A stretch of DNA of 64,000 nucleotides, from positions 21,174,979 to 21,238,978 of the forward strand of contig CM049321.1 of assembly GCA_026874595.1 (NCBI GenBank), in the 5' to 3' direction. The notes beneath the pieces were generated by a model, which was not told the origin of the DNA, made no database searches, and was given only the letters and a program-made list of their open reading frames with translations. Made by a program: the position numbers and the translations under genes. The stretch is from Sipunculus nudus. Taxonomy: Eukaryota; Annelida; Sipuncula; Golfingiida; Sipunculidae. Below, piece by piece: positions 1 through 64,000 of this stretch. The number at the start of each line of letters is the position of its first letter. Position 1 is the first letter of the stretch.

Positions 1-330
1 ATCCATTAATTATCAAGATACTAGAGGTTTTGTATCAAATTTTTAATTATTCTGGGGGGGGGGGGGGGTACTTACAAGCACCATAGCTCAAAGGATACAT
101 GTCACAGTGACCTAATTTCAGGTTTCCAAGGAGAATTTTTATTGACCTCCTTGGATATTTAGTAACAGGTTTCTATGTTTAGTTGTTGCAATTTCTGTTC
201 TACTAATGGTCAGATGACAGACAAAGGCTGAAAGCGCCATACCTAATCCTATACCTCAGTTGACTTTCCGTTAGCTGAGCTAAAAGGAGGACCAAACTAA
301 AATTATATAATGTAATAGATGTGCAAAATG
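1..330 (-). repeat. Dispersed copy of the ~330-bp repeat
   Basis: Read on the minus strand, this segment matches the tandem units at 17.7-18.9 kb. It has the same order of an 'aaatctccttggaaacctgaaattag'-like block, a 'gagctatgg' block, a C homopolymer and then 'agaataat...gatacaaaa'. The 230-300 part resembles the lead-in before the 17.7 kb array (agctgagct, then a tctgtc-rich stretch). Weaker relatives occur near 48.35 and 53.2 kb. It appears non-coding. Confidence 0.6.
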
Positions 331-399
331 GGTGTAAAACTATGCACAGCATCATATGTTTATAAATGATGAAAAAAAGGAAATCCAATTAATACTTAC

Positions 400-416
400 C
401 AGCAAGAGTAACCAAG
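400..416 (-). CDS. Possible 17-nt micro-exon of the DED gene
   Basis: On the minus strand the segment has an upstream AG (aaaacaaag) and a strong donor (CTG|GTAAGTATT). One base completes the phase-2 codon left by the exon ending at 929, and the exon would itself end in phase 1. The upstream pyrimidine tract is poor and the segment is tiny, so this is only a candidate for the next exon to the left. Confidence 0.2.
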
Positions 417-456
417 CTTTGTTTTATCAAAAAATACATACAGTACATTAATACTA

Positions 457-897
457 CAGTGAAACTCCTACTTGCGGACAACTCAGTAAAGTGGACAACT
501 CACTAATGTGGACACTAAATCTCAGTCCCTTCAATTTTGCCTCTATATTGTGTTTAATGTAAACTTAGTAAAGCGGACATCTCACTATCTCGGACAACGG
601 ACAAACTTTCCTGTCGCGCCAGCATGTCCAGTACATATTACAACCCTTTAAAGGGGACAGACATTGTGAGTTCTATTTTTTTTCATATTTTTGCCTCGAG
701 ATGGCGGTCCCAGGTCATGACCTCGTATGACCTGTTTTGGTCAAAGCAACAGCCCAGAGACAAGCGTAATATGGTGAACCATTAGAATGTTAAATGTAAA
801 TAATGACGCGCTATATGCCAAACTCCTCTAAACAGGACAACTCCCTAATACAAAATCCTTCAGTCCCTCGAGTGTCCGGCTAAGGGGAGTTTCACTG
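457..897. mobile_element. 441-bp pogo/Tigger-type MITE
   Basis: The element begins CAGTGAAACTCC and ends GGAGTTTCACTG, a perfect 12-bp terminal inverted repeat. It is flanked by TA on both sides (455-456 and 898-899). The interior has repeated 'cggacaactca' and 'gtggacactaaa' motifs and no transposase ORF. The terminal pattern and TA duplication fit non-autonomous Tc1/mariner-superfamily (pogo/Tigger-like) elements. It lies downstream of the third recognised DED-gene exon. Confidence 0.75.
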
Positions 898-928
898 TAT
901 ATCCTGATAAATTATTGGATCCATTTAC

Positions 929-1610
929 CTTTGTCTTTGGAACTCTTGGTTCTGTACAATTCTGTCAGCACTCCAGTCTCCTCCACCAGGGGGCATCACT
1001 GGTTGTGAAATGCCACTTATTTCTTTTGCAGCATCAATTTTGTACGTTCTTGTGTTTTCTGTTGTCAAGCAACAAGTCATTCCATTATCACCAACAGCTA
1101 CTGACACAAGACTCACACAAGGCTTGGCAACCTCAGATATCCCATCATTCCCAGCATCAGGAGAGGTTGTGCTTGTTGCAATCTGATCACATGATTTTTC
1201 TGATGCTAGGCAACCATTTGTCCCATCAGCCCCGGTAGTACAAGACCAAGAGGAGGTTGCAAGATCAGTAGATATATCACTAGAATTTACATCTGCAGAA
1301 GTACATTTGTTTTTGTCTTGTTCAATTTTAGGAAGATCAAAGTCCACCTTTGGTGGTGGACAGTCTGCCACAATGGTTTTTGATTTGCTACTGCTATCTG
1401 TATCACATTTCCTCCCCAGCAGTGGTCTCCCTAAAGGTCTCTCGTTGGTGTTTAATGGAGGCTGATGCTCAGCCATTGTGTTTAGACTTTCACTTGGCTG
1501 AGGCAGTCTGACCTCAGGAGACTGTTCTTTGTTGCTTTCTGTAATATTCTCTGGTGCAGCAGCTGCTGGTTCAGAACTTGTCTCATAAGATGAGCTAGGT
1601 ATATTCTCAC
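929..1610 (-). CDS. DED gene exon 3
   Basis: Acceptor GTTCCAG|GTGAGAATATACC and donor CAAAG|GTAAATGG bound a 682-nt exon (phase 1 in, phase 2 out). It encodes about 227 residues rich in Ser, Thr, Pro and Asn, with several scattered Cys and no recognisable domain. The exon does not end in a stop, so the gene continues to the left. Confidence 0.6.
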
Positions 1611-1998
1611 CTGGAACGAACAAAATGTATATATTTGTAATAATTAAAGTGTAAATTTTGGATTTAATGTGACTGCTTATTTTTTTCATATTTTATAGTT
1701 GAAAATCATTGCACTGAATTGGTTTACTGCATTACAACAGAAAACTGATTTGCAATAGTCCACTGGTTCAGTTTCAGTGGATTTTGTTTAGCCTACTGCA
1801 ACTAAAAAGCTAAAATTTGAATCCCTACACAATCAAATATAGCTCAATTCCTGATAATTTAAATGAACCAAATAAATTATCTAGCAGTCACATCAATAAT
1901 CAATTTATGTTTAAGTGGGGGGAGGGAGGAATGACTCTGAGGCAAAGATTGAGGAAACCTTTTTTAATAAACCTATATGAATATTAAAATATCATATT

Positions 1999-2048
<50 letters not shown>

Positions 2049-5000
2049 TTAATTCTAACCCACACTCAGATTTTACATTTTAACCTGTTGGATTGCAGCA
2101 AACTGCAGGTGGATGTGTATACTGGCTGGTTGGGTAACTAAAAATTTTAAAAACAATTCATAAGTTATCTGTAAATGTTGATCCATCAAGCAGAAATGGA
2201 AAACTGAGGTTATCATTCTCATTAAATATCATATTTTGTTTTAAGTGTAAAATTTAACTCACTGAATAGCAGGGGGATATTTTCCTTTGACTTATTTCAT
2301 ATTGTCATAAAACAAATCATTTGAAAGCAATACCTTATTTGCTACAAATTGTTTATCTTAAAGGTACACAAACATTTTCTATATGTGTATAATCTCACAC
2401 CCTTAATTGATTTTGACTAAATGCTAATATTTCCAGGCAAAACCATCCCTACAAATGCACTTCCTGTCTCAAGTTACCTGTTCTATATGTTGTTTTGCGT
2501 AAATGTGCCACCTAATGGTAGTTGGTTACACTAACGCGCATTGTCTGTGTTTACGGTAATTACCGCTGTGTGTGTTTGCTTGGCATCATAAAAGCTCAAT
2601 CCTGTATAAGGACATTGTTGTTGTCTGTCGATTGGTCCAAGTGTGTCCCTTTATAATGACAAGACTGCGTGACCAGAGTTCGAATCTCTTGTATGCATGA
2701 TAACTTCCAAACAAGAAGAAGAAACATGAAAGAAGAAACTAGGAAGAAACACCAGTTTGAAGCTTGAAAAATCTTGTCTGGTGAAGTTCTGCCATACACC
2801 CATCAGGTGGCTGCCATGTTTGTTTAGTGCCACTGATCAAGCAAGATGCAAGTTTGTTTCCACTTGTGTACAATAGTTAACAGTTTCTGATTGAAATACT
2901 GGCAGATACCATATTATTTTTAGGGGAAATCACTTTAAAATGTACATGTATATATAACCTACTTTTTACCTTGTAAAGATCCCTTTAATATGATAATTTT
3001 TCCTTACGTACCATGGTTCTGAAGGATTTGTACCCATAAAGGGATATTTTCAGGTGTATTTGTACTTTCTCTGGGGAGTCGGACTTCAGCTGGAGGTAGT
3101 CCTGATATCTCCAGTGGTACAGGTTCTGTGAAGCTCTCATTTGCAAGGACACGCGGACCCACAAAAGGAATGAATTCCAGGTCTTCTCCTTCCAGTGTCT
3201 TTGGTATGGTTTCTGCTGGGTACAAAAATATATGTCACATTTAAAAGGGCCCAATCACCTATCTGACCTTTATAAACTTAAGGTAATCCCTTGGAGCTTT
3301 AATAAAAATAGGCCCTGAATACTTGAATACACTGCACATAGGCTACTTGTTTTGATAATATTGACGTGTTTATAATATAAGGGGGCCCGCCAAAATAATC
3401 AAACCAAATTCAACAAGGGCATTTGACAGCAAGTCAGATAAGCCAAAGTTTTGCAAATGTTTTTTTTTGTAAAAGTGACCTTTCTATCTCTACATATATG
3501 CAACCTACCACCTCAGGTTACATGTTTGTTTTCCATTTGACAACATTGATGTGTTTACAAACATGTTGTTGGTAAACAAGTTGATACATCCTTCACGAAT
3601 ACGTTATCAGAACTTTTCACAACCCAAATACCCTAAGATCATTAATATATACAAAAGGGAAGTCAGAAATTACATAAATTCCTTTCCCAAAGTTAGGTTA
3701 ATGGACAATATGAAAGTTTGATTGTAATTTGTACCTGCAGATCATATCATAGAAATCTCGAAGGGCCTGTTATACAGTCAAACTCCATTGTGAAAATGAA
3801 GTTCAACATAACCCACTTAGCAAAACAATAAAATTCAGCAATGGTGCAAGAAGTAGCTACCTCTGGTAGGGCTACTTGGGGGGGATGGGGTCGAGTACTC
3901 CAAGAATTGTACAACAAGTGCACACATGACAACTACCCACATTATAATTACATGGATCATAGAAGAATATTTCTCCAATACAACTCCTGACGCTGCACAC
4001 ATGACAACTGCCTACATGAAAATTGGGTGTAGAAAATTATAGCATTTGCTCAAACAACAATTACCTAGCAGATAACCACAGGCAAAATATTTGCTTTGAT
4101 TATAAATCTGTTTTATTGTTCTTTGCTTATATTTGAAGTATAAATGTCATATATAGATGTTATTTCCAGTGCAAAAACATATACATATGACAACACATAT
4201 CTATACCTATGGGCAGTTCACTGAGCAAGTACGTTGCTCACTTCCACAGTAAAGTCATAGCTACCCACCTTTAAAGAATCAAAGTCACAGCTGCCCAGCA
4301 CCTGCTGACCTCTACAGGAAAAGCTGCCAAGCAGCTGCCCACTTCCACAACACTGAAGTCCGAGCTGCCCAGCAGCTGCCCATTTCACAAGACAGAAGTG
4401 AGAGTTGCAAAGCAGCTGCCAACTTCCACAGGACGGAAGTCAGAGCTACCCAGCAGCTACCTACTTTCACAGGACAGACGTCAGATCTGCCCAGCAGCTG
4501 CCCACTTCCACAGGACTGACATCAGATCTACCAAGCAGCTGCCCACTTTCAGTCAAGACTGAAGTAAGATCTGCCCAGCAGCTGCCCACTTTCACAGGAC
4601 AAACGTCAGATCTACCAAGCACCTGTCCACTTTCAGTCAAGACTGAAGTAAGAGCTGCCCAGCAGCTGCCAACTTCCACAGGACTGACCTCAGATCTGCC
4701 CAGCAGCTGTCCACTTCCACAGGACCAAAGAAATAGCTGAATGCCCACTTTCATTGAATTAAAGTCAGACCTGCCCACAATCTGCCCACTACCCAATTTC
4801 ACACATATGCTCACCACATTTTTTATCAAGAAACAAATCATCACACCTGTGTCAAAGTTGTTGCCAAGAAATTCTTCTATTTGCCTGACCAAGTCTTGGC
4901 GTTTCATATATTCAAGCAGCTGTTTAACTAATTGCAGCATTTCTATTTCGTCTGGAATACGCTCTGTCAGATGCAGACACAAATCAGTGCGAAGTTTAAT

Positions 5001-5168
5001 TTCTTCAGACTCAGCCTTGGTCAGTTTCTTGTCAAACTGAAGAAAATATTTAAAAGCACTTATTTCATCTTCTGAGAGTGAATCACATACGTCATACAGC
5101 AATTTGGCTACAGCAGTTTTGTGTATCACGCCCCCTGTGGGCAGTTGATGACCGTACCCTTCGGCCAT
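929..5168 (-). CDS. Death-effector-domain protein, partial (runs off left edge)
   Basis: Three exons (5168-4847, 3215-3012, 1610-929) join in one frame and give about 400 residues with no stop. Residues about 20-105 form a death effector domain. Helices start at LLYDVCDSLS, and the late 'KRQDLVRQIEEFL' carries the R-x-D-L motif of the DED family, which includes FADD and caspase-8. DEDs mediate homotypic assembly of death-receptor complexes in the cytosol. Residues about 108-175 are acidic/Pro-rich, and the last 226 are Ser/Thr/Pro-rich and probably disordered. No second DED or caspase domain is visible; any would lie beyond base 1. The start at 5168 is the first ATG in frame (AATATGGCC, good +4 G). 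It could be a FADD-like adaptor or the N-terminus of a larger death or kinase protein, and I cannot decide which. Confidence 0.7.
2003..2046. repeat. (TA)n microsatellite in DED intron
   Basis: Uninterrupted TA dinucleotides of about 44 bases lie in the intron between the exons at 3012 and 1610. Confidence 0.95.
2625..2700 (+). repeat. tRNA-like SINE head
   Basis: The segment has a box-B-like 'gagttcgaatctc' at about 2677-2689 preceded by an A-box-like 'ttggtccaagtg'. The anticodon arm is not tRNA-like enough for a gene. It is probably the 5' part of a tRNA-derived SINE inside the DED intron. Confidence 0.4.
3012..3215 (-). CDS. DED gene exon 2
   Basis: Acceptor TTTGTACCCAG|CAGAAACC and strong donor AACCATG|GTACGTAAGG bound a 204-nt phase 1-1 exon. 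It encodes an acidic, Pro-rich linker of 68 residues containing 'GEDLEFIPFVGPRVLA' and 'PAEVRLPRES'. A related 'SPEVRLPQPSES' recurs in exon 3, suggesting a short repeated linker motif. Confidence 0.65.
4215..4800. repeat. 41-43 bp minisatellite, about 14 copies
   Basis: Degenerate tandem units share 'cagcagctgcccacttccacaggac' or the variant 'ctttcagtcaagactgaag', then 'cagatctgc'. The two unit types partly alternate between 4500 and 4680. The array lies entirely in intron 1 of the DED gene, starting about 50 bases after the donor at 4847. It creates long spurious open frames on both strands. Confidence 0.85.
4847..5168 (-). CDS. DED gene exon 1 (DED domain)
   Basis: Exon of 107 codons plus one base, ending at donor GACACAG|GTGTGATG (phase 1). 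It encodes the whole death effector domain. Reading past the donor enters the 41-43 bp minisatellite, which stays open by chance and mimics a longer protein. Confidence 0.7.
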
Positions 5169-5174
5169 ATTGGC

Positions 5175-5250
5175 CAACAGCAAAAACGTGACCCTCCGAC
5201 CTCAAATCTTACAATTGGTAGCCATGTCTTGACCACTAGATGGGTTATAA
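5175..5250 (-). repeat. tRNA-like SINE segment next to DED start codon
   Basis: On the minus strand the sequence reads 'ctagtggtcaagacatggctacca', then 'gaggtcggagggtc'. This looks like an A-box region and the start of a T-arm of a tRNA-derived SINE. The proposed ATG at 5168 follows within ten bases, so the 5' UTR of the DED gene may be SINE-derived. Confidence 0.45.
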
Positions 5251-5808
5251 CTGTCTGGAATCTCTATTTCACAGAGATGAAAGTTCTGTGCTTTCCAGTG
5301 AGTCAAACTGGAATTCCCCTTCATCAGCGCCCTCATGTGGCACCTAGCAAGACTATTAATTTGATCCTCTCCATTATTTTCTCAATAGAAAATAATTAAT
5401 TCATTTATAAAATAAGTCAACATAAAAATTAAATAATTCGGTATTTTAATTTGTAGATTCATTTCAGAGATACATTTCTAATTCATGCGAAATATAACAA
5501 GTTGGAAGGACTGGCGCTGTTGGGTCATGTCTTTGCTGTTAGAAGGCGCCACTTATACTTACTGTACTTTGCCCTGTCTGAGGTCCGGGAGAGATTGATA
5601 CAAGTCGATAGCAATAAAAACCTACCTGTTTTATTTTCAGAAGGTAAATGAAACAGCGTCAGACAGTTTGCTAAAGCTAACTGTCTGACGCAAGAAACAG
5701 ATTATGATTCATGTTCATAGGTATTTGCTTATTATTTATTAACATTATAATCAATTATTCATCATTATCATCATCATCATCATCATCGTTATTATTATTG
5801 TTATTATT

Positions 5809-5839
<31 letters not shown>

Positions 5840-6225
5840 GAAAAAAAGACACACCCAGGTTTTTCTTAATTGTGACATTGAAAAGGGTTAGTGCATGCTC
5901 TTTACCAATCGATTGCAGCTGGGATCTTACCAGGTCGACCAGCTGATCATAAGGATGGCATCTACTCGTCTATCGCTTACAGCGCCCCTGAGAACCTTCG
6001 AGTTCACATCATAAACCACTATCAATTACTCTGAATCTCGCCACACTAGGACGTTGGGGCAGCAGCCGGTGCGGGGTTAGCCAATAAGAATGGACTCCTC
6101 AATTGTTTTTTTTTTTTCAGTGGCGTCAATTTTTCTTCCAGGGTGGGGGCGGGGGCGGGGATGACTTTGTATATGTACACACACTCACACACATACCTTT
6201 TTCAGCATCTCTGAGTGACATATTC

Positions 6226-6273
<48 letters not shown>

Positions 6274-6990
6274 GATTATATATATGATCATATATATGAT
6301 CATATTTCAAATAATAATAACATCGTAATCGAAAATAAGTTTTTGTAATTCAAAGCAAGGTTTAGATATAACATTTTTTAGTAAATGGGTCCAAATTCTT
6401 TAATTCTATTTATTAGTATATTTCATTTGCAATATTGTAATATTATTCTCTGAAAAGTGGGGTGGGGGGTGATTGCATTTGCCATTCTCCACTTGCAAAA
6501 AAGTGGGGGGTATATATACCCCCACCCCCTCCCCTATATTGACGCCCCTGTTTTTTTTAGTGACTGACGCAATGTGGAGTCCATAGATTGCCCCTGCAGT
6601 TAACTGTTATTATATCACTCCATACGCAACTGTTAGATTTAACATATATCCATTGATTAATGTTTAGAACATCTATGTGCATTGCATATTTGACCACTGA
6701 AAAACATGATTGTTCTATTCTTTTGCACCAAGGAAGTGAAAATATGAACATTAATGTACATAGGCCTAAAACATTATTGCAGGACTGCAACCAATTGCAA
6801 GATGTCTACTGGGCTGATAATGCTTCAATTCTCTCTGTACAAATAAATCAGTTATTGATGTTATAGATGCTTCATGCTTTCCAGAATGGTTATTTTTTAT
6901 TTCAGGCCTTTCGACATACAACATAATGTGAACATTTTTATGTTAAAACCATAGAAATATTTTTTATTCCATTTCCTTTCTAAGAGTAAA
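5251..6990. other. Intergenic, low complexity
   Basis: No gene is seen. The segment holds a 13-bp perfect hairpin (5656-5691), ATC/TTA/AAT trinucleotide runs (about 5760-5840), a poly-T, G-rich tracts near 6140, a (TA)n run with imperfect TATGATCATA units (6229-6305), and a C/G-rich palindromic patch at about 6455-6535. Confidence 0.7.
5656..5691. other. Perfect hairpin, 13-bp stem
   Basis: GCGTCAGACAGTT (5656-5668) and AACTGTCTGACGC (5679-5691) are exact reverse complements around a 10-base loop. 'gaaacag' precedes and follows the hairpin. No gene context explains it. Confidence 0.8.
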
Positions 6991-7689
6991 AGATGGTATT
7001 GTGCTATAACCCCAGCAGGCCCTTTGGTCGGCCGGCGACGCAACAGAAACTTGAAAACGGTTGTGTCGCTGTCGGTGGCTAGTGCCGGGTGTGTCTAACA
7101 GGCCAACGTCACCAGCTCGGGTCCCGTCTTTACTTTTCTACTACTACCACTATAAATAATTTGTCTTCTGGTTTATTATTTTGAGTAGCATTTTGTGATG
7201 TTTTTGAGTTCTGCAAATTTGCAAAGTAGGGTCATGAACGGTCCATTTTTTGCAATAGCTTAAGGATCTCCATTCCTGAATTCCGTTTGCTTAAAGACAT
7301 GCTTTAAGCCTTAATTCTTCATTTAAGCAACAGACATAAATACGAAACCATTAATTACTTATACGGGACGGGCACTGTGTTATACAAAACCGGCCGATGT
7401 TAGTAAAATTGTATCGCTACAATCTTGTTGTAGTTTGGAAAGAAAATTCAAACACAATTTTGTGTTGCAGTCCGAAATTATTCTTAAAATGCCGATTAAT
7501 TTTTTTTTCTCTTTAATTTTTCTTGGTGGAGGAAGCCGCCTTCACTTTTTAATGCTGACTTATCTAATTCTTAAGCTTATTATTTACATCTGCAGAGTTT
7601 CATTTCGGTTTGGGATTACGTGAAATGCCGGTAGCACTCGCTTTCTTTCAGTTTTATTTTATATCCTGGTGTCACCTTGGGTGTGTTAA

Positions 7690-8161
7690 AGCCGGCCATA
7701 CACGAGGCGACATGTCACAGAACACGACATGTCGCTCAACATGAACAGTCCATACACACAGCGACATGTTCTGCTGCATGTCCTGCAAAACTATGATAAA
7801 ACTTACATGGATCAAACGTAACTTCCATGTTTCAACCATTATTTTGTATGGTAGCACTGTATTTATCAATATATGTGCGTGTGACGAAAAACGTATTCTG
7901 CCTAAGACATTTCTGTCTTGTTTCTCTTTACTTATTAAATGGACGGTCACTTTATCACAGGATAACATGATCAGTCGTTATATATTCGTTGGCTTTTTCC
8001 CCGACACTGTACCTGATGTCGCGCGACAAGTCACGGGAAAAAGAAACATGTTCCTTCTTCTGCGACATGTCGCTCAACTCATAAAAACGTGCGACAAACA
8101 CCAATACACGGTCCGATTGTCGCGGTCGCGGAACAAGCGTGTCGCCTCGTGTATGACCGGC
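7690..8161. mobile_element. 472-bp piggyBac-like MITE (TTAA flanks)
   Basis: The left end reads GCCGGCCATACACGAGGCGA. The right end, reverse complemented, reads GCCGGTCATACACGAGGCGA, one mismatch in 20. TTAA occurs at 7686-7689 and at 8162-8165, as expected for a piggyBac-type target duplication. The interior contains repeated 'gcgacatgtcgc' palindromes and no transposase. The open frames here are an effect of the element. Confidence 0.7.
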
Positions 8162-8199
8162 TTAAGTACATGTATCCCCATTGCTGGGTCAAAACATCA

Positions 8200-8395
8200 A
8201 GGGACTTCCCAAAGACGCACTTGTTTGTAAGTGATACACGGCTGTGGGGTACAGGCTTCCCATTAAGCCTGGGCGGGGCCAGACCGTGAAAATCTCACCG
8301 CTCCTCGGCTGAGATTTAAACTCAGGACCTCTCGGCTTCGAGTCCTGCGCATTACCTCGAGCCACATAAGCCGCCTTAATGGGAATTATACTGCC
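8200..8395 (-). mobile_element. tRNA-derived SINE copy
   Basis: On the minus strand there is an A-box-like 'tgtggctcgaggtaatgc', then a B-box-like 'gagtttaaatctcagcc', then a body 'gtgagattttcacgg' and a tail 'ccccacagccgtgtatcac...acaagtgcgtctt'. The body and tail recur at 30320-30480 (plus) and, more diverged, at 59950-60155 (minus), which marks a family. Confidence 0.65.
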
Positions 8396-10700
8396 ATGCA
8401 TACACGAAAGAAAATGTCTTCAGAAGTGGCGGGGCTCCCAATGCTCAGAATTTTAAATTTGATTATTAAAAGAGCCATCCATATGCATTTTATATTATTA
8501 AAATGTAGATGATGTAACAGTCATGTTGCAGAATACTGTGTTAAAACATGTTTCCCTGTAAAACTCTTTGCAACATCTAAATAAAAAAGTAGTTCAATAC
8601 ATGCGTTATTTTCCGAGGCATTACCCATTTCACCAATATGCTTTTGAGCTACTGGTTTGGAGCGAACCAGGGACCTTCAGCTCAAAAGTTTAAGACCTTG
8701 ATCACCAGGTTTAATCATGTGACATTTCTAAATATTCAATTTGCAGACAAAAGTTAAATCCATAACTGCTAATATTTTGATTCTGAGAACGGATGGTACA
8801 TTGACAGAAGATACATTCTTCTTAATAACCATAATCTTTGTTGGGAATTTTAATTAGGAAAAAAAAAATTTAAGACATATAAAGCTTGGATACATTCAAG
8901 ATATGTTTTGTTGTGTTATAATAAAACCACGATATACGGACCACAGCGATATTTTATCGTAAATGTAAAACATGGTGGGGGCGGTAAGGGCTAGAGAAAG
9001 GAATTGGTTTTAAAATCATAATCGATGATTGAAAGATAAAAATGACCTATGATGGATTATTAATCGATTATTTTATGTACTTTCTATATTACCTTAAATC
9101 TGATGTATATTCTATAGTAACTAAAAAAAAATGACCCCAGTAAAAAGTGTAACATGTACATCGGTATTCATAACGAAACCATCTATCAAACCGCATCCAA
9201 GGTCGACTTGCCGCTGCCCGATTGTAAGAAACTGTTAGCTGCTCATGCAAGGTTCCGTTTAAATCCTGTTCCTTACTTTGTGTTTGTATATATCTGACAG
9301 GATTGGTTTCTTTACATGTGCATGCATAATCGTTTTTCGCTTATACAAAATGCAATCGATTTAATTGAATTTGAAAGAAAAAAGACCAATCATCGATTTA
9401 AACGATCAATCGGCACACCATCAGCATGAGAATAGTCATGTTCTCCCCCCCCCCCTCCCCCCCCCCCCCAGCATTTTCAGACGCTGCAATCTGTATTAAA
9501 GGGTTTCCAACGATTTGTGCGGCCTATAGCCCCCGTCCTCGTTCCGGGTTCGTGGAATATTTTAAGGTTTCCCATCAATCCTACTCCATTTGACGTCACC
9601 TTTATTTAAAAAATCCTTTATCCGCCACTGTATCTGGTTCAGACACTGATAAAAGTGGAGTCCAGTAGGGGCCCGCGCCAACCAATTGTGCCGGACCCAA
9701 AAACCGACCGGCAAATTCTGAGCGGGCACCTAACTTTTTTTTGGACATATATAAACGAGGGTTAACTAGTAATAATGATAACCTGTATTCTATAAATGAG
9801 GTACTTGGGTAATTAATTAAAAAAACTTATACAAGTCTTTTGAGAAATAGGAGTGAAAGGTAATACAGTTCAATTTTATTCTTGTAAATTTCTTTAACAT
9901 TTTTACCAATTTAGCATAATAACAATGTAAACACAATGCTTAAATTTGGATTTAGATCTACAATATGGCTTATAGTTCTCAGAACTGATAGGCCTACATT
10001 AGTCAGACGCCCATGCATGACTGGTCAAGCACCGAACTATAAAACAGAGCTACCGGCGACCGCCAACCCTGTCAAGATTATAACTTTATATACGGGTCAG
10101 TGTCGGTCACGTGGGGTCTCCTGAGATTTGCTGGTGCGTGTCGTCTGCTCTACCAATCTCGAACGCCACTGGTCACGCTTGAGATCATCCGTACCCTTAA
10201 ACACCTACCCGTTCTAATTGTGTACATACACATACATGCGGGGAAAGACGTCTTGATATGTTTACCTCAGGTAAGATATTTATATAATTATTTGCAAACT
10301 TTGCTTACTACTGCCAGGGAGTTAACAAAGCTTCATTGCTGGTAAAGTCTGCTTTTCTGGATGCCCCGTTCAACTGATGCATTGTACAAAGTCATACATC
10401 GTAGAGTTATCGTAAATGAATTGCTGCTCAGGTACTGATCAGTTAACTTTATTTAATCATTAACAGAAAGTGACCCAATGTAGGATATCAAATTGTAAGT
10501 TCATGTTAGGCTGTAAAGTCATTATAAGCGTCATTAAACGTCATTGATAAGAAATTAGTTCACCGAGATAATGTTCGTGTACCGTAATCAAGTGTGATCA
10601 TTTATAAGTACATCTATGGACAGTTGTTTTAAATTGTGTTGACATATTCATTGTGCAGTTTTAAATCTTTAAATGAATTTAATATTATATAAGCATATAT
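8396..10700. other. Intergenic, no confident gene
   Basis: The segment contains a further weak tRNA-like segment on the minus strand at about 8640-8710 ('ggtcccTGGTTCGCTCC') and a C homopolymer near 9445-9470. The rest is unique AT-rich sequence. No open frame here looks coding. Confidence 0.6.
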
Positions 10701-10702
10701 AC

Positions 10703-10738
10703 ATCCATATATATATATACATATATATATATATATTT

Positions 10739-10773
<35 letters not shown>
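10703..10773. repeat. (TA)n microsatellite
   Basis: Interrupted TA repeats lie about 350 bases upstream of the sulfotransferase start codon. Confidence 0.9.
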
Positions 10774-10774
<1 letters not shown>

Positions 10775-11023
10775 GTACCGAAGATAGGTGCAGTTTGATA
10801 TAGGAATATGTCTGCAGTCTGTGGCCTTGCTGTGCAATGTGTGATTTATTCGTTACAGTTTCAAAGAAGATATTTAACAATAATTTTAAGGTTACAAGAA
10901 TTTAAATTACTGAGTTACTTTTCCTCGCACTTAATTTCATTTTTCCTGGGCCCACGTTAAGTTTACAAGGAAATGTCTAATTGATTTATATTACATTACC
11001 TTACAATATATTAACTGCTGAAG

Positions 11024-11034
11024 TTTATTTTCAG
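11024..11034 (+). other. Possible 5'-UTR splice acceptor
   Basis: Tttattttcag followed by 'tccagctattc' lies 94 bases before the sulfotransferase ATG. This arrangement (acceptor, short leader, single coding exon) is common for this gene family. Confidence 0.35.
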
Positions 11035-11128
11035 TCCAGCTATTCAAGCAAGAGGACACTTTCGTCAATGCATTAATAAATGCCTCATCATGCCAATCGT
11101 CTTTGTGATTATGGGATAAAAATAAGTC

Positions 11129-12271
11129 ATGGAGTCCCCTCTGCAACTGACAGGGGGCAGCACCTGCGTTAAATGCTGTCAGAACAAAGCAAAACACGTG
11201 TATACACTTTTGATCTTGATGACAATAATTGGAACTATCGCCATGGTAACCACACGGAATGATGGTTATTTGTGGGTTTTGTCAGGAAACAGTGAAACCC
11301 AGGACAGTGGCGTGAATTCAGAAGGCGTAAAAATTGCAGGACAGTCCATTTCAGAAGAGACAACTGAGGAAACGAAAAATAAACATTATATAGAACATTC
11401 ACCTTCAAAAACACAGCTTAACAACAATGAAACTGTTAAAGGTACAACGACAGTGATTGAAGGAGACCCCGCTAGGCGGCGCCGTGATCGCGGGGAAAGA
11501 AAACAGCGACGGCCACAAGCTTTAATCATTGGAGCGATGAAATGTGGGACGTTCGCTCTGAAAACATTCATCACACTTAACAGAGAAGCACGGGCACCGC
11601 TAGCAGAAGTTAACTATTTTCATCAGCGTTATCACAAAGGCGACACCTGGTATCGACATGAAATGCCATATTCCTACGCTGACCAAATCACAATTGAAAA
11701 GTCTATATATTTTTATTCCCGAAGGGCCCCAGAGAGGATAAAAGATTACGACGCAAATATGAAGATTTTACTAATACTCTGCGACCCTGTGAAGCGCGTG
11801 GTCTCCCATTTTCTTAATGTACAAGAGAAAGGAAAAGTTCCACAAAATAGCACGGTGGAGGACTTTATCCTTCACCCTGGCACCAGAGAGCTTAATACAG
11901 ATTCAGAATTTATTCGCAACAGTATTTATTCAAATTATTTATCCAACTGGATCCGCCACCTTGGACGCGAAAGAATTCACATTGTGAGCGGAGAAAATAT
12001 AAAGACCGATCCCTTGCCAGAGCTTAACAAAGCGGAACAATTTCTGGGCCTCCGAAGTCGGATTACGGAAAGTAAACTGTATTTTGATAAGGAGAAGGGG
12101 TTCTTTTGTTATATCAGGAAGCAGAAAAAATGTCTTCCTAAAGGAAAGGGACGAGTGCACCCGAAACTTTCAGATAGTACATATAAGAAACTCGTCGATT
12201 TTTATGCTCCGTATAATGAGAAATTGTTTGAAATGATTGGTGAAAGATTTAACTGGACCATGAAGAGTTGA
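11129..12271 (+). CDS. Heparan-sulfate glucosamine 3-O-sulfotransferase-like protein
   Basis: Intronless 380-residue type II Golgi membrane protein. Residues 1-23 are cytosolic, 24-40 form a hydrophobic signal-anchor, a charged stem follows with a basic run at 116-128, and the sulfotransferase domain spans 129-378. The family transfers sulfate from PAPS to the 3-OH of glucosamine in heparan sulfate. Visible motifs are the 5'-phosphosulfate loop 'ALIIGAMKCGT' (Lys138), a putative catalytic Glu160 in 'AEVNYF', 'TIEKS' (Lys191), 'LLILCDPVKRVVSHF' (3'-phosphate site), and the conserved Cys327/Cys335 pair in 'GFFCYIRKQKKC'. The Arg of the usual LRDP is Cys218, and the usual RKGGT is MKCGT. Sequons are at Asn240 and Asn375. 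A 3' splice-like tttattttcag at 11034 suggests a non-coding 5' exon. Family assignment is firm; activity and substrate are not. Confidence 0.9.
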   Translation: MESPLQLTGGSTCVKCCQNKAKHVYTLLILMTIIGTIAMVTTRNDGYLWVLSGNSETQDSGVNSEGVKIAGQSISEETTEETKNKHYIEHSPSKTQLNNNETVKGTTTVIEGDPARRRRDRGERKQRRPQALIIGAMKCGTFALKTFITLNREARAPLAEVNYFHQRYHKGDTWYRHEMPYSYADQITIEKSIYFYSRRAPERIKDYDANMKILLILCDPVKRVVSHFLNVQEKGKVPQNSTVEDFILHPGTRELNTDSEFIRNSIYSNYLSNWIRHLGRERIHIVSGENIKTDPLPELNKAEQFLGLRSRITESKLYFDKEKGFFCYIRKQKKCLPKGKGRVHPKLSDSTYKKLVDFYAPYNEKLFEMIGERFNWTMKS

Positions 12272-12321
12272 TGTTTTCGATGAAAGATATGTTCTCACTA
12301 TGTGGTGTGCTTTTATCATAC

Positions 12322-12327
12322 ATTAAA
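12322..12327 (+). terminator. ATTAAA polyadenylation signal
   Basis: Variant poly(A) signal 51 bases after the sulfotransferase stop codon; no AATAAA is nearer. Confidence 0.4.
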
Positions 12328-12499
12328 TGTATGTTACTTCAGTGCCTCCTTGTCTTGTTAATCTTGTAATCTATAAAGCTGAATTTCATGTTGTCATGGG
12401 AGCCGACTTTGAATTACATTAACGTCATGGAAACTTGTTGCACGGAATAGAGTACAACCCTCCTCGAACAATAATAACAGAAAAACACGTCAAATAGCT

Positions 12500-13559
12500 T
12501 TTTTTTGGGGGGGGGGGAGGGGGGGGGGGTGGCTATAACAAGCTGTTTTAAGCTTGACTGTAAAGCGTTTCAGATACCGTGGCAAGTATTATTTTCTACC
12601 CAAACTTGTTACCAAATACCTATTTATAGAAGGAAAATGATGTATCATTTATACCCAGTTGTCACTTTTTCATCGGACAATTAGGTCGCGCAAAATCATT
12701 TTGCGGGACGCGTATTTTACACCACGAAAAAAATTGAATGCTTTTCCAAGATTGAAGTAGCCTAGCACAGTCTTGATCGAGACTTAATTCCATGGACCTT
12801 GTTTGCCGAGAACATTCATGAGGATACCCCACCACCCACAACCCGCCTTAATACAAGGAGGACTAAAGCCCCCTCCCCCTTACAGACGATCATAATTTCT
12901 CTACTGATAACTATATTATTAAATAAATTGTTGGTTAAATAAAGCAATTTTACTCAATTTTCAATACCTTAATTTTCATGATTCAAATTTGATTAAAATC
13001 ACTTCAATTTACAAACATTCAAAACCTCTGATGATTTAATGATGCAATTTACACATACCACCGTGTAAAATAATGAACATGGGCGAGATGCATAAATAAT
13101 TTGGAAATCACGAAGGTGTCTGTTAGACAGAATTATCTCGAATAAATATAATGTCATTATATGTATTTAATTTCCCTAAAAAATGAAGAAGACAAAAGGC
13201 ACTTAAAAGTGTCCCCCTTCCCCTCAAGGTCCATGCTGAATTCAGCTTACTGCATGCTGAATTTATGTTTTTTTTTAAAGCACCCTGTTCACATTTTTGC
13301 ATTTAAATATATATGAAATTTAATTTTCGTTCTTCTGAATACGTTTTGGTATCTGCCATTATTTCGTTCTAAACCGTTTGCTTACTATTGCCGTACAGAG
13401 CAACTTCACAAATCATGAATTTTCAAGATTCTTTTGTGTTTCTACTTTCGGTACATCCCTTTATTTGAGAGGTATCGCGCATGCGCAAGTTTTAACCTGT
13501 GGCCATAATACCTTATGATGGTAAACAGACACACGTGCAGTGTGTTGACTCATACACAG
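12500..13559. other. Intergenic, AT-rich
   Basis: A G homopolymer lies at about 12507-12530. An NRF-1-type palindrome CGCGCATGCGCA lies at 13476-13487. No gene is supported. Confidence 0.6.
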
Positions 13560-14079
13560 AAGAGTGGCGGACCGGACCGCTTGGACCGGTACTGTCCACT
13601 ATTTTGGGCTGGACCAGATCAGAAACACTAAATACCCGACCGCCTACCCCCAATCTGTCCATTCAGTTGTGATCTGATGCTCTTGTTTTGAACAATGTGC
13701 GTTTGGTTGTAAGTAGTTTATACGTAAAGACTTCTTAACCAAAATAAATATACGTGAACCACTGACAGAATTTTTTTAATTCATACAAGATGTCGTAGCT
13801 ATCTTAGACGTAGAATTTCAGGGTCTATAAGGGGGGTTGGTAGGGTAAGCTTGTTTATTTACGTAGTAATAATAATTATCATTTTGCGTCAAATTGTATA
13901 ATTTGTTTTTATTCACAATTTAAATAATTATTTTTAATTATTATTAAATAAATAGACCGGACCGCTTCGACCGGTCCACATTAATTACCGGACAGTCTAC
14001 AGCTGGACCGGACCAGGACCGGACCGCTCTGGTGGTGGACCGGACCACCAGGGGGTGTCCGGTCCGGTCCGCACCTCTT
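13560..14079. mobile_element. hAT-like MITE, about 520 bp
   Basis: The left end reads AGAGTGGCGGACCGGACCG. The right end, reverse complemented, reads AGAGGTGCGGACCGGACCG. Subterminal 'ggaccgg' motifs are repeated many times near both ends. Flanks are 'acacag' and 'acacac', too simple to prove an 8-bp duplication. No transposase ORF is seen. Confidence 0.6.
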
Positions 14080-14339
14080 ACACACATAGCCATTAAAACA
14101 AGTGAATTGGAGATAGCAAGTCCGTGGGAAGGGATGATTTTGCCGGGATAATTTTGTATTGAGTCAAAATGAGCTGATAGCGTGAGATAGTACACGTGAT
14201 AATGCAAATGACTATGTACCTTTATCGTGCGAGTTTCATCACCCTAATGGTAGATAAAAGATAAGAAAAGGGTTGTTTTAACTGCGTTGGAACTCCCTTG
14301 GTTCTGTGAAGTCAGTGTGGGCTTTACTTCATTTCACTA

Positions 14340-14830
14340 TATCAAGAGTATACTCTCAGACCCATTATAAACCTCCACTAGCATTCTGGGAAACCTTAAA
14401 TGGAATATCATAGAGACCCTTATCAAACTTTGATCTGTGGCACGAAAGTGCAGGAAATATATAAAGCAAAGACGGGATAAATGTGTGGCACGATTGCATT
14501 CAAATCAGTTCATGACAAAAAATAACTAGCAGCGTCGACAACCTATACAAGATGTAATCATGACATAGTCGCCAGCGGTTGCCAAGAACCGTGACCTCGA
14601 CCTTGGACCGATCATGGCCAAAAAAATAGGCTTGGACAGGTACCGCTTTTACACTTTTCCTGTAAGTTTCAGATCAATAGCTGCAAAATTGCGACCTGTA
14701 GCGTGCGGACAAACAGACAAACAAACAAACAGACACGACGATTAGCCTATAGTCGCCAGACCTAGGCTGGCGACTATAAGCTGGCGACTATAATAATACT
14801 CCTGCCATCTGGCGGAGGTATAATAAAGTA
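14340..14830 (+). repeat. Interspersed repeat with tggcgactata motifs
   Basis: The segment has the composition of an interspersed element: 'gaccttggaccgatcatggcc', then 'caaacagacaaacaaac', then several 'ggcgactata' motifs, ending 'ctggcggaggtataataaa'. It includes a perfect 12-bp stem hairpin at 14748-14778. No coding potential is seen. Confidence 0.45.
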
Positions 14831-14999
14831 AATTGTGTGACATTTAAGTCGCGTATACACAACATTTTTGTATTCATCACTGCATGGGCTACAACTACGG
14901 GGGCGTTAGTCCCTGAAAGAGAAAAGAAACGGTACTATTTTTGGCTGATCTTTGCCATCTTGCCTTGAGATTACCTCTGTAATTGGTGGGCTGCGATAA

Positions 15000-16447
15000 G
15001 GTCATCGGAGAATATACAAACTCTGACAAGTAACACTTAATAAAGTGGATCCATCGATTCATTTCCTGTAAGGAACGTTTTGTCTCTAGATAGGGTGACG
15101 GATGTTTGATTACACTTTTTATTGGTGGCTGAAAATGTCAGGCGACAGGGGTCCTTACTCCTTGCCTTTCAGTTGGAACGGATTGTCTAAGAGCGTACCG
15201 CCTCTATCCCCGCTGTGAAGAAAGCGCATCCTTATTAAGCACCCCCCGGGTAGAAGGTAGGCTTACAAGGGTATATCAACATTTGGGGCAAATGTATCCG
15301 TTTATATTTTCGATATTGAACAATATCGAATTCACTTTGTAGGTTCAGATCCGGGACACTCTAAATAATAATAATTCAACATTAAAGTGAAAAAAAAAGA
15401 TTCCGCATATAATATACAACCCTATAGCTCAAATTTTCTTTTAAATTAAAAAAAAAAGTTTTTTGGGGGACCCGCAGACGGAGTTGAACTCAGTTTTCAA
15501 AAGATTCGAATTCGATGAAGGTGGATTCAGACTCAAATCTAAGGACTCGGTCTTTTACTTGGATCGACTACCTTATTCTCGGATTCGCAGTCGAACTCGG
15601 ATGATGTGGAATCGACTTCAACACTTTAAGCTTTCCGTACCGTTTATTTGGCACGTAGGTAGGTGATAGATTCATTCGACCCTGGCCAGACTCTGTAGCA
15701 CATCCTCGAATGAAACATATGAATATTAATCGAGAAAAATGAGTGTCACGGTTCACTTACTCCATGGTTGCACCACAGGTCAGCTTTGCCAGACAGAACA
15801 AAGGGGTTCCGATAAGGTAAGGCCAGTGCACATTACAGGCGTCAGATAATCTTTCATCCATTGCATAGACTGACAATTAAAATTTCCTTTCTAATAATAT
15901 ATGAAGAGGTCAGCCCCGACTGCCCTACCGCGGTATGGTAAAGAGTCATTTAATCCATCACACATTATCGTGACCGAGAATACCTCCTTAAGTTTAAAGG
16001 TTACACCTTTGTTATCTTTGTAGGTGTAATCTAGGACCTTAAAAAATTTAAATCAAAATTCGTTCGTAGATGTTGTAGAATAGTTCCTGACAGTCAACCA
16101 ACGGACGGCAACAAAAACCTTCCCGAGATATTTTACATGCTACAGGGTTACTATTGATGTGTAGATAGTAAATCGTGTAACCATAAACTCGACCGGAAAT
16201 GGCATTTCCTGTATTCATCCGTGGCTACCACCTTGTGTTACAGGTGCCCTTTTTAATTGTGTGACACGGGCGTGGCTCGTGTTGTAGCGCCCTCGCCTGG
16301 CCGGGTATTGCATTCTCAGTTTAATCCGTACTGTTTGAACTCTCGTTGTCATGCTAACTTTGGGCTTTCTCGCCTGGCCGAGCCGGGTCTGGCTCACGTG
16401 TAGACCCTGGTATGTAGAGACACAGCGATGTTTTTCTAGATGATTCA
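15000..16447. other. Intergenic with decayed repeats
   Basis: A 21-base block at about 15023, 'tctgacaagtaacacttaat', recurs at about 17169, on the other side of the solo LTR. A 'gactcgg'-rich stretch at about 15475-15620 resembles the segments at 44150 and 63010. No gene is supported. Confidence 0.5.
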
Positions 16448-17032
16448 TGTAACGCGTGTATGTATTATGTTAGATTCTTTAGACTGTTCGATAAGTGGAA
16501 CCTTCTCGGCTCGGGGCGAGAAGTTATAAATAGGGGGCTGTGTTTTAGAGCCGACAGAGAGGTGAGAGAATATTACAGCGGACACAGACATGTGTATGTC
16601 AGTTTGTGGGACATATCCTATTATCCAGTAATTTCAGTGATTCTACTTTTACTAACACTTTACAGTTTAGTACTGCCTGTCTCAAGTTTACTATCGGACT
16701 TTTCATCCGGCTTATACATTTTAAAGGATTTATTGCTGTGACAGTGGTATCCAGGTACTGTGCACTTTGTTTATTTTACTGTGTGATTGTATTGATTTGT
16801 TGTTACACTGCTGTTATACTGTGTAATTGTATTGATTTAGTGTATTGTAATGTTAGGGTTGTTTTAAGAAAAAATTATAGTTATTTGTTAACAGAAAACC
16901 ACTGACTTCTTTATTCATTCCCCTATACATTTCAGGCTGCCTAGTGTTACAGAATCTGATTTTTTTTAATCTCCATTACAAAATTTATGTTCATCACGCA
17001 TATGTGATCTGTTGATATTAGGTTTCGTGACA
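16448..17032 (+). mobile_element. Solo LTR (LTR retrotransposon), copy 1
   Basis: The segment begins TGTAACGCG and ends TTTCGTGACA. It aligns throughout with the reverse complement of 28987-29627, sharing 'ttctcggct', the promoter block with TATAAATA (16525-16532), 'attgatttagtgtattgtaatgttaggg', and the end 'tctgttgatattagg'. No primer-binding site or polypurine tract flanks it, so it is a solo LTR. The flanks (attca/cttga) show no clear target duplication. Open frames inside it are not genes. Confidence 0.75.
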
Positions 17033-17697
17033 CTTGATAAATTAAAGGGGACTGGGAGTATGTCACTTCACGAGGAAAAATATTTTTTTGCTGTTTTTAT
17101 GTCAGGCTGACTGGAGTGTATCATCTGAGATGAGGATATCGAGGAAAATACATCTGAGGATAAATAGAGTCTGACAAGTAACACTTAATAATGAGTTATT
17201 TATTGGTTTAACATTAGCAGCTTTTTGATAGCCGATAGTTTAAGGCATGCTTTATCGCAAATGTTTTTCATAGTCGCGTCAAACAGTGTAAGGCACCGGA
17301 GTCCCTTTTTCCTTGTCTTTGGTAACATCGGACCTTGCACGACCGAGATTTGTTTTGTAAGGTAACTCCATTTTCCATAATTTATGAAACTTGGCAAGGA
17401 ATTTGAGATATTGAGATTAATGAATTCAGTAAGAGTATGTACGTCCTTCTTACGTTAATTATCGTTCGTTTGTATGTTTGTTTACAATTAATCTCAGGCA
17501 ATCGTGTCAGAAATTAATCTCATGTAATATTCAGGGCATATCGGGAACGGGCCAATGAAGAATACATTTGATTCAGGAACGTCATTAAGAAATATTCACC
17601 AAAGTAGAGTCAATTATGCATGAATGAACCTAGATAAATGGGCCGAATAAGTGAATGCAAACACGTTTTTTAGCTTAGCTGACTGAAAATCATCTGA

Positions 17698-18890
17698 GCT
17701 ATAGCGATCACTCTTTGTCCGTAGTCCGTCTGTCCGTCTGTCTTCCCGTTAACCAGTCACAAATCGTAACCGCTGGACCTGGAATCTTGTAACTTGACAT
17801 CCAGGGAGGTCCATAAAAATCTCCTTGGACACCTGAAATTAGGGCCCTGTTACCCATATCCTCCGAGAAGTACCTCCCAGAATAATGGAAAATTTGATAC
17901 AAAAGCTCAAGTATCTGAATAACTATTTCATTGATCACAATGATTCTTTGCATGGATATTGATCATGGAATGTTTCATTAGTTTCTGTGGTCTGATGGCG
18001 CTACCTGTATTTTGTCGATTTTTACGATTTTTTTTCTCTAGTTTTGAAACCTTCAAAGATGTGGTCATCTGTTAACAGGGCACAAATCGTAATGACTGGA
18101 CCTAGAATCTTCTCTCTTGACATGCCGGGAGATCCATGAGAAACCTGAAATTAGGCCTCTGTTACCAATATCGTTCAAGCTGTGGGGCTCAGAAGTACCC
18201 CCATAATAATTGAAAATTTTATACAAAAGCTCCATTATTTGAACAACTAATGCATTAAGCACTATGATCCTTTGCATGCACATTGATCATGGAGTCGTTC
18301 ATTATTTCCTGCAGTCATGTGGCGCCACATAGATTTTTTTTTTTCAATTTTTTTTACGTATTTTTTTTCTATTTTTGAGACCTTCAAAGATGTGGTCATC
18401 TGATATCAGGGCAACAATTGTAACTATTGGACCAAGAAACTTCTAACTTGAATTCAATGGAGAGCCATAAAAAATCTCCATGGAAACCTTAAATTAGGAT
18501 TCTGTAACTCATATCATCTGAGCTATGGGGGTCAGATATCACCCCCCCCCCCCCCCAGAATAATAAAAAAATAAGATACAAAAGCTCCAGTATCTAAACA
18601 ACTAATGCATTGATGACCATAATTCTTTGCATGCATATTAATTAAGGACTGTTTCATCAGTTCCTGTAGACTGGTGGTGCCAACTGGAATCTAAAATAAT
18701 ATGCATTTTTTCTCTATTTTTGAGACCGTAAAGGATGCAGTCGTCTGTTAACAGGATACAAATCGTAACCATTCAACCTAGAATCTTCTAATTTGAAGTG
18801 CAGAGAAGTTCATGAAAAATCTCCTTGGCAATCTTAAATTGGGTCTCTGTTACCCATATCCTCTGAGCTTTGCTTAAGTTGAATGGGGAT
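17698..18890 (+). repeat. Tandem array of a ~330-bp repeat, about 3.4 units
   Basis: Unit starts near 17748, 18071, 18402 and 18747 share 'gttaacagggcacaaatcgtaa' and are 322, 331 and 345 bases apart. Each unit runs through 'gagatccataaaaatctcc', 'cctgaaattagg', 'cccagaataat', 'gatacaaaagctc', 'catgattctttgcatg' and 'gaccttcaaagatgtggtcatctg'. The last unit is truncated. The lead-in has gtccgtctgtccgtctgtc. Related single copies are at 1-200, about 48350 and about 53200. Confidence 0.8.
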
Positions 18891-18899
18891 ACCACTTAC

Positions 18900-19847
18900 A
18901 AAATTTGGCATTAATAAAATTCATTTTGTGAATGTTTTCATAGTCAGCTGAATGTAATGACCCCTGGGTCACTTTTTGGTACTTCCGATAATAGGGGCCC
19001 AAGGATGTTGGAGGCTTGAATTTCTTAGATTGCAAATTTCTAGTTCGAGTAAACTACGGTGAAAGAACGAGTGCATCCAAATGCGCTTAATCTGGCACCG
19101 TATGAAGTCACTATAACCTTATTTAATATAAAAATGTGAGGGGGACAATCCACAGGTTATAGATAAAATCCACCCCAAATAAAATAAGGACCCGTCTCCA
19201 GGCAACTGCTCTTATGACAATTGAGATAAAAGTCCCCTCCAAAAACCTGAGTTTTCTCCATTCCCGTCTCATAGAGTCAAGACCGCTTGGTAAAATTTTA
19301 AATTTTCATGATGTGATATTATGTGGAATTAATATTTAAGTTCAATGTTCTTTTGAACAACGACTAATGCTTTATTTCTTACATTGCATTGAATAAAAGG
19401 GTAATAAACTGGAAGCAGAAATCTTTATGACTATTTAAATTGTAAAACAGCATATCAAATTCCGTTGATGTGTAACTGTAGTAAGTGGAGCCTGTCTCTC
19501 GGTCTACCCTAAACAAGGCCGATAACGAGCCACACCGAGTAAGTACGATTGCAAGATTTTTTAATACTAGATACTAAAAGTTCAGCACTTTTTCATGCCG
19601 AGACATTAACAGATGACGGGACTTCTTCGATGCATGACTGCCAGGCCAGAAATTGTATCTCTAATTTAGAAAGACATACTTAACGTCATTGCTTTGTCGT
19701 TGTTTAAAAGAAAAAGGTAAGCCGGAGGACCTCAAAACAGCGCTGCTTTGAAAAATTCCTTTCTATGCATAACTGGTTTCACAGGTGCTACAGGCATAAT
19801 CTCTCATTGGGCTGTGTGACAAGAGTTGCTGATTTGTGTTTGAAGGT

Positions 19848-19849
<2 letters not shown>
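18900..19849. other. Intergenic
   Basis: AT-rich sequence with no supported gene, RNA or element. Confidence 0.5.

Positions 19850-19933
<84 letters not shown>
19850..19933. repeat. (AT)n microsatellite
   Basis: About 84 bases of uninterrupted AT dinucleotides. Confidence 0.95.
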
Positions 19934-19936
<3 letters not shown>

Positions 19937-21010
19937 GTCAGATCACTTAATCGAAGCAATTAATAAACTAAATATATAGTGTCCATTATCCTTATGGCCA
20001 TTATGCCAATAGAGCTCCGTAATCTTGTAAAGATAATGAGATCTGGTGGACCACGATAAGAGATTTAATACCCTTATAGACCCATCGATCTAATTTTGAT
20101 ATATATGTGTGTTCGACACCTCAAGAATTATAGGTTTACAGCAAGTTTATCTGCCACTTTGTAACACTTTGATAACCCTTTTCTTGATAAATGTTTATAT
20201 ACTGTCAGCATCCTTAAAAAGAAAAGAGATAAATTCAGTCTAGTCCATGTAAATGACTTTTACCTGGTATTTTTTATACATATAATATATACACTCACCA
20301 CGGGGGCTAATACATGCAGACGAAATCAAGGCTGATTGTGTGAAAACTGGTCAAATGACAGGTATGTGATCACCTAGATAAAATAAGTAATCTTAGTTTT
20401 TCATATACGTGTTTTATAGCTAAACTCTGAAAACTGCACTCTTATTTCATCTCCCCTTTTAGGTATTAACCATGTGCATTGAATCGTATCGGAAACCCGG
20501 ACCCCTTTGACTTCACAGATGGTTGCCTAGCAGCCACATTCTATATCTATATATTTGAAATTTGACAAATCTTTTCATTCTACAGATAAATATGACCACA
20601 CACACTTGAACAGTTCTCAATAAAATGTAAGTGAAAGGAAATCCAAGATTTCTCCATAGAATTCATACTTAATTCTAACGGGTTTGACGCAATGGGTGTG
20701 TATTTGCAAATCCTCCCACGGAAAAACGATCATCATTTTAAACTTCAGAGCTTTAAGCCTCAACAGTTCATGAGATAAAATTACTGCCTGGCAGCCATAT
20801 TAGATTTCTGAAGGGTCTAAAATTCGACAGCACACATCATCATATAAAATGTCGTGACAAAAGCTCGAATAGTTCTTAAAATAATGAATGATAATAGATT
20901 GCGACTGATGGGACAAACGGACAAACAGGTTACTCGATGATATTTACCATCCAGCTATCCACCTAATCACCTTAAAGCTCTAAAGTTAATATCTTCCGAC
21001 AATCTTTTTT
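19934..21010. other. Intergenic with decayed dispersed repeats
   Basis: Two related blocks, about 20515-20600 and 20785-20935, share 'ttgcctagcagccacattctata'-type wording and end in a 'gggacaaacggacaaacagg' run typical of invertebrate interspersed repeats. No gene is seen. Confidence 0.4.
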
Positions 21011-21014
21011 CATT

Positions 21015-21422
21015 TGTTACGAAGACAAATTAGACAGGGGAAAGATTGGGCCGATCCCGGTTTCAAACCCATGTTGGTGGCGCACAAGTCGTACCAACCG
21101 CTTCGCTAGCAAAGCAAGTTTCACTAGCGAGACAGTTCGGTCCTCGTTTATGTCACCCCGTAACACATCCCCTCTTCGGAGCGTTCTGCTATCAGAACAA
21201 GACTAATAACCCCAGGAGTCACACCTTGGTGAGCTTATTTCCTGGGCCACAAAGTTTGCCGTCACGTTGGACGAGCCCCCATTTTGTTACGAAGACAAAT
21301 TAGTCAGGGGAAAACATTGGGCCGATCCCGGTTTTGAACAAGTCCGGCGTACCAACGCTTCGTTAGCAAAGCAAGCTTCCCTAGCGAGACAGTTCGGTCC
21401 GCTTTTATGTCACCCCGTAACA
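21015..21422 (-). mobile_element. Miniature LTR retrotransposon (TRIM-type), 408 bp
   Basis: Two direct repeats, 21015-21165 and 21285-21422, each start TGTTACGAAGACAAATTAG and end CACCCCGTAACA; they flank only 119 bases. The element is bounded by CATT at 21011-21014 and 21423-21426. Read on the minus strand, three bases after the first repeat comes TGGGGGCTCGTCC, matching the 3' end of tRNA-Pro as a primer-binding site. Just before the second repeat is the purine run GAAGAGGGGA, a polypurine tract. It has no coding capacity, so it is non-autonomous. (TRIM here means terminal-repeat retrotransposon in miniature, not the protein family.). Confidence 0.85.
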
Positions 21423-21923
21423 CATTACAGAAATTAGTTCAACGAAAAGTAAATTTTTGAAAACTGATCACATGAACACAATGTGGGTAAAATTTATTGA
21501 TTGCAACAACAGCCGTTCTTGAAAATTCTGCTTTATTTGTATTTTTGCCTTGACGAATCTTAACTTTTGAGGTGCTGAGACTTGTTTTCGCTTGATAAGA
21601 ATTACAGTTTCAATTGAAGTACAGTTTCAATTCTGTTCTAACTTTGTATGGTGACAGTTTGAAAGGAAAGGGGTCAATGAGTTGCCTTATTTTAATTTTA
21701 GAAACCAACACAGAATGCTTTTTATGCATTGATGGACTCTCAGAAAAATCTGGACTCTCATGTTTTTTGTAACATGCCCTCAGTATATTGGTTACCGTGA
21801 CTTCCAAAGATTTTTCCATGACCGCCTTGGATTTTTGTTTGAAGTTTCTCTAAGTAACTTAAAATTCTCTAACTTTTTTTCTTTAAAGCGGTCCTTATTA
21901 TTTTTTTTCAGGTACATTTGAAG

Positions 21924-22580
21924 ATGGATAAAATTTGCCACATCTGGGAAACATTCGATTCACAGAAAGGAAAATGGCGGAATAGCCGTAAGCGTCTGAT
22001 AAGTGCTATAAAGGAGATTGCTGCTGAACTAGAAGACCACGTTCGCAATGTCTATAAAGCGAAGCAGACCGGAGCTCGGTTGTCTGCGGTTGGCATTGGC
22101 ATTGCCGTAGGCGGGGCATTGGTTTTCCCACCAGCAGCTTTATTTGGAGTGGAATTGATTGCAGCAGGAGGCGCAACCAGTGCAGGAGCGTCCGTCGTCA
22201 AGAATATTATCGGCGTTGCAAAAGTACTTGCAGTCAAGGAACTTCTGAAGGATGAAGGGGTGCAGTTTGAGGTGTTGAAGACTTCATGGGAAATCATTCA
22301 AAGCACAGGAAGCGAACTTTTGAAGAGTATTCCAGATCCAGAGAATCTATCAGTGGAGAATATGGAAGAGTTTGCACTACTCTTTTTTAAAGTTGTCCCC
22401 ACTGATATTAACTTGGTACGTCTCGTGAAGAACATTTTGAAAACCATATCGGTCTCGAAGAAACTCGCTGGAAAAGATTTGTCACTCGCAGAGCGATGGG
22501 CAGGGTATGTGTCGCTGATGGAGTCGATTCCTGGTACCATCTCAAGTCTGACGGACTTCTTTGATGGCGGTTTTCGTTGA
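21924..22580 (+). CDS. Apolipoprotein L-like protein (frame breaks near C-terminus)
   Basis: 218 codons from ATG 21924. An acceptor ttttttttcag at 21911, 12 bases upstream, shows an earlier non-coding exon. Residues 20-47 are basic/amphipathic. Residues 50-97 are a long Gly/Ala-rich hydrophobic hairpin (GARLSAVGIGIAVGGALVF, then AAGGATSAGASVV), the hallmark of the ApoL family. The rest is amphipathic helices. Vertebrate ApoL proteins associate with lipid and membranes and some form channels; invertebrate roles are unknown. The frame ends at TGA 22578-22580, but a +1 frame directly continues for about 33 residues (DLFDASEYLSNLLERLNEEL, then an Asp-rich end) to TAG 22672-22674. This suggests a one-base indel at GGTTTTCG. 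It is either a recent pseudogene or a sequence error. Shorter than vertebrate ApoL (about 340). Confidence 0.75.
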   Translation: MDKICHIWETFDSQKGKWRNSRKRLISAIKEIAAELEDHVRNVYKAKQTGARLSAVGIGIAVGGALVFPPAALFGVELIAAGGATSAGASVVKNIIGVAKVLAVKELLKDEGVQFEVLKTSWEIIQSTGSELLKSIPDPENLSVENMEEFALLFFKVVPTDINLVRLVKNILKTISVSKKLAGKDLSLAERWAGYVSLMESIPGTISSLTDFFDGGFR

Positions 22581-22674
22581 TCTGTTTGATGCCTCAGAAT
22601 ATTTAAGTAACCTTCTTGAGCGCCTGAATGAAGAGCTTGCCGGGATGGATGATGCTGATTTGGAGTCTGATTAG
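22576..22674 (+). pseudogene. Out-of-frame C-terminal tail of the ApoL-like gene
   Basis: This frame is +1 to the upstream ORF. It encodes an acidic amphipathic helix ending MDDADLESD* and has no start codon of its own. It fits the missing C-terminus of the preceding gene. Confidence 0.55.
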
Positions 22675-23480
22675 GAGGGGTCTTGTGACGTCTCATCTGA
22701 TCAAATATGAGTATCTAAACGATCCTGTATAAAAAAAATGTACAACAAATGTGCATTAAAAACAATTTGAAATTATCAAAGTAAAGGACAAGGTAAAGTG
22801 ATTCATTTTGCAAATAATCAACTAGTTACCTTTAAGGCAACTGTTTGTGTTCACAAGAAATGGCTGACTGTAGTATGCAGTTTACAAATTTTTTACTCGT
22901 CTTTCTGGTAAAAATGTATTGTGCTCCTGAGTTACCGGCTCTCCTCGGACATCCAGAAGACATCCGGAGCGCTTTTACGTGTTCAACACACAAGCTGTCA
23001 GAGGAACGAATTCCATAGAACAATTTGAAAGCTTTCAGTAATCCTCCGTGATCCTTTGTACTAGTGTTTTGTATTTTGTACCCCTGGAACTTTGATTCTT
23101 GTATCGAATGAGTAATGTGCAAGCTACTGCGCTATTGTACATCGGTTTATTATTTTACTTGTTCAAGTATCAACATATTAAAGTATTTCTTTCCGTGATA
23201 TTGCTTAATATGTTATATACCTTTACCGATATGATAACATGGTTGTTATAATTATCAAAAGGCAATGAAGAAAATGTGGCCAAATGATGTACAGCATGTT
23301 CTCTCCTCTATATTCAGAATAAAGCAGCTTAAGCATGAACCTTTGCCTAAGCTTTTATGTATATAGATAGAATGTACCAAGTGGCATAGCTTAAATCTGC
23401 TTTTTTTTTTGGGTGGGGGGGGGGGGTACAAGTATGTGTATATGTGTATATTATAAGGAGGTGAATAGGAAGGAGAAACT
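22675..23480. other. 3' flank of ApoL-like gene
   Basis: ATTAAA at about 22756 may serve as poly(A) signal. A T/G homopolymer lies at 23401-23427. No further gene is supported; the minus-strand open frame at 22832-23122 has no recognisable features. Confidence 0.5.
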
Positions 23481-23484
23481 GTCT

Positions 23485-23600
23485 CACCATTGAAGCTTAC
23501 TTTTTGGTCGAATCGCTGGACTTGTGAGCCCACTGGTAATGGTTCGAATCGGGATCGACCCAACCAGGTCTATATTACCCCTGATAAGAAAACCTTTTAT
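23485..23600 (+). repeat. tRNA-like SINE segment
   Basis: The segment reads 'ttggtcgaatcgctggacttgtgagcccac' and then a consensus B box 'ggttcgaatcggg'. It cannot fold as a functional tRNA as read, so it is probably the head of a SINE. Confidence 0.4.
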
Positions 23601-25100
23601 TTGATGAAAGTCAACGTGACAAATTTTTTTCTCGTGTGGGAATGACGCCTGAATATGACGCCCACGGAAAGGTAGTTTGAGCCATAATTACCGCCACTTA
23701 ATTCACTTTATTCACCAAGTGTGACTCTTAGGATAATTGATTTATAATTAACCCCTTTTTGAAGCCGGAGCGCTTCCGAGAGGGGATGTAACAGGATACA
23801 TATAAAGGCGGACCTGTCCCACAATTAAAGCTTTCTTTTCTGGCGATACTGTTGATTGAAACGTCGCAGTTTTTTTTTTTTTTTTTTTTGCTAGTGGGAC
23901 AAAGGCCACAGTCTTGTGCGGGGCATACTTTTAGATAATGCATGAGGCATTTCCATGCAAATTGAATCCTGTGCCAAAAGTGACCAATAGGGGCAAAACA
24001 AGTGTGGGGACATACAAGTAAAACCTTCAAAAAATGTAAATGCGGTGTACATGTTAAAAAGGCAAAAGCAATCAAGAATTTTAAGAATATAATATGTGGA
24101 CCAGGGTATGAAATTTATTTGAAAATTTAAAGGCCATTTAGGCCCGTGTAATACTGGTCCGTATATTTTTGTTTCAAAATTAAAAAAAAATCGCGAAAAG
24201 CTAAAATATAGTTAACCATGCAAATATGATCTATTTGTGTAACGTTCACTGCCGAAAGCCTCGATGGTATTAATTTCTATTTGGTTTTGATTAAAAAAAC
24301 AGGTCACTTTTGTCCGTTATTCAGGGCCATATACTGGATCCCTCGCTTGATAATAATATAATAAAATAAATGTGTCGATCACAGACATGAACTATTTGTA
24401 TCTGATGGGTCATAGATCATACTCATATTTGTAAAATAACTTTCACGGACTTTAGATTGATTTCTCAATTCATTTTTCCAGACTGTTGTCACTTTCTTAA
24501 TTTTGAAAAATCCCCTTTCCTAGTCAGCTGCGCAAAATATTTGTGAAATAATGTACCAGGATATATACTAGAAAAAATATTTAATTCCACGACAGGCACG
24601 GTGCCTAGCTCGGAACACATTTTATTTTTTCTTAAATTAATGACAGAGCGAGCAATGTTGAATTGCATCCTGTCTACTTCTCCACATGAAACACGTGCGG
24701 TTTTGAAATATCATTCTTATTAAAAACAAGGGTCACAGGTATAATTTAAACGATACTAATCAAATAAAATGAATTTACGTTAACAAAGGTAGTTAAAACG
24801 AAACACTACATAAAAAGATGCGCGGTTGCTTAAAGTTATCTGATCAGTTCTGGCCGGTAAAGACACCATCGTCAGAAACCAGTCTGCCCCTAAAACCCTG
24901 TTGTGGTCGTTACAGAACCGAAAGAATTGCGCAATAACAAACATTTGATGTGTGGGGATCGTGCACCAGACATCGTCAGTTGCATTATATAGCCCTGCGT
25001 CATTTGCTTATACTCACTGTGTCGGGGATCTGAGCTGAAAAAAAATAAACATTCATAACAACCGACGCGATATCAGTGAACATTTCCCCGCCAAATTGTC
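23601..25100. other. Intergenic
   Basis: A T homopolymer lies at 23871-23889; the rest is AT-rich unique sequence. No gene is supported. Confidence 0.5.
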
Positions 25101-25144
25101 ATGACTGAAGTCACATGGGACGGATTTAACTACGAACACCTCTT

Positions 25145-25236
25145 ATTGGCTCTCTATCTATGACACGTTAGTGCTTCGCCAATCACAAGAACGCATGCAA
25201 ATTAACTGTCAATCAACGTGTCAAATGGTATAAATG
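25145..25236 (+). promoter_or_regulatory. Promoter-like cluster: CCAAT, octamer, TATA
   Basis: In order there are an inverted CCAAT (ATTGG 25145-25149), CCAATCAC (25179-25186), the octamer ATGCAAAT (25195-25202) and TATAAATG (25229-25236). This order and spacing resemble histone-gene promoters. The downstream ATG at 25264 opens only about 37 codons, which are not a histone. The cluster may drive an unannotated transcript or be the relic of a histone promoter. Confidence 0.4.
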
Positions 25237-25911
25237 CCAAACATTGGCCAGTTGACAGTAAGCATGTCGAGAGAACTTTCATTCAATACGACAGCGATAA
25301 GCTTGCGCTTTATTCGTAATCCAATGAGAACGATTTCTCAATTTTTTTACGCGATTCGCCTATTTTTTTATTTTTTTTAATTAATATTTGCGCATGTTTA
25401 AAAGTCAGATGTCATTATTCTGAGGCTGATGTCCGCAGGCTGTTTCGCCCGAGTGATGATATTTGAGAGGGGTTTCTGGCAGTTTTTCTCCTCTCACCGG
25501 CCTACGAGAGTTTACCGGTCGTTTCTCGTATATAGGCACAATCAGAATAACTTTAAAGGCTCAAATACTACGATAGGCTAGAGAGTAATATCTTTCATTA
25601 TGGAAATTAAAAACGAGGGAGATTAAAAATATAATAGAGGGGCTATAATTCTAGCACCTGAAAGCAGATTTTTACGGGCCCAACAGGGCTTGCATCTTCA
25701 ACAGAGCGAATCAACAGATACGGGCAACTGGGCCGCAGGACCCTTAAAATTTTTAACCATGTGGACAGAGTACATAACATTCAAAGAATGTCAAACGTGC
25801 GCGGCCTGGAGCCGGCCTTGAATCCACTTGCACTCGAGTCAATGAGGCCGGAAGTTCGAGGCCAAGGCCGGGGTTTCCGGCCTCGAGATCTTCAACACTG
25901 CGGTATATATA

Positions 25912-26715
25912 CAATGGAGCGCCGTTTTTCCGAAAGCGTTGGGGGACGAGCTTTTCGTTCGTAAAAAAAAAAACAATCGGAATTGCGGACAAGGGTCTAG
26001 CGGCAAGTTAGTACGACAGTTAATGATTAACTTAATGCCATTTTACCCGAGGAACACGGTGTTTCTTTTCGATATTCGTAATTGACGACCTGGACGTATA
26101 AAAAATATTGGATTATTGCTGAGCATAATTGGCAAAGATCAGTCGAACCTGCTTTAAGGATACGTGCGTGCTCTTGTTTTCATCTTATTCGCTGTAGGGA
26201 AAGGTCAAATGACATCGCCAAGGAACACGGTGTTTCTTATGGATCTACGTTATTGAAGACCATTTAAAAGCTGCTCAAGCACAAGCGTTTAATGTATTAT
26301 AACTAACAAATGCTGATGCTTTTAAACTGCTCAGTTATTTGGCATGACATCCTGTCCCAAGCCGACAAACTATGCTTGCTTGAGTACAAACGAGATTTGC
26401 TTGATAACACACACGAGCTCTTGGATAAACTGCTCAGTCGTTGGCTAGGGGTACAGTTTGCCGAGCGTTGCGGGGCTAGCTGTAGTTTTCACACCTTTGC
26501 CCCGGCGACAACATCGGACCAGAACTAATTAATTAGGGTCACCACTGGGCTTATCACATGACTGCAGGCCTTGTGACTCGTATTTACAACACTCATTTAA
26601 GGTTTTTAAATACTTGAAATATATTTCAGAAATACGAATAAATTTTCGGTTCCCCATTTTAATTTTCGGAAAAACGAATTTTCGGAAATTCGGCATTCGG
26701 AAATACGGCGCTCTA

Positions 26716-26718
<3 letters not shown>
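25912..26718 (+). mobile_element. Tigger/pogo-like DNA transposon relic, 807 bp
   Basis: The left end reads CAATGGAGCGCCGTTTTTCCGAA. The right end, reverse complemented, reads CAGTAGAGCGCCGTATTTCCGAA. Both are flanked by TA (25910-25911, 26719-26720). Between them, 26190-26265 (+) encodes 'SNDIAKEHGVSYG' followed by STLLKTI, which is the helix-turn-helix of CENP-B/Tigger-type transposases. The frame then breaks and resumes at about 26310-26525. The DDE domain is missing, so this is an internally deleted, inactive copy. Confidence 0.65.

Positions 26719-26780
<62 letters not shown>
26719..26780. repeat. (TA)n microsatellite
   Basis: About 60 bases of TA directly abut the right end of the Tigger-like relic, apparently expanded from its TA target site. 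Confidence 0.95.
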
Positions 26781-26782
<2 letters not shown>

Positions 26783-26859
26783 TTTTGTGTAAACGTGAAC
26801 AAATTTTTTTAATTAACATTTTTAACATTTTCTTTTCGGGTAAGAATACCTTCCCATTG

Positions 26860-28040
26860 TGATTTCCAACTAGCTGTGTCGAAAGGACCTCTGGAGCTGT
26901 CGAAAGGACTTAAAGACTGTAAAGGCATGTAATGATATGAATATTTGCAAAAAGGGGGTGTTGGACCATCAAACCAACCTCCGCCCATCATTTGTAACTC
27001 AAAGTTCCTTGCGAACTCCTTAAAAATACTTCTCGGTTGTGAAAGATCAAATATTAGACGTAAAATAGGTATGACGGAATAAAAAGATGCTGCAAATGTA
27101 ACCAGGTGTTTACTATACCCGGAGACCACCAGGGGGCGCTTGATGATAGACATTTAACTTTGCCCGAGTTTAATCCCTAGTGCAAATATAAATACTCATG
27201 ACCCCAGGTATTCACCGAAATTAGGCTGTATGCATGACGTAACAATATATGAATATTCATGAACTATAAAAGTCCCGGACATAAGCCAAGTCTGTACCTA
27301 TTAAATATCTTGATACCTTTGGACGTTGGTATATAGTTTGGTTATGGTATATATGGCTCAAATAAGATGAGCTCCAATAAGGGGATAGTTTTTACTGCCA
27401 ATATATTGAATGTGACCAATTCAAAATTAACGTTTCTGATATGGACGTACTAAGTTTGCATCTTAATCGGGCCATACTGAACCGGTTTCATTCAGTAAGG
27501 AAGAAGAGCTCTTTCTTCCGCACTGTAGTTCGTTTTACAAAATTTAATGCTTAATCAACGTATTTAGTGAAACGTTTACTTTGCTGTTTGCACTTGGTTG
27601 TTGATTCAATTAATTGTATGATAAAAGTGATATTTTACGGAAAGATTGTGTTAAATGGAAGCAAAACTTTCCTCGCTCAGACTAGAACCAGTTTTGCGTG
27701 TTGGCACTAGGAACTGGTTTACTGTTAACTGAACTTAAGTCAAGCGAACTGCTGTAGACCGCCTTTCAAGCAGACTACAGTGGACCCAACTGATGCGGAT
27801 TGGTAGACTTATGTGAACAGAGTTACCCGATGCACAATCCAGTTTATTTACTAGTGCGGATACGGCCTAAGTTATATTGGTATATGTCAAATATTTAAAA
27901 AAAATTATGATTTATATCAAGCTAAATAAATGTATATATGTATACAGATATAAAATATATTTAACAATTATCGAAGTTTTTCTTGACATCTCTCATGATA
28001 AACTGCGAGACATTCGCAGAGTTGAAATAATAAAACTAAT
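26860..28040. other. Intergenic
   Basis: No supported gene. The sequence is AT-rich and ends in a (TA)n run at 28050-28098. Confidence 0.5.
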
Positions 28041-28046
28041 TTTATC

Positions 28047-28049
<3 letters not shown>

Positions 28050-28098
<49 letters not shown>
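28050..28098. repeat. (TA)n microsatellite
   Basis: About 49 bases of AT dinucleotides. Confidence 0.95.
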
Positions 28099-28101
<3 letters not shown>

Positions 28102-28986
28102 AAAATGTAAGTCAAAATTGATATGTAGGCCTATATAAACATTTATAATCACGAGCCCTGGCTATCCCAATATGCCGGGCGCAAATTAGGACGATCTATG
28201 CTGTGCAAAGTTTAACGGTAGCTGCACATATACATCGTGCCGTGGTGTCGGCCAATCGAGAGAGCTCACAGGGGAATGACCAAGGCACCCGACAAATGCC
28301 TTTCCCATGTTAATACTATGCCAACGTGCAATTGTCCTACGATTTTGTCGGATATTTTTTTTACATTGCAAAGAAATTGCCGATGCCGATTCTGTCGTGC
28401 GTAAGAGTAAAAATTTGTCCGACAAACCCTATGATTTCTGTCCGTGAAAGAACCGTACCGGTCGCTGGCACCTATCTCATCACCGCTGGTACTTATCTTA
28501 TATAGCTACCAGCCATTGTTGGTGCATGTAAGATGATGTGCGCCGTCGAACTTCAGAACTGCTTGATTATTATTTCGAATATGACCGACTGATAGCCAGG
28601 CATCTTGGAATTTGTTTCAAGCGGTTTATCTCAAGCCTGAGAGGACCGGGCCTTGTTTATAGACGGATCCCAGTCCGCTATATCTTATAAACAAAATCTT
28701 TATGTTAAGGGACAGACATTATCAACAAACTGTTGACGCCGGTTGGATGATGTTATAAACAAAATAGTGATTTTTTTTTTATTCACAACCCCTGAACACC
28801 AGGACTGATCGAGCGACCGTACGTCGAATATTTCCTATGAGAGAATGTGCGCAAACGAAATATAAACCTTATATATAAGACCTTTTCTACTAGCATGCGC
28901 ACTGCACGCAGGCTTATTGGTCGTTTGCTGTGTTTTGGTCATCATCCTAGGTGTTGTCTGCAGCACACACACACACACATATATAT

Positions 28987-29627
28987 TGTTACGGAACCTA
29001 ATATCAACAGATAACGTAGTGGTGACGAGCATAAATTTTGTTATGGAGATGAAAGAATCAGATTCTGTAACACTAGGCAGTGTAAAATGTCTAGGGGAAA
29101 GAATAAAGAAGTCAGTGTTTTTTGTAAACAAATAATTATAATTTATTCTTAAAACAATCCTAACATTACAATACACTAAATCAATACAATTACACAGTAT
29201 AAAAACATTACAACAGTCATTCAATACAAGTATATAAATAAATTGGATACCACCACTGTCACAGCGACAAAAAGTCCTTTAAAGCAAATAATCCAGATGA
29301 ACAGTTCACATAAATCTTCTCTGAGAATAACAGTCCAGTTCAATCACAAAATCAATTAGTTGTATTCCAAAAGTGAAATTCTGATAGTGATCCCAAAGAC
29401 AAACTGAAGACTATATAAAATCCGTTACAAATTCGAAAAAAAACCTATAACTGCCGCATTTATCGGACAAGGTCCACAAACTGACTTACACTCTTCTGTG
29501 TCCTCTGGAATAGATCTCTCCTCTCTCCTGCGCTAAAACATAGCCCCTTATTTATAACTTTTCACGTCAAGCCGAGAACTTTCGATTCCCGAACAATCCA
29601 AAGAACCCAACAAATACACACGTTACA
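28987..29627 (-). mobile_element. Solo LTR (LTR retrotransposon), copy 2
   Basis: On the minus strand the segment begins TGTAACGTGTG and ends TTCCGTAACA, matching copy 1 at 16448-17032. The promoter TATAAATA is at 29556-29549 and the poly(A) signal AATAAA at 29147-29142, so both LTR control signals are intact. The 3' side runs straight into an (AC)n(AT)n run, with no primer site or internal region. This copy is better preserved than copy 1. Confidence 0.75.
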
Positions 29628-29672
29628 GGAAACATCTATAACAACGAACAACGAAGCGGCAAAACTTTATTT

Positions 29673-29676
<4 letters not shown>

Positions 29677-29741
<65 letters not shown>

Positions 29742-29785
29742 ATAAATGTAGAGAGAGAGAGGGGGGAGGAGAGAGAGAGAGAGAC
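29677..29785. repeat. (AT)n plus (GA)n microsatellite
   Basis: AT dinucleotides at 29677-29739 are followed by GA/GGA-rich purine sequence at 29749-29785. Confidence 0.95.
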
Positions 29786-30314
29786 TCTCAGAGATACCTT
29801 AGCTTTGTCGATATTGTCTATATAATTAACCCCGACGACAGGGTGGCTAGTGCGGTGGACAAGGTCTGTCGCCTTGAAATAATTATGTTAATGTCGGGCT
29901 CCATGAGAGAAAGTAATAACAGACACGTCAAACTCCCAATCAACCGTCTCGAGAAACTTTCTCATAACAAGGACCTAGTTCATGCCCTTTAGGCCCCGGG
30001 CATTTGTAACCTACTTTTATGCAGCAAACACTTTGATAAGTTATCTTGCTATACATCAGATTGCAGCTGTTATTCATGTCTAAGGCAAAATAAATTGCGT
30101 TTGCCAACAACATTGCTCTCTTTGTGACACGATAAATTACATATGAACTTTACCGTATTGTTGGATAGGATAAACATATACTACACATACAATGTAGTTG
30201 ATGCAGAAGTCTTGCCTACTGTATACACTATCCTTTGGACAGTAGCTGTGCCATGCGAAAGCATAAAAAAATGTTTCTTGTTATTTTTATTAACATTTAC
30301 TCCCACAACCGACT

Positions 30315-30480
30315 TATGTGATAAGGGATAGAATACATGACTCAAAGCCTGGAGGTTGGGCGTCTAATCTCAGCCGAGGCTGTGAGATAGTTCACCCTTG
30401 GTGAGCGCTCCTAATGTTTAAAGGTTAGGTTGTACCCCACAGTCGTGTGTCACCCACAAACGAGTTCGTCTTCTTTTTTA
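30315..30480 (+). mobile_element. tRNA-derived SINE copy
   Basis: The segment shares 'aatctcagccgagg...tgtgagat' and the tail 'gtaccccacagtcgtgtgtcac' and 'acgagttcgtctt' with 8200-8395 (minus). It ends in a T-rich stretch, then poly-T and poly-G near 30490-30515. Confidence 0.6.
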
Positions 30481-30519
30481 TTGATAGATTTATTTTTTTT
30501 TTTTTGGGGGGGGGGTCTT

Positions 30520-32340
30520 CGGTGATATGACCCAGAGTAGAGTTGATTACACAACCAGGTCCATAGGTGCGGTAGTCATCAGGCCTGGGTGACACCAGGA
30601 AATAAAATAAAATAAGAGGAAGGGAGTGCTACCGAAAATTGTAAATCTTAAGATGTACATACCTCGGTCAAGACTTGGATAAAAATAAGAGAAAGGGAAA
30701 AAAATGAAACTTCAAAACTGCTTATCGACCACTTTTTCTAATGAGGACATTATACCACTTCAAATAAATCTTGAAAATGTGTCACGACAGAAAATGAAAG
30801 AAAAAGAAAATTCCTATAATGTCAAAATTTGTTGGTATTCATAATTGTGGATAGTTCCGTATGGCAAGATGATTGAAGCGCTTCTGCTAAGGTGACAACA
30901 CACAAAGCAAAGGTTGATTTTGCTAAGCAACCCTGGGGTAGCATAGGGGCAGAGTCCGAACGCTGTAGGTGCTCTGCAGCTATTACACGTTAACTATCGT
31001 TTGCAAGTATCGCCTAAGTAAAGGGTTTCCAAAGAGTGCTTCGGAAACATTTTGGTAAGTATCACCACCTGTCAGAGCTTTCTGGAACGAGGTTGATAAC
31101 GTACATGGGGTAATCGTAATCAGTAAATATAATCGATTACAATCAATTACATTTTTGTTTGTAATCGTAATCGTAATTGATTACATTTATTTTTAAAGCA
31201 AAGTAATTGTAAACTAATCAATTACTCTTCCAATGTAATCGTCATCATGATAATCAGATATGATCACATTGATTACATTTGTATTTTCTGATTTTAAACA
31301 TGTCTGGTTGGTAAGCGTCTGTGACGCAGAAAATCTCACACCGGCACCAGAAAGACGGAAGTATGAGGGTCCAAAAAAGTTGGCTCTTGTAGCTGTCACT
31401 GGCCATTACCGACTACCTCACAAGCTATTTCAATTGTGTAAACATGTTGTTTTCAACCGAGTCTTAGATTTCCTTCTGATCAAATAATCATATAATGACC
31501 ACATAACTAAATCATTCAATAATATTGAACAAATATGTAGAATAAAAAAAATTCGTTTTCTACACAGCTTCAGCTTATGCACTGCAGTCGTCCTAGGTCT
31601 CCTTTTTGTTTTAACCGCTTCTTTGTATGGAAGGGTTTTCTGGGCAGGACCACCAGGGTAGGCACAGAGCTAAGAATTGTAATCAGACCAAAGGGATAGT
31701 ATTATTGCATTGTGCATCTAGTCTCAATTTTAAAGATGCGACCCTCGCTTTCAGTCCCCTGATTTCACCGAGACACCCCCTCTCGTTGATCTCGTTCTTG
31801 GCCAAGGAGAGCATCATGTTGCATAAAATTGTTCTCACTCATGCTCGATGTTGTTACAGCGCATACTAAAAACGACTGTCCTGGTTCATGTCAAGTGACA
31901 ACGTACTTGTGAGCCATGAGGCATTATCAGAAATAACGAAAATATTAACATTCTCATAGTGCCTTAAAGTGCGGTCCTCGCTGAAGGATGTCATGTGATC
32001 AGTTGAGATTGGTCGTGTTAAAAATACAATACTAGAATTTATCATTTATAAAATGTTTAACATTTGAAATGTTCAGTTGTGGTTTTCGTCTGTCACAGTT
32101 TTGAATTACTTGTAAAATACATGGTTGTGCAACTAATAATATCAAGCCAGTAAAATAACTATTTCTTATGTCAAATATGTATTCTGAACAGGATAGGATT
32201 TTATTTATTCGATTGTTCCTTGACGAGTATTAACTAGACGAGTGCCCCTTAGACTAGGCACTCCTCAGATCGTCAGTGAACCAATCATGCTCAATACCGT
32301 TAGCTCACTGAAGTTTTAAACATTGTCACACTCTTTGTCC
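30520..32340. other. Region upstream of the RING/B-box gene
   Basis: The region 31105-31280 is packed with 'gtaatcgatta', 'caattac' and 'gattac' words and looks like a decayed repeat. No gene is supported upstream of 32343. Confidence 0.5.
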
Positions 32341-32342
32341 AG

Positions 32343-33373
32343 GTAAAAGCGAACTTCAGAGATGGCGACTGCTGGGAAAGATTCCTTAGCAAATTACAAT
32401 AAACTCCTGGAGTGTCCAATATGCTTCACATCAATGGTTACCCTGAAACCGCGAGCCTTGGCCTGCCTACACACGTTTTGTGAAACATGCCTCGAGCGAA
32501 TAGCGGAAGGGGAATCCCAGATCTGCTGCCCAACCTGCCGGAAGTACACGTCACTTCCGGCGAAAGGAGTTGAAGCACTTCCGGTCAATTTCTTTATCAG
32601 CCAGCTATCAACCTGTCCTCCCTCGAGTACGGAAGTGGCTTGCACAATATGCTCTACGGATGGCAAAGGGTTTGAAGCCGCCAGGGGGCGGTGCACCCAT
32701 TGCGACTGTTCACTTTGCGACACGTGTATAGCCCGACATTTGACACTTGAAGCCTACGCTGATCATGAGATCACCAACATTGAATATTATCATGAAAAGA
32801 ATACAACCACATGTGAAAAACACCAGGTTACAGTTACACTTTACTGTAAAACATGTAAGGAATACCTATGTTTTAAATGTGGTCTTGAGAAGAAACATAC
32901 AGGTCACGAGTACGCACTGGAAAATGCAGGCAAAGCGCTTGAGCGAGAAACTGAAACTTTAAGTGATAAGGTTTCTGCTTTTAATCTTAAACTGGATGAG
33001 GAAGTGGGAGCTTGCGATGAAGAACTTGAAAGATGCAACAGAGTAGAAGAAACAATTAAGATAGAAGGGGATAAACGAAAACAGATGATAGACGAAGAGG
33101 TTGAGAAGTTGATTTCAAGCATACATCTTTCCAACAAAGTACCCGTATCACAAGCACGTAAAAGAGTGTCTGTTATCATAAGTGAGTTACAGCAGGAAAG
33201 TCGGCTCGATCCTGGTATTCTAAAGACAAAGAACAGTATAAAAGAGATACAGCAAGCTAATGAGAGGTTCGAAGTTATACAGGAGAAGTTCAACAATTTA
33301 TGTAACTGGCGGGCGAAAAGTTTACAATTTGTTGCCGCAACAACCGACATACAGGTTGGGAATCTTGACGCAG
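32343..33373 (+). CDS. RING/B-box gene, main exon
   Basis: Acceptor ...ctctttgtccag|GTAAAAGCG precedes ATG 32362, and donor GACGCAG|GTAAGC ends the exon in phase 1. All zinc ligands of the RING and B-boxes are on this exon. It shows no frameshift or internal stop and so looks functional. Confidence 0.9.
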
Positions 33374-36300
33374 GTAAGCTTAATGCATTATTTATTTTCA
33401 TGTGGTAAAACATAGCTCATATGCTGTGTATAATGACAAAAGCAAAAAAAATGTACATTGAATCAAATATACTTTATCATAATATATTGACTTCCATTTT
33501 ATATGAAACGATTTGGTCAAGTAAAGAGGGACCTTCTTGATTTACTTGTACCATTGTTTAAAAATATTCTAACCCATTGGAGTCTTATTAAGTTATATTT
33601 AAGGGAAGTAGATAAGTAGCTTTTTACTTAAGCAAAATAGAAAAAAACTTTATCTGACCATTTCTTGAAATGTACTTGTACGTAAGTGCATGGTTCGCTA
33701 GCAAGGGTAGTAAACAATTATAGGACAAGTACTGGAACATTTTTGTTTGGTACTAGTTCATGAACAAGTACATGGTTAACAATTCATACCTAAAACTGTA
33801 ATAGAGCATTGTTCACATGGCAGTGACATCAATTAGATATACTCCTGAAATAACCTGGTCGAGGATGTAAAATTTACCATCAGAATTTACATTATGTTCT
33901 TTCACGATAATAAAGGCCCTCTTTATTCCGATCGGCAACTGTTCAATCCGTCTCTTCAGGGTCCAGGGCGAAACTAAAACGTTTTAGGCAACACTTTTTT
34001 GTACCTAAGTGTCACCTCAAATTCTGCTCAGATAACTGTTTATTTCGTCCTTTGACGCGTCATGGTAGGTCTTAAAAGGAGTTTTGGAGGAAATGAAATA
34101 TAAAAATAAAACTGATATAATGACATTTAATCAACCGATATTGAGATATTTCTAAAAATATACAATGGACTATATATCTGTTGTTACTTAACGAGAATTA
34201 GAAATAAATTAAAAGAGGAAGACCTATGGGGGAGTATAAAGCTTCTTTGTATATTGCAATGGATGAATGTTTCACTATTCTAATAACAGGTTAACTTCTT
34301 CTATACACAGCAAATGTTGAAGGAAGAAGTTTACGCGGAGGAACCAATGGACAGCATGGTTTGCAAGATGGTAAGATAAGCCTGCAGGTAAAATGAAATT
34401 ACTTATTATCCACGTATTAAATACAACTACCTTGACGTTTTAATTGTTATAGGAATGGCCAATATTAACCCTTTCCTGTTAAATTTATTATAGACTTCCG
34501 ACAAATTCTGACACTATTTTAATTTACACTAACAGCAATATCTTTTTAAGCTTTTTTGTATCTTTATCAAATTTTTAACAGTTCCAACTAAGAGGGTTTG
34601 CTAAAGATTATTGAAAATCATTGAAACTTAAAAAGTAAAATGCAATATTCTTGTCCTGAAAGAATCTATACATATCATGGCATTCTAGTTGCCCATTTTG
34701 AGTGCTCTTTAGTGGCTTGTAAACATTAAAGGGTTAATGCTATAATAGAAAAAATGTACACCAATGGTACAAAAACAAACTTAAAAATGTACTTCACCTG
34801 GACAAGGATCCATGGCAATGGTTTTGAATAATATTGTGCTGTCTAATCATACTTTTGTAATGGCGATACGGTAGCAGCCGACCCCAGTTGGTTACACGTT
34901 ACACCAAGATATAGTACATGAGATGCACGGGATGTCATAGAGACAAATTTGACAACTTTATTTTATTATTGTAGATTACCCGTGCTTGGACAACATGGCG
35001 TCTGTCACGTCTGTAGATCATCAGATACATGAAGGTGAATAAAAGTTTATATTAATGGTTTTATTTATTTATTTATTTTTTTGACGGGGCACGTATTCCA
35101 GAATTTCTGGAAGGGTTCTTTGACCTGACGCCTGGCAAATTCACTGATATATTTACATTTGATAACAAATAGTATTTATTAAGACCCGTTATTCATGCAA
35201 CGGAATATCCTTCAAATGTTACTTCCTACAAAACTGTCTTCATGGCATGTATCTCTGTTTGTTATTAAGAATACCAATGTTAAATTTTACAAAGGAATCC
35301 TCAACGTATGCAAGGTTATTTGTTGAAAAGAATGTAATTTTTGCCTCATTGGCCACTCTAGCATCCATAGTCCTAATTATGTTTCTATGCATAGTTTCAC
35401 GGCGGGGCCGAAGAGGAGTGAGAGGAACCAGGAGTGAGTATAATTTTTATTTACAAATGTGTATCTCCTTGGTCATAATAAATTGTACAGATAAGAAAAA
35501 ATAACATCACACAACATTACCAACACAACCTTACGTGGTAGTCCACTTGGCGGTAAACTAACGTCCCTTAACACGCGTGCTAACAGCTGACAGATACAAA
35601 CCATAAGCTTTCACCAGTGTATTGGTAATGATAGGGGAACCTGGATGGCATAATTTTGTTTTTCCTCTCATGATTACACGACATATAAAGTTGATTAGAA
35701 ATATGTCTGTAAATTCTGTTATAAAAATTTATGTAGATGTTTGTAGGACTAGCCATCTCGATCATAAACATTAATATGTTTTAATTAAGGCAACGAAGAA
35801 AGACTATGTTTGCTAAGAGAATAAATGCTACGGGTCACATTTGAAGTCGTCTCGTAACACTTGATAAATGTGTGAGAACGAAAATAGCATTGTAAATGAA
35901 TCATCAAGATGCAACTGATAAGAGGCAACAGGAAAAAAAGAATTTAAAACGAGGCAGCAACTTTCATTTACTTAGGTGCAGACATACCATTTTCTCGTAT
36001 TGTTTGTTTACATTTTATGATAAAATATACTGTTAGAAAATAATAATTTTAACTGATTTTACCTTTAGTATTATATTCAGCCACACAAATGTCTCAAAGA
36101 GTCTGAAGCTTTTAAAGATACCGTCAGATGAGTACAAAAGGTCTGTGTAAATTAAAATATCTGCGTCGCAGATAGTGAGCAAAGCCAATATAGTGTACCT
36201 TTGCATATGTGAAAACTGTCTATATCGATCTGAATGCTTCGTTAGGCTAAAACAATTATTTACGTCAGTAAGCTGCATTTCGTGGATTTTTTTTAATTTG

Positions 36301-36768
36301 GTTTAGGGTACCTGGCAATCATTGGTCCTCACTAATGTTGTTAGTTTGTTTTCCTCCTTTGATCAATAAAAATATTTTTAATAAAAAGTAATTTTCATGT
36401 CAATATATGCATCATTTTTGCATTTGTCTTTGCCAGCTTTAAAAATTTGACGTATTGTGATTATTTAAGCAAATGGAAATACATGTACAAACATATCCCA
36501 CCTCACCTTATGTTCGTAAAACAGGTATTTCTGATTAGTCCTTGGTTATTATAATAGTAATGTACCAATGCCTGACACAAAACATGCTGCAAAATTGCTT
36601 GGCTAATCAGACGTACGGAGATGTCTTGTTTAAATTATATTTACAAAATCTTTCCTCCACTTTGATCAGTGTGCTACTTTATTTATATATCTATTTCATA
36701 TTTAAGGGTATGGCCGAGGATCAAGACCGGCATTTGCTCCAGAAGGGTGTAACTGGGGAGGAGTGTAG
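32362..36768 (+). CDS. RING/B-box/coiled-coil (TRIM-like) protein with probable C-terminal membrane segment
   Basis: Exon 1 (coding 32362-33373) encodes 337 residues. The C3HC4 RING uses Cys18, 21, 35, His37, Cys40, 43, 56, 59. B-box 1 is about 94-135 and B-box 2 is Cys151-His182 (CEKH, YCKTC, CFKC, HTGH). A coiled coil covers about 185-330. RING/B-box proteins are usually E3 ubiquitin ligases, and many act in immunity. Two 60-nt phase 1-1 exons follow (34311-34370, 34975-35034). An open segment to 35433 encodes a 21-residue hydrophobic stretch (VIFASLATLASIVLIMFLCIV) followed by Arg-rich SRRGRRGVRG. It joins in phase to 36707-36768, ending ...EGCNWGGV*. No SPRY, NHL or other usual C-terminal domain is seen. 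The link from 35034 to the membrane exon is out of phase at the best acceptor (35259), so exon structure there is unresolved. Acceptor ctttgtccag at 32342 shows a 5' non-coding exon. Confidence 0.8.
34311..34370 (+). CDS. RING/B-box gene, 60-nt exon A
   Basis: Acceptor tatacacag|CAAATG and donor CAAGATG|GTAAGATAAG bound a symmetrical phase 1 exon. It adds a Gly-rich 20-residue linker and keeps frame if skipped. Confidence 0.65.
34975..35034 (+). CDS. RING/B-box gene, 60-nt exon B
   Basis: Acceptor ttttattattgtag|ATTACC and donor CATGAAG|GTGAAT bound an exon of the same length and phase as the preceding 60-nt exon. Reading through the donor gives a stop after two codons, a possible soluble isoform end. 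Confidence 0.6.
35260..35433 (+). CDS. RING/B-box gene, probable transmembrane exon
   Basis: The segment has a donor CCAGGA|GTGAGTAT at its 3' end and a pyrimidine-rich acceptor tgtttgttattaag at 35259. It encodes a hydrophobic helix, then an Arg-rich stop-transfer-like run. The frame is open back to 35166. The acceptor at 35259 would be phase 2, but the preceding exon ends phase 1. In-phase alternatives are 35172 or the ctctag at about 35361. The 3' junction to 36707 is in phase. Confidence 0.5.
36707..36768 (+). CDS. RING/B-box gene, last coding exon
   Basis: Acceptor catatttaag|GGTATGGCC; phase 1 joins the exon ending at 35433. It encodes a short Gly/Arg/Pro tail, YGRGSRPAFAPEGCNWGGV, and a TAG stop at 36766. 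Confidence 0.5.
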
Positions 36769-36837
36769 GCATTGAATTTTTCAATCAGACCTTCTTGAAA
36801 CCAGACAAGGTAAAACCCTCCTATGGTCCCTTCCCTC

Positions 36838-36843
36838 AATAAA
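36838..36843 (+). terminator. AATAAA polyadenylation signal
   Basis: Canonical signal 70 bases after the proposed stop at 36768, which supports that exon as the gene's 3' end. Confidence 0.55.
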
Positions 36844-36859
36844 TGTTCACCTATTTTTA

Positions 36860-39800
36860 TGGGATTAAATTCCTAAAAGCTGTATTGAAATCTTCATTTA
36901 AAAGTGATATCCTATAGCATTGTGGGTATTGTGAATAAAAAATGAAATCCCAAAGTTTTATTGTACTATTTGCAGACTTTCCTCCGTTATGAAACACATG
37001 GAATATATATTCCTGTATAGGTAGCCGACATTTTTATAGATGGATATGATTTTGGGTGTTAACATCATTCAACCGTAAGCTTCTTATAGCGGCTGAATTT
37101 CTTCCATAAACTTGTTGCTGGTACTTGAACATAGGATTTTAAAAAAATGTTAATAAAATGAAAGGTGGGCATTGCATTGATTTTTAATTTAATGTTAAGA
37201 TTAAATATTTGATATCAAAATATAAAGACATTTCGTTCAGCGTTCTATTTTTTTTGGATGAATACAATATCACCAGCATCTTTTATTCCATTCATATATT
37301 AAATGTAAAGAGATGTTTTATATCAATATTGATTGTTGGTACTGCGTTTAGTTATATGTCATTGTTTAAAGATGAGAAATTATCTACACTATTCTTTCAG
37401 ACTATCTGTATTTAATACCCATTATTTTTACGTTCATTTTATATTTTAGATCAACTAACATGAGGATAAATAGGGTTCAATGCTATTGACTTTGAGGCTT
37501 AAAATACGGTTATTAGCTTTATCAAAAAGTTGTGAAAAGGCCAAAGTAGAAACACCGAAGGTATCAAGACGGTTATAATTTAAAAGTGACTGTGAGTCAT
37601 TTCATTCTTGTTATTTAATGATGTATAATAAATTTTAGCCCGATTGACAGCTCAGATGATATTATGCCGTAATATTCGATTTCATGTGACACCCTTACCA
37701 GAGCACCTCGCGTGTTGCTTCACCTTTAATCACAAAAAATGCCTTCGTGTTTCTGCCCGGAAAACTAATACATAGAAATATATAATAATAGTTTATAGTT
37801 TACCCAGAAGGTCCACCATATTGGAACTGAAATAATATACTGTGTATTCAGAAAATATCATGGGTTTAAAATTTCGTGGTTTTGACCTGAAACACTATTC
37901 GTTGGGTTAAAACGTTTGTTGATTAATCGTTCCTAGCCAGGTAAATTATTATATGAAAAGACCTAAAAATAAGCTAAAGATCAGTGTTTTCCTTTTGCTA
38001 AAAAAATCACGCAGTCCCGATACAAGCGATAGGCTCTTTGACACAAATGACAAATATATCGGCTGACTTATCTGAAATTTTTTTGGTTAAGAAAAGGAGT
38101 GTCTACTATGTCATCAAGGACAGTCCGACAAGCTGTCCCCGGAATTTTGTTGCCCAGTGGTATTGTCCTGGCGAAGATCGGCTATTGTACTCCGCATCCC
38201 CGCTTATCTTAACACCTCATTAAACCCCACCGTGCAAATCGCCAGGTCCGAAGTGGTCTGCGCTCGAGAACAAATTCTCATATGACCAGACATGCTGGTT
38301 GTGATTTTATGAATTATTAGAACCAACGGAAGTCATTATATATATTTTGCGAATTCATTTATTAAGATAATCAAAAGTTCTTGGTATGTCGTTCATTCAG
38401 ATGGAACCCCAAGTTGACAGACGTGCCCGGGAAGGAGGCCTCAGTAAGACAGGGCTCCAGCTTATATAATTGTGCTCAGCTGACCGTGACTCATCATCAA
38501 ACCGGGGAATAACTAGATTAACTCTGCCAAACGGTTGTATACTTTAAACATAGCATTCTTTCAAACGGTAAAATATAATAAGATTGGCAGGGCAAAATGC
38601 CCTTTACCTACAACTTTTAGAGAGATTATCTGAGAGAGTGCAAGTACACTTATGCCAGTGTATGTGCAGACGCACTTTTAAACAGCCATTTGTAAGTCAG
38701 ATACCTATGGGATCTTGGTTTGTTTGCTCCACTATATAAAACTGAATATCTTTCCTCACAGTATAATTAATTTTTTTTATTATTGGCTAAATATCGTTTT
38801 CTTTGCGTTTTAATAATCATTTTTAAAATCATTTTTTTTAATTTCATGGATAAAGGTTTCCTACGAATTCCACGAAAATTAAAACCGAACGAACAATTCT
38901 GAATCGGCAGTATTCGTTTCACCATTTTGCATTAAAGACATCAGCGGAGTCTGAACCGAGGACTTTTTAATCCGAAATCCAGTGCCTTAAACACTTGGAT
39001 ACATCTTACCGCATCGAGGAAGGTGGCCATGAGTGCTCGGTTTGCGTAACTCAGCAGATAATCATATTCATCCATAGCCCAGATATTTACTTTACCTGAT
39101 ACCAATTAGCGAGAGTGAATTTAATTAGTAAATTAATTAGATTTTCTAGAAAGGAGATACCACAGACTCGTTTTCTTGTAATTTCTTCCTTGTAAAACTG
39201 ACGCACATTCAGTTAATAAAGCTTTATTTTAGAATTCCTGATACACACTTCAAAAATTTGATTTCACCTGTATTGTTTCAAGTGTTAACAATTCAATAGG
39301 CCACCCGTGTAGTTATGCCTAAGGAAACATTCTGGCCGCAAACTTAAGCGGGGAACTTAAGTGTGGACTCGGGGATGGGGTGAGGGGGGGATTCTGAGGG
39401 AGGGGGTGGGGTGGGTTCTGAGGCTCCGAGTTCATGTTGACCCTACTCAGACACAGATAGGGTGTTCACATCATTATATTAATTTTAACATTTAACATAA
39501 GGTATATTGAAAAGATATGGGTATGGAAATGTTTTTTTCCTCCTACTAAAATGCTGCCATCTAGCAGTATTGCAATATAAGGTTATAAATCTCGTTTAAT
39601 ATTGAACAACCCTGCCAATTTCAAGGAATGAACATTAAGTTAACACGGGGGCAATGACAGTGTTTTATACATTTTGAAATTATGTTTGAATCGAAGTATA
39701 AACCAGCAAGAATAGTGTTATATACATATTGCAATTGCTTGAATCGATGTTTAAGCCATCCAGACATAGAGTTATATACATTTTGAAATTGTTTGAATCA

Positions 39801-40160
39801 TGTTCAAGCCACAATAAAATCAAAATCACAAAGAAACAAAATTGAACCAACAGACGCAGCAATAAATCCCCCCCCCCCCCGGTGTCCAGAACATATATGA
39901 CATGCTGGGTTATCCTTAATGGGGGAAATCTGCATGTAAAACGCACTCTTTTTAACCGTCAATAGACTTTCCAAGGGAACTGAGTGAACTATTTCGTGTT
40001 TTTAAATCTATTTTGTTTTCATTCTATTTTCATTCTAATCACACGACAACTGACATTCAATAAACTGACTAATGTTTTTTTAAGTTTAAAACAGTTTCAT
40101 GGTTTGTTAGGCATTGGGACAAATTAAATGGACTAGCAATCATGTTTAGTTTAAGCTCTA
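36860..40160. other. Intergenic
   Basis: AT-rich, with no supported gene. A tRNA-Leu-like relic or SINE head lies on the minus strand at about 39015-38938 ('ccaagtgtttaaggc' A box, 'ggttcagactc' B box). A C homopolymer lies near 39870. Confidence 0.5.
38938..39015 (-). repeat. tRNA-Leu-like relic or SINE head
   Basis: On the minus strand 'gtatccaagtgtttaaggcactgga' resembles the D-arm and anticodon region of a tRNA with a long variable arm, and 'tcggttcagactccg' resembles its T-arm. The acceptor stem does not pair, so it is not called a gene. Confidence 0.4.
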
Positions 40161-40168
40161 TTTAATGG

Positions 40169-40355
40169 CTAGTCTTTTGTTTGAATCTCATTTGGTAGTA
40201 ATGGAATATCTCTATGAAACAGATGGTCTTTGTTTGAAGTCATCTTGATAAAGGTGTGACGCGCATTGTGTTCTTCTCCAAAGATATTGTCTTGTTCTCC
40301 ATCCGGATTTTCTTGTCCTTCGCATCGTCGGCACAAAAGGAAGTGGCGACAATTT
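40169..40355 (-). CDS. Candidate terminal coding exon, unknown protein
   Basis: Acceptor attaccattacag|AAATTG on the minus strand opens 61 codons to TAG 40171-40169. The product starts NCRHFLLCRRCEGQENPDGE and is hydrophilic after a Cys-rich basic start, like a cytoplasmic tail. No upstream exon was found and no family is recognised. Confidence 0.25.
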
Positions 40356-40359
40356 CTGT

Positions 40360-43300
40360 AATGGTAATATATGTTTAGTCGTTAGCACTTACATCCGAAA
40401 GTGATATATGTTTAAACGAAACATTTGCTTGTGCTGCATCATTAAAGACCTTTATGGAGGACGGAAACCGTGCCAATATATATATACTCTCGGTAAACGT
40501 GCAATGAGTAAAACAGTGTTTATCTTTGTGCAACATGTAACGAGCATTCTTGGAAATAGTAAACTTTTATCATCAAAAGGTCTTATTCATTCGGGGCCAC
40601 CACCTAGTTTGACCTAATAGAGAATGCTATTCTGAGGACTAGTATGTGGCCGTTTATGTTTAAAAGATTTTGCGGACATGATATTTGATATAATTGATCC
40701 ACCTAATAATGGATATACTCTGTGTATTGATGTTTTCTATTGTGCGAACTCAAAAACTAAGACCCTCATGAAACACATAAAAGTGAGGATCGCGAAATAT
40801 TATCTCCGAGAATTAGAAGCCAACCAAAGTATTTAACACGTATTTAATACTGTGTCTAACAAAAGTTTCCTTCTTGGCCTGTTATAATTAACTCAGGCAT
40901 TGCAACTCTAGTATTCGTTTTTTACTTTAATTTTTTTTCATTGTATGAGTGTGTATGTGGATGAAAGGCCAGGTTTCCTGCGTGAGTCTAGATTATTTAG
41001 TTCCCTGTAGGTGATTCATTCAATGAAAATATAAAAGGTGAATCATTTACCATTACTTATTTACTACTATCCTTTACCTTTGCTATGACGGTGCCACGCA
41101 CCAAGTCATAAATACAAAAGTGAAAACACTGTTTTATAGGTAAGATACATGTCATAATGATCATATATCACTCTTGTGCGTGAGAAAGGACCATATCACT
41201 TATGTTATCAACTTTGTCCTTACCCCAGAGATAATTTAAGTACATTCATAGGAAACAATAAATAACCCACATATGGCGTGCACAGTCAAGAGCAAACTTG
41301 ACTGCAACGTGCTGACTGCAAGATACACATGCCCCTAATCACTCGTATTTATTATAAATTATTTCAACAGATATTTTTATTTTGTTTCTCATCACATTTT
41401 TGGCTCTTATCAAATTCTGGCAACACGCCAAGTACACTTGCCACCGTGGTTTATATATAGCTATATTGGGCAACTTAGAGCTTACCTCATACCCATGGCC
41501 CTAGTGCGTGCTGCAATACACATCACCTAATTGATCATTCTTGGGACAAATGTCACGCGGTCATTTTACTTCCCGTCTGTGGCTTTATGTATCCAAGTCA
41601 ATATCTTTCAACTCAAGACAGTTTATCGTCATGTTCTCAAAGCCAGATCTCCAATGTAAAAATAAAATTCACATTACTGGGAGACCTATCATAAGTAAAC
41701 CGTCGGTATTTTGGGAAGAAAGCCTATATACAGCCATTGAAAAAAACTATACTAGAATTGACATCCAAGTTTTTTCCTTAAAGAGACATTTTTTATTCAA
41801 ATATCAATTATCTTTTGAGAATGGTTTGGATAATGTTCTGCCAAACATTACAGAATATGTGCAGTATTGTTTTGTACTGATATATGTAAACATGTCCCTT
41901 GTACAATGACACATTACACATATATTCACAGATTAAAGCGACATTAATGATTCTTTATACTATACATTTTAACGTTTGAAAAATTACAGTCATGAATCAT
42001 TTAGATGATGCGATTAAGCACTATAACGAACAGATAAATTGAACCCCAAAGTGTGCCTGTATATATGAGTATATAACGTTTGCTCGATTATATGATGAAG
42101 ATTGTTTCATTTTCTCTTTCACATTTTCATTTCACTTACAGTTGATTGTGTATTTTATATCTGTTTCCCATTCTTTTGAATTTGGCATAGTCTACGAAAC
42201 AATCAGAGTGCAATAAAGCATTATTTTGATTTAGATCGGCCTTGTTAATATAGCAACCCCAGGTAACTGGATCGTAGCTTTGTGAGATATTATGGTAACC
42301 CAAAAAAATGGGAACTGCAAATTTAAACTAGAATTATTTCGTATGGGTGGTTTGATATTGTGACAATTACAAATGACCTTTCGTATGGAATCCTATGTAA
42401 AGATTTTATGATCCAATATGTCGGAGCATGCAAAGTTTTATGGTTTCATAATAATATAATTAGTGAATAGTTTTTTTCAATCCACAGTATTACTGATACA
42501 AGAATAAAGATCAAAATTATTGTCGGGGTCCGAGCGAAAAACAATTTAATGAACCTTCGGTGTTGCTAAAAATCCATGGGAACGACATTGACTGCAAGGA
42601 AACGCCAGTATCTGAACACTGGCTGTTTTAACACTGAATGCCATCATGCGCTATTTGGTAATCATCATATGTCTTTTCCACATGATATGCGACATCTGCT
42701 GGAGTCGTATGAAACTAAGTGTTCGTGGATCTTACACCGACAACTAAAGACTGGTAAACCAATAACCCGTTCTACCTTCTAAGATTTAGGATCTGTTCAT
42801 CACTCAAAAGAGCATAAACTATGGTCACAAATAAAAAAAGCGATGATTGCAACATCAGCATCTGCAAAAGTGGACCTCAGCAATGCAAACGTAAACCTTT
42901 TAACTGAATTTTTATCAAGGGCAATTTATTAGAAAAGACTATCTGGGTATTTCTTTTTTCACGGTTTTCATGGATTGTTCGCTATACCGATATGTGTTGT
43001 CCAGCTAATACTTTTGTGGAATCAACTTAATACAAATTCTATTTTTTTAACTTGGATGTTACTAATATTTATGACAACTAACCCGGGTCTCCAGCGGAGA
43101 TTGCAAAGCGTTTTATCACTGTCGAGGCCCCGCTGAGAATCAGTTTAGAGATTCTATTTTTTTTTATATTTCATTCCCCCCCCCCCAAAAAAAAATGAAT
43201 GAAAGAGTTTTATAAATAAAGTAATAACTGGAAACATATACTCCTAGAGTGAAATAGCTTTCTCCTTTTCTTTATTTAAAGATATGCAACTCTCTCTATT
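40360..43300. other. Intergenic
   Basis: No supported gene. The 122-codon open frame at 41541-41909 has AT-driven composition, no domain and no splice or promoter context. Confidence 0.5.
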
Positions 43301-43307
43301 TTGTATG

Positions 43308-44239
43308 ACTGAATATTCTCCTACGGCAATGGACCACATCCTGGGATGACAAGAGGTTTTACCGTGGCCCAGCTCCTGGGGTTTGACATGCCAAATCAGT
43401 TGCATCCAGGGGGCCAAAAGGTGCACATTTCTGTGTCAGGGACCACGTTCTCTCTATTCGTTTTGAACGGTTCGAGGGCATCGTGACTCTAGAACGACTA
43501 ACTGCTATCAATCAGGTACCCCTTCAATGGCCTACGGTAAAGTCAATGTCCTACCAAGTCCCCCACGACCTGCAAGAACGTATTGACCCATAGACACAAC
43601 GTGGTTAATCAGAGCGAGGATTTAGTTTCCTCCTGTATTGTGGGGTTCATTAAGCTTTATTTCCATGTACGTGTATTTGCGTATATATGCGTGAACTTGC
43701 AGAGGTATATACTTATACAGTGGATCAAGCAGTTTTCCAAAAGAATAAGGTGACGTCACTTTACACTTAATCCCTTATTTCACGCAGACCGTGTGGGAGA
43801 AATCACTCCATATTATATTGTCTGCCATTAATTCCGTACCAATATTACATGAATGAATCCTGTGTTAATACCCCCCCCCCTTTGCATGGAAATGGGGACT
43901 TATAACTGTTCTCCAACTATTCCGTCGGACTCGAGGCTTCTGGATTGAACGATAAGTTATGAAATTGTCGACAGAGAGCAGCACGGTACAATCATTTCTT
44001 ATTGAATTGACGGGAGGGAAATTCTGGCTCACTTATCGAACTTTGCGCATAACGATGATAGGAAAAAACCGATATATTTTTTAAACATTGATAACAACAA
44101 AAAAATCTCCGTCTGTCAAATGAATGGTATAAAACAGTGATTTAGGACTCGAGTCCGGACTTGGACTCGAATCATGACTTTTTAGTTGGACTCAGAGGTA
44201 AGGACTCCAGAAATCAGATCGAGCCTATCTCGAGTCCAA
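43308..44239 (+). repeat. ~0.9-kb repeat, copy A
   Basis: The segment aligns nearly end to end with 62197-63121. Shared blocks include 'ctacggcaatggaccac', 'tgggatgacaagaggtttta', 'gaacgtattgaccc', 'ggttcattaagct', a C-homopolymer site, and a terminal 'gactcgagtc...ggactcgaatc' block. No coding frame is conserved between the copies. Its class is unknown: it may be an interspersed element or part of a local duplication with the GST genes. Confidence 0.75.
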
Positions 44240-44287
44240 GATGTGTAAAATAAGCGGAGGTAAATTTTTATCAGAGAGAAGAAAGAA

Positions 44288-44560
44288 ATGTTAACTTTTC
44301 TTTCTATTAAAATCATATGCATTTTATTGAAATCCAATTTTTTTCTATTAAAAACAATAGTTCCATCGAAACACATTGTCTTTCTATTCAAATGTATTTA
44401 TTTTCTATTAAAAACCATTTTCTGTCAATTTAAGAGCAATTTTTTTATTAAATACCATTTTTATCTATCAAATGCCGATATCTTTTTATTTAAAAAAAAA
44501 TCAATTTATTATCATCAAAAGCCATTTTCGTTCCATTAAAACCATTTCTTTCTATTACAT
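44288..44560. repeat. Degenerate tandem repeat (tttctattaaaaaccattt)
   Basis: About eight diverged units of roughly 25-35 bases repeat 'tctattaaaa.catttt'. The chance open frames on both strands show the same period. Confidence 0.6.
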
Positions 44561-44768
44561 GCATCCAGCATATTTAACGTGTGGTTCTTACATGATGTCT
44601 AGGGGACACTTTGTAACACTGCAATTTGAGATTTATACGATCTGTAATTATCTTTCATTGTCCGAAGTTGCATTCGGGTTCTCCAGATAAAGAATAGCTT
44701 AAACATGGTGTAAATGTCCTTATCATTCATCCCACTATGTGAAGGCTTTAACTATGTGTAATTATCTT

Positions 44769-45007
44769 TCATAAGCCGAAGTCGTAATCCGGTTTTCCAT
44801 TTTGAGAAGACTTTACATATTTCCAATGTTCTGTGTCATCAAATGCAGTTGCTTTCACGGCTGGTTCCTGCCACATGCGTTCTCTGTATGCGTAGAGTTT
44901 GGGGAAACGACCTTTAGGAAGGACATCTTCTCCCACCATCAAGCTGAGCATTCCAAATCGCTCAATCCATGGCCAGATATTGAAATCAATCATCGCTACA
45001 TCTTTTC
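44769..45007 (-). CDS. GST omega terminal exon
   Basis: Acceptor tttatttcag|GAAAAGATG. It encodes 'KDVAMIDFNIWPWIERF' through '...KPDYDFGL' and the TGA stop. Length and end match typical omega GSTs. Confidence 0.9.
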
Positions 45008-47928
45008 CTGAAATAAAAAAAATAATGATAATTTGTACATGTATATAGGCTTTTACGTAAATATTATTATTTTTAATTAATATCTGCTATTTATTGTTTT
45101 GTATAATGTATATATATACATATATATAATTATAATATTTATATATATAGAGAGGAAAGTGTAATAAATAAATGCTATGCTTGATCATTTTATAGCGAAA
45201 TAGATCATGAATACAGAAAAATCGGCAGGGAACCGACCTTTTTCTGTATACTTATGTGTGTGTGTGTGTGTGTGTGTGTTCAACCGCACACAAACATATG
45301 TTATTGGCCAGGAACTTGTGTGGAATATTGCATGGCGGTTCCTTTTAAAGTTTGATATGTGTTTTTATGTCAATATACGTTCAAAGCTACATAAGGCAGT
45401 AATAAATGACAGTTGACACAATATAATTGATTAAATGTTAACATTAATAAGTCTGATATTGTAAATTATTCTTCCACACGTACAACAAACATTTAACAAT
45501 CAGTTTGCATCACATCACCAAAGATCAGTATAATTGAATGGAAACACACTATTTATGTAATGCAACATACAGTTTAGTTTATCTGAACATCAGTTGTGAA
45601 TAGTTTTCTTTTAATTACTATATGATAATTGTTTGAAGAAATGGAAGAATGTTTGATTTAGAAAATAAAATCTGTTTCTAGGCTATAAATAAAATGAATT
45701 CTCTGTTGAGATGTCTTTCTATATCAATTATTATAATGTAAAGCAAATCTTCAAACTCACCACCAAAAAAGTCGTCATCTAAAATGTTTTCAACTGGATC
45801 CAGATTCTTCTTTAGGACATTCATTGGCTCAGTCTTGTCCTGGGCACGATATATCCCATAATAGGCAGAAATTACCTAAATATATACATAATACAAGCTT
45901 AAACATAAAATGTCTAATTACGTACAAAAATGTGCAGTAGTAATGAATAAGATATATATAAAAGCATAGGTATTCGAGAATTTTGTGTGATATCACATGC
46001 ATTCGGTTAATTAAATGTGGCATATGTACTTCCTAACCAAGAATAGAATATACATATAATTTCCTAACGGAATAAGTTATCACATATTATTTCACAATGA
46101 GATATGACATTATAGGAAATCCCTAAAAGGTATTTAAAATCGCATATATTCTCTGTGTGAAATATTACATTATATGTACCTAAACAATAGGATATAGCAT
46201 TACAGGTATATTTAGAAAGGGATGTGACATTATATGGACTTACCGAATGAAAAATGCTACCTAACGTACTCTCTGAAAGGGTCATGGACCTGTCATGTAC
46301 TGTTGAACACGATTGATTTTTTTTTGTACACTCTGAAGTGGATATAACGTCCTACGCAATCCCAGAATGGGTTATGTCACCATACGTATTTAATGTACAT
46401 ATGGTGTCATAACATAGCGCAAAATGAAATCGAAAAACATCATGGCGTGTGACTTACTCAACTGACTTCATATTTATTCGTAAATTCTCTGTCATTGCAT
46501 GGATGCAACGCTGTACTGATTCACTTACCTTGTTGAAGTGTTCCCCGATCATCCTGTGTCGAGCCTTGGTATAGGGGTCACTCGGTGTCAGCTTCTTCTG
46601 GGGGTAGACCTCATCCAGGTAGTCATCACAAATGGCGGAGTCGTAGATGACCAGGTCGTTCTTCTCTAATGTAGGCACAAGACCAAGAGGATTTCTAGCA
46701 ATGAACCAATCTGGTTTCTGCTTCAGATGAACATTGATGGTTTCATGGCTGCAAAAGATATGGGTTATTTAAGAGAATGGCTTTCATCTGTAAGTTCAGA
46801 GATTTAACGTTTTCGCATAACAGTCTTTTGCATGAACATCCAAAGTCGTATCTCTAATATTTCGTATCTCTTATACAAATTTCCATTTAACAGACTAGAT
46901 GATAAATGAAATAAATATACAAAAACTGCACAATCAATATAGAAAACAATGTGTCCTCTAAGGTAATGGTATCTTTTATTCAATTATAAAAGTGTTCTCC
47001 ACAAACGCCTCTTCCAAGTACAGCCAGAGTTATACTCTAAAGATCTGCCTATTTCAGAAAACAATGTCGTAAGACAATTTCTGCTCTTTGTTGACTCACA
47101 AATAGGTGACAAGTCAAACAAGGAAATATTTGAAGTAGTGGCAATTTTTCTTGAAAAATCAAACAGATATTGAACTTTTAAAATGTCATTTTTGACAAAC
47201 TCATCCCACATCCACCAACACTCTCTCTCCTCTGAACTAACACCTTGAAATCTAATAAGCACTCGCATTCTATTTAACATGGTCTTTATGTTTTCCACAC
47301 CTGTCTATATATTTCAAAGTCATTAACAAGAAAAAATTGAACCCCTTTTTATCGAAAAATTATCATCTTGGAAATCAAGAGCAAGCTTCATAAGCTTTAA
47401 GTAGCTTGCGTTCAACCCATTGATACATGTTTATCTATATATACAAAAAAAGGAGACCACTTCAGGGATAGAAATAATGGAAAAAAGTTACATTCCCCGA
47501 GGGCATGCTGTGTACTGATGTAACATTCCTCAAAAGTTACATTCCTTCATACAAAAGTGGTAATTGGTCAAATGAATAACACAGCTTTGTCTTTAGCTGA
47601 AGAGCCTCTCTTTATCTTTACAATACAATTCTTTATGGTTCTGCCTAACAACATCTATTCTAATTTTTCCTGGGAGAGATAAGAATTCAGTTTTGAAATT
47701 CAGACCTGGGAAAAATAAGAATTCTCATTCTTTCCGGGAAGAATGGGAATTATTGATGCCAACTTAACTCTTAATTTTAATCAAACTTATCTCTTTTTTC
47801 AGAAAGAAACTTTGATCATCCTTCTTTCACATTAATTCTGAACTGTTCAAGTGTTTAAAAAGAAATAAATAGTACACTCACACAAATAGAAATATGTGAA
47901 TAAAATAAGAAGCTGACTTAAAGTTATA

Positions 47929-47963
<35 letters not shown>

Positions 47964-48624
47964 CAAGTTCCTTCATTTTTTGTTATAATATTATAAAATA
48001 GCTATGTCAGGTTTCTGTGATTGTGATGAGGTTCCAGGAGAATAAAAAAAATTATGTTTAAAGGGCTTAGGAATAATTACACTTGTTGACACAAAGAATT
48101 ATGATGCTGTTTGTGTGTTTTTTTATCTGACCCCTTTGATCAATAAACATTAATCAGTATTGATTGTGATGCAGATAACATTAAAGTTTGGTTATAATAC
48201 CGTAGTAAAATATGACAACTTAACCCACCTTAACTATTAAAAGGATATCATATATCATGGACCTTTATTGGTTAAACTTAAGATTCTGGCATAAGCGGAT
48301 ATAATTTGTGCCCAATCTGACTGACATAGTGCTCAAAATCACTGAAAATAGAGGTCGCCATGACCTAATTTGAGAATTCCAAGAACTCTCAGTCAACTGA
48401 GCTAAAAAGCGGATGTCACAAATAGCATATCTATATTATTGGTTAATTGATAGTATACATGATCTATTGATATTTCTCTCTATTTTATGCAAATGAAGTA
48501 ACAATAACAATTACTGACGGGATTTCTTTATGTGCCAGCACCATCCGGGTCCTCTGGGCGTAATGACAAAAACGCATGCTGTAGATCCTCCAAACATCCT
48601 TCTTAAGAGGAGGGAATTCTGTGC
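44769..48624 (-). CDS. Glutathione S-transferase omega, partial at 5' end
   Basis: Four exons (48624-48519, 46748-46529, 45875-45761, 45007-44769) join in frame and give about 226 residues to TGA at 44769. The thioredoxin-fold half has the catalytic Cys in 'MRFCHYAQRTRMVL', where the usual RFCPFA has His-Tyr for Pro-Phe. It also has 'NPLGLVPTLE' with the cis-Pro and 'YDSAICDDYLDEVYP' for glutathione binding. The all-helical half includes 'MIDFNIWPWIERF'. Omega GSTs use glutathione for thioltransferase and dehydroascorbate reduction in the cytosol. The first ~10-15 residues with the start codon are missing; their exon would lie right of 48624 and was not identified. The gene appears intact. 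Intron 3 contains a minisatellite. Confidence 0.88.
45250..45282. repeat. (TG)n microsatellite in GST intron
   Basis: About 28 bases of TG dinucleotides lie between the last two GST exons. Confidence 0.9.
45761..45875 (-). CDS. GST omega exon, helical domain start
   Basis: Acceptor tatatatttag|GTAATT and donor TTTGGTG|GTGAGTTT. The 115-nt exon encodes 'VISAYYGIYRAQDKTEP' to 'ENILDDDFFG'. Confidence 0.88.
46015..46440. repeat. Degenerate ~37-40 bp minisatellite in GST intron
   Basis: About ten diverged units share 'gatatgacattatatgtac..cctaaa.agg'. The array lies in the intron between exons 46748-46529 and 45875-45761 and ends about 90 bases from the donor. Confidence 0.65.
46529..46748 (-). 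CDS. GST omega exon, glutathione-binding region
   Basis: Acceptor atcttttgcag|CCATGAAACC and donor AACAAG|GTAAGTGA. It encodes 'HETINVHLKQKPDWF' to 'IGEHFNK', including the 'LVPTLE' and 'DSAI' glutathione-site motifs. Confidence 0.9.
46760..48510. other. GST intron
   Basis: The intron holds a (TA)n run at 47930-47962, a dispersed-repeat fragment near 48340-48420 (cgccatgacctaatttgag), and a 104-codon minus-strand open frame (47298-46984) with Cys/Trp residues but no recognised domain. Confidence 0.5.
48519..48624 (-). CDS. GST omega exon with catalytic Cys
   Basis: Acceptor tatgtaattcag|GCACAG; donor ATCCC|GTCAGT, which is weak but in phase with the next exon (CC+C restores Pro). It encodes 'TEFPPLKKDVWRIYSMRF' followed by the active-site Cys. 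The same boundaries recur in the pseudogene exon at 61468-61360. Confidence 0.85.
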
Positions 48625-51600
48625 CTGAATTACATAAAATATGATAAATAAATTAACAAATACTGTCTACTTGTCCTGTTTTACATAAAAACGGGCATAG
48701 AAAATGGAGAAAGGTGGAATAAATACGGTAAGAATAAGCGAGGCAAAGGTGGGGTTAAATACGAAACCACTGGTGATGAGAACAAATTATGAATTGAGAA
48801 TATCAATATTTCGCTGCAAAGGTTTACTTGTTATGCTTTATCATGCAGGGACAAATATTGATTCTTTGGATTTTGCTAGATATGTTTTTCAATGAACACA
48901 GGACATATTTCTAATAAATATTTAAAATTTGCCAGGTACATTTTAAGGTCTTATTAGTGAGGAAAATGTTTCACTTTCAGTGACCATTCAAAATCAGAGA
49001 AGGTCAAGTATGAATGCTGAAAGTTGCTTATAGCTTTAAAATACTGAAAAATACTATGATATTTGTAAGCATTTAGTTTAATCATTTAGGTAGCTTTGGG
49101 AAGTAAAAATACAGACCAAACATTCATTATGAAGTTGTCTAGACATCGCTAGATAAAATCTCTGGATACTTAACGTTAACGTAAATTTAGGGGCGGCCAC
49201 ATTGCCAAAGCCATAGCCTTCAACGGACGTTCCGTGTTATCATTTCGAAGAAAACTACGGGATTAGGACTTTATATGAGCGGAAATGTGATTATTTAGCT
49301 CCAAGTGTTGGATTGTTGTACGTATATACACAGACCCACTCATTACTTGTAACATCTGGGTTTTATTTCACCCTTGGTAGTACAGTTTCTCATGTAGCCC
49401 GAAAGACCATCATGTATCCTGGTACCCGAGCGACATTAACATAAATTTGATACAGATGTCACCCGGGTACGAGGATTGACCATCATGATTTTGTCTGACT
49501 TTTGACCCCTCTCGCCAGCTCATAAACACTTAAGGGCTTCACTACAACAAGTATAATAATGTTTCATTGTTGCAGTACACTTAAGATCAGATTTCACTTA
49601 TTACAGGGGCGGGTCCATGATCTATGAAATTGAAGGTTCGGAACCCCTCCCCCTGGATCCGCTCCTGTAACTAGGTGTATTTGGACAAGGGTTGGCAAGT
49701 TTGGCACTCTCAGTACCTGTTGCCTTTGTATGTCCCAATGGCAAAATAGCTTGATTTAAACTGCTTTAAAATGCATATAACAGTACAACCGTTTATTATG
49801 AAAATAATTTGAAGTATTGAAGCTTTTCAATTCTAATGCCTTATTGTTAAATCTTCCATTTAAGAGTAGTAACATTTATCATGTAGACAGAGGCAGATTG
49901 ACCTAAGTATGAGGGTAATAAGCCCTAATATGCCTGACTTTCATTCTCTTGGGGACTACTGTTGAATACTAATTCAGGATGTTACACAAGTCATCATGTT
50001 CCTATGTGGTAGTAGGATGGAGCCTTTATGAGTACAATTCTTTTTAAAATTTTAATCAATCATATACATGGTAAAACATAAGCAGAGTAAGTTCAAGAGA
50101 TTAAAATATTATAGTTCTTACACAGAATATTCAATACAGAAATATAGTACATAGTATACTAAAACGTTTCGAGTGGTGAAAAAAAATCCATAAAAGATTT
50201 CATGATCACGTAGGTTCGATAAATGTTTTATGATAAGTGCTTGTGACAGCACTCCTGTGCACTTCTGTGTCTTTGCTTATTTGTGGTCTGGAACAGCTAG
50301 CGTGCGAGTAAAAATCAGTTACGTAAATCCTATTTGGATGCAAGTGCTTATAGATATGCCACCCATGTAATGTTTTCAAAACAATTTATACACTTTGCGC
50401 TGCACTGCATAATGGGAGACTGGAGGCCCTCCCCCGATAATTCTGGTAAATTTAGAAGGCAGTGAATTTCATCTCCCGGATTTTAATGCAGTATCAAACT
50501 GAAAAACTTTATCAGTAGCCAGTTTTAGGCCAATATAAACAAGGGACCCATGGGTCACGGAGCTCAGCTGAACTTTGTAAAATTTTAGCAATCGCAGAAT
50601 GTACTTATTCCTTCTTTCTTTTAAATATAAGCATTTGAAAAGCTAAGAGGAAAGTGCCTTGCTATTTGGTAAAAACAAATACAGAGGAGCACCGTTCATC
50701 CTAACATCTCGGGGACAAGGGATTGTTCGGCTAAACGAACTTTCGGATTAACGGTCATGTGTAAATTGATATCGTGGCATCGATGTCAACAGCCCGATAT
50801 TACTGCTATCATAATGAATAGTGGCACGGTGCAATGGAATTCGTCTAGCTCCCAGAGTTATCAAAAAGCAACCAGAACAGAATAATAAGTGATAAATACT
50901 TGTTTACTTAAATAGAATGAGCAAATCAAACTTTCATATAAATGATTATTAATATTATATTTTCAACTACTTTAATAAGATTATTTGACATTGAAGTACA
51001 TGAACTAGTTATTCCCCCGCCGAACGTGTGGATATCCCCTATGAGAGTTTAACCGCCTCTGTACCGCCCCCTATGTGCGAACTGTTAAGCCAACTTGTCA
51101 TCAGACGCCGTGTCTATCGTCTTTCGTCTCTTGGAAACATGCGTGTCATCCATCAGGCCCTTGAAGTCCATTAGCTAGTGAAGATTGTACTTGGTGTCAC
51201 TTATGGTTTATCTGCCAACATTGAACTCTCTTACCAACTGTGATTCGGTCAAGTGTCTCCAAGATACTTGAGAAATAAAACGCTTGTCTTCAACTGACAG
51301 GACTTGTCGCATAAAACTTGAGTGCAGCGAACAGTGTTTTCGTATTAAAAATTAGCAGAATTGTGAATTAACCTGCGTGTCATGATAAAGCTTCTATAGA
51401 AAACAGATCTGCTTGCAACGTTAAACTGCTCAGTTGAGTACAAGTTCGTGCGTATCGCCTGTCAGAGTCCTACTTAATCAGCACATAATCTACCCGCTTT
51501 CATCGCCGGATGGTTTACCGGTGTGAATGACCCGACAAGGTACGACAAAATGTAAATTAGGTGACCTGACCGGTGGTCGTTTTGACACCTACAGCTGCAT

Positions 51601-54600
51601 TAATAAGTACAAATCCCAGCGAAAGTGGAACTGAGTGTGCACGAACTGGTGATGCATTCTTTAATTAGTCGGGGCCGGGAGTGAATACACGTGCGACGGT
51701 CTGCTCTTCCGATGCAATATATATTTTATTCATATGACCAAAACATTATTTGTAAACATTTCGGATAAACGTCATAATTTCGGTTCTCAAGTTTCAATTA
51801 CGGATAAACGGTGTTCGGATGAAAATGATGGGAATTACGTCACCTCTGTACCTCTGTATATATTTTCTTTATTTAATAAATTTTATGCAGTTGCAATAAA
51901 ACTCTTGTCCCTAGTGATCCGATGGAAGGACTCGATTGCGGGAGGCGGGGGTTGGGGGTTGATATTGGGAGTTACAACACCTTTTATAACATACAGTAAA
52001 TAAAATTTAATTCAACAGTGCTCAATTCCTCTGAGACAGGAGAATAATGAATGTTTGAATTAGACCCTCATTTTTTCATTACATCATTTTTTTCAAGTTA
52101 ATAAATTTTACTATAATTTACAGTATAGCATATATATCTGAATATTTTATTTGATTCACAATTTAAAATTCAATCAGAATCTAATACGATTTTTTTATAT
52201 AAAATATATATTTGAATTTGCAAAACAATGCATACCTGAAAACAACACTTGATTCACAGTTCAAAATTGCACGTTTCTTTATTCATTAATTGGCTCATAA
52301 GTTATCAAATTATGCCTACCGAGGGATTTAATTATATTTAAATTAAATAATTTAAATGAGAATAATTCTCTTTAAAAATGTTACGTTACCACAATATGGC
52401 CTCTTCTGGATTACTCAAGATGTTTTGTACATTTTTGTACGACAGCTTTACAATGAACGAAATGCAGTTCCAACAATAACAATTATTGCAATACACTTGA
52501 TGGAGGGGGAAGGGGAGGGGACATGAGAATAATTGTACATCTGTGACAGCAGGGGTTCTGGCCCAGTGTTGCATCACTAAAAAGGTTACCCAGGCAGGGC
52601 TGTAGTGACCAGAAATTGGTGGCCTGGAGATACAAAAGGATACAATAGAGCCTCTGAAAAAAACTTCAATAACATGCATAATTTTGAGTTTTTTTTAATT
52701 TCAGAATTTAACAGATTAATTAAATATGTGTATCTGCTGTGAAAATTAAATCAACTGTATCTACCATAACAAGACGTGCCATGATCAACGTTGGGAACAA
52801 TTTAAGGTACTGATTTTATGTTAATGCTAATAACTAAAAAAAATACAAAATTCGGATCAAATTTTGGGTAAACAATTAAATCTCGATTAAAAAAATTTAT
52901 ATATACCTGAAAAAAGTCTCCAGCTCCAACACATATCATGTAAAGTGAGTAAATATCTTTCCAGATTTTGTAACATTACAATTGCATTATAATTTGGACC
53001 CATAACTTTTAAAAATTACGTATTATCGACTTATCTTCTGCCGTGTTCATAGAAACTATATCGGGAAATATTTATGGTAAATATAAAGAAAAGCAGACCA
53101 GTGGTTATCCCACTTCAGTCCTGAAGTGTGATAATAGGTTGCCCATGAAAATTTGAGATTTTCCCTTAATATTTAAAAGAAACCCAGTCGCAGTGACCCA
53201 GTTTTAGGTTTGGTAGGAGATCTTGGAGACATCTAAAAGTATGCAAATTTTGGATTCGTAGGTCTAACGGTTTCAAAACGAGCCAGTCTAAGGGACGGTC
53301 AGACGGTCGGACGGACGACGGACAATGGACCACGACTATGGACTTAGATGACTTATAGTCAGATGAGCTATAAATGTAATACAGGTTATTCAGGATTGAA
53401 ATAAAGGAATATATATATATTCCTATAAGGAATATATATATATATATAAAGTTTATATATATTACATGCATGTAAATACCTACAATGTACAGTGGCGGAA
53501 TTGGTCGGGGGATATCTCTGGGTCCGCGCCTGCTCATGCGACCCCGCGTTAGGGTCCCTTTCATTGATATGGTCACCTTACTACATTTAACTACAATCAT
53601 CGCTCGCTGAGCTGATAGCGAACTCACGGGGTCACACATGTGCCCACGGCAGTTTTAATGTACCCTGTTGCTAAAATGATAGCCAAGCTTCCAATAAATT
53701 TATTCTGTTTGTATATATAAGTATATAGGCGTATATATATAAATGCACAGAATCTCAACTGACTCTATGAGCAACTGTAATCCTACAACCTACGTGAATA
53801 GTGAAAAATCATTATGTAAACCAATGCATTCGACCCTCACCAGGTTTGATTCATTGGAGCCAACCTGCCATACGATTATGTTAACCTCATTGATGTGCTG
53901 TCATATTATTACCATATTTACCATTTATCATGTTTATCATGTTATTACCATATTTACTTACCTGAAGCGTATGATTTCTGCGTCATCTTGTTGTTCTTAA
54001 ATATACGCCTCTATGTTTATTATGCCGTGAATGCCATAGGTAACCGAGTATTTTAATGTTGAGCTGACTCTACCTCCAGTGAATGCCATTTGCTTTGTAT
54101 ATAGATTGATTTCCGTGTCCCATTGCCCACACGGGTATGGGATGAGGCCGAGGTCATCAAGCCAGCGTGCCACCTGTCCAAATACTACATTAATAGCAAC
54201 TACCCGTGCTACGGACGGTTTTGGGCGGACACGACAATCCGGACGGTGATATGGGAAGTTCATGGGAAATCCAAAGACACGGAAAATCACATAAATCGCG
54301 TTACGCTATTTACATACAGATTCCTTATATGTATAGTGTTGTGGATAAAAATCTTTCGGAATGTGTTTCAAAACAGCGTACAGTCGCACACGGTCGCCCC
54401 AAGCCAGTGCCTAGCAGGTGTCGGGGTCTTTGACAATTAGTCACCTAAACATGTACCACATACATAAAAAACCGTCCATGGAATAGGCCTTAGAAGAATA
54501 TGCAAAAATACTATTTTTATTTGTGAAAATATATTCTATGATGGTCATGACTTATACACAATTAGCATATATACCGAATGAAAAAATATAATGTACATAA

Positions 54601-54660
54601 ACATTATTGAAATGAGATGGCACATGCATGTAAAGAAACATATATATCATTACAAACGTA
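48625..54660. other. Intergenic or 5' region of the GST gene
   Basis: The missing first GST exon may be here but was not found. The segment contains a 21-bp imperfect foldback at 49416-49476, a dispersed-repeat copy at about 53166-53370 (with gacggtcagacggtcggacgg), and palindromic TA repeats at 53410-53460. The block 54100-54310 stays open on both strands with coding-like composition but no recognised product. Confidence 0.45.
49416..49476. other. Imperfect foldback (21-bp arms)
   Basis: ATCCTGGTACCCGAGCGACA (from 49416) pairs with the reverse complement of the arm at 49456-49476 at 18 of 21 positions, around a 19-base loop. It could be a cruciform, a small foldback element or a structured RNA. 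Confidence 0.55.
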
Positions 54661-55180
54661 TTAAATTTACATTTTACAGAAATTTTACATTTGTTACCTC
54701 CGTAATGAGAAAAAAATCTCGATTTTCAAAACATTTAAAGTTAATTTTATGTGTTAACAACTTTGGTGGTGCCATTCCACACGTGTACACATCACACTTT
54801 ACCAACCACGACGTGAATCTGGTCAACCTTTTCTTTACTGATTAAAATATGAATATGGTAAAAAATGTCAAGTTATCGATCTGTGTGAGAAAGAAACGAT
54901 TTTGAGCAATTTAAGTATATAACAAAGTCTTAATAAATAAAAGTAACACAATTTAAACTAATGTAAATATGCATATATATATATTATATAATACAAAAGT
55001 ATTTAATTTACATTTTTAGAGGAAGTTTGCATGTGATACTGCAGTAATGAGAAAAATTCTCGATTTTCAAAACATTTGTAGTCAGTTTTATGTGTTTTCA
55101 ACTTTTGTGGTGCCATTCCACACGTGTACAACTCACTCTGTACCAACCACGACGTGAATCTGGTTAACATTTTCTTTACA
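54661..55180. repeat. Tandem duplication, period 341 bp
   Basis: Blocks at about 54661-54838 and 55003-55179 share 'gtaatgagaaaa', 'tctcgattttcaaaacattt' and 'ggtgccattccacacgtgtac', then 'accaaccacgacgtgaatctgg'. The right-hand copy includes the 3' end of a candidate minus-strand exon. The flanking 'acaaagtcttaataaat' (54921, 55398) is duplicated too. Confidence 0.75.
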
Positions 55181-55387
55181 TCTGTTACATAGTGGGCCTT
55201 CAGGTGTTGGTGAATATTTATTAAGGACCTCTATCGCATGCAAGGCCTTGGACTTCGTGTGACCGTGTGCGACTGTATTACCATCGCAAATTCCTGCGAC
55301 CTGGTAGGTGTGCACTAGGGCATATATGGTAATGTGAGGGGTTCGCTTGAAGGAGCAATCTTCTTGCAACCCCGGTCGCAGGAAGGC
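55144..55387 (-). CDS. Candidate coding exon, unknown protein
   Basis: Acceptor tatatactgcag|GCCTTCC and donor GTGGTTG|GTACAGAG bound 244 nt with no stop (81 codons plus one base). The product contains 'HITIYALVHTYQVAGICDG', 'AHGHTKSKALHAIEVLNKY' and a 'CNRC' pair. The last codons and donor are duplicated 341 bases away (DQIHVVVGK, with its own GT donor). The G-H-T-K-S-K-A-L..A pattern faintly recalls the end of a dsRNA-binding domain, but I do not assign it. No partner exons were found. Confidence 0.35.
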
Positions 55388-55770
55388 CTGCAGTATATAA
55401 ACAAAGTCTTAATAAATTAATGTAACACAAGTAAACTAATTTTAATATGTCCTCTCTCTCTCGCTCTCTCCTGTGGTTTTCTTATTATTTGCAGTGGTTT
55501 TAAATTCGCAATATTAGCTGTCGCATAGCGATGATTTCAGAATAGGCGGCCATAGTTATGATTGGTATACTATAATTTACCATCATATTCACCATAAAAC
55601 GGGGTACCTATTTGTACCAGCAGCCCACCGTTATTCCGGTAACTCCTTCACGTCGGCTCAGCAAGGCCCAACACAGTTAAACATTCCGAAACCGCACAAA
55701 GGCATTGGACCGGATGAAATATGTCAGTTGATAAAATCAATGATATTATTTTCAAGAAAAATGTTCGTGC

Positions 55771-55917
55771 ATATATATATATATATATATATAAAGATTG
55801 ACCGCGAAAAAGGGAACAACGTAAAAACCTGAAAAATAAAATTGGAAACCTGCGAAAATGCAGTCCTGCTAACATAAAGGCAACCACGGTATCTATCTAT
55901 ATATCTATCTATCTATC

Positions 55918-55967
<50 letters not shown>

Positions 55968-56158
55968 ATTCCGTATAGGTCACGTAGGCAGGCTAGGTGT
56001 TATACTCGCTGAAGCATGGACAACCGAAAGGCTCGTTTACAAATATAAATTGGCGAAAGGCAGATTTCGGGACATAATGTTTGATGGCAGATGGCGGATA
56101 GCATGTTTGGCTCATAAACAAGATAAAGATAAAAAAAAAAAAGAAATCGGGAATTAGT

Positions 56159-56201
<43 letters not shown>

Positions 56202-56316
56202 AGTTCATTAGGTAAGGCATTCTGATTAAAAATGGTATAGTTCATCACAGTGCACATTTACTTTTGTCTCATACCATGAATCACTTATTGCCACTTACTG
56301 CTGTAAAACAACAGAT

Positions 56317-56368
<52 letters not shown>

Positions 56369-56648
56369 GTATGTATATATATATATATTATTTTTATTAT
56401 TAATGCTCCCCTACATGGTCGAGCACTTTCACTATAATGCATTGAATTTCTATGTGTATTACTTTGATTATATAATATATATATACATTATAGTATATAT
56501 AATTATATTTATATGTATACAATATTATTTTTTTTATTTTATATAGTGTTAGCCTTAAATAATTATAATTCATATTGAATCACATATCCATGGACAATTA
56601 CTTTATGCCGCATTAATATATATACATATATATATGTGTGTGTGTGAT

Positions 56649-56705
<57 letters not shown>
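55771..56705. repeat. Cluster of microsatellites
   Basis: (AT)n at 55771-55792, (TATC)n plus (AT)n at 55890-55964, (TA)n at 56163-56199, (CT)n plus (AT)n at 56322-56377, and (TA)n plus (GA)n at 56650-56705. Short unique stretches between them hold no gene. Confidence 0.9.
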
Positions 56706-56708
<3 letters not shown>

Positions 56709-58790
56709 CTTGGTATAGTGATTTATTGGATTATAGCCTAAAAATAAGTTAACCTGGACTGCTTTCTCATAAACAAACGAGGGAAGTAGGGCAAAGTACA
56801 CCTCCGAAAAGATCTGGTGTATGAGGCGGTTGTCCCAGAGTCAGGGACACTGTATCATCCAACTCAGGTCGTTCAAACGTCTCTCGTATAACCTTGAAGT
56901 TTCATCTGCCCGATCTGTGTACAGTGACTGGCTGGGGCTATAATATACTATTACAATTAAAACCTTGAGTTGTCTAAAAAGACACACGCGGCAGCTGGCA
57001 GAAAATATGATTCAAAATACTTTTGCGGCAAGTCAGATTTTTCACACACACAAGTTGTATGTGTGTTGTCTGTAGTCTCAGTGTTTACATTTCAAATATA
57101 CTTAGTTATGTTATATTTTCTAAACGATGACTATTTTTTTAATGTGCAGAATAAGCCTAGAAATAGATGACTGGTACAAATTTAGAGATTTCACCAACTT
57201 ACAGGGATATATCCTAAAGATTTAGTACTAATTTAATAAGCTTTTTGTTTTGTTGGTCTTTACATAAGTGGTAGGAATCGATTAAATATTGACCCAGTAA
57301 ATTCAGTCAAATTTGTTCATCATTCTGAATGGTCAAGGAAATGGGCAGGTTGCTGATAAACTCTAAAGCTGTTTGCTGTTTGATGGCCCGTCTGTCATTT
57401 ATTTCTGACAGAATGAGATTATTTTATACGGATAATATTATTTCTTGGACTGTGCATACATCATCGTTTTTGACAGATTGCGCAAAATGCAATCTATTTA
57501 ATCGATTATGAAAGAAAACAGCCAATTATTTTTTTAATCAATTAAATGAAACACCACAACTTGTCAACTCTCGTTGCAGTAACCCCCCCCCCCCCCCCCC
57601 TTTGAGAAAATCCTATATCCGTCCCTATATATGGAAATCCTAAATTCGTGCCTGTACATTGAATTCCTACACCCGTCTCTGTAAATATATTAATAATTCG
57701 AACTTATTAAAAATTGTTTTACTATAATGAGTTAGCCATTTATCAGGCACCTGTGACATGCCATCCCAGTTTGACTTCGGGTTACTACAGTTGGCAATGT
57801 GCAGTGGGTAACGGCAAGCAAAGAAGCCTTGAACCCAAAATGACTATAGTTGTTTGATCTTGTCTAAACATAGTGACATCGTCATCCTTTTCTTATCACG
57901 AGAATCCTTGATATGACAGATCCATGATAAACCTGCCCAAAAGGGAACCAAAGACGTGACATTGTGATAAGGTGAGTATCGACTGGTCTGGCGTTACAAA
58001 TGCGCTAAACTGACAAACACCACAATTCTCGCAGTTAGAGATATGTCAAAGGTGCTTGTCACAATAAGTTTTACCTTCCGCTATCGGTTAATCTTAGATG
58101 AATGCAAAAGTTATCCGACGAGATAACGGTGGCTTACAGGCTCATCGGCGCATATTGCTTGTTTGATATATTGTTTTGGTTTTTGTGTATTGATAAGTGC
58201 GATCCACATATGTTTCTGTAATGTGTCAAGTCTGGAGGTTCATTATTGTGAATGCGTGAAAACACGCAATAAAAGAAAGAAATTTTACTTGTGCGGTTTT
58301 TATTCTCGTGGATCAGATTTTTATTTATGATAGTAGCGCAGGACGCTATGTTAGTAGGGTTTTGAGTACCTTTGATCGCGTCTGATGCTCATTTATTTCT
58401 ACTGTGCACAGGCGTTAGTTAAATGTTTCATATCGAAATCGTGGCAGATACAAATATCTTACCAGGTAGAACACTACATTTAAGGAAAGAGTACCTTCAA
58501 ATCATAAGCAGTTATAGGGGGAGTTATATATTTAATTAGGATTTCAATGTTATCAAATACCTACACAGAGTATGGACTGCCTATTTAGGTTATTCTAAAA
58601 TTCCTAGCTATATGAGGAGACCCGTACTTAATCATATTAATAAAAGAGGCTTGAAACAACTAAACTAGGTTATCCAACACAACCCAGTTGGTGAAGTTCA
58701 GGTTGTGATTCAGGTATACATTATTGTGACTTACTACAAAACCACATGGTAATATAACTATCTAAATATTTTTTACGAATCGATAGACGA
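56706..58790. other. Intergenic
   Basis: A coding-like patch on the minus strand at about 56925-56800 is open in two frames but lacks clear boundaries. A C homopolymer lies at 57583-57600. Nothing else is supported. Confidence 0.45.
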
Positions 58791-58796
58791 TCACGG

Positions 58797-58882
58797 AAAT
58801 ATGTGTCATGATAACGTGTGTCATGGTAACACGAGTCATGTTAACGTGTCATGGTAACACGTCATTGTCACACATGGTAACA
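58797..58882. repeat. 18-bp minisatellite (gtgtcatggtaacac)
   Basis: About five units alternate 'gtcatggtaacac' with 'gtcatgttaacgt' and variants, ending 'acacatggtaacatgagg'. The unit is nearly palindromic. Confidence 0.7.
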
Positions 58883-59193
58883 TGAGGCTATATAAATTAA
58901 ACTCTTAAAGATTTTTGTTTTGGTAAAAAGAAACATTCAACACATTAACCCTACCGTCATCTTATGTTATGGGGGCCATGATTATATGTATCTATTTGTG
59001 TATATACCATCTTGAAGGTACATAAAACACAATTCCTTTATGAAAAGTTTAAACAACAGTTTCTCTCCCAACAAAATCATCCCGCTACACGGGAAGAACA
59101 ATCTTCAGTTTGTTTTATAATTTTCTATGGTTCTCTATGTGCGTAAACACAATTTAAGTGTGCCCATTTACCATATATAGGCTGCGTTACAAG

Positions 59194-59244
59194 ATGTCCG
59201 ATCTTGCGCATGCGCAAAAATTCCAAAACAAGGAGAAGAAACAG
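59194..59244 (+). CDS. Candidate first coding exon, unknown gene
   Basis: ATG at 59194 opens 17 codons (MSDLAHAQKFQNKEKKQ) ending exactly at a strong donor ACAG|GTAAGGAG (phase 0). TATATAG lies about 20 bases upstream, and an NRF-1-type palindrome TTGCGCATGCGCAA at 59204-59217 overlaps the exon. No downstream exon was identified, so the gene is unknown and could be a relic. Confidence 0.3.
59204..59217. promoter_or_regulatory. NRF-1-type palindrome
   Basis: TTGCGCATGCGCAA is a perfect 14-base palindrome containing the NRF-1 consensus. Such sites usually mark CpG promoters of housekeeping genes near the transcription start. Confidence 0.45.
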
Positions 59245-59949
59245 GTAAGGAGAAACATAGAATTACGACCGGCTAGAATCTAAAAAAAAACTCTTGACTT
59301 ACGCGACACGCCCTCTAGATGGGTTATTGACTGCAACCGTTTCAAGTATATTTCCACTTGTGTACTAGAGTAAGTAAACGTGTTCATTACTGAAACTTAG
59401 CAGGTAATAGAATATATTTTAGAGGAAACACGGTACCTCAAAACCTGAAAGATTGATATATGTTGCATTTTAAAATGTCATAAAACGCTATTACTCAATA
59501 CATTACTGAAAGATATGCGTTATTGTATGATTTTTTTTATTCCACGGCCAGAAATAGGTTGTCCTCTTTCCTTGGTTGGTTGGTTTGTAGGTTGATGCAA
59601 AAAATTCTGTACACTATTCGTTGAAATTATATGAATGGAGGGACTTACAAGAAACAATCCATTAAATAATAATAATAATAATAATAATATAATACCAATA
59701 TATTTTCTAATTCAAACCATTATACGCCATTGTGATACTGCGATTCCATTCTCCCCTGGAGGACTGCTTCATTAGGACCAGAATTTTTAAGCAACTGTCT
59801 GGGTGAAACCCTGTTACTGAAGCCTGACCTCGTGCAAAACACAATTTTTGGTTAGAGGTGACCGCCTCACTTATGACTAGGTGAGAGGGAAGTCGCACAA
59901 GCTTCCTCTCATTTTATATTCAGGTGTTAAACAGGTCAGGTGGCTTCTG

Positions 59950-60155
59950 CACTTGTGTGTCCTGGATAAGTGATCTGCCTCGCCGCTGGTTCACAACACT
60001 AAGGAACCCATGAAAAGCGCACTCGGTTGTGGGTGAAACCACGGCCGTCGGGCACGACTTTCCGGTCGTGAAAAATCTCAAAGCCTCGACTGAGATTCGA
60101 ACATACGATTTAACGGTTGTGGGACCTGTGCTCTACCCCTAGACCACTGAAGCCT
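59950..60155 (-). mobile_element. tRNA-derived SINE copy (best-preserved head)
   Basis: On the minus strand the tRNA head reads 'gtggtctaggggtagagc' (A box) and 'gttcgaatctcag' (B box, 60102-60090). The body is 'ttgagatttttcacg' and the tail is 'ccacaaccgagtgcgctttt'. Body and tail match the copies at 8.3 and 30.4 kb. This is the only copy with consensus RNA polymerase III boxes. It ends about 190 bases left of the GST pseudogene exon. Confidence 0.7.
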
Positions 60156-60337
60156 TTTCACACATTTATTTATTTAAACATAGACTTCATTTCGGGATTC
60201 GAATGGGATGTCTTCCGGAAGTGCTTGAACATAAAATTAGAACCTCTTAGATACTTAGGTGACGATGGGAAGAACGACAGAAAGTGGAAACATATTCAAA
60301 GTTATACAGCTAAAAGAAATTATTAGAAGCATCTCAC

Positions 60338-60541
60338 CTTTCGAAGTGTTCCCCAGTTTCTCGCCCTGGTGTTATGGGTCACTTGGTGTAAGCTTCTCCT
60401 GGGGATAGACCTCATCCAGGTAGTCATCACAAATGGCGGAGTCGTAGACGATTCGGTCGTTCTACTCAAGAACTGGCACTATAGTCCAAGAGGGTTTCTT
60501 ATTCTGGATTCTTGACTAAGTATACATTTACAGTTTCATAT
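60338..60541 (-). pseudogene. GST omega pseudogene, glutathione-binding exon
   Basis: The segment aligns with GST exon 46748-46529, including 'gacctcatccaggtagtcatcacaaatggcggagtcgtag', and keeps an acceptor (atatttaag) and a donor (AAAG|GTGAGA). It has lost net 16 bases, has a stop where PEW should be (PE*), a TAG after LE, and a frameshift at SDP. It cannot encode a GST. Helical-domain exons were not found to the left. Confidence 0.85.
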
Positions 60542-61359
60542 CTTAAATATAGAATACTTATGGCGTTAAAATGTATACAAAGTACCCACAGTTTTATGTT
60601 TTACGTATATGTGCACTCATAGGTTTCTTGTATTATATGCACGTTTACTCATTGGTTTCATTTTTAAACATAACAATAGTATTGGATTTCTAATCAAAAA
60701 TATGCAAGTGTTTTTCCTGGGTTTAATTTTTTTTAAAATCAATTGCTCAGGTATTTCATATTAACGAGATACAAGGTTTTATATACAAAATAAAATACAT
60801 AAATATGTGACCAATATGTGAGTAAACACCCGACTCAGTGGTGTTACTTCTGTGAACCCTACCTCTTAAAACACAGTACTTCCGATAGAAGGATTTAATG
60901 GGTTTATAACACACTTTGTTTTGCTATAGGGCATAAAATGTTCAGCCCAATGATAGAGGGGACGACGATAATTATGCAAATACATTTCTTTATAAGTAAG
61001 GCCACACGCAAAAACTATAATGCTCCACGGGCTCTTCCGTTTTTTTTTTGTTTTTTTTTGTCAAGACACAATAAGTGGACTTGAGTCAGGTTGCCCAGAA
61101 AATACAAAGGTTTAGTCGTTACCAAGAACCATTTGCTTATAAAATTCCCGACAAAAGAGATTTGCGATTCCTTAGTACAATATTTTTTTTATATAGCCTA
61201 CATCGTCTTGATGATGTCAGGTATATTGTGGACTTAACATATATGTTGGAAATGTATGAATTGCACGGAATAACTGTATAGTCATCGTGATTATTTAAAT
61301 CTTAAGTGTTCCTCTGTGGCTGTCATACATAATACCGGTACCAATAATAAACATCTTAC

Positions 61360-61468
61360 GGGATTATTTTATGTCATAGCACGATCCTGGTCCTTTGAGC
61401 GAAGGGGCCGAATCGCAGAATGCTGAACAGACGAAGTACATCCTTGTTCAGAGGGGTGAATGGGTCAC
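61360..61468 (-). pseudogene. GST omega pseudogene, active-site exon (Cys to Gly, stop)
   Basis: Acceptor gttttcacag|GTGACC and donor ATCCC|GTAAGATG match the boundaries of 48624-48519. It reads 'DPFTPLNKDVLRLFS' then 'ILRFGPFAQRTRIVL*HKIIP': the catalytic Cys of RFCPF is Gly, and a TGA follows IVL. The Pro-Phe retained here is the usual omega motif, so this copy is not derived from the present RFCHYA version. Confidence 0.85.
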
Positions 61469-61799
61469 CTGTGAAAACAGTCAGGTTTAGTAAAAAGGAT
61501 ACATAAGGCCATATCAATTTATTGCTTTAAAGATTAATTTTTGTAAATCCAAATTTTTCTTTTTTTTTTTAATGAAGACAAGGTTCTTGATAATGTGGAT
61601 ATTTTGAGAAAATAATTATATAAACTGGAACTGAAATTTGTTTGAAACATATACAGCATTTCATGAATTGAAGCGCATTATTTTTCTAGGCAGACTGTCA
61701 AAATTTCATGTATTATGTCTCGACACGTAAAGGGAAGAAGGAAAAATGAATAAAAAAAAAGACTCGCCCACTTCCGTCTGTTCTAAGAGTCCAGTGAAG

Positions 61800-62196
61800 A
61801 ATATCATTGTGTGTTTGGTCTAAAGCCTAGGTCTCACTTGCCATGTCCTTCTACGACGTCCTACCATTCAGATTCTGCAATCCAGAACGTGGCAATGTCG
61901 GGAAAGAACGTGATGAAATTGAAGATCGCGTGATCGTGACGTTCGCCGCACGTTCCTCCAACAGTATTCCACGTTCATCTACGGTGCTGCTATGGCAGTG
62001 TGGAATTGTGACGGTTATAAACACGTTCTGCTATGTTTAAACGTGGCTTTCCGTAGAAAAGGTAGATAGACCCTGCTCTTCCAAGTTCTCGCCACGTTCT
62101 TACCACTACGGTATTACTACTGCTTTATACGTTCGCCTACGGCGGTGTCACAGCAGCGTCACGGCAATTATAGTCATTTGCGTTTTCCTACGGTAT
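61800..62196 (+). repeat. Repeat rich in cgttc/ctacgg words
   Basis: Recurring 'acgttc', 'ctacgg' and 'cacgttc' words lead into the ~0.9-kb repeat copy B. This left part is absent from copy A, which therefore looks 5'-truncated. Confidence 0.5.
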
Positions 62197-63121
62197 CTAT
62201 CCTACGGCAATGGACCACGTCCTGGGATGACAAGAGGTTTTACCGTGGCCCAGCTCCTTGGGTTTGACATGCCAAATCAGTTGCATCCAGGGTGGCAAAA
62301 GGTGCACATTTCTGTGTCAGGGGTCACGTTCTGTCCTATTCGTTTGAACAGTTCGAGGGCATCGTCACCCCAGAACGACCAACAACTTTCAATCAGGTAC
62401 CACTTAGATGGCCTATGGTAAAGTCTACGTCCTACTAAGTCCCACACAACCTTCAAGAACGTATTGACCCTTAGACAGAACGTTGTAAATAAGAGCGAGG
62501 ATTCAGTTTCCTCCTGTAGTGTGGGGTTCATTAAGCTGCATTTCCATGTGCGTTTATTTGCGTATATATGCGGCAACTTGCAGACGTATGTCATTATACA
62601 GTGGATTTAGCAGGTTTTCCAATAGAATATGGTGACGTCATGTTATACGTAATCCCTTATTTCATGCAGACCGTGTTGGAGAAAATCACTCCATATATTG
62701 TCCGCCATTAATTCCGTACCAATATTACATGAATGAACCCTGTGTTAATACCACCCCCACCCCCCACCCCCGCATGGAAATCGGGACTTGTAACTGTTCA
62801 ACTATTCCGTCTGACTCAATGCTTTTGGATTGGAAGATAAGTTGTAAAGTTAGCGGCAGAAAACAGCACAGTACAATCAATCATTTTTTTATTGAATTGA
62901 CGAAGGGGAAATTCTGGCGTCACTTTACGAAATTTGCTCATAACGCGGATACGAAAAAACGATAAATTTTCCAAACAATTATAACGTCAAAAATATCTAC
63001 AACAGTGATCTAGGACTCGAGTCTAGACTTGGACTCGAATCTGGACTCGGGTCTACTTGTTTGGGACTCAGACTCGGAGGTAAGGACTCCAGAAATCAGA
63101 CCGAGCCTTTTTGGAGTCCAA
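62197..63121 (+). repeat. ~0.9-kb repeat, copy B
   Basis: Same order as 43308-44239, with similar divergence along its length, and the same terminal 'gactcgagtctagacttggactcgaatc' block. It lies right of the GST pseudogene, while copy A lies left of the intact GST gene. Confidence 0.75.
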
Positions 63122-64000
63122 TAGAACTCTGTCACAATTTATAAAGACTTATGTTTATACAAGCCCATCCATGGGATCCGGACAACCATACCATTTGTGG
63201 ACTTATGGACCTTTCTTAGGCTTTGTTATTTTTCCGGTAGGGTTGGATCCCCATTTCCGAAATCCTAGTACATGTCGGAATTACTTATAGGATATTACAA
63301 AATAAATTTACTTTATAAAACACACTTTTCTCTGCATCGGGAGATCTAAATTTAATTAACCATAACAGTAAGATGTGTAAATGTATAATATGATCTCAAA
63401 TATCAATTTAATTGCTTTTCAAGGAAATACATATTGGACTCGGAATGCTACTCGGATTTAGGTTCCAAATGATTCTTTCTTGTGTAATCTCCGAGCTGTC
63501 CGGTCGTGTTACTGATATGTATGAGACTTTGTTTTGATTTTATATGTGTAAATATTTCTTTATAGTTGCTGGATTATACGTTTGTCTCATCGTGTATCAG
63601 GACACACAGTGAAAACCCTTTAAATTAAGTAACTGTTACTGCAAAACGCGTTGAACTTTCAAATAGCAGTGTAAAGCCGTGTACATATGCACATTTTATA
63701 AGAGTTATAATATATAAAAAACACTATGTAATCTGTTAATATCTACTGTCCTTTAGAACTCTGTTTTGAGTTGGTGCGTGTATGCGATTATTTAGATCAC
63801 AAATGGGATATTTCGGTAATTAGTCTTTGAATAACTTACACACAAGCTTACATAATGAACTAACGATATTGCTGCTTCTTTAACAGTTAATAAATAACCT
63901 CAATGTCCCAATTTTACTATTTCTTTTAATTTACATTTCACTACCACTGAAACATAAAACTCATAACTTGACTATAGTGGAATAACTGATAAAACCGTCA
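63122..64000. other. Intergenic to right edge
   Basis: AT-rich sequence with no supported gene, RNA or element. Confidence 0.5.

Follow-up and report, generated by a model that had tools for sequence, protein, structure and literature searches.

A 408-bp element at positions 21015 to 21422 of the window (the whole 64,000-nucleotide stretch of DNA that was analyzed) is, judged from its sequence and from that of its relatives, very probably a decayed copy of a Helenus-type TRIM. Helenus elements are TRIMs that carry a tRNA-like sequence in the LTR, and they have been described from bivalves and other organisms (Kojima 2024, PMC10886601). Set beside the families of Kojima 2024 by description only, the family to which this copy (copy A) belongs fits Helenus in its 4-bp target-site duplications, its tRNA-Pro primer site and its tRNA-like LTR promoter. 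Copy A is therefore an addition to an already described element type.

Anatomy of the element in the window

Copy A lies on the minus strand. Read on that strand, it consists of a 138-bp 5' LTR (21285..21422), a core of 119 bp (21166..21284) and a 151-bp 3' LTR (21015..21165), with LTR termini TGTTACG...CGTAACA. The core begins with AAA followed by the primer-binding site TGGGGGCTCGTCC (21269..21281), continues through a unique part and finishes with the polypurine tract GAAGAGGGGA (21168..21177) and TG, so that three bases separate the primer site from the 5' LTR and two bases separate the tract from the 3' LTR. The element is flanked by the target-site duplication CATT (AATG on the minus strand), with the left copy at 21011..21014 and the right copy at 21423..21426. 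In all of these respects, including the TG...CA ends of the repeats, our coordinates agree with those of the initial annotation, and its reading of the element as a small non-autonomous LTR retrotransposon that has a primer site, a polypurine tract and 4-bp target duplications was borne out. Its further statement that all cis signals are present holds for the primer site, the tract and the duplications; it had overlooked a tRNA-like promoter in the LTR, much of which has been lost from the 5' LTR of copy A (13 of 16 box positions, see below).

The primer site had been called tRNA-Pro type, and the complement of the tRNA-Pro 3' end indeed matches it at 13 of 13 nucleotides, as compared with 3 nucleotides for each of nine other tRNAs. 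Each of the tRNA sequences used for this comparison was read by ARAGORN as the expected tRNA. We counted as a TRIM an element shorter than 1000 bp whose repeats measure about 100-250 bp, which lacks coding capacity and which has a primer site and a polypurine tract placed by the LTRs. The total, LTR and core lengths of copy A all fall within these sizes, its primer site follows the 5' LTR and its polypurine tract precedes the 3' LTR, and it is free of any overlap with reading frames of at least 150 aa.

Alignment of the two LTRs of copy A revealed 9 substitutions in 133 aligned columns, one gap of 17 nt, one of 4 nt and two of a single base, and the insertion is therefore not recent. The 17-nt gap lies in the tRNA-like part of the 5' LTR. 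Because this segment is damaged, copy A is probably dead, in the sense of being immobile now.

Several reading frames are found elsewhere in the window. The nearest, of 235 aa (21873-22580), is about 0.5 kb from copy A; it has no Pfam match and presumably encodes an apolipoprotein L-like protein, to go by its look. The others include a sulfotransferase-domain frame (11126-12271), a RING plus B-box frame (32347-33408) and a frame whose match to a death-effector domain falls under the Pfam cut-off (4467-5201).

Copies in the genome

The genome from which the window comes comprises 1.43 Gb in 153 contigs, of which C1-C17 are of chromosome size and sum to about 1.40 Gb. A search of this genome with copy A returned at least 51 matches, 41 of them, including copy A, extending over the full 1-408 (40 of 3316 first-look candidates were scored). 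The initial annotation had proposed a search for further copies with 4-bp flanking duplications, and such copies were found in both of the samples described here; the absence of other copies, which it had named as refuting its reading, does not hold. The first, chosen by the query, contained 39 loci and copy A; from these 40 rows, 9 arrays were set aside to leave 31 single elements. The second sample was obtained with the core alone, because the query, copy A, itself has a gap in the 5' LTR, and is thus blind to the LTRs. This search gave 40 matches, with 551 candidates. The query's own place and one already in hand were left out, and the remaining 38 places resolved into 35 new loci, of which 16 are complete single elements; the 19 loci that were dropped are incomplete or arrayed, with LTRs shortened or missing on either side. 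In the LTR-blind sample the LTRs have a median length of 156 bp (121-175) and the cores a median of 119 bp (118-120).

In the first sample, an exact 4-bp duplication flanks 18 of the 31 single elements, including copy A, and one with a single mismatch flanks a further 8; shuffled pairing of the flanks gave a mean of 1.6 exact duplications and a maximum of 7 in 2000 shuffles. An exact 5-bp duplication was found in none of the 31. The LTR-blind sample behaved similarly, with an exact duplication in 12 of 16 elements and one mismatch in 3 (shuffled mean 1.6, maximum 7 in 5000 shuffles). Of the 31 elements of the first sample, 28 carry the primer site with no more than one mismatch, and 19 of these carry it unchanged; in the LTR-blind sample, 14 of 16 have it with no more than one mismatch. 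The tract AAGAGGGG is found ahead of the 3' LTR in 29 of the 31 elements of the first sample and in 15 of the 16 of the second. That copy A represents two dispersed repeats, or a fragment of a tandem repeat, and not one insertion has a probability close to nil: the family does include tandem LTR-core arrays, but many of its copies are single elements in which a core lies between two LTRs and the 4-bp flanks match, and copy A has all of these. Sixteen 10-kb stretches taken at round genome coordinates contained no copies, and no matches were found in the pattern search of viral contigs or in phage records.

The window contains another, diverged copy of this element type (copy B; nhmmer E 1.8e-13) at about 23454..23874 on the plus strand, where an LTR, a core and part of a 3' LTR can be recognized. 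It lies about 2 kb from copy A in the opposite orientation, and its 3' LTR is incomplete. Among the arrays, L020 (C15:18820000-18822200) and L025 (C15:18891000-18893200) each have five LTRs and four cores. They are oppositely oriented and separated by about 71 kb; their unit lengths are almost equal and their flanking letters identical, and the pair resembles an inverted duplication of one array. Two of the 12 elements with exact duplications in the LTR-blind sample, L074 and L075, are 53 kb apart with an identical duplication and look like one duplicated event. The left flank of L015, one of the 31 singles, resembles the polypurine tract, and this locus may belong to an array. AT runs are found at both sides of L011, L013, L018, L019 and L043, and AT repeats may be a favoured target; in L068, L076 and L092 the 4-bp duplication is ATAT.

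Gaps of at least 4 nt in the first sample occur in the 5' LTR of 26 of 34 elements, as against 4 of 34 for the 3' LTR. A deletion process specific to the 5' LTR, in which DNA hairpins are skipped at the last step of reverse transcription, was considered and rejected, as the difference vanished in the LTR-blind sample (4 versus 4 of 16). When 18 elements with a short 5' LTR were rescored in a BLAST-like manner, moving the short LTR to the 3' position lowered the score by about 42 raw points, and two full LTRs scored about 10 points higher. We attribute the asymmetry to ascertainment bias. At 22 gaps of at least 7 nt in the 5' LTRs of this biased sample, mean microhomology was 1.2 versus 0.7.

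The two LTRs of one element are slightly more similar than random pairs in the query-biased sample and more distinctly so in the LTR-blind one. In the query-biased sample the LTR distance within a pair was 0.100, compared with 0.120 between unrelated LTRs, and an LTR's own partner was the nearest in 9 of 34 elements; the corresponding values in the LTR-blind sample were 0.102, 0.143 and 10 of 16. Some single copies have two LTRs of differing variants. Such mismatches could arise if many insertions were built from two different RNAs by intermolecular plus-strand transfer, a reading to which we give only a slight probability; age and gene conversion explain them at least as well, and intermolecular transfer ranks low. 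If the two-RNA reading were true, LTR divergence would be the wrong clock for such elements.

The tRNA-like part of the LTR and a candidate helper

Both strands of the window were scanned for pairs of box A and box B, using consensus sequences for the two boxes, a start-to-start spacing of 31-60 and a maximum score of 16. The two best pairs, each scoring 15 of 16, are at homologous places in the 3' LTR of copy A and the 5' LTR of copy B, and in shuffles of these LTRs this score was reached in 2 of 2000 and 1 of 2000 cases, respectively. In copy A the pair consists of a box A-like TAGCGAAGCGG (21098..21108; 7 of 7 specified positions) and a box B-like GGTTTGAAACC (21059..21069; 8 of 9), both on the minus strand. 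In copy B box A is TGGTCGAATCG and box B is GGTTCGAATCG, between 23505 and 23551. The boxes of the copy A 5' LTR score 13 of 16, which is at chance level (reached in 154 of 2000 shuffles), the tRNA-like part being damaged. Scores of 15-16 were found in 61 of 92 LTRs among the genomic copies of the first sample and in 25 of 32 LTRs of the LTR-blind sample. The common pair is box A TAGCGAAGCGG with box B GGTTCGAA(T/A)CC at a spacing of 43 nt; in the LTR-blind sample this spacing was seen in 20 of the 25. The mark by which Helenus is recognized, an LTR segment of tRNA origin that contains boxes A and B, is present in the family; copy A has it in the 3' LTR only.

Alignment with tRNAs gave a similar picture for the LTR-blind LTRs, with mean scores of 28.4 for sense, 24.6 for antisense and 20.8 for shuffled sequences. 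For 23 of these 32 LTRs the score was matched by at most 3 of 60 shuffles (by none for 14), and for 9 of 32 by more than 3 of 60. The best-aligning tRNA was tRNA-Thr for 15 of the 32, two of the ten tRNAs offered being tRNA-Thr, and tRNA-Pro for 8. The LTRs of copy A did not align significantly with tRNAs. ARAGORN predicted no intact tRNA in 36 loci or in the window, and Rfam gave no tRNA match in the window, the copy B LTR or 14 loci. The 23 Rfam matches on these 14 loci up to E 10 included none at the family cut-off and none to tRNA or 5S, and the best of them fell on AT repeats.

The failure of ARAGORN and Rfam to recognize a tRNA would suit a conventional TRIM that is driven by a Pol II promoter and whose tRNA-like stretch is the inert relic of a SINE insertion. 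This is a rival to the mechanism proposed below and not to the anatomy, and we regard it as unlikely, although some weight must be left to it. A relic would be expected to decay in the boxes as fast as elsewhere, but boxes A and B are close to consensus and commonly 43 nt apart in the LTR counts of both samples given above, and are found in copy B as well. We prefer a functional tRNA-type promoter, and propose the following scheme, which as a whole we consider likely. RNA polymerase III would initiate near position 45 of the 5' LTR, a short distance ahead of its box A, read through the TTTT signal of that LTR and halt at the TTTT run that follows box B in the 3' LTR. The product would be a short RNA whose ends are repeats of each other. 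It would be packaged by a Ty3/Gypsy helper, which would also supply the proteins. Reverse transcription would be primed by tRNA-Pro, and the second strand by the polypurine tract; integrase would then insert the DNA after trimming a few bases off each end. The two or three bases that separate the LTRs from the tract and the primer site fit such trimming.

Candidate helpers were looked for with a pattern made up of the LTR end, a spacer and an 18-nt tRNA-Pro primer site, which occurs 109 times on each of the two genome strands; the reversed control gave 0. Two of these places, L099 and L100, were examined. L100 is, by its look, a decayed copy of the same kind. L099 has TAACA followed after 3 nt by the 18-nt tRNA-Pro primer site, and it differs from the element in having coding frames, which are gag- and pol-like. 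The last 132 aa of the pol frame that were read match reverse transcriptases in PDB, including that of Ty3 (E 2.3e-12); this reverse-transcriptase piece has no Pfam match. Pfam recognized in L099 a MYND finger above the cut-off, and a further zinc-binding family scored below that threshold. The MYND finger is near the start of the pol frame (L099:1405-3000), and such a finger is unusual in a Ty3/Gypsy pol frame. By these sequence likenesses L099, a Ty3-type element, is a candidate helper for the family, and nothing more. The initial annotation had suggested looking for a large driver element with the same LTR ends, and this search yielded only the one candidate: its LTR is seen in part, and the TAACA end, the 3-nt spacing and the tRNA-Pro primer are shared with the element, so that of the LTRs themselves only the TAACA end is visibly common to both.

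Comparison with known elements

The initial annotation remarked that such compact elements are rarely noted in molluscs. This no longer holds, as biv-TRIM has been described from 11 species of bivalves (Satovic et al. 2019, PMC6934838) and 51 Helenus families are known in bivalves (PMC10886601). Biv-TRIM is a bivalve TRIM with the same general anatomy as the element described here, and both form tandem arrays. However, its repeats are 202-218 bp and its core 77-80 bp, compared with medians of 156 and 119 bp here; in the part of the paper drawn on here it is given no clear primer site and a tract that is mostly GGGGAGA, in place of the clear primer site and AAGAGGGG tract of our family, and a tRNA-type promoter goes unmentioned (PMC6934838). 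It is thus highly improbable that the two are the same element.

The testable features of Helenus, namely boxes A and B in the LTR and, in animals, 4-bp target duplications, agree with those of the element. Its definition does not require an intact tRNA, and animal Helenus elements are described as being mobilized by Gypsy elements that share their primer (PMC10886601); a Gypsy element with a tRNA-Pro primer site, Gypsy-13_CGi, is on record (PMC10886601). The family differs from molluscan Helenus families in its lack of an intact tRNA predicted by ARAGORN. Tandem arrays like those found here are reported for the zebrafish family LTR-11_DR (PMC10886601) and for Cassandra (PMC7215508). Cassandra of plants and Ajax of nemerteans are likewise TRIMs with an LTR promoter derived from a small RNA, but theirs is derived from 5S rRNA and that of the present element from tRNA; Rfam matched no 5S rRNA-derived segment in the window, the copy B LTR or the 14 loci.

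A literature search on Helenus with retrotransposon and tRNA found Kojima 2024 alone. The present family, which is repetitive and has a tRNA-type promoter close to consensus, is an addition to a class known here from one bioinformatic paper, and its genomic copies have been sampled. Families of this kind can inflate tRNA counts in annotation, as in rust fungi (PMC10886601). Transcription of Helenus by Pol III is, in the part of Kojima 2024 drawn on here, unproven as well (PMC10886601); if such transcription were shown, the element would be an animal counterpart of Cassandra.
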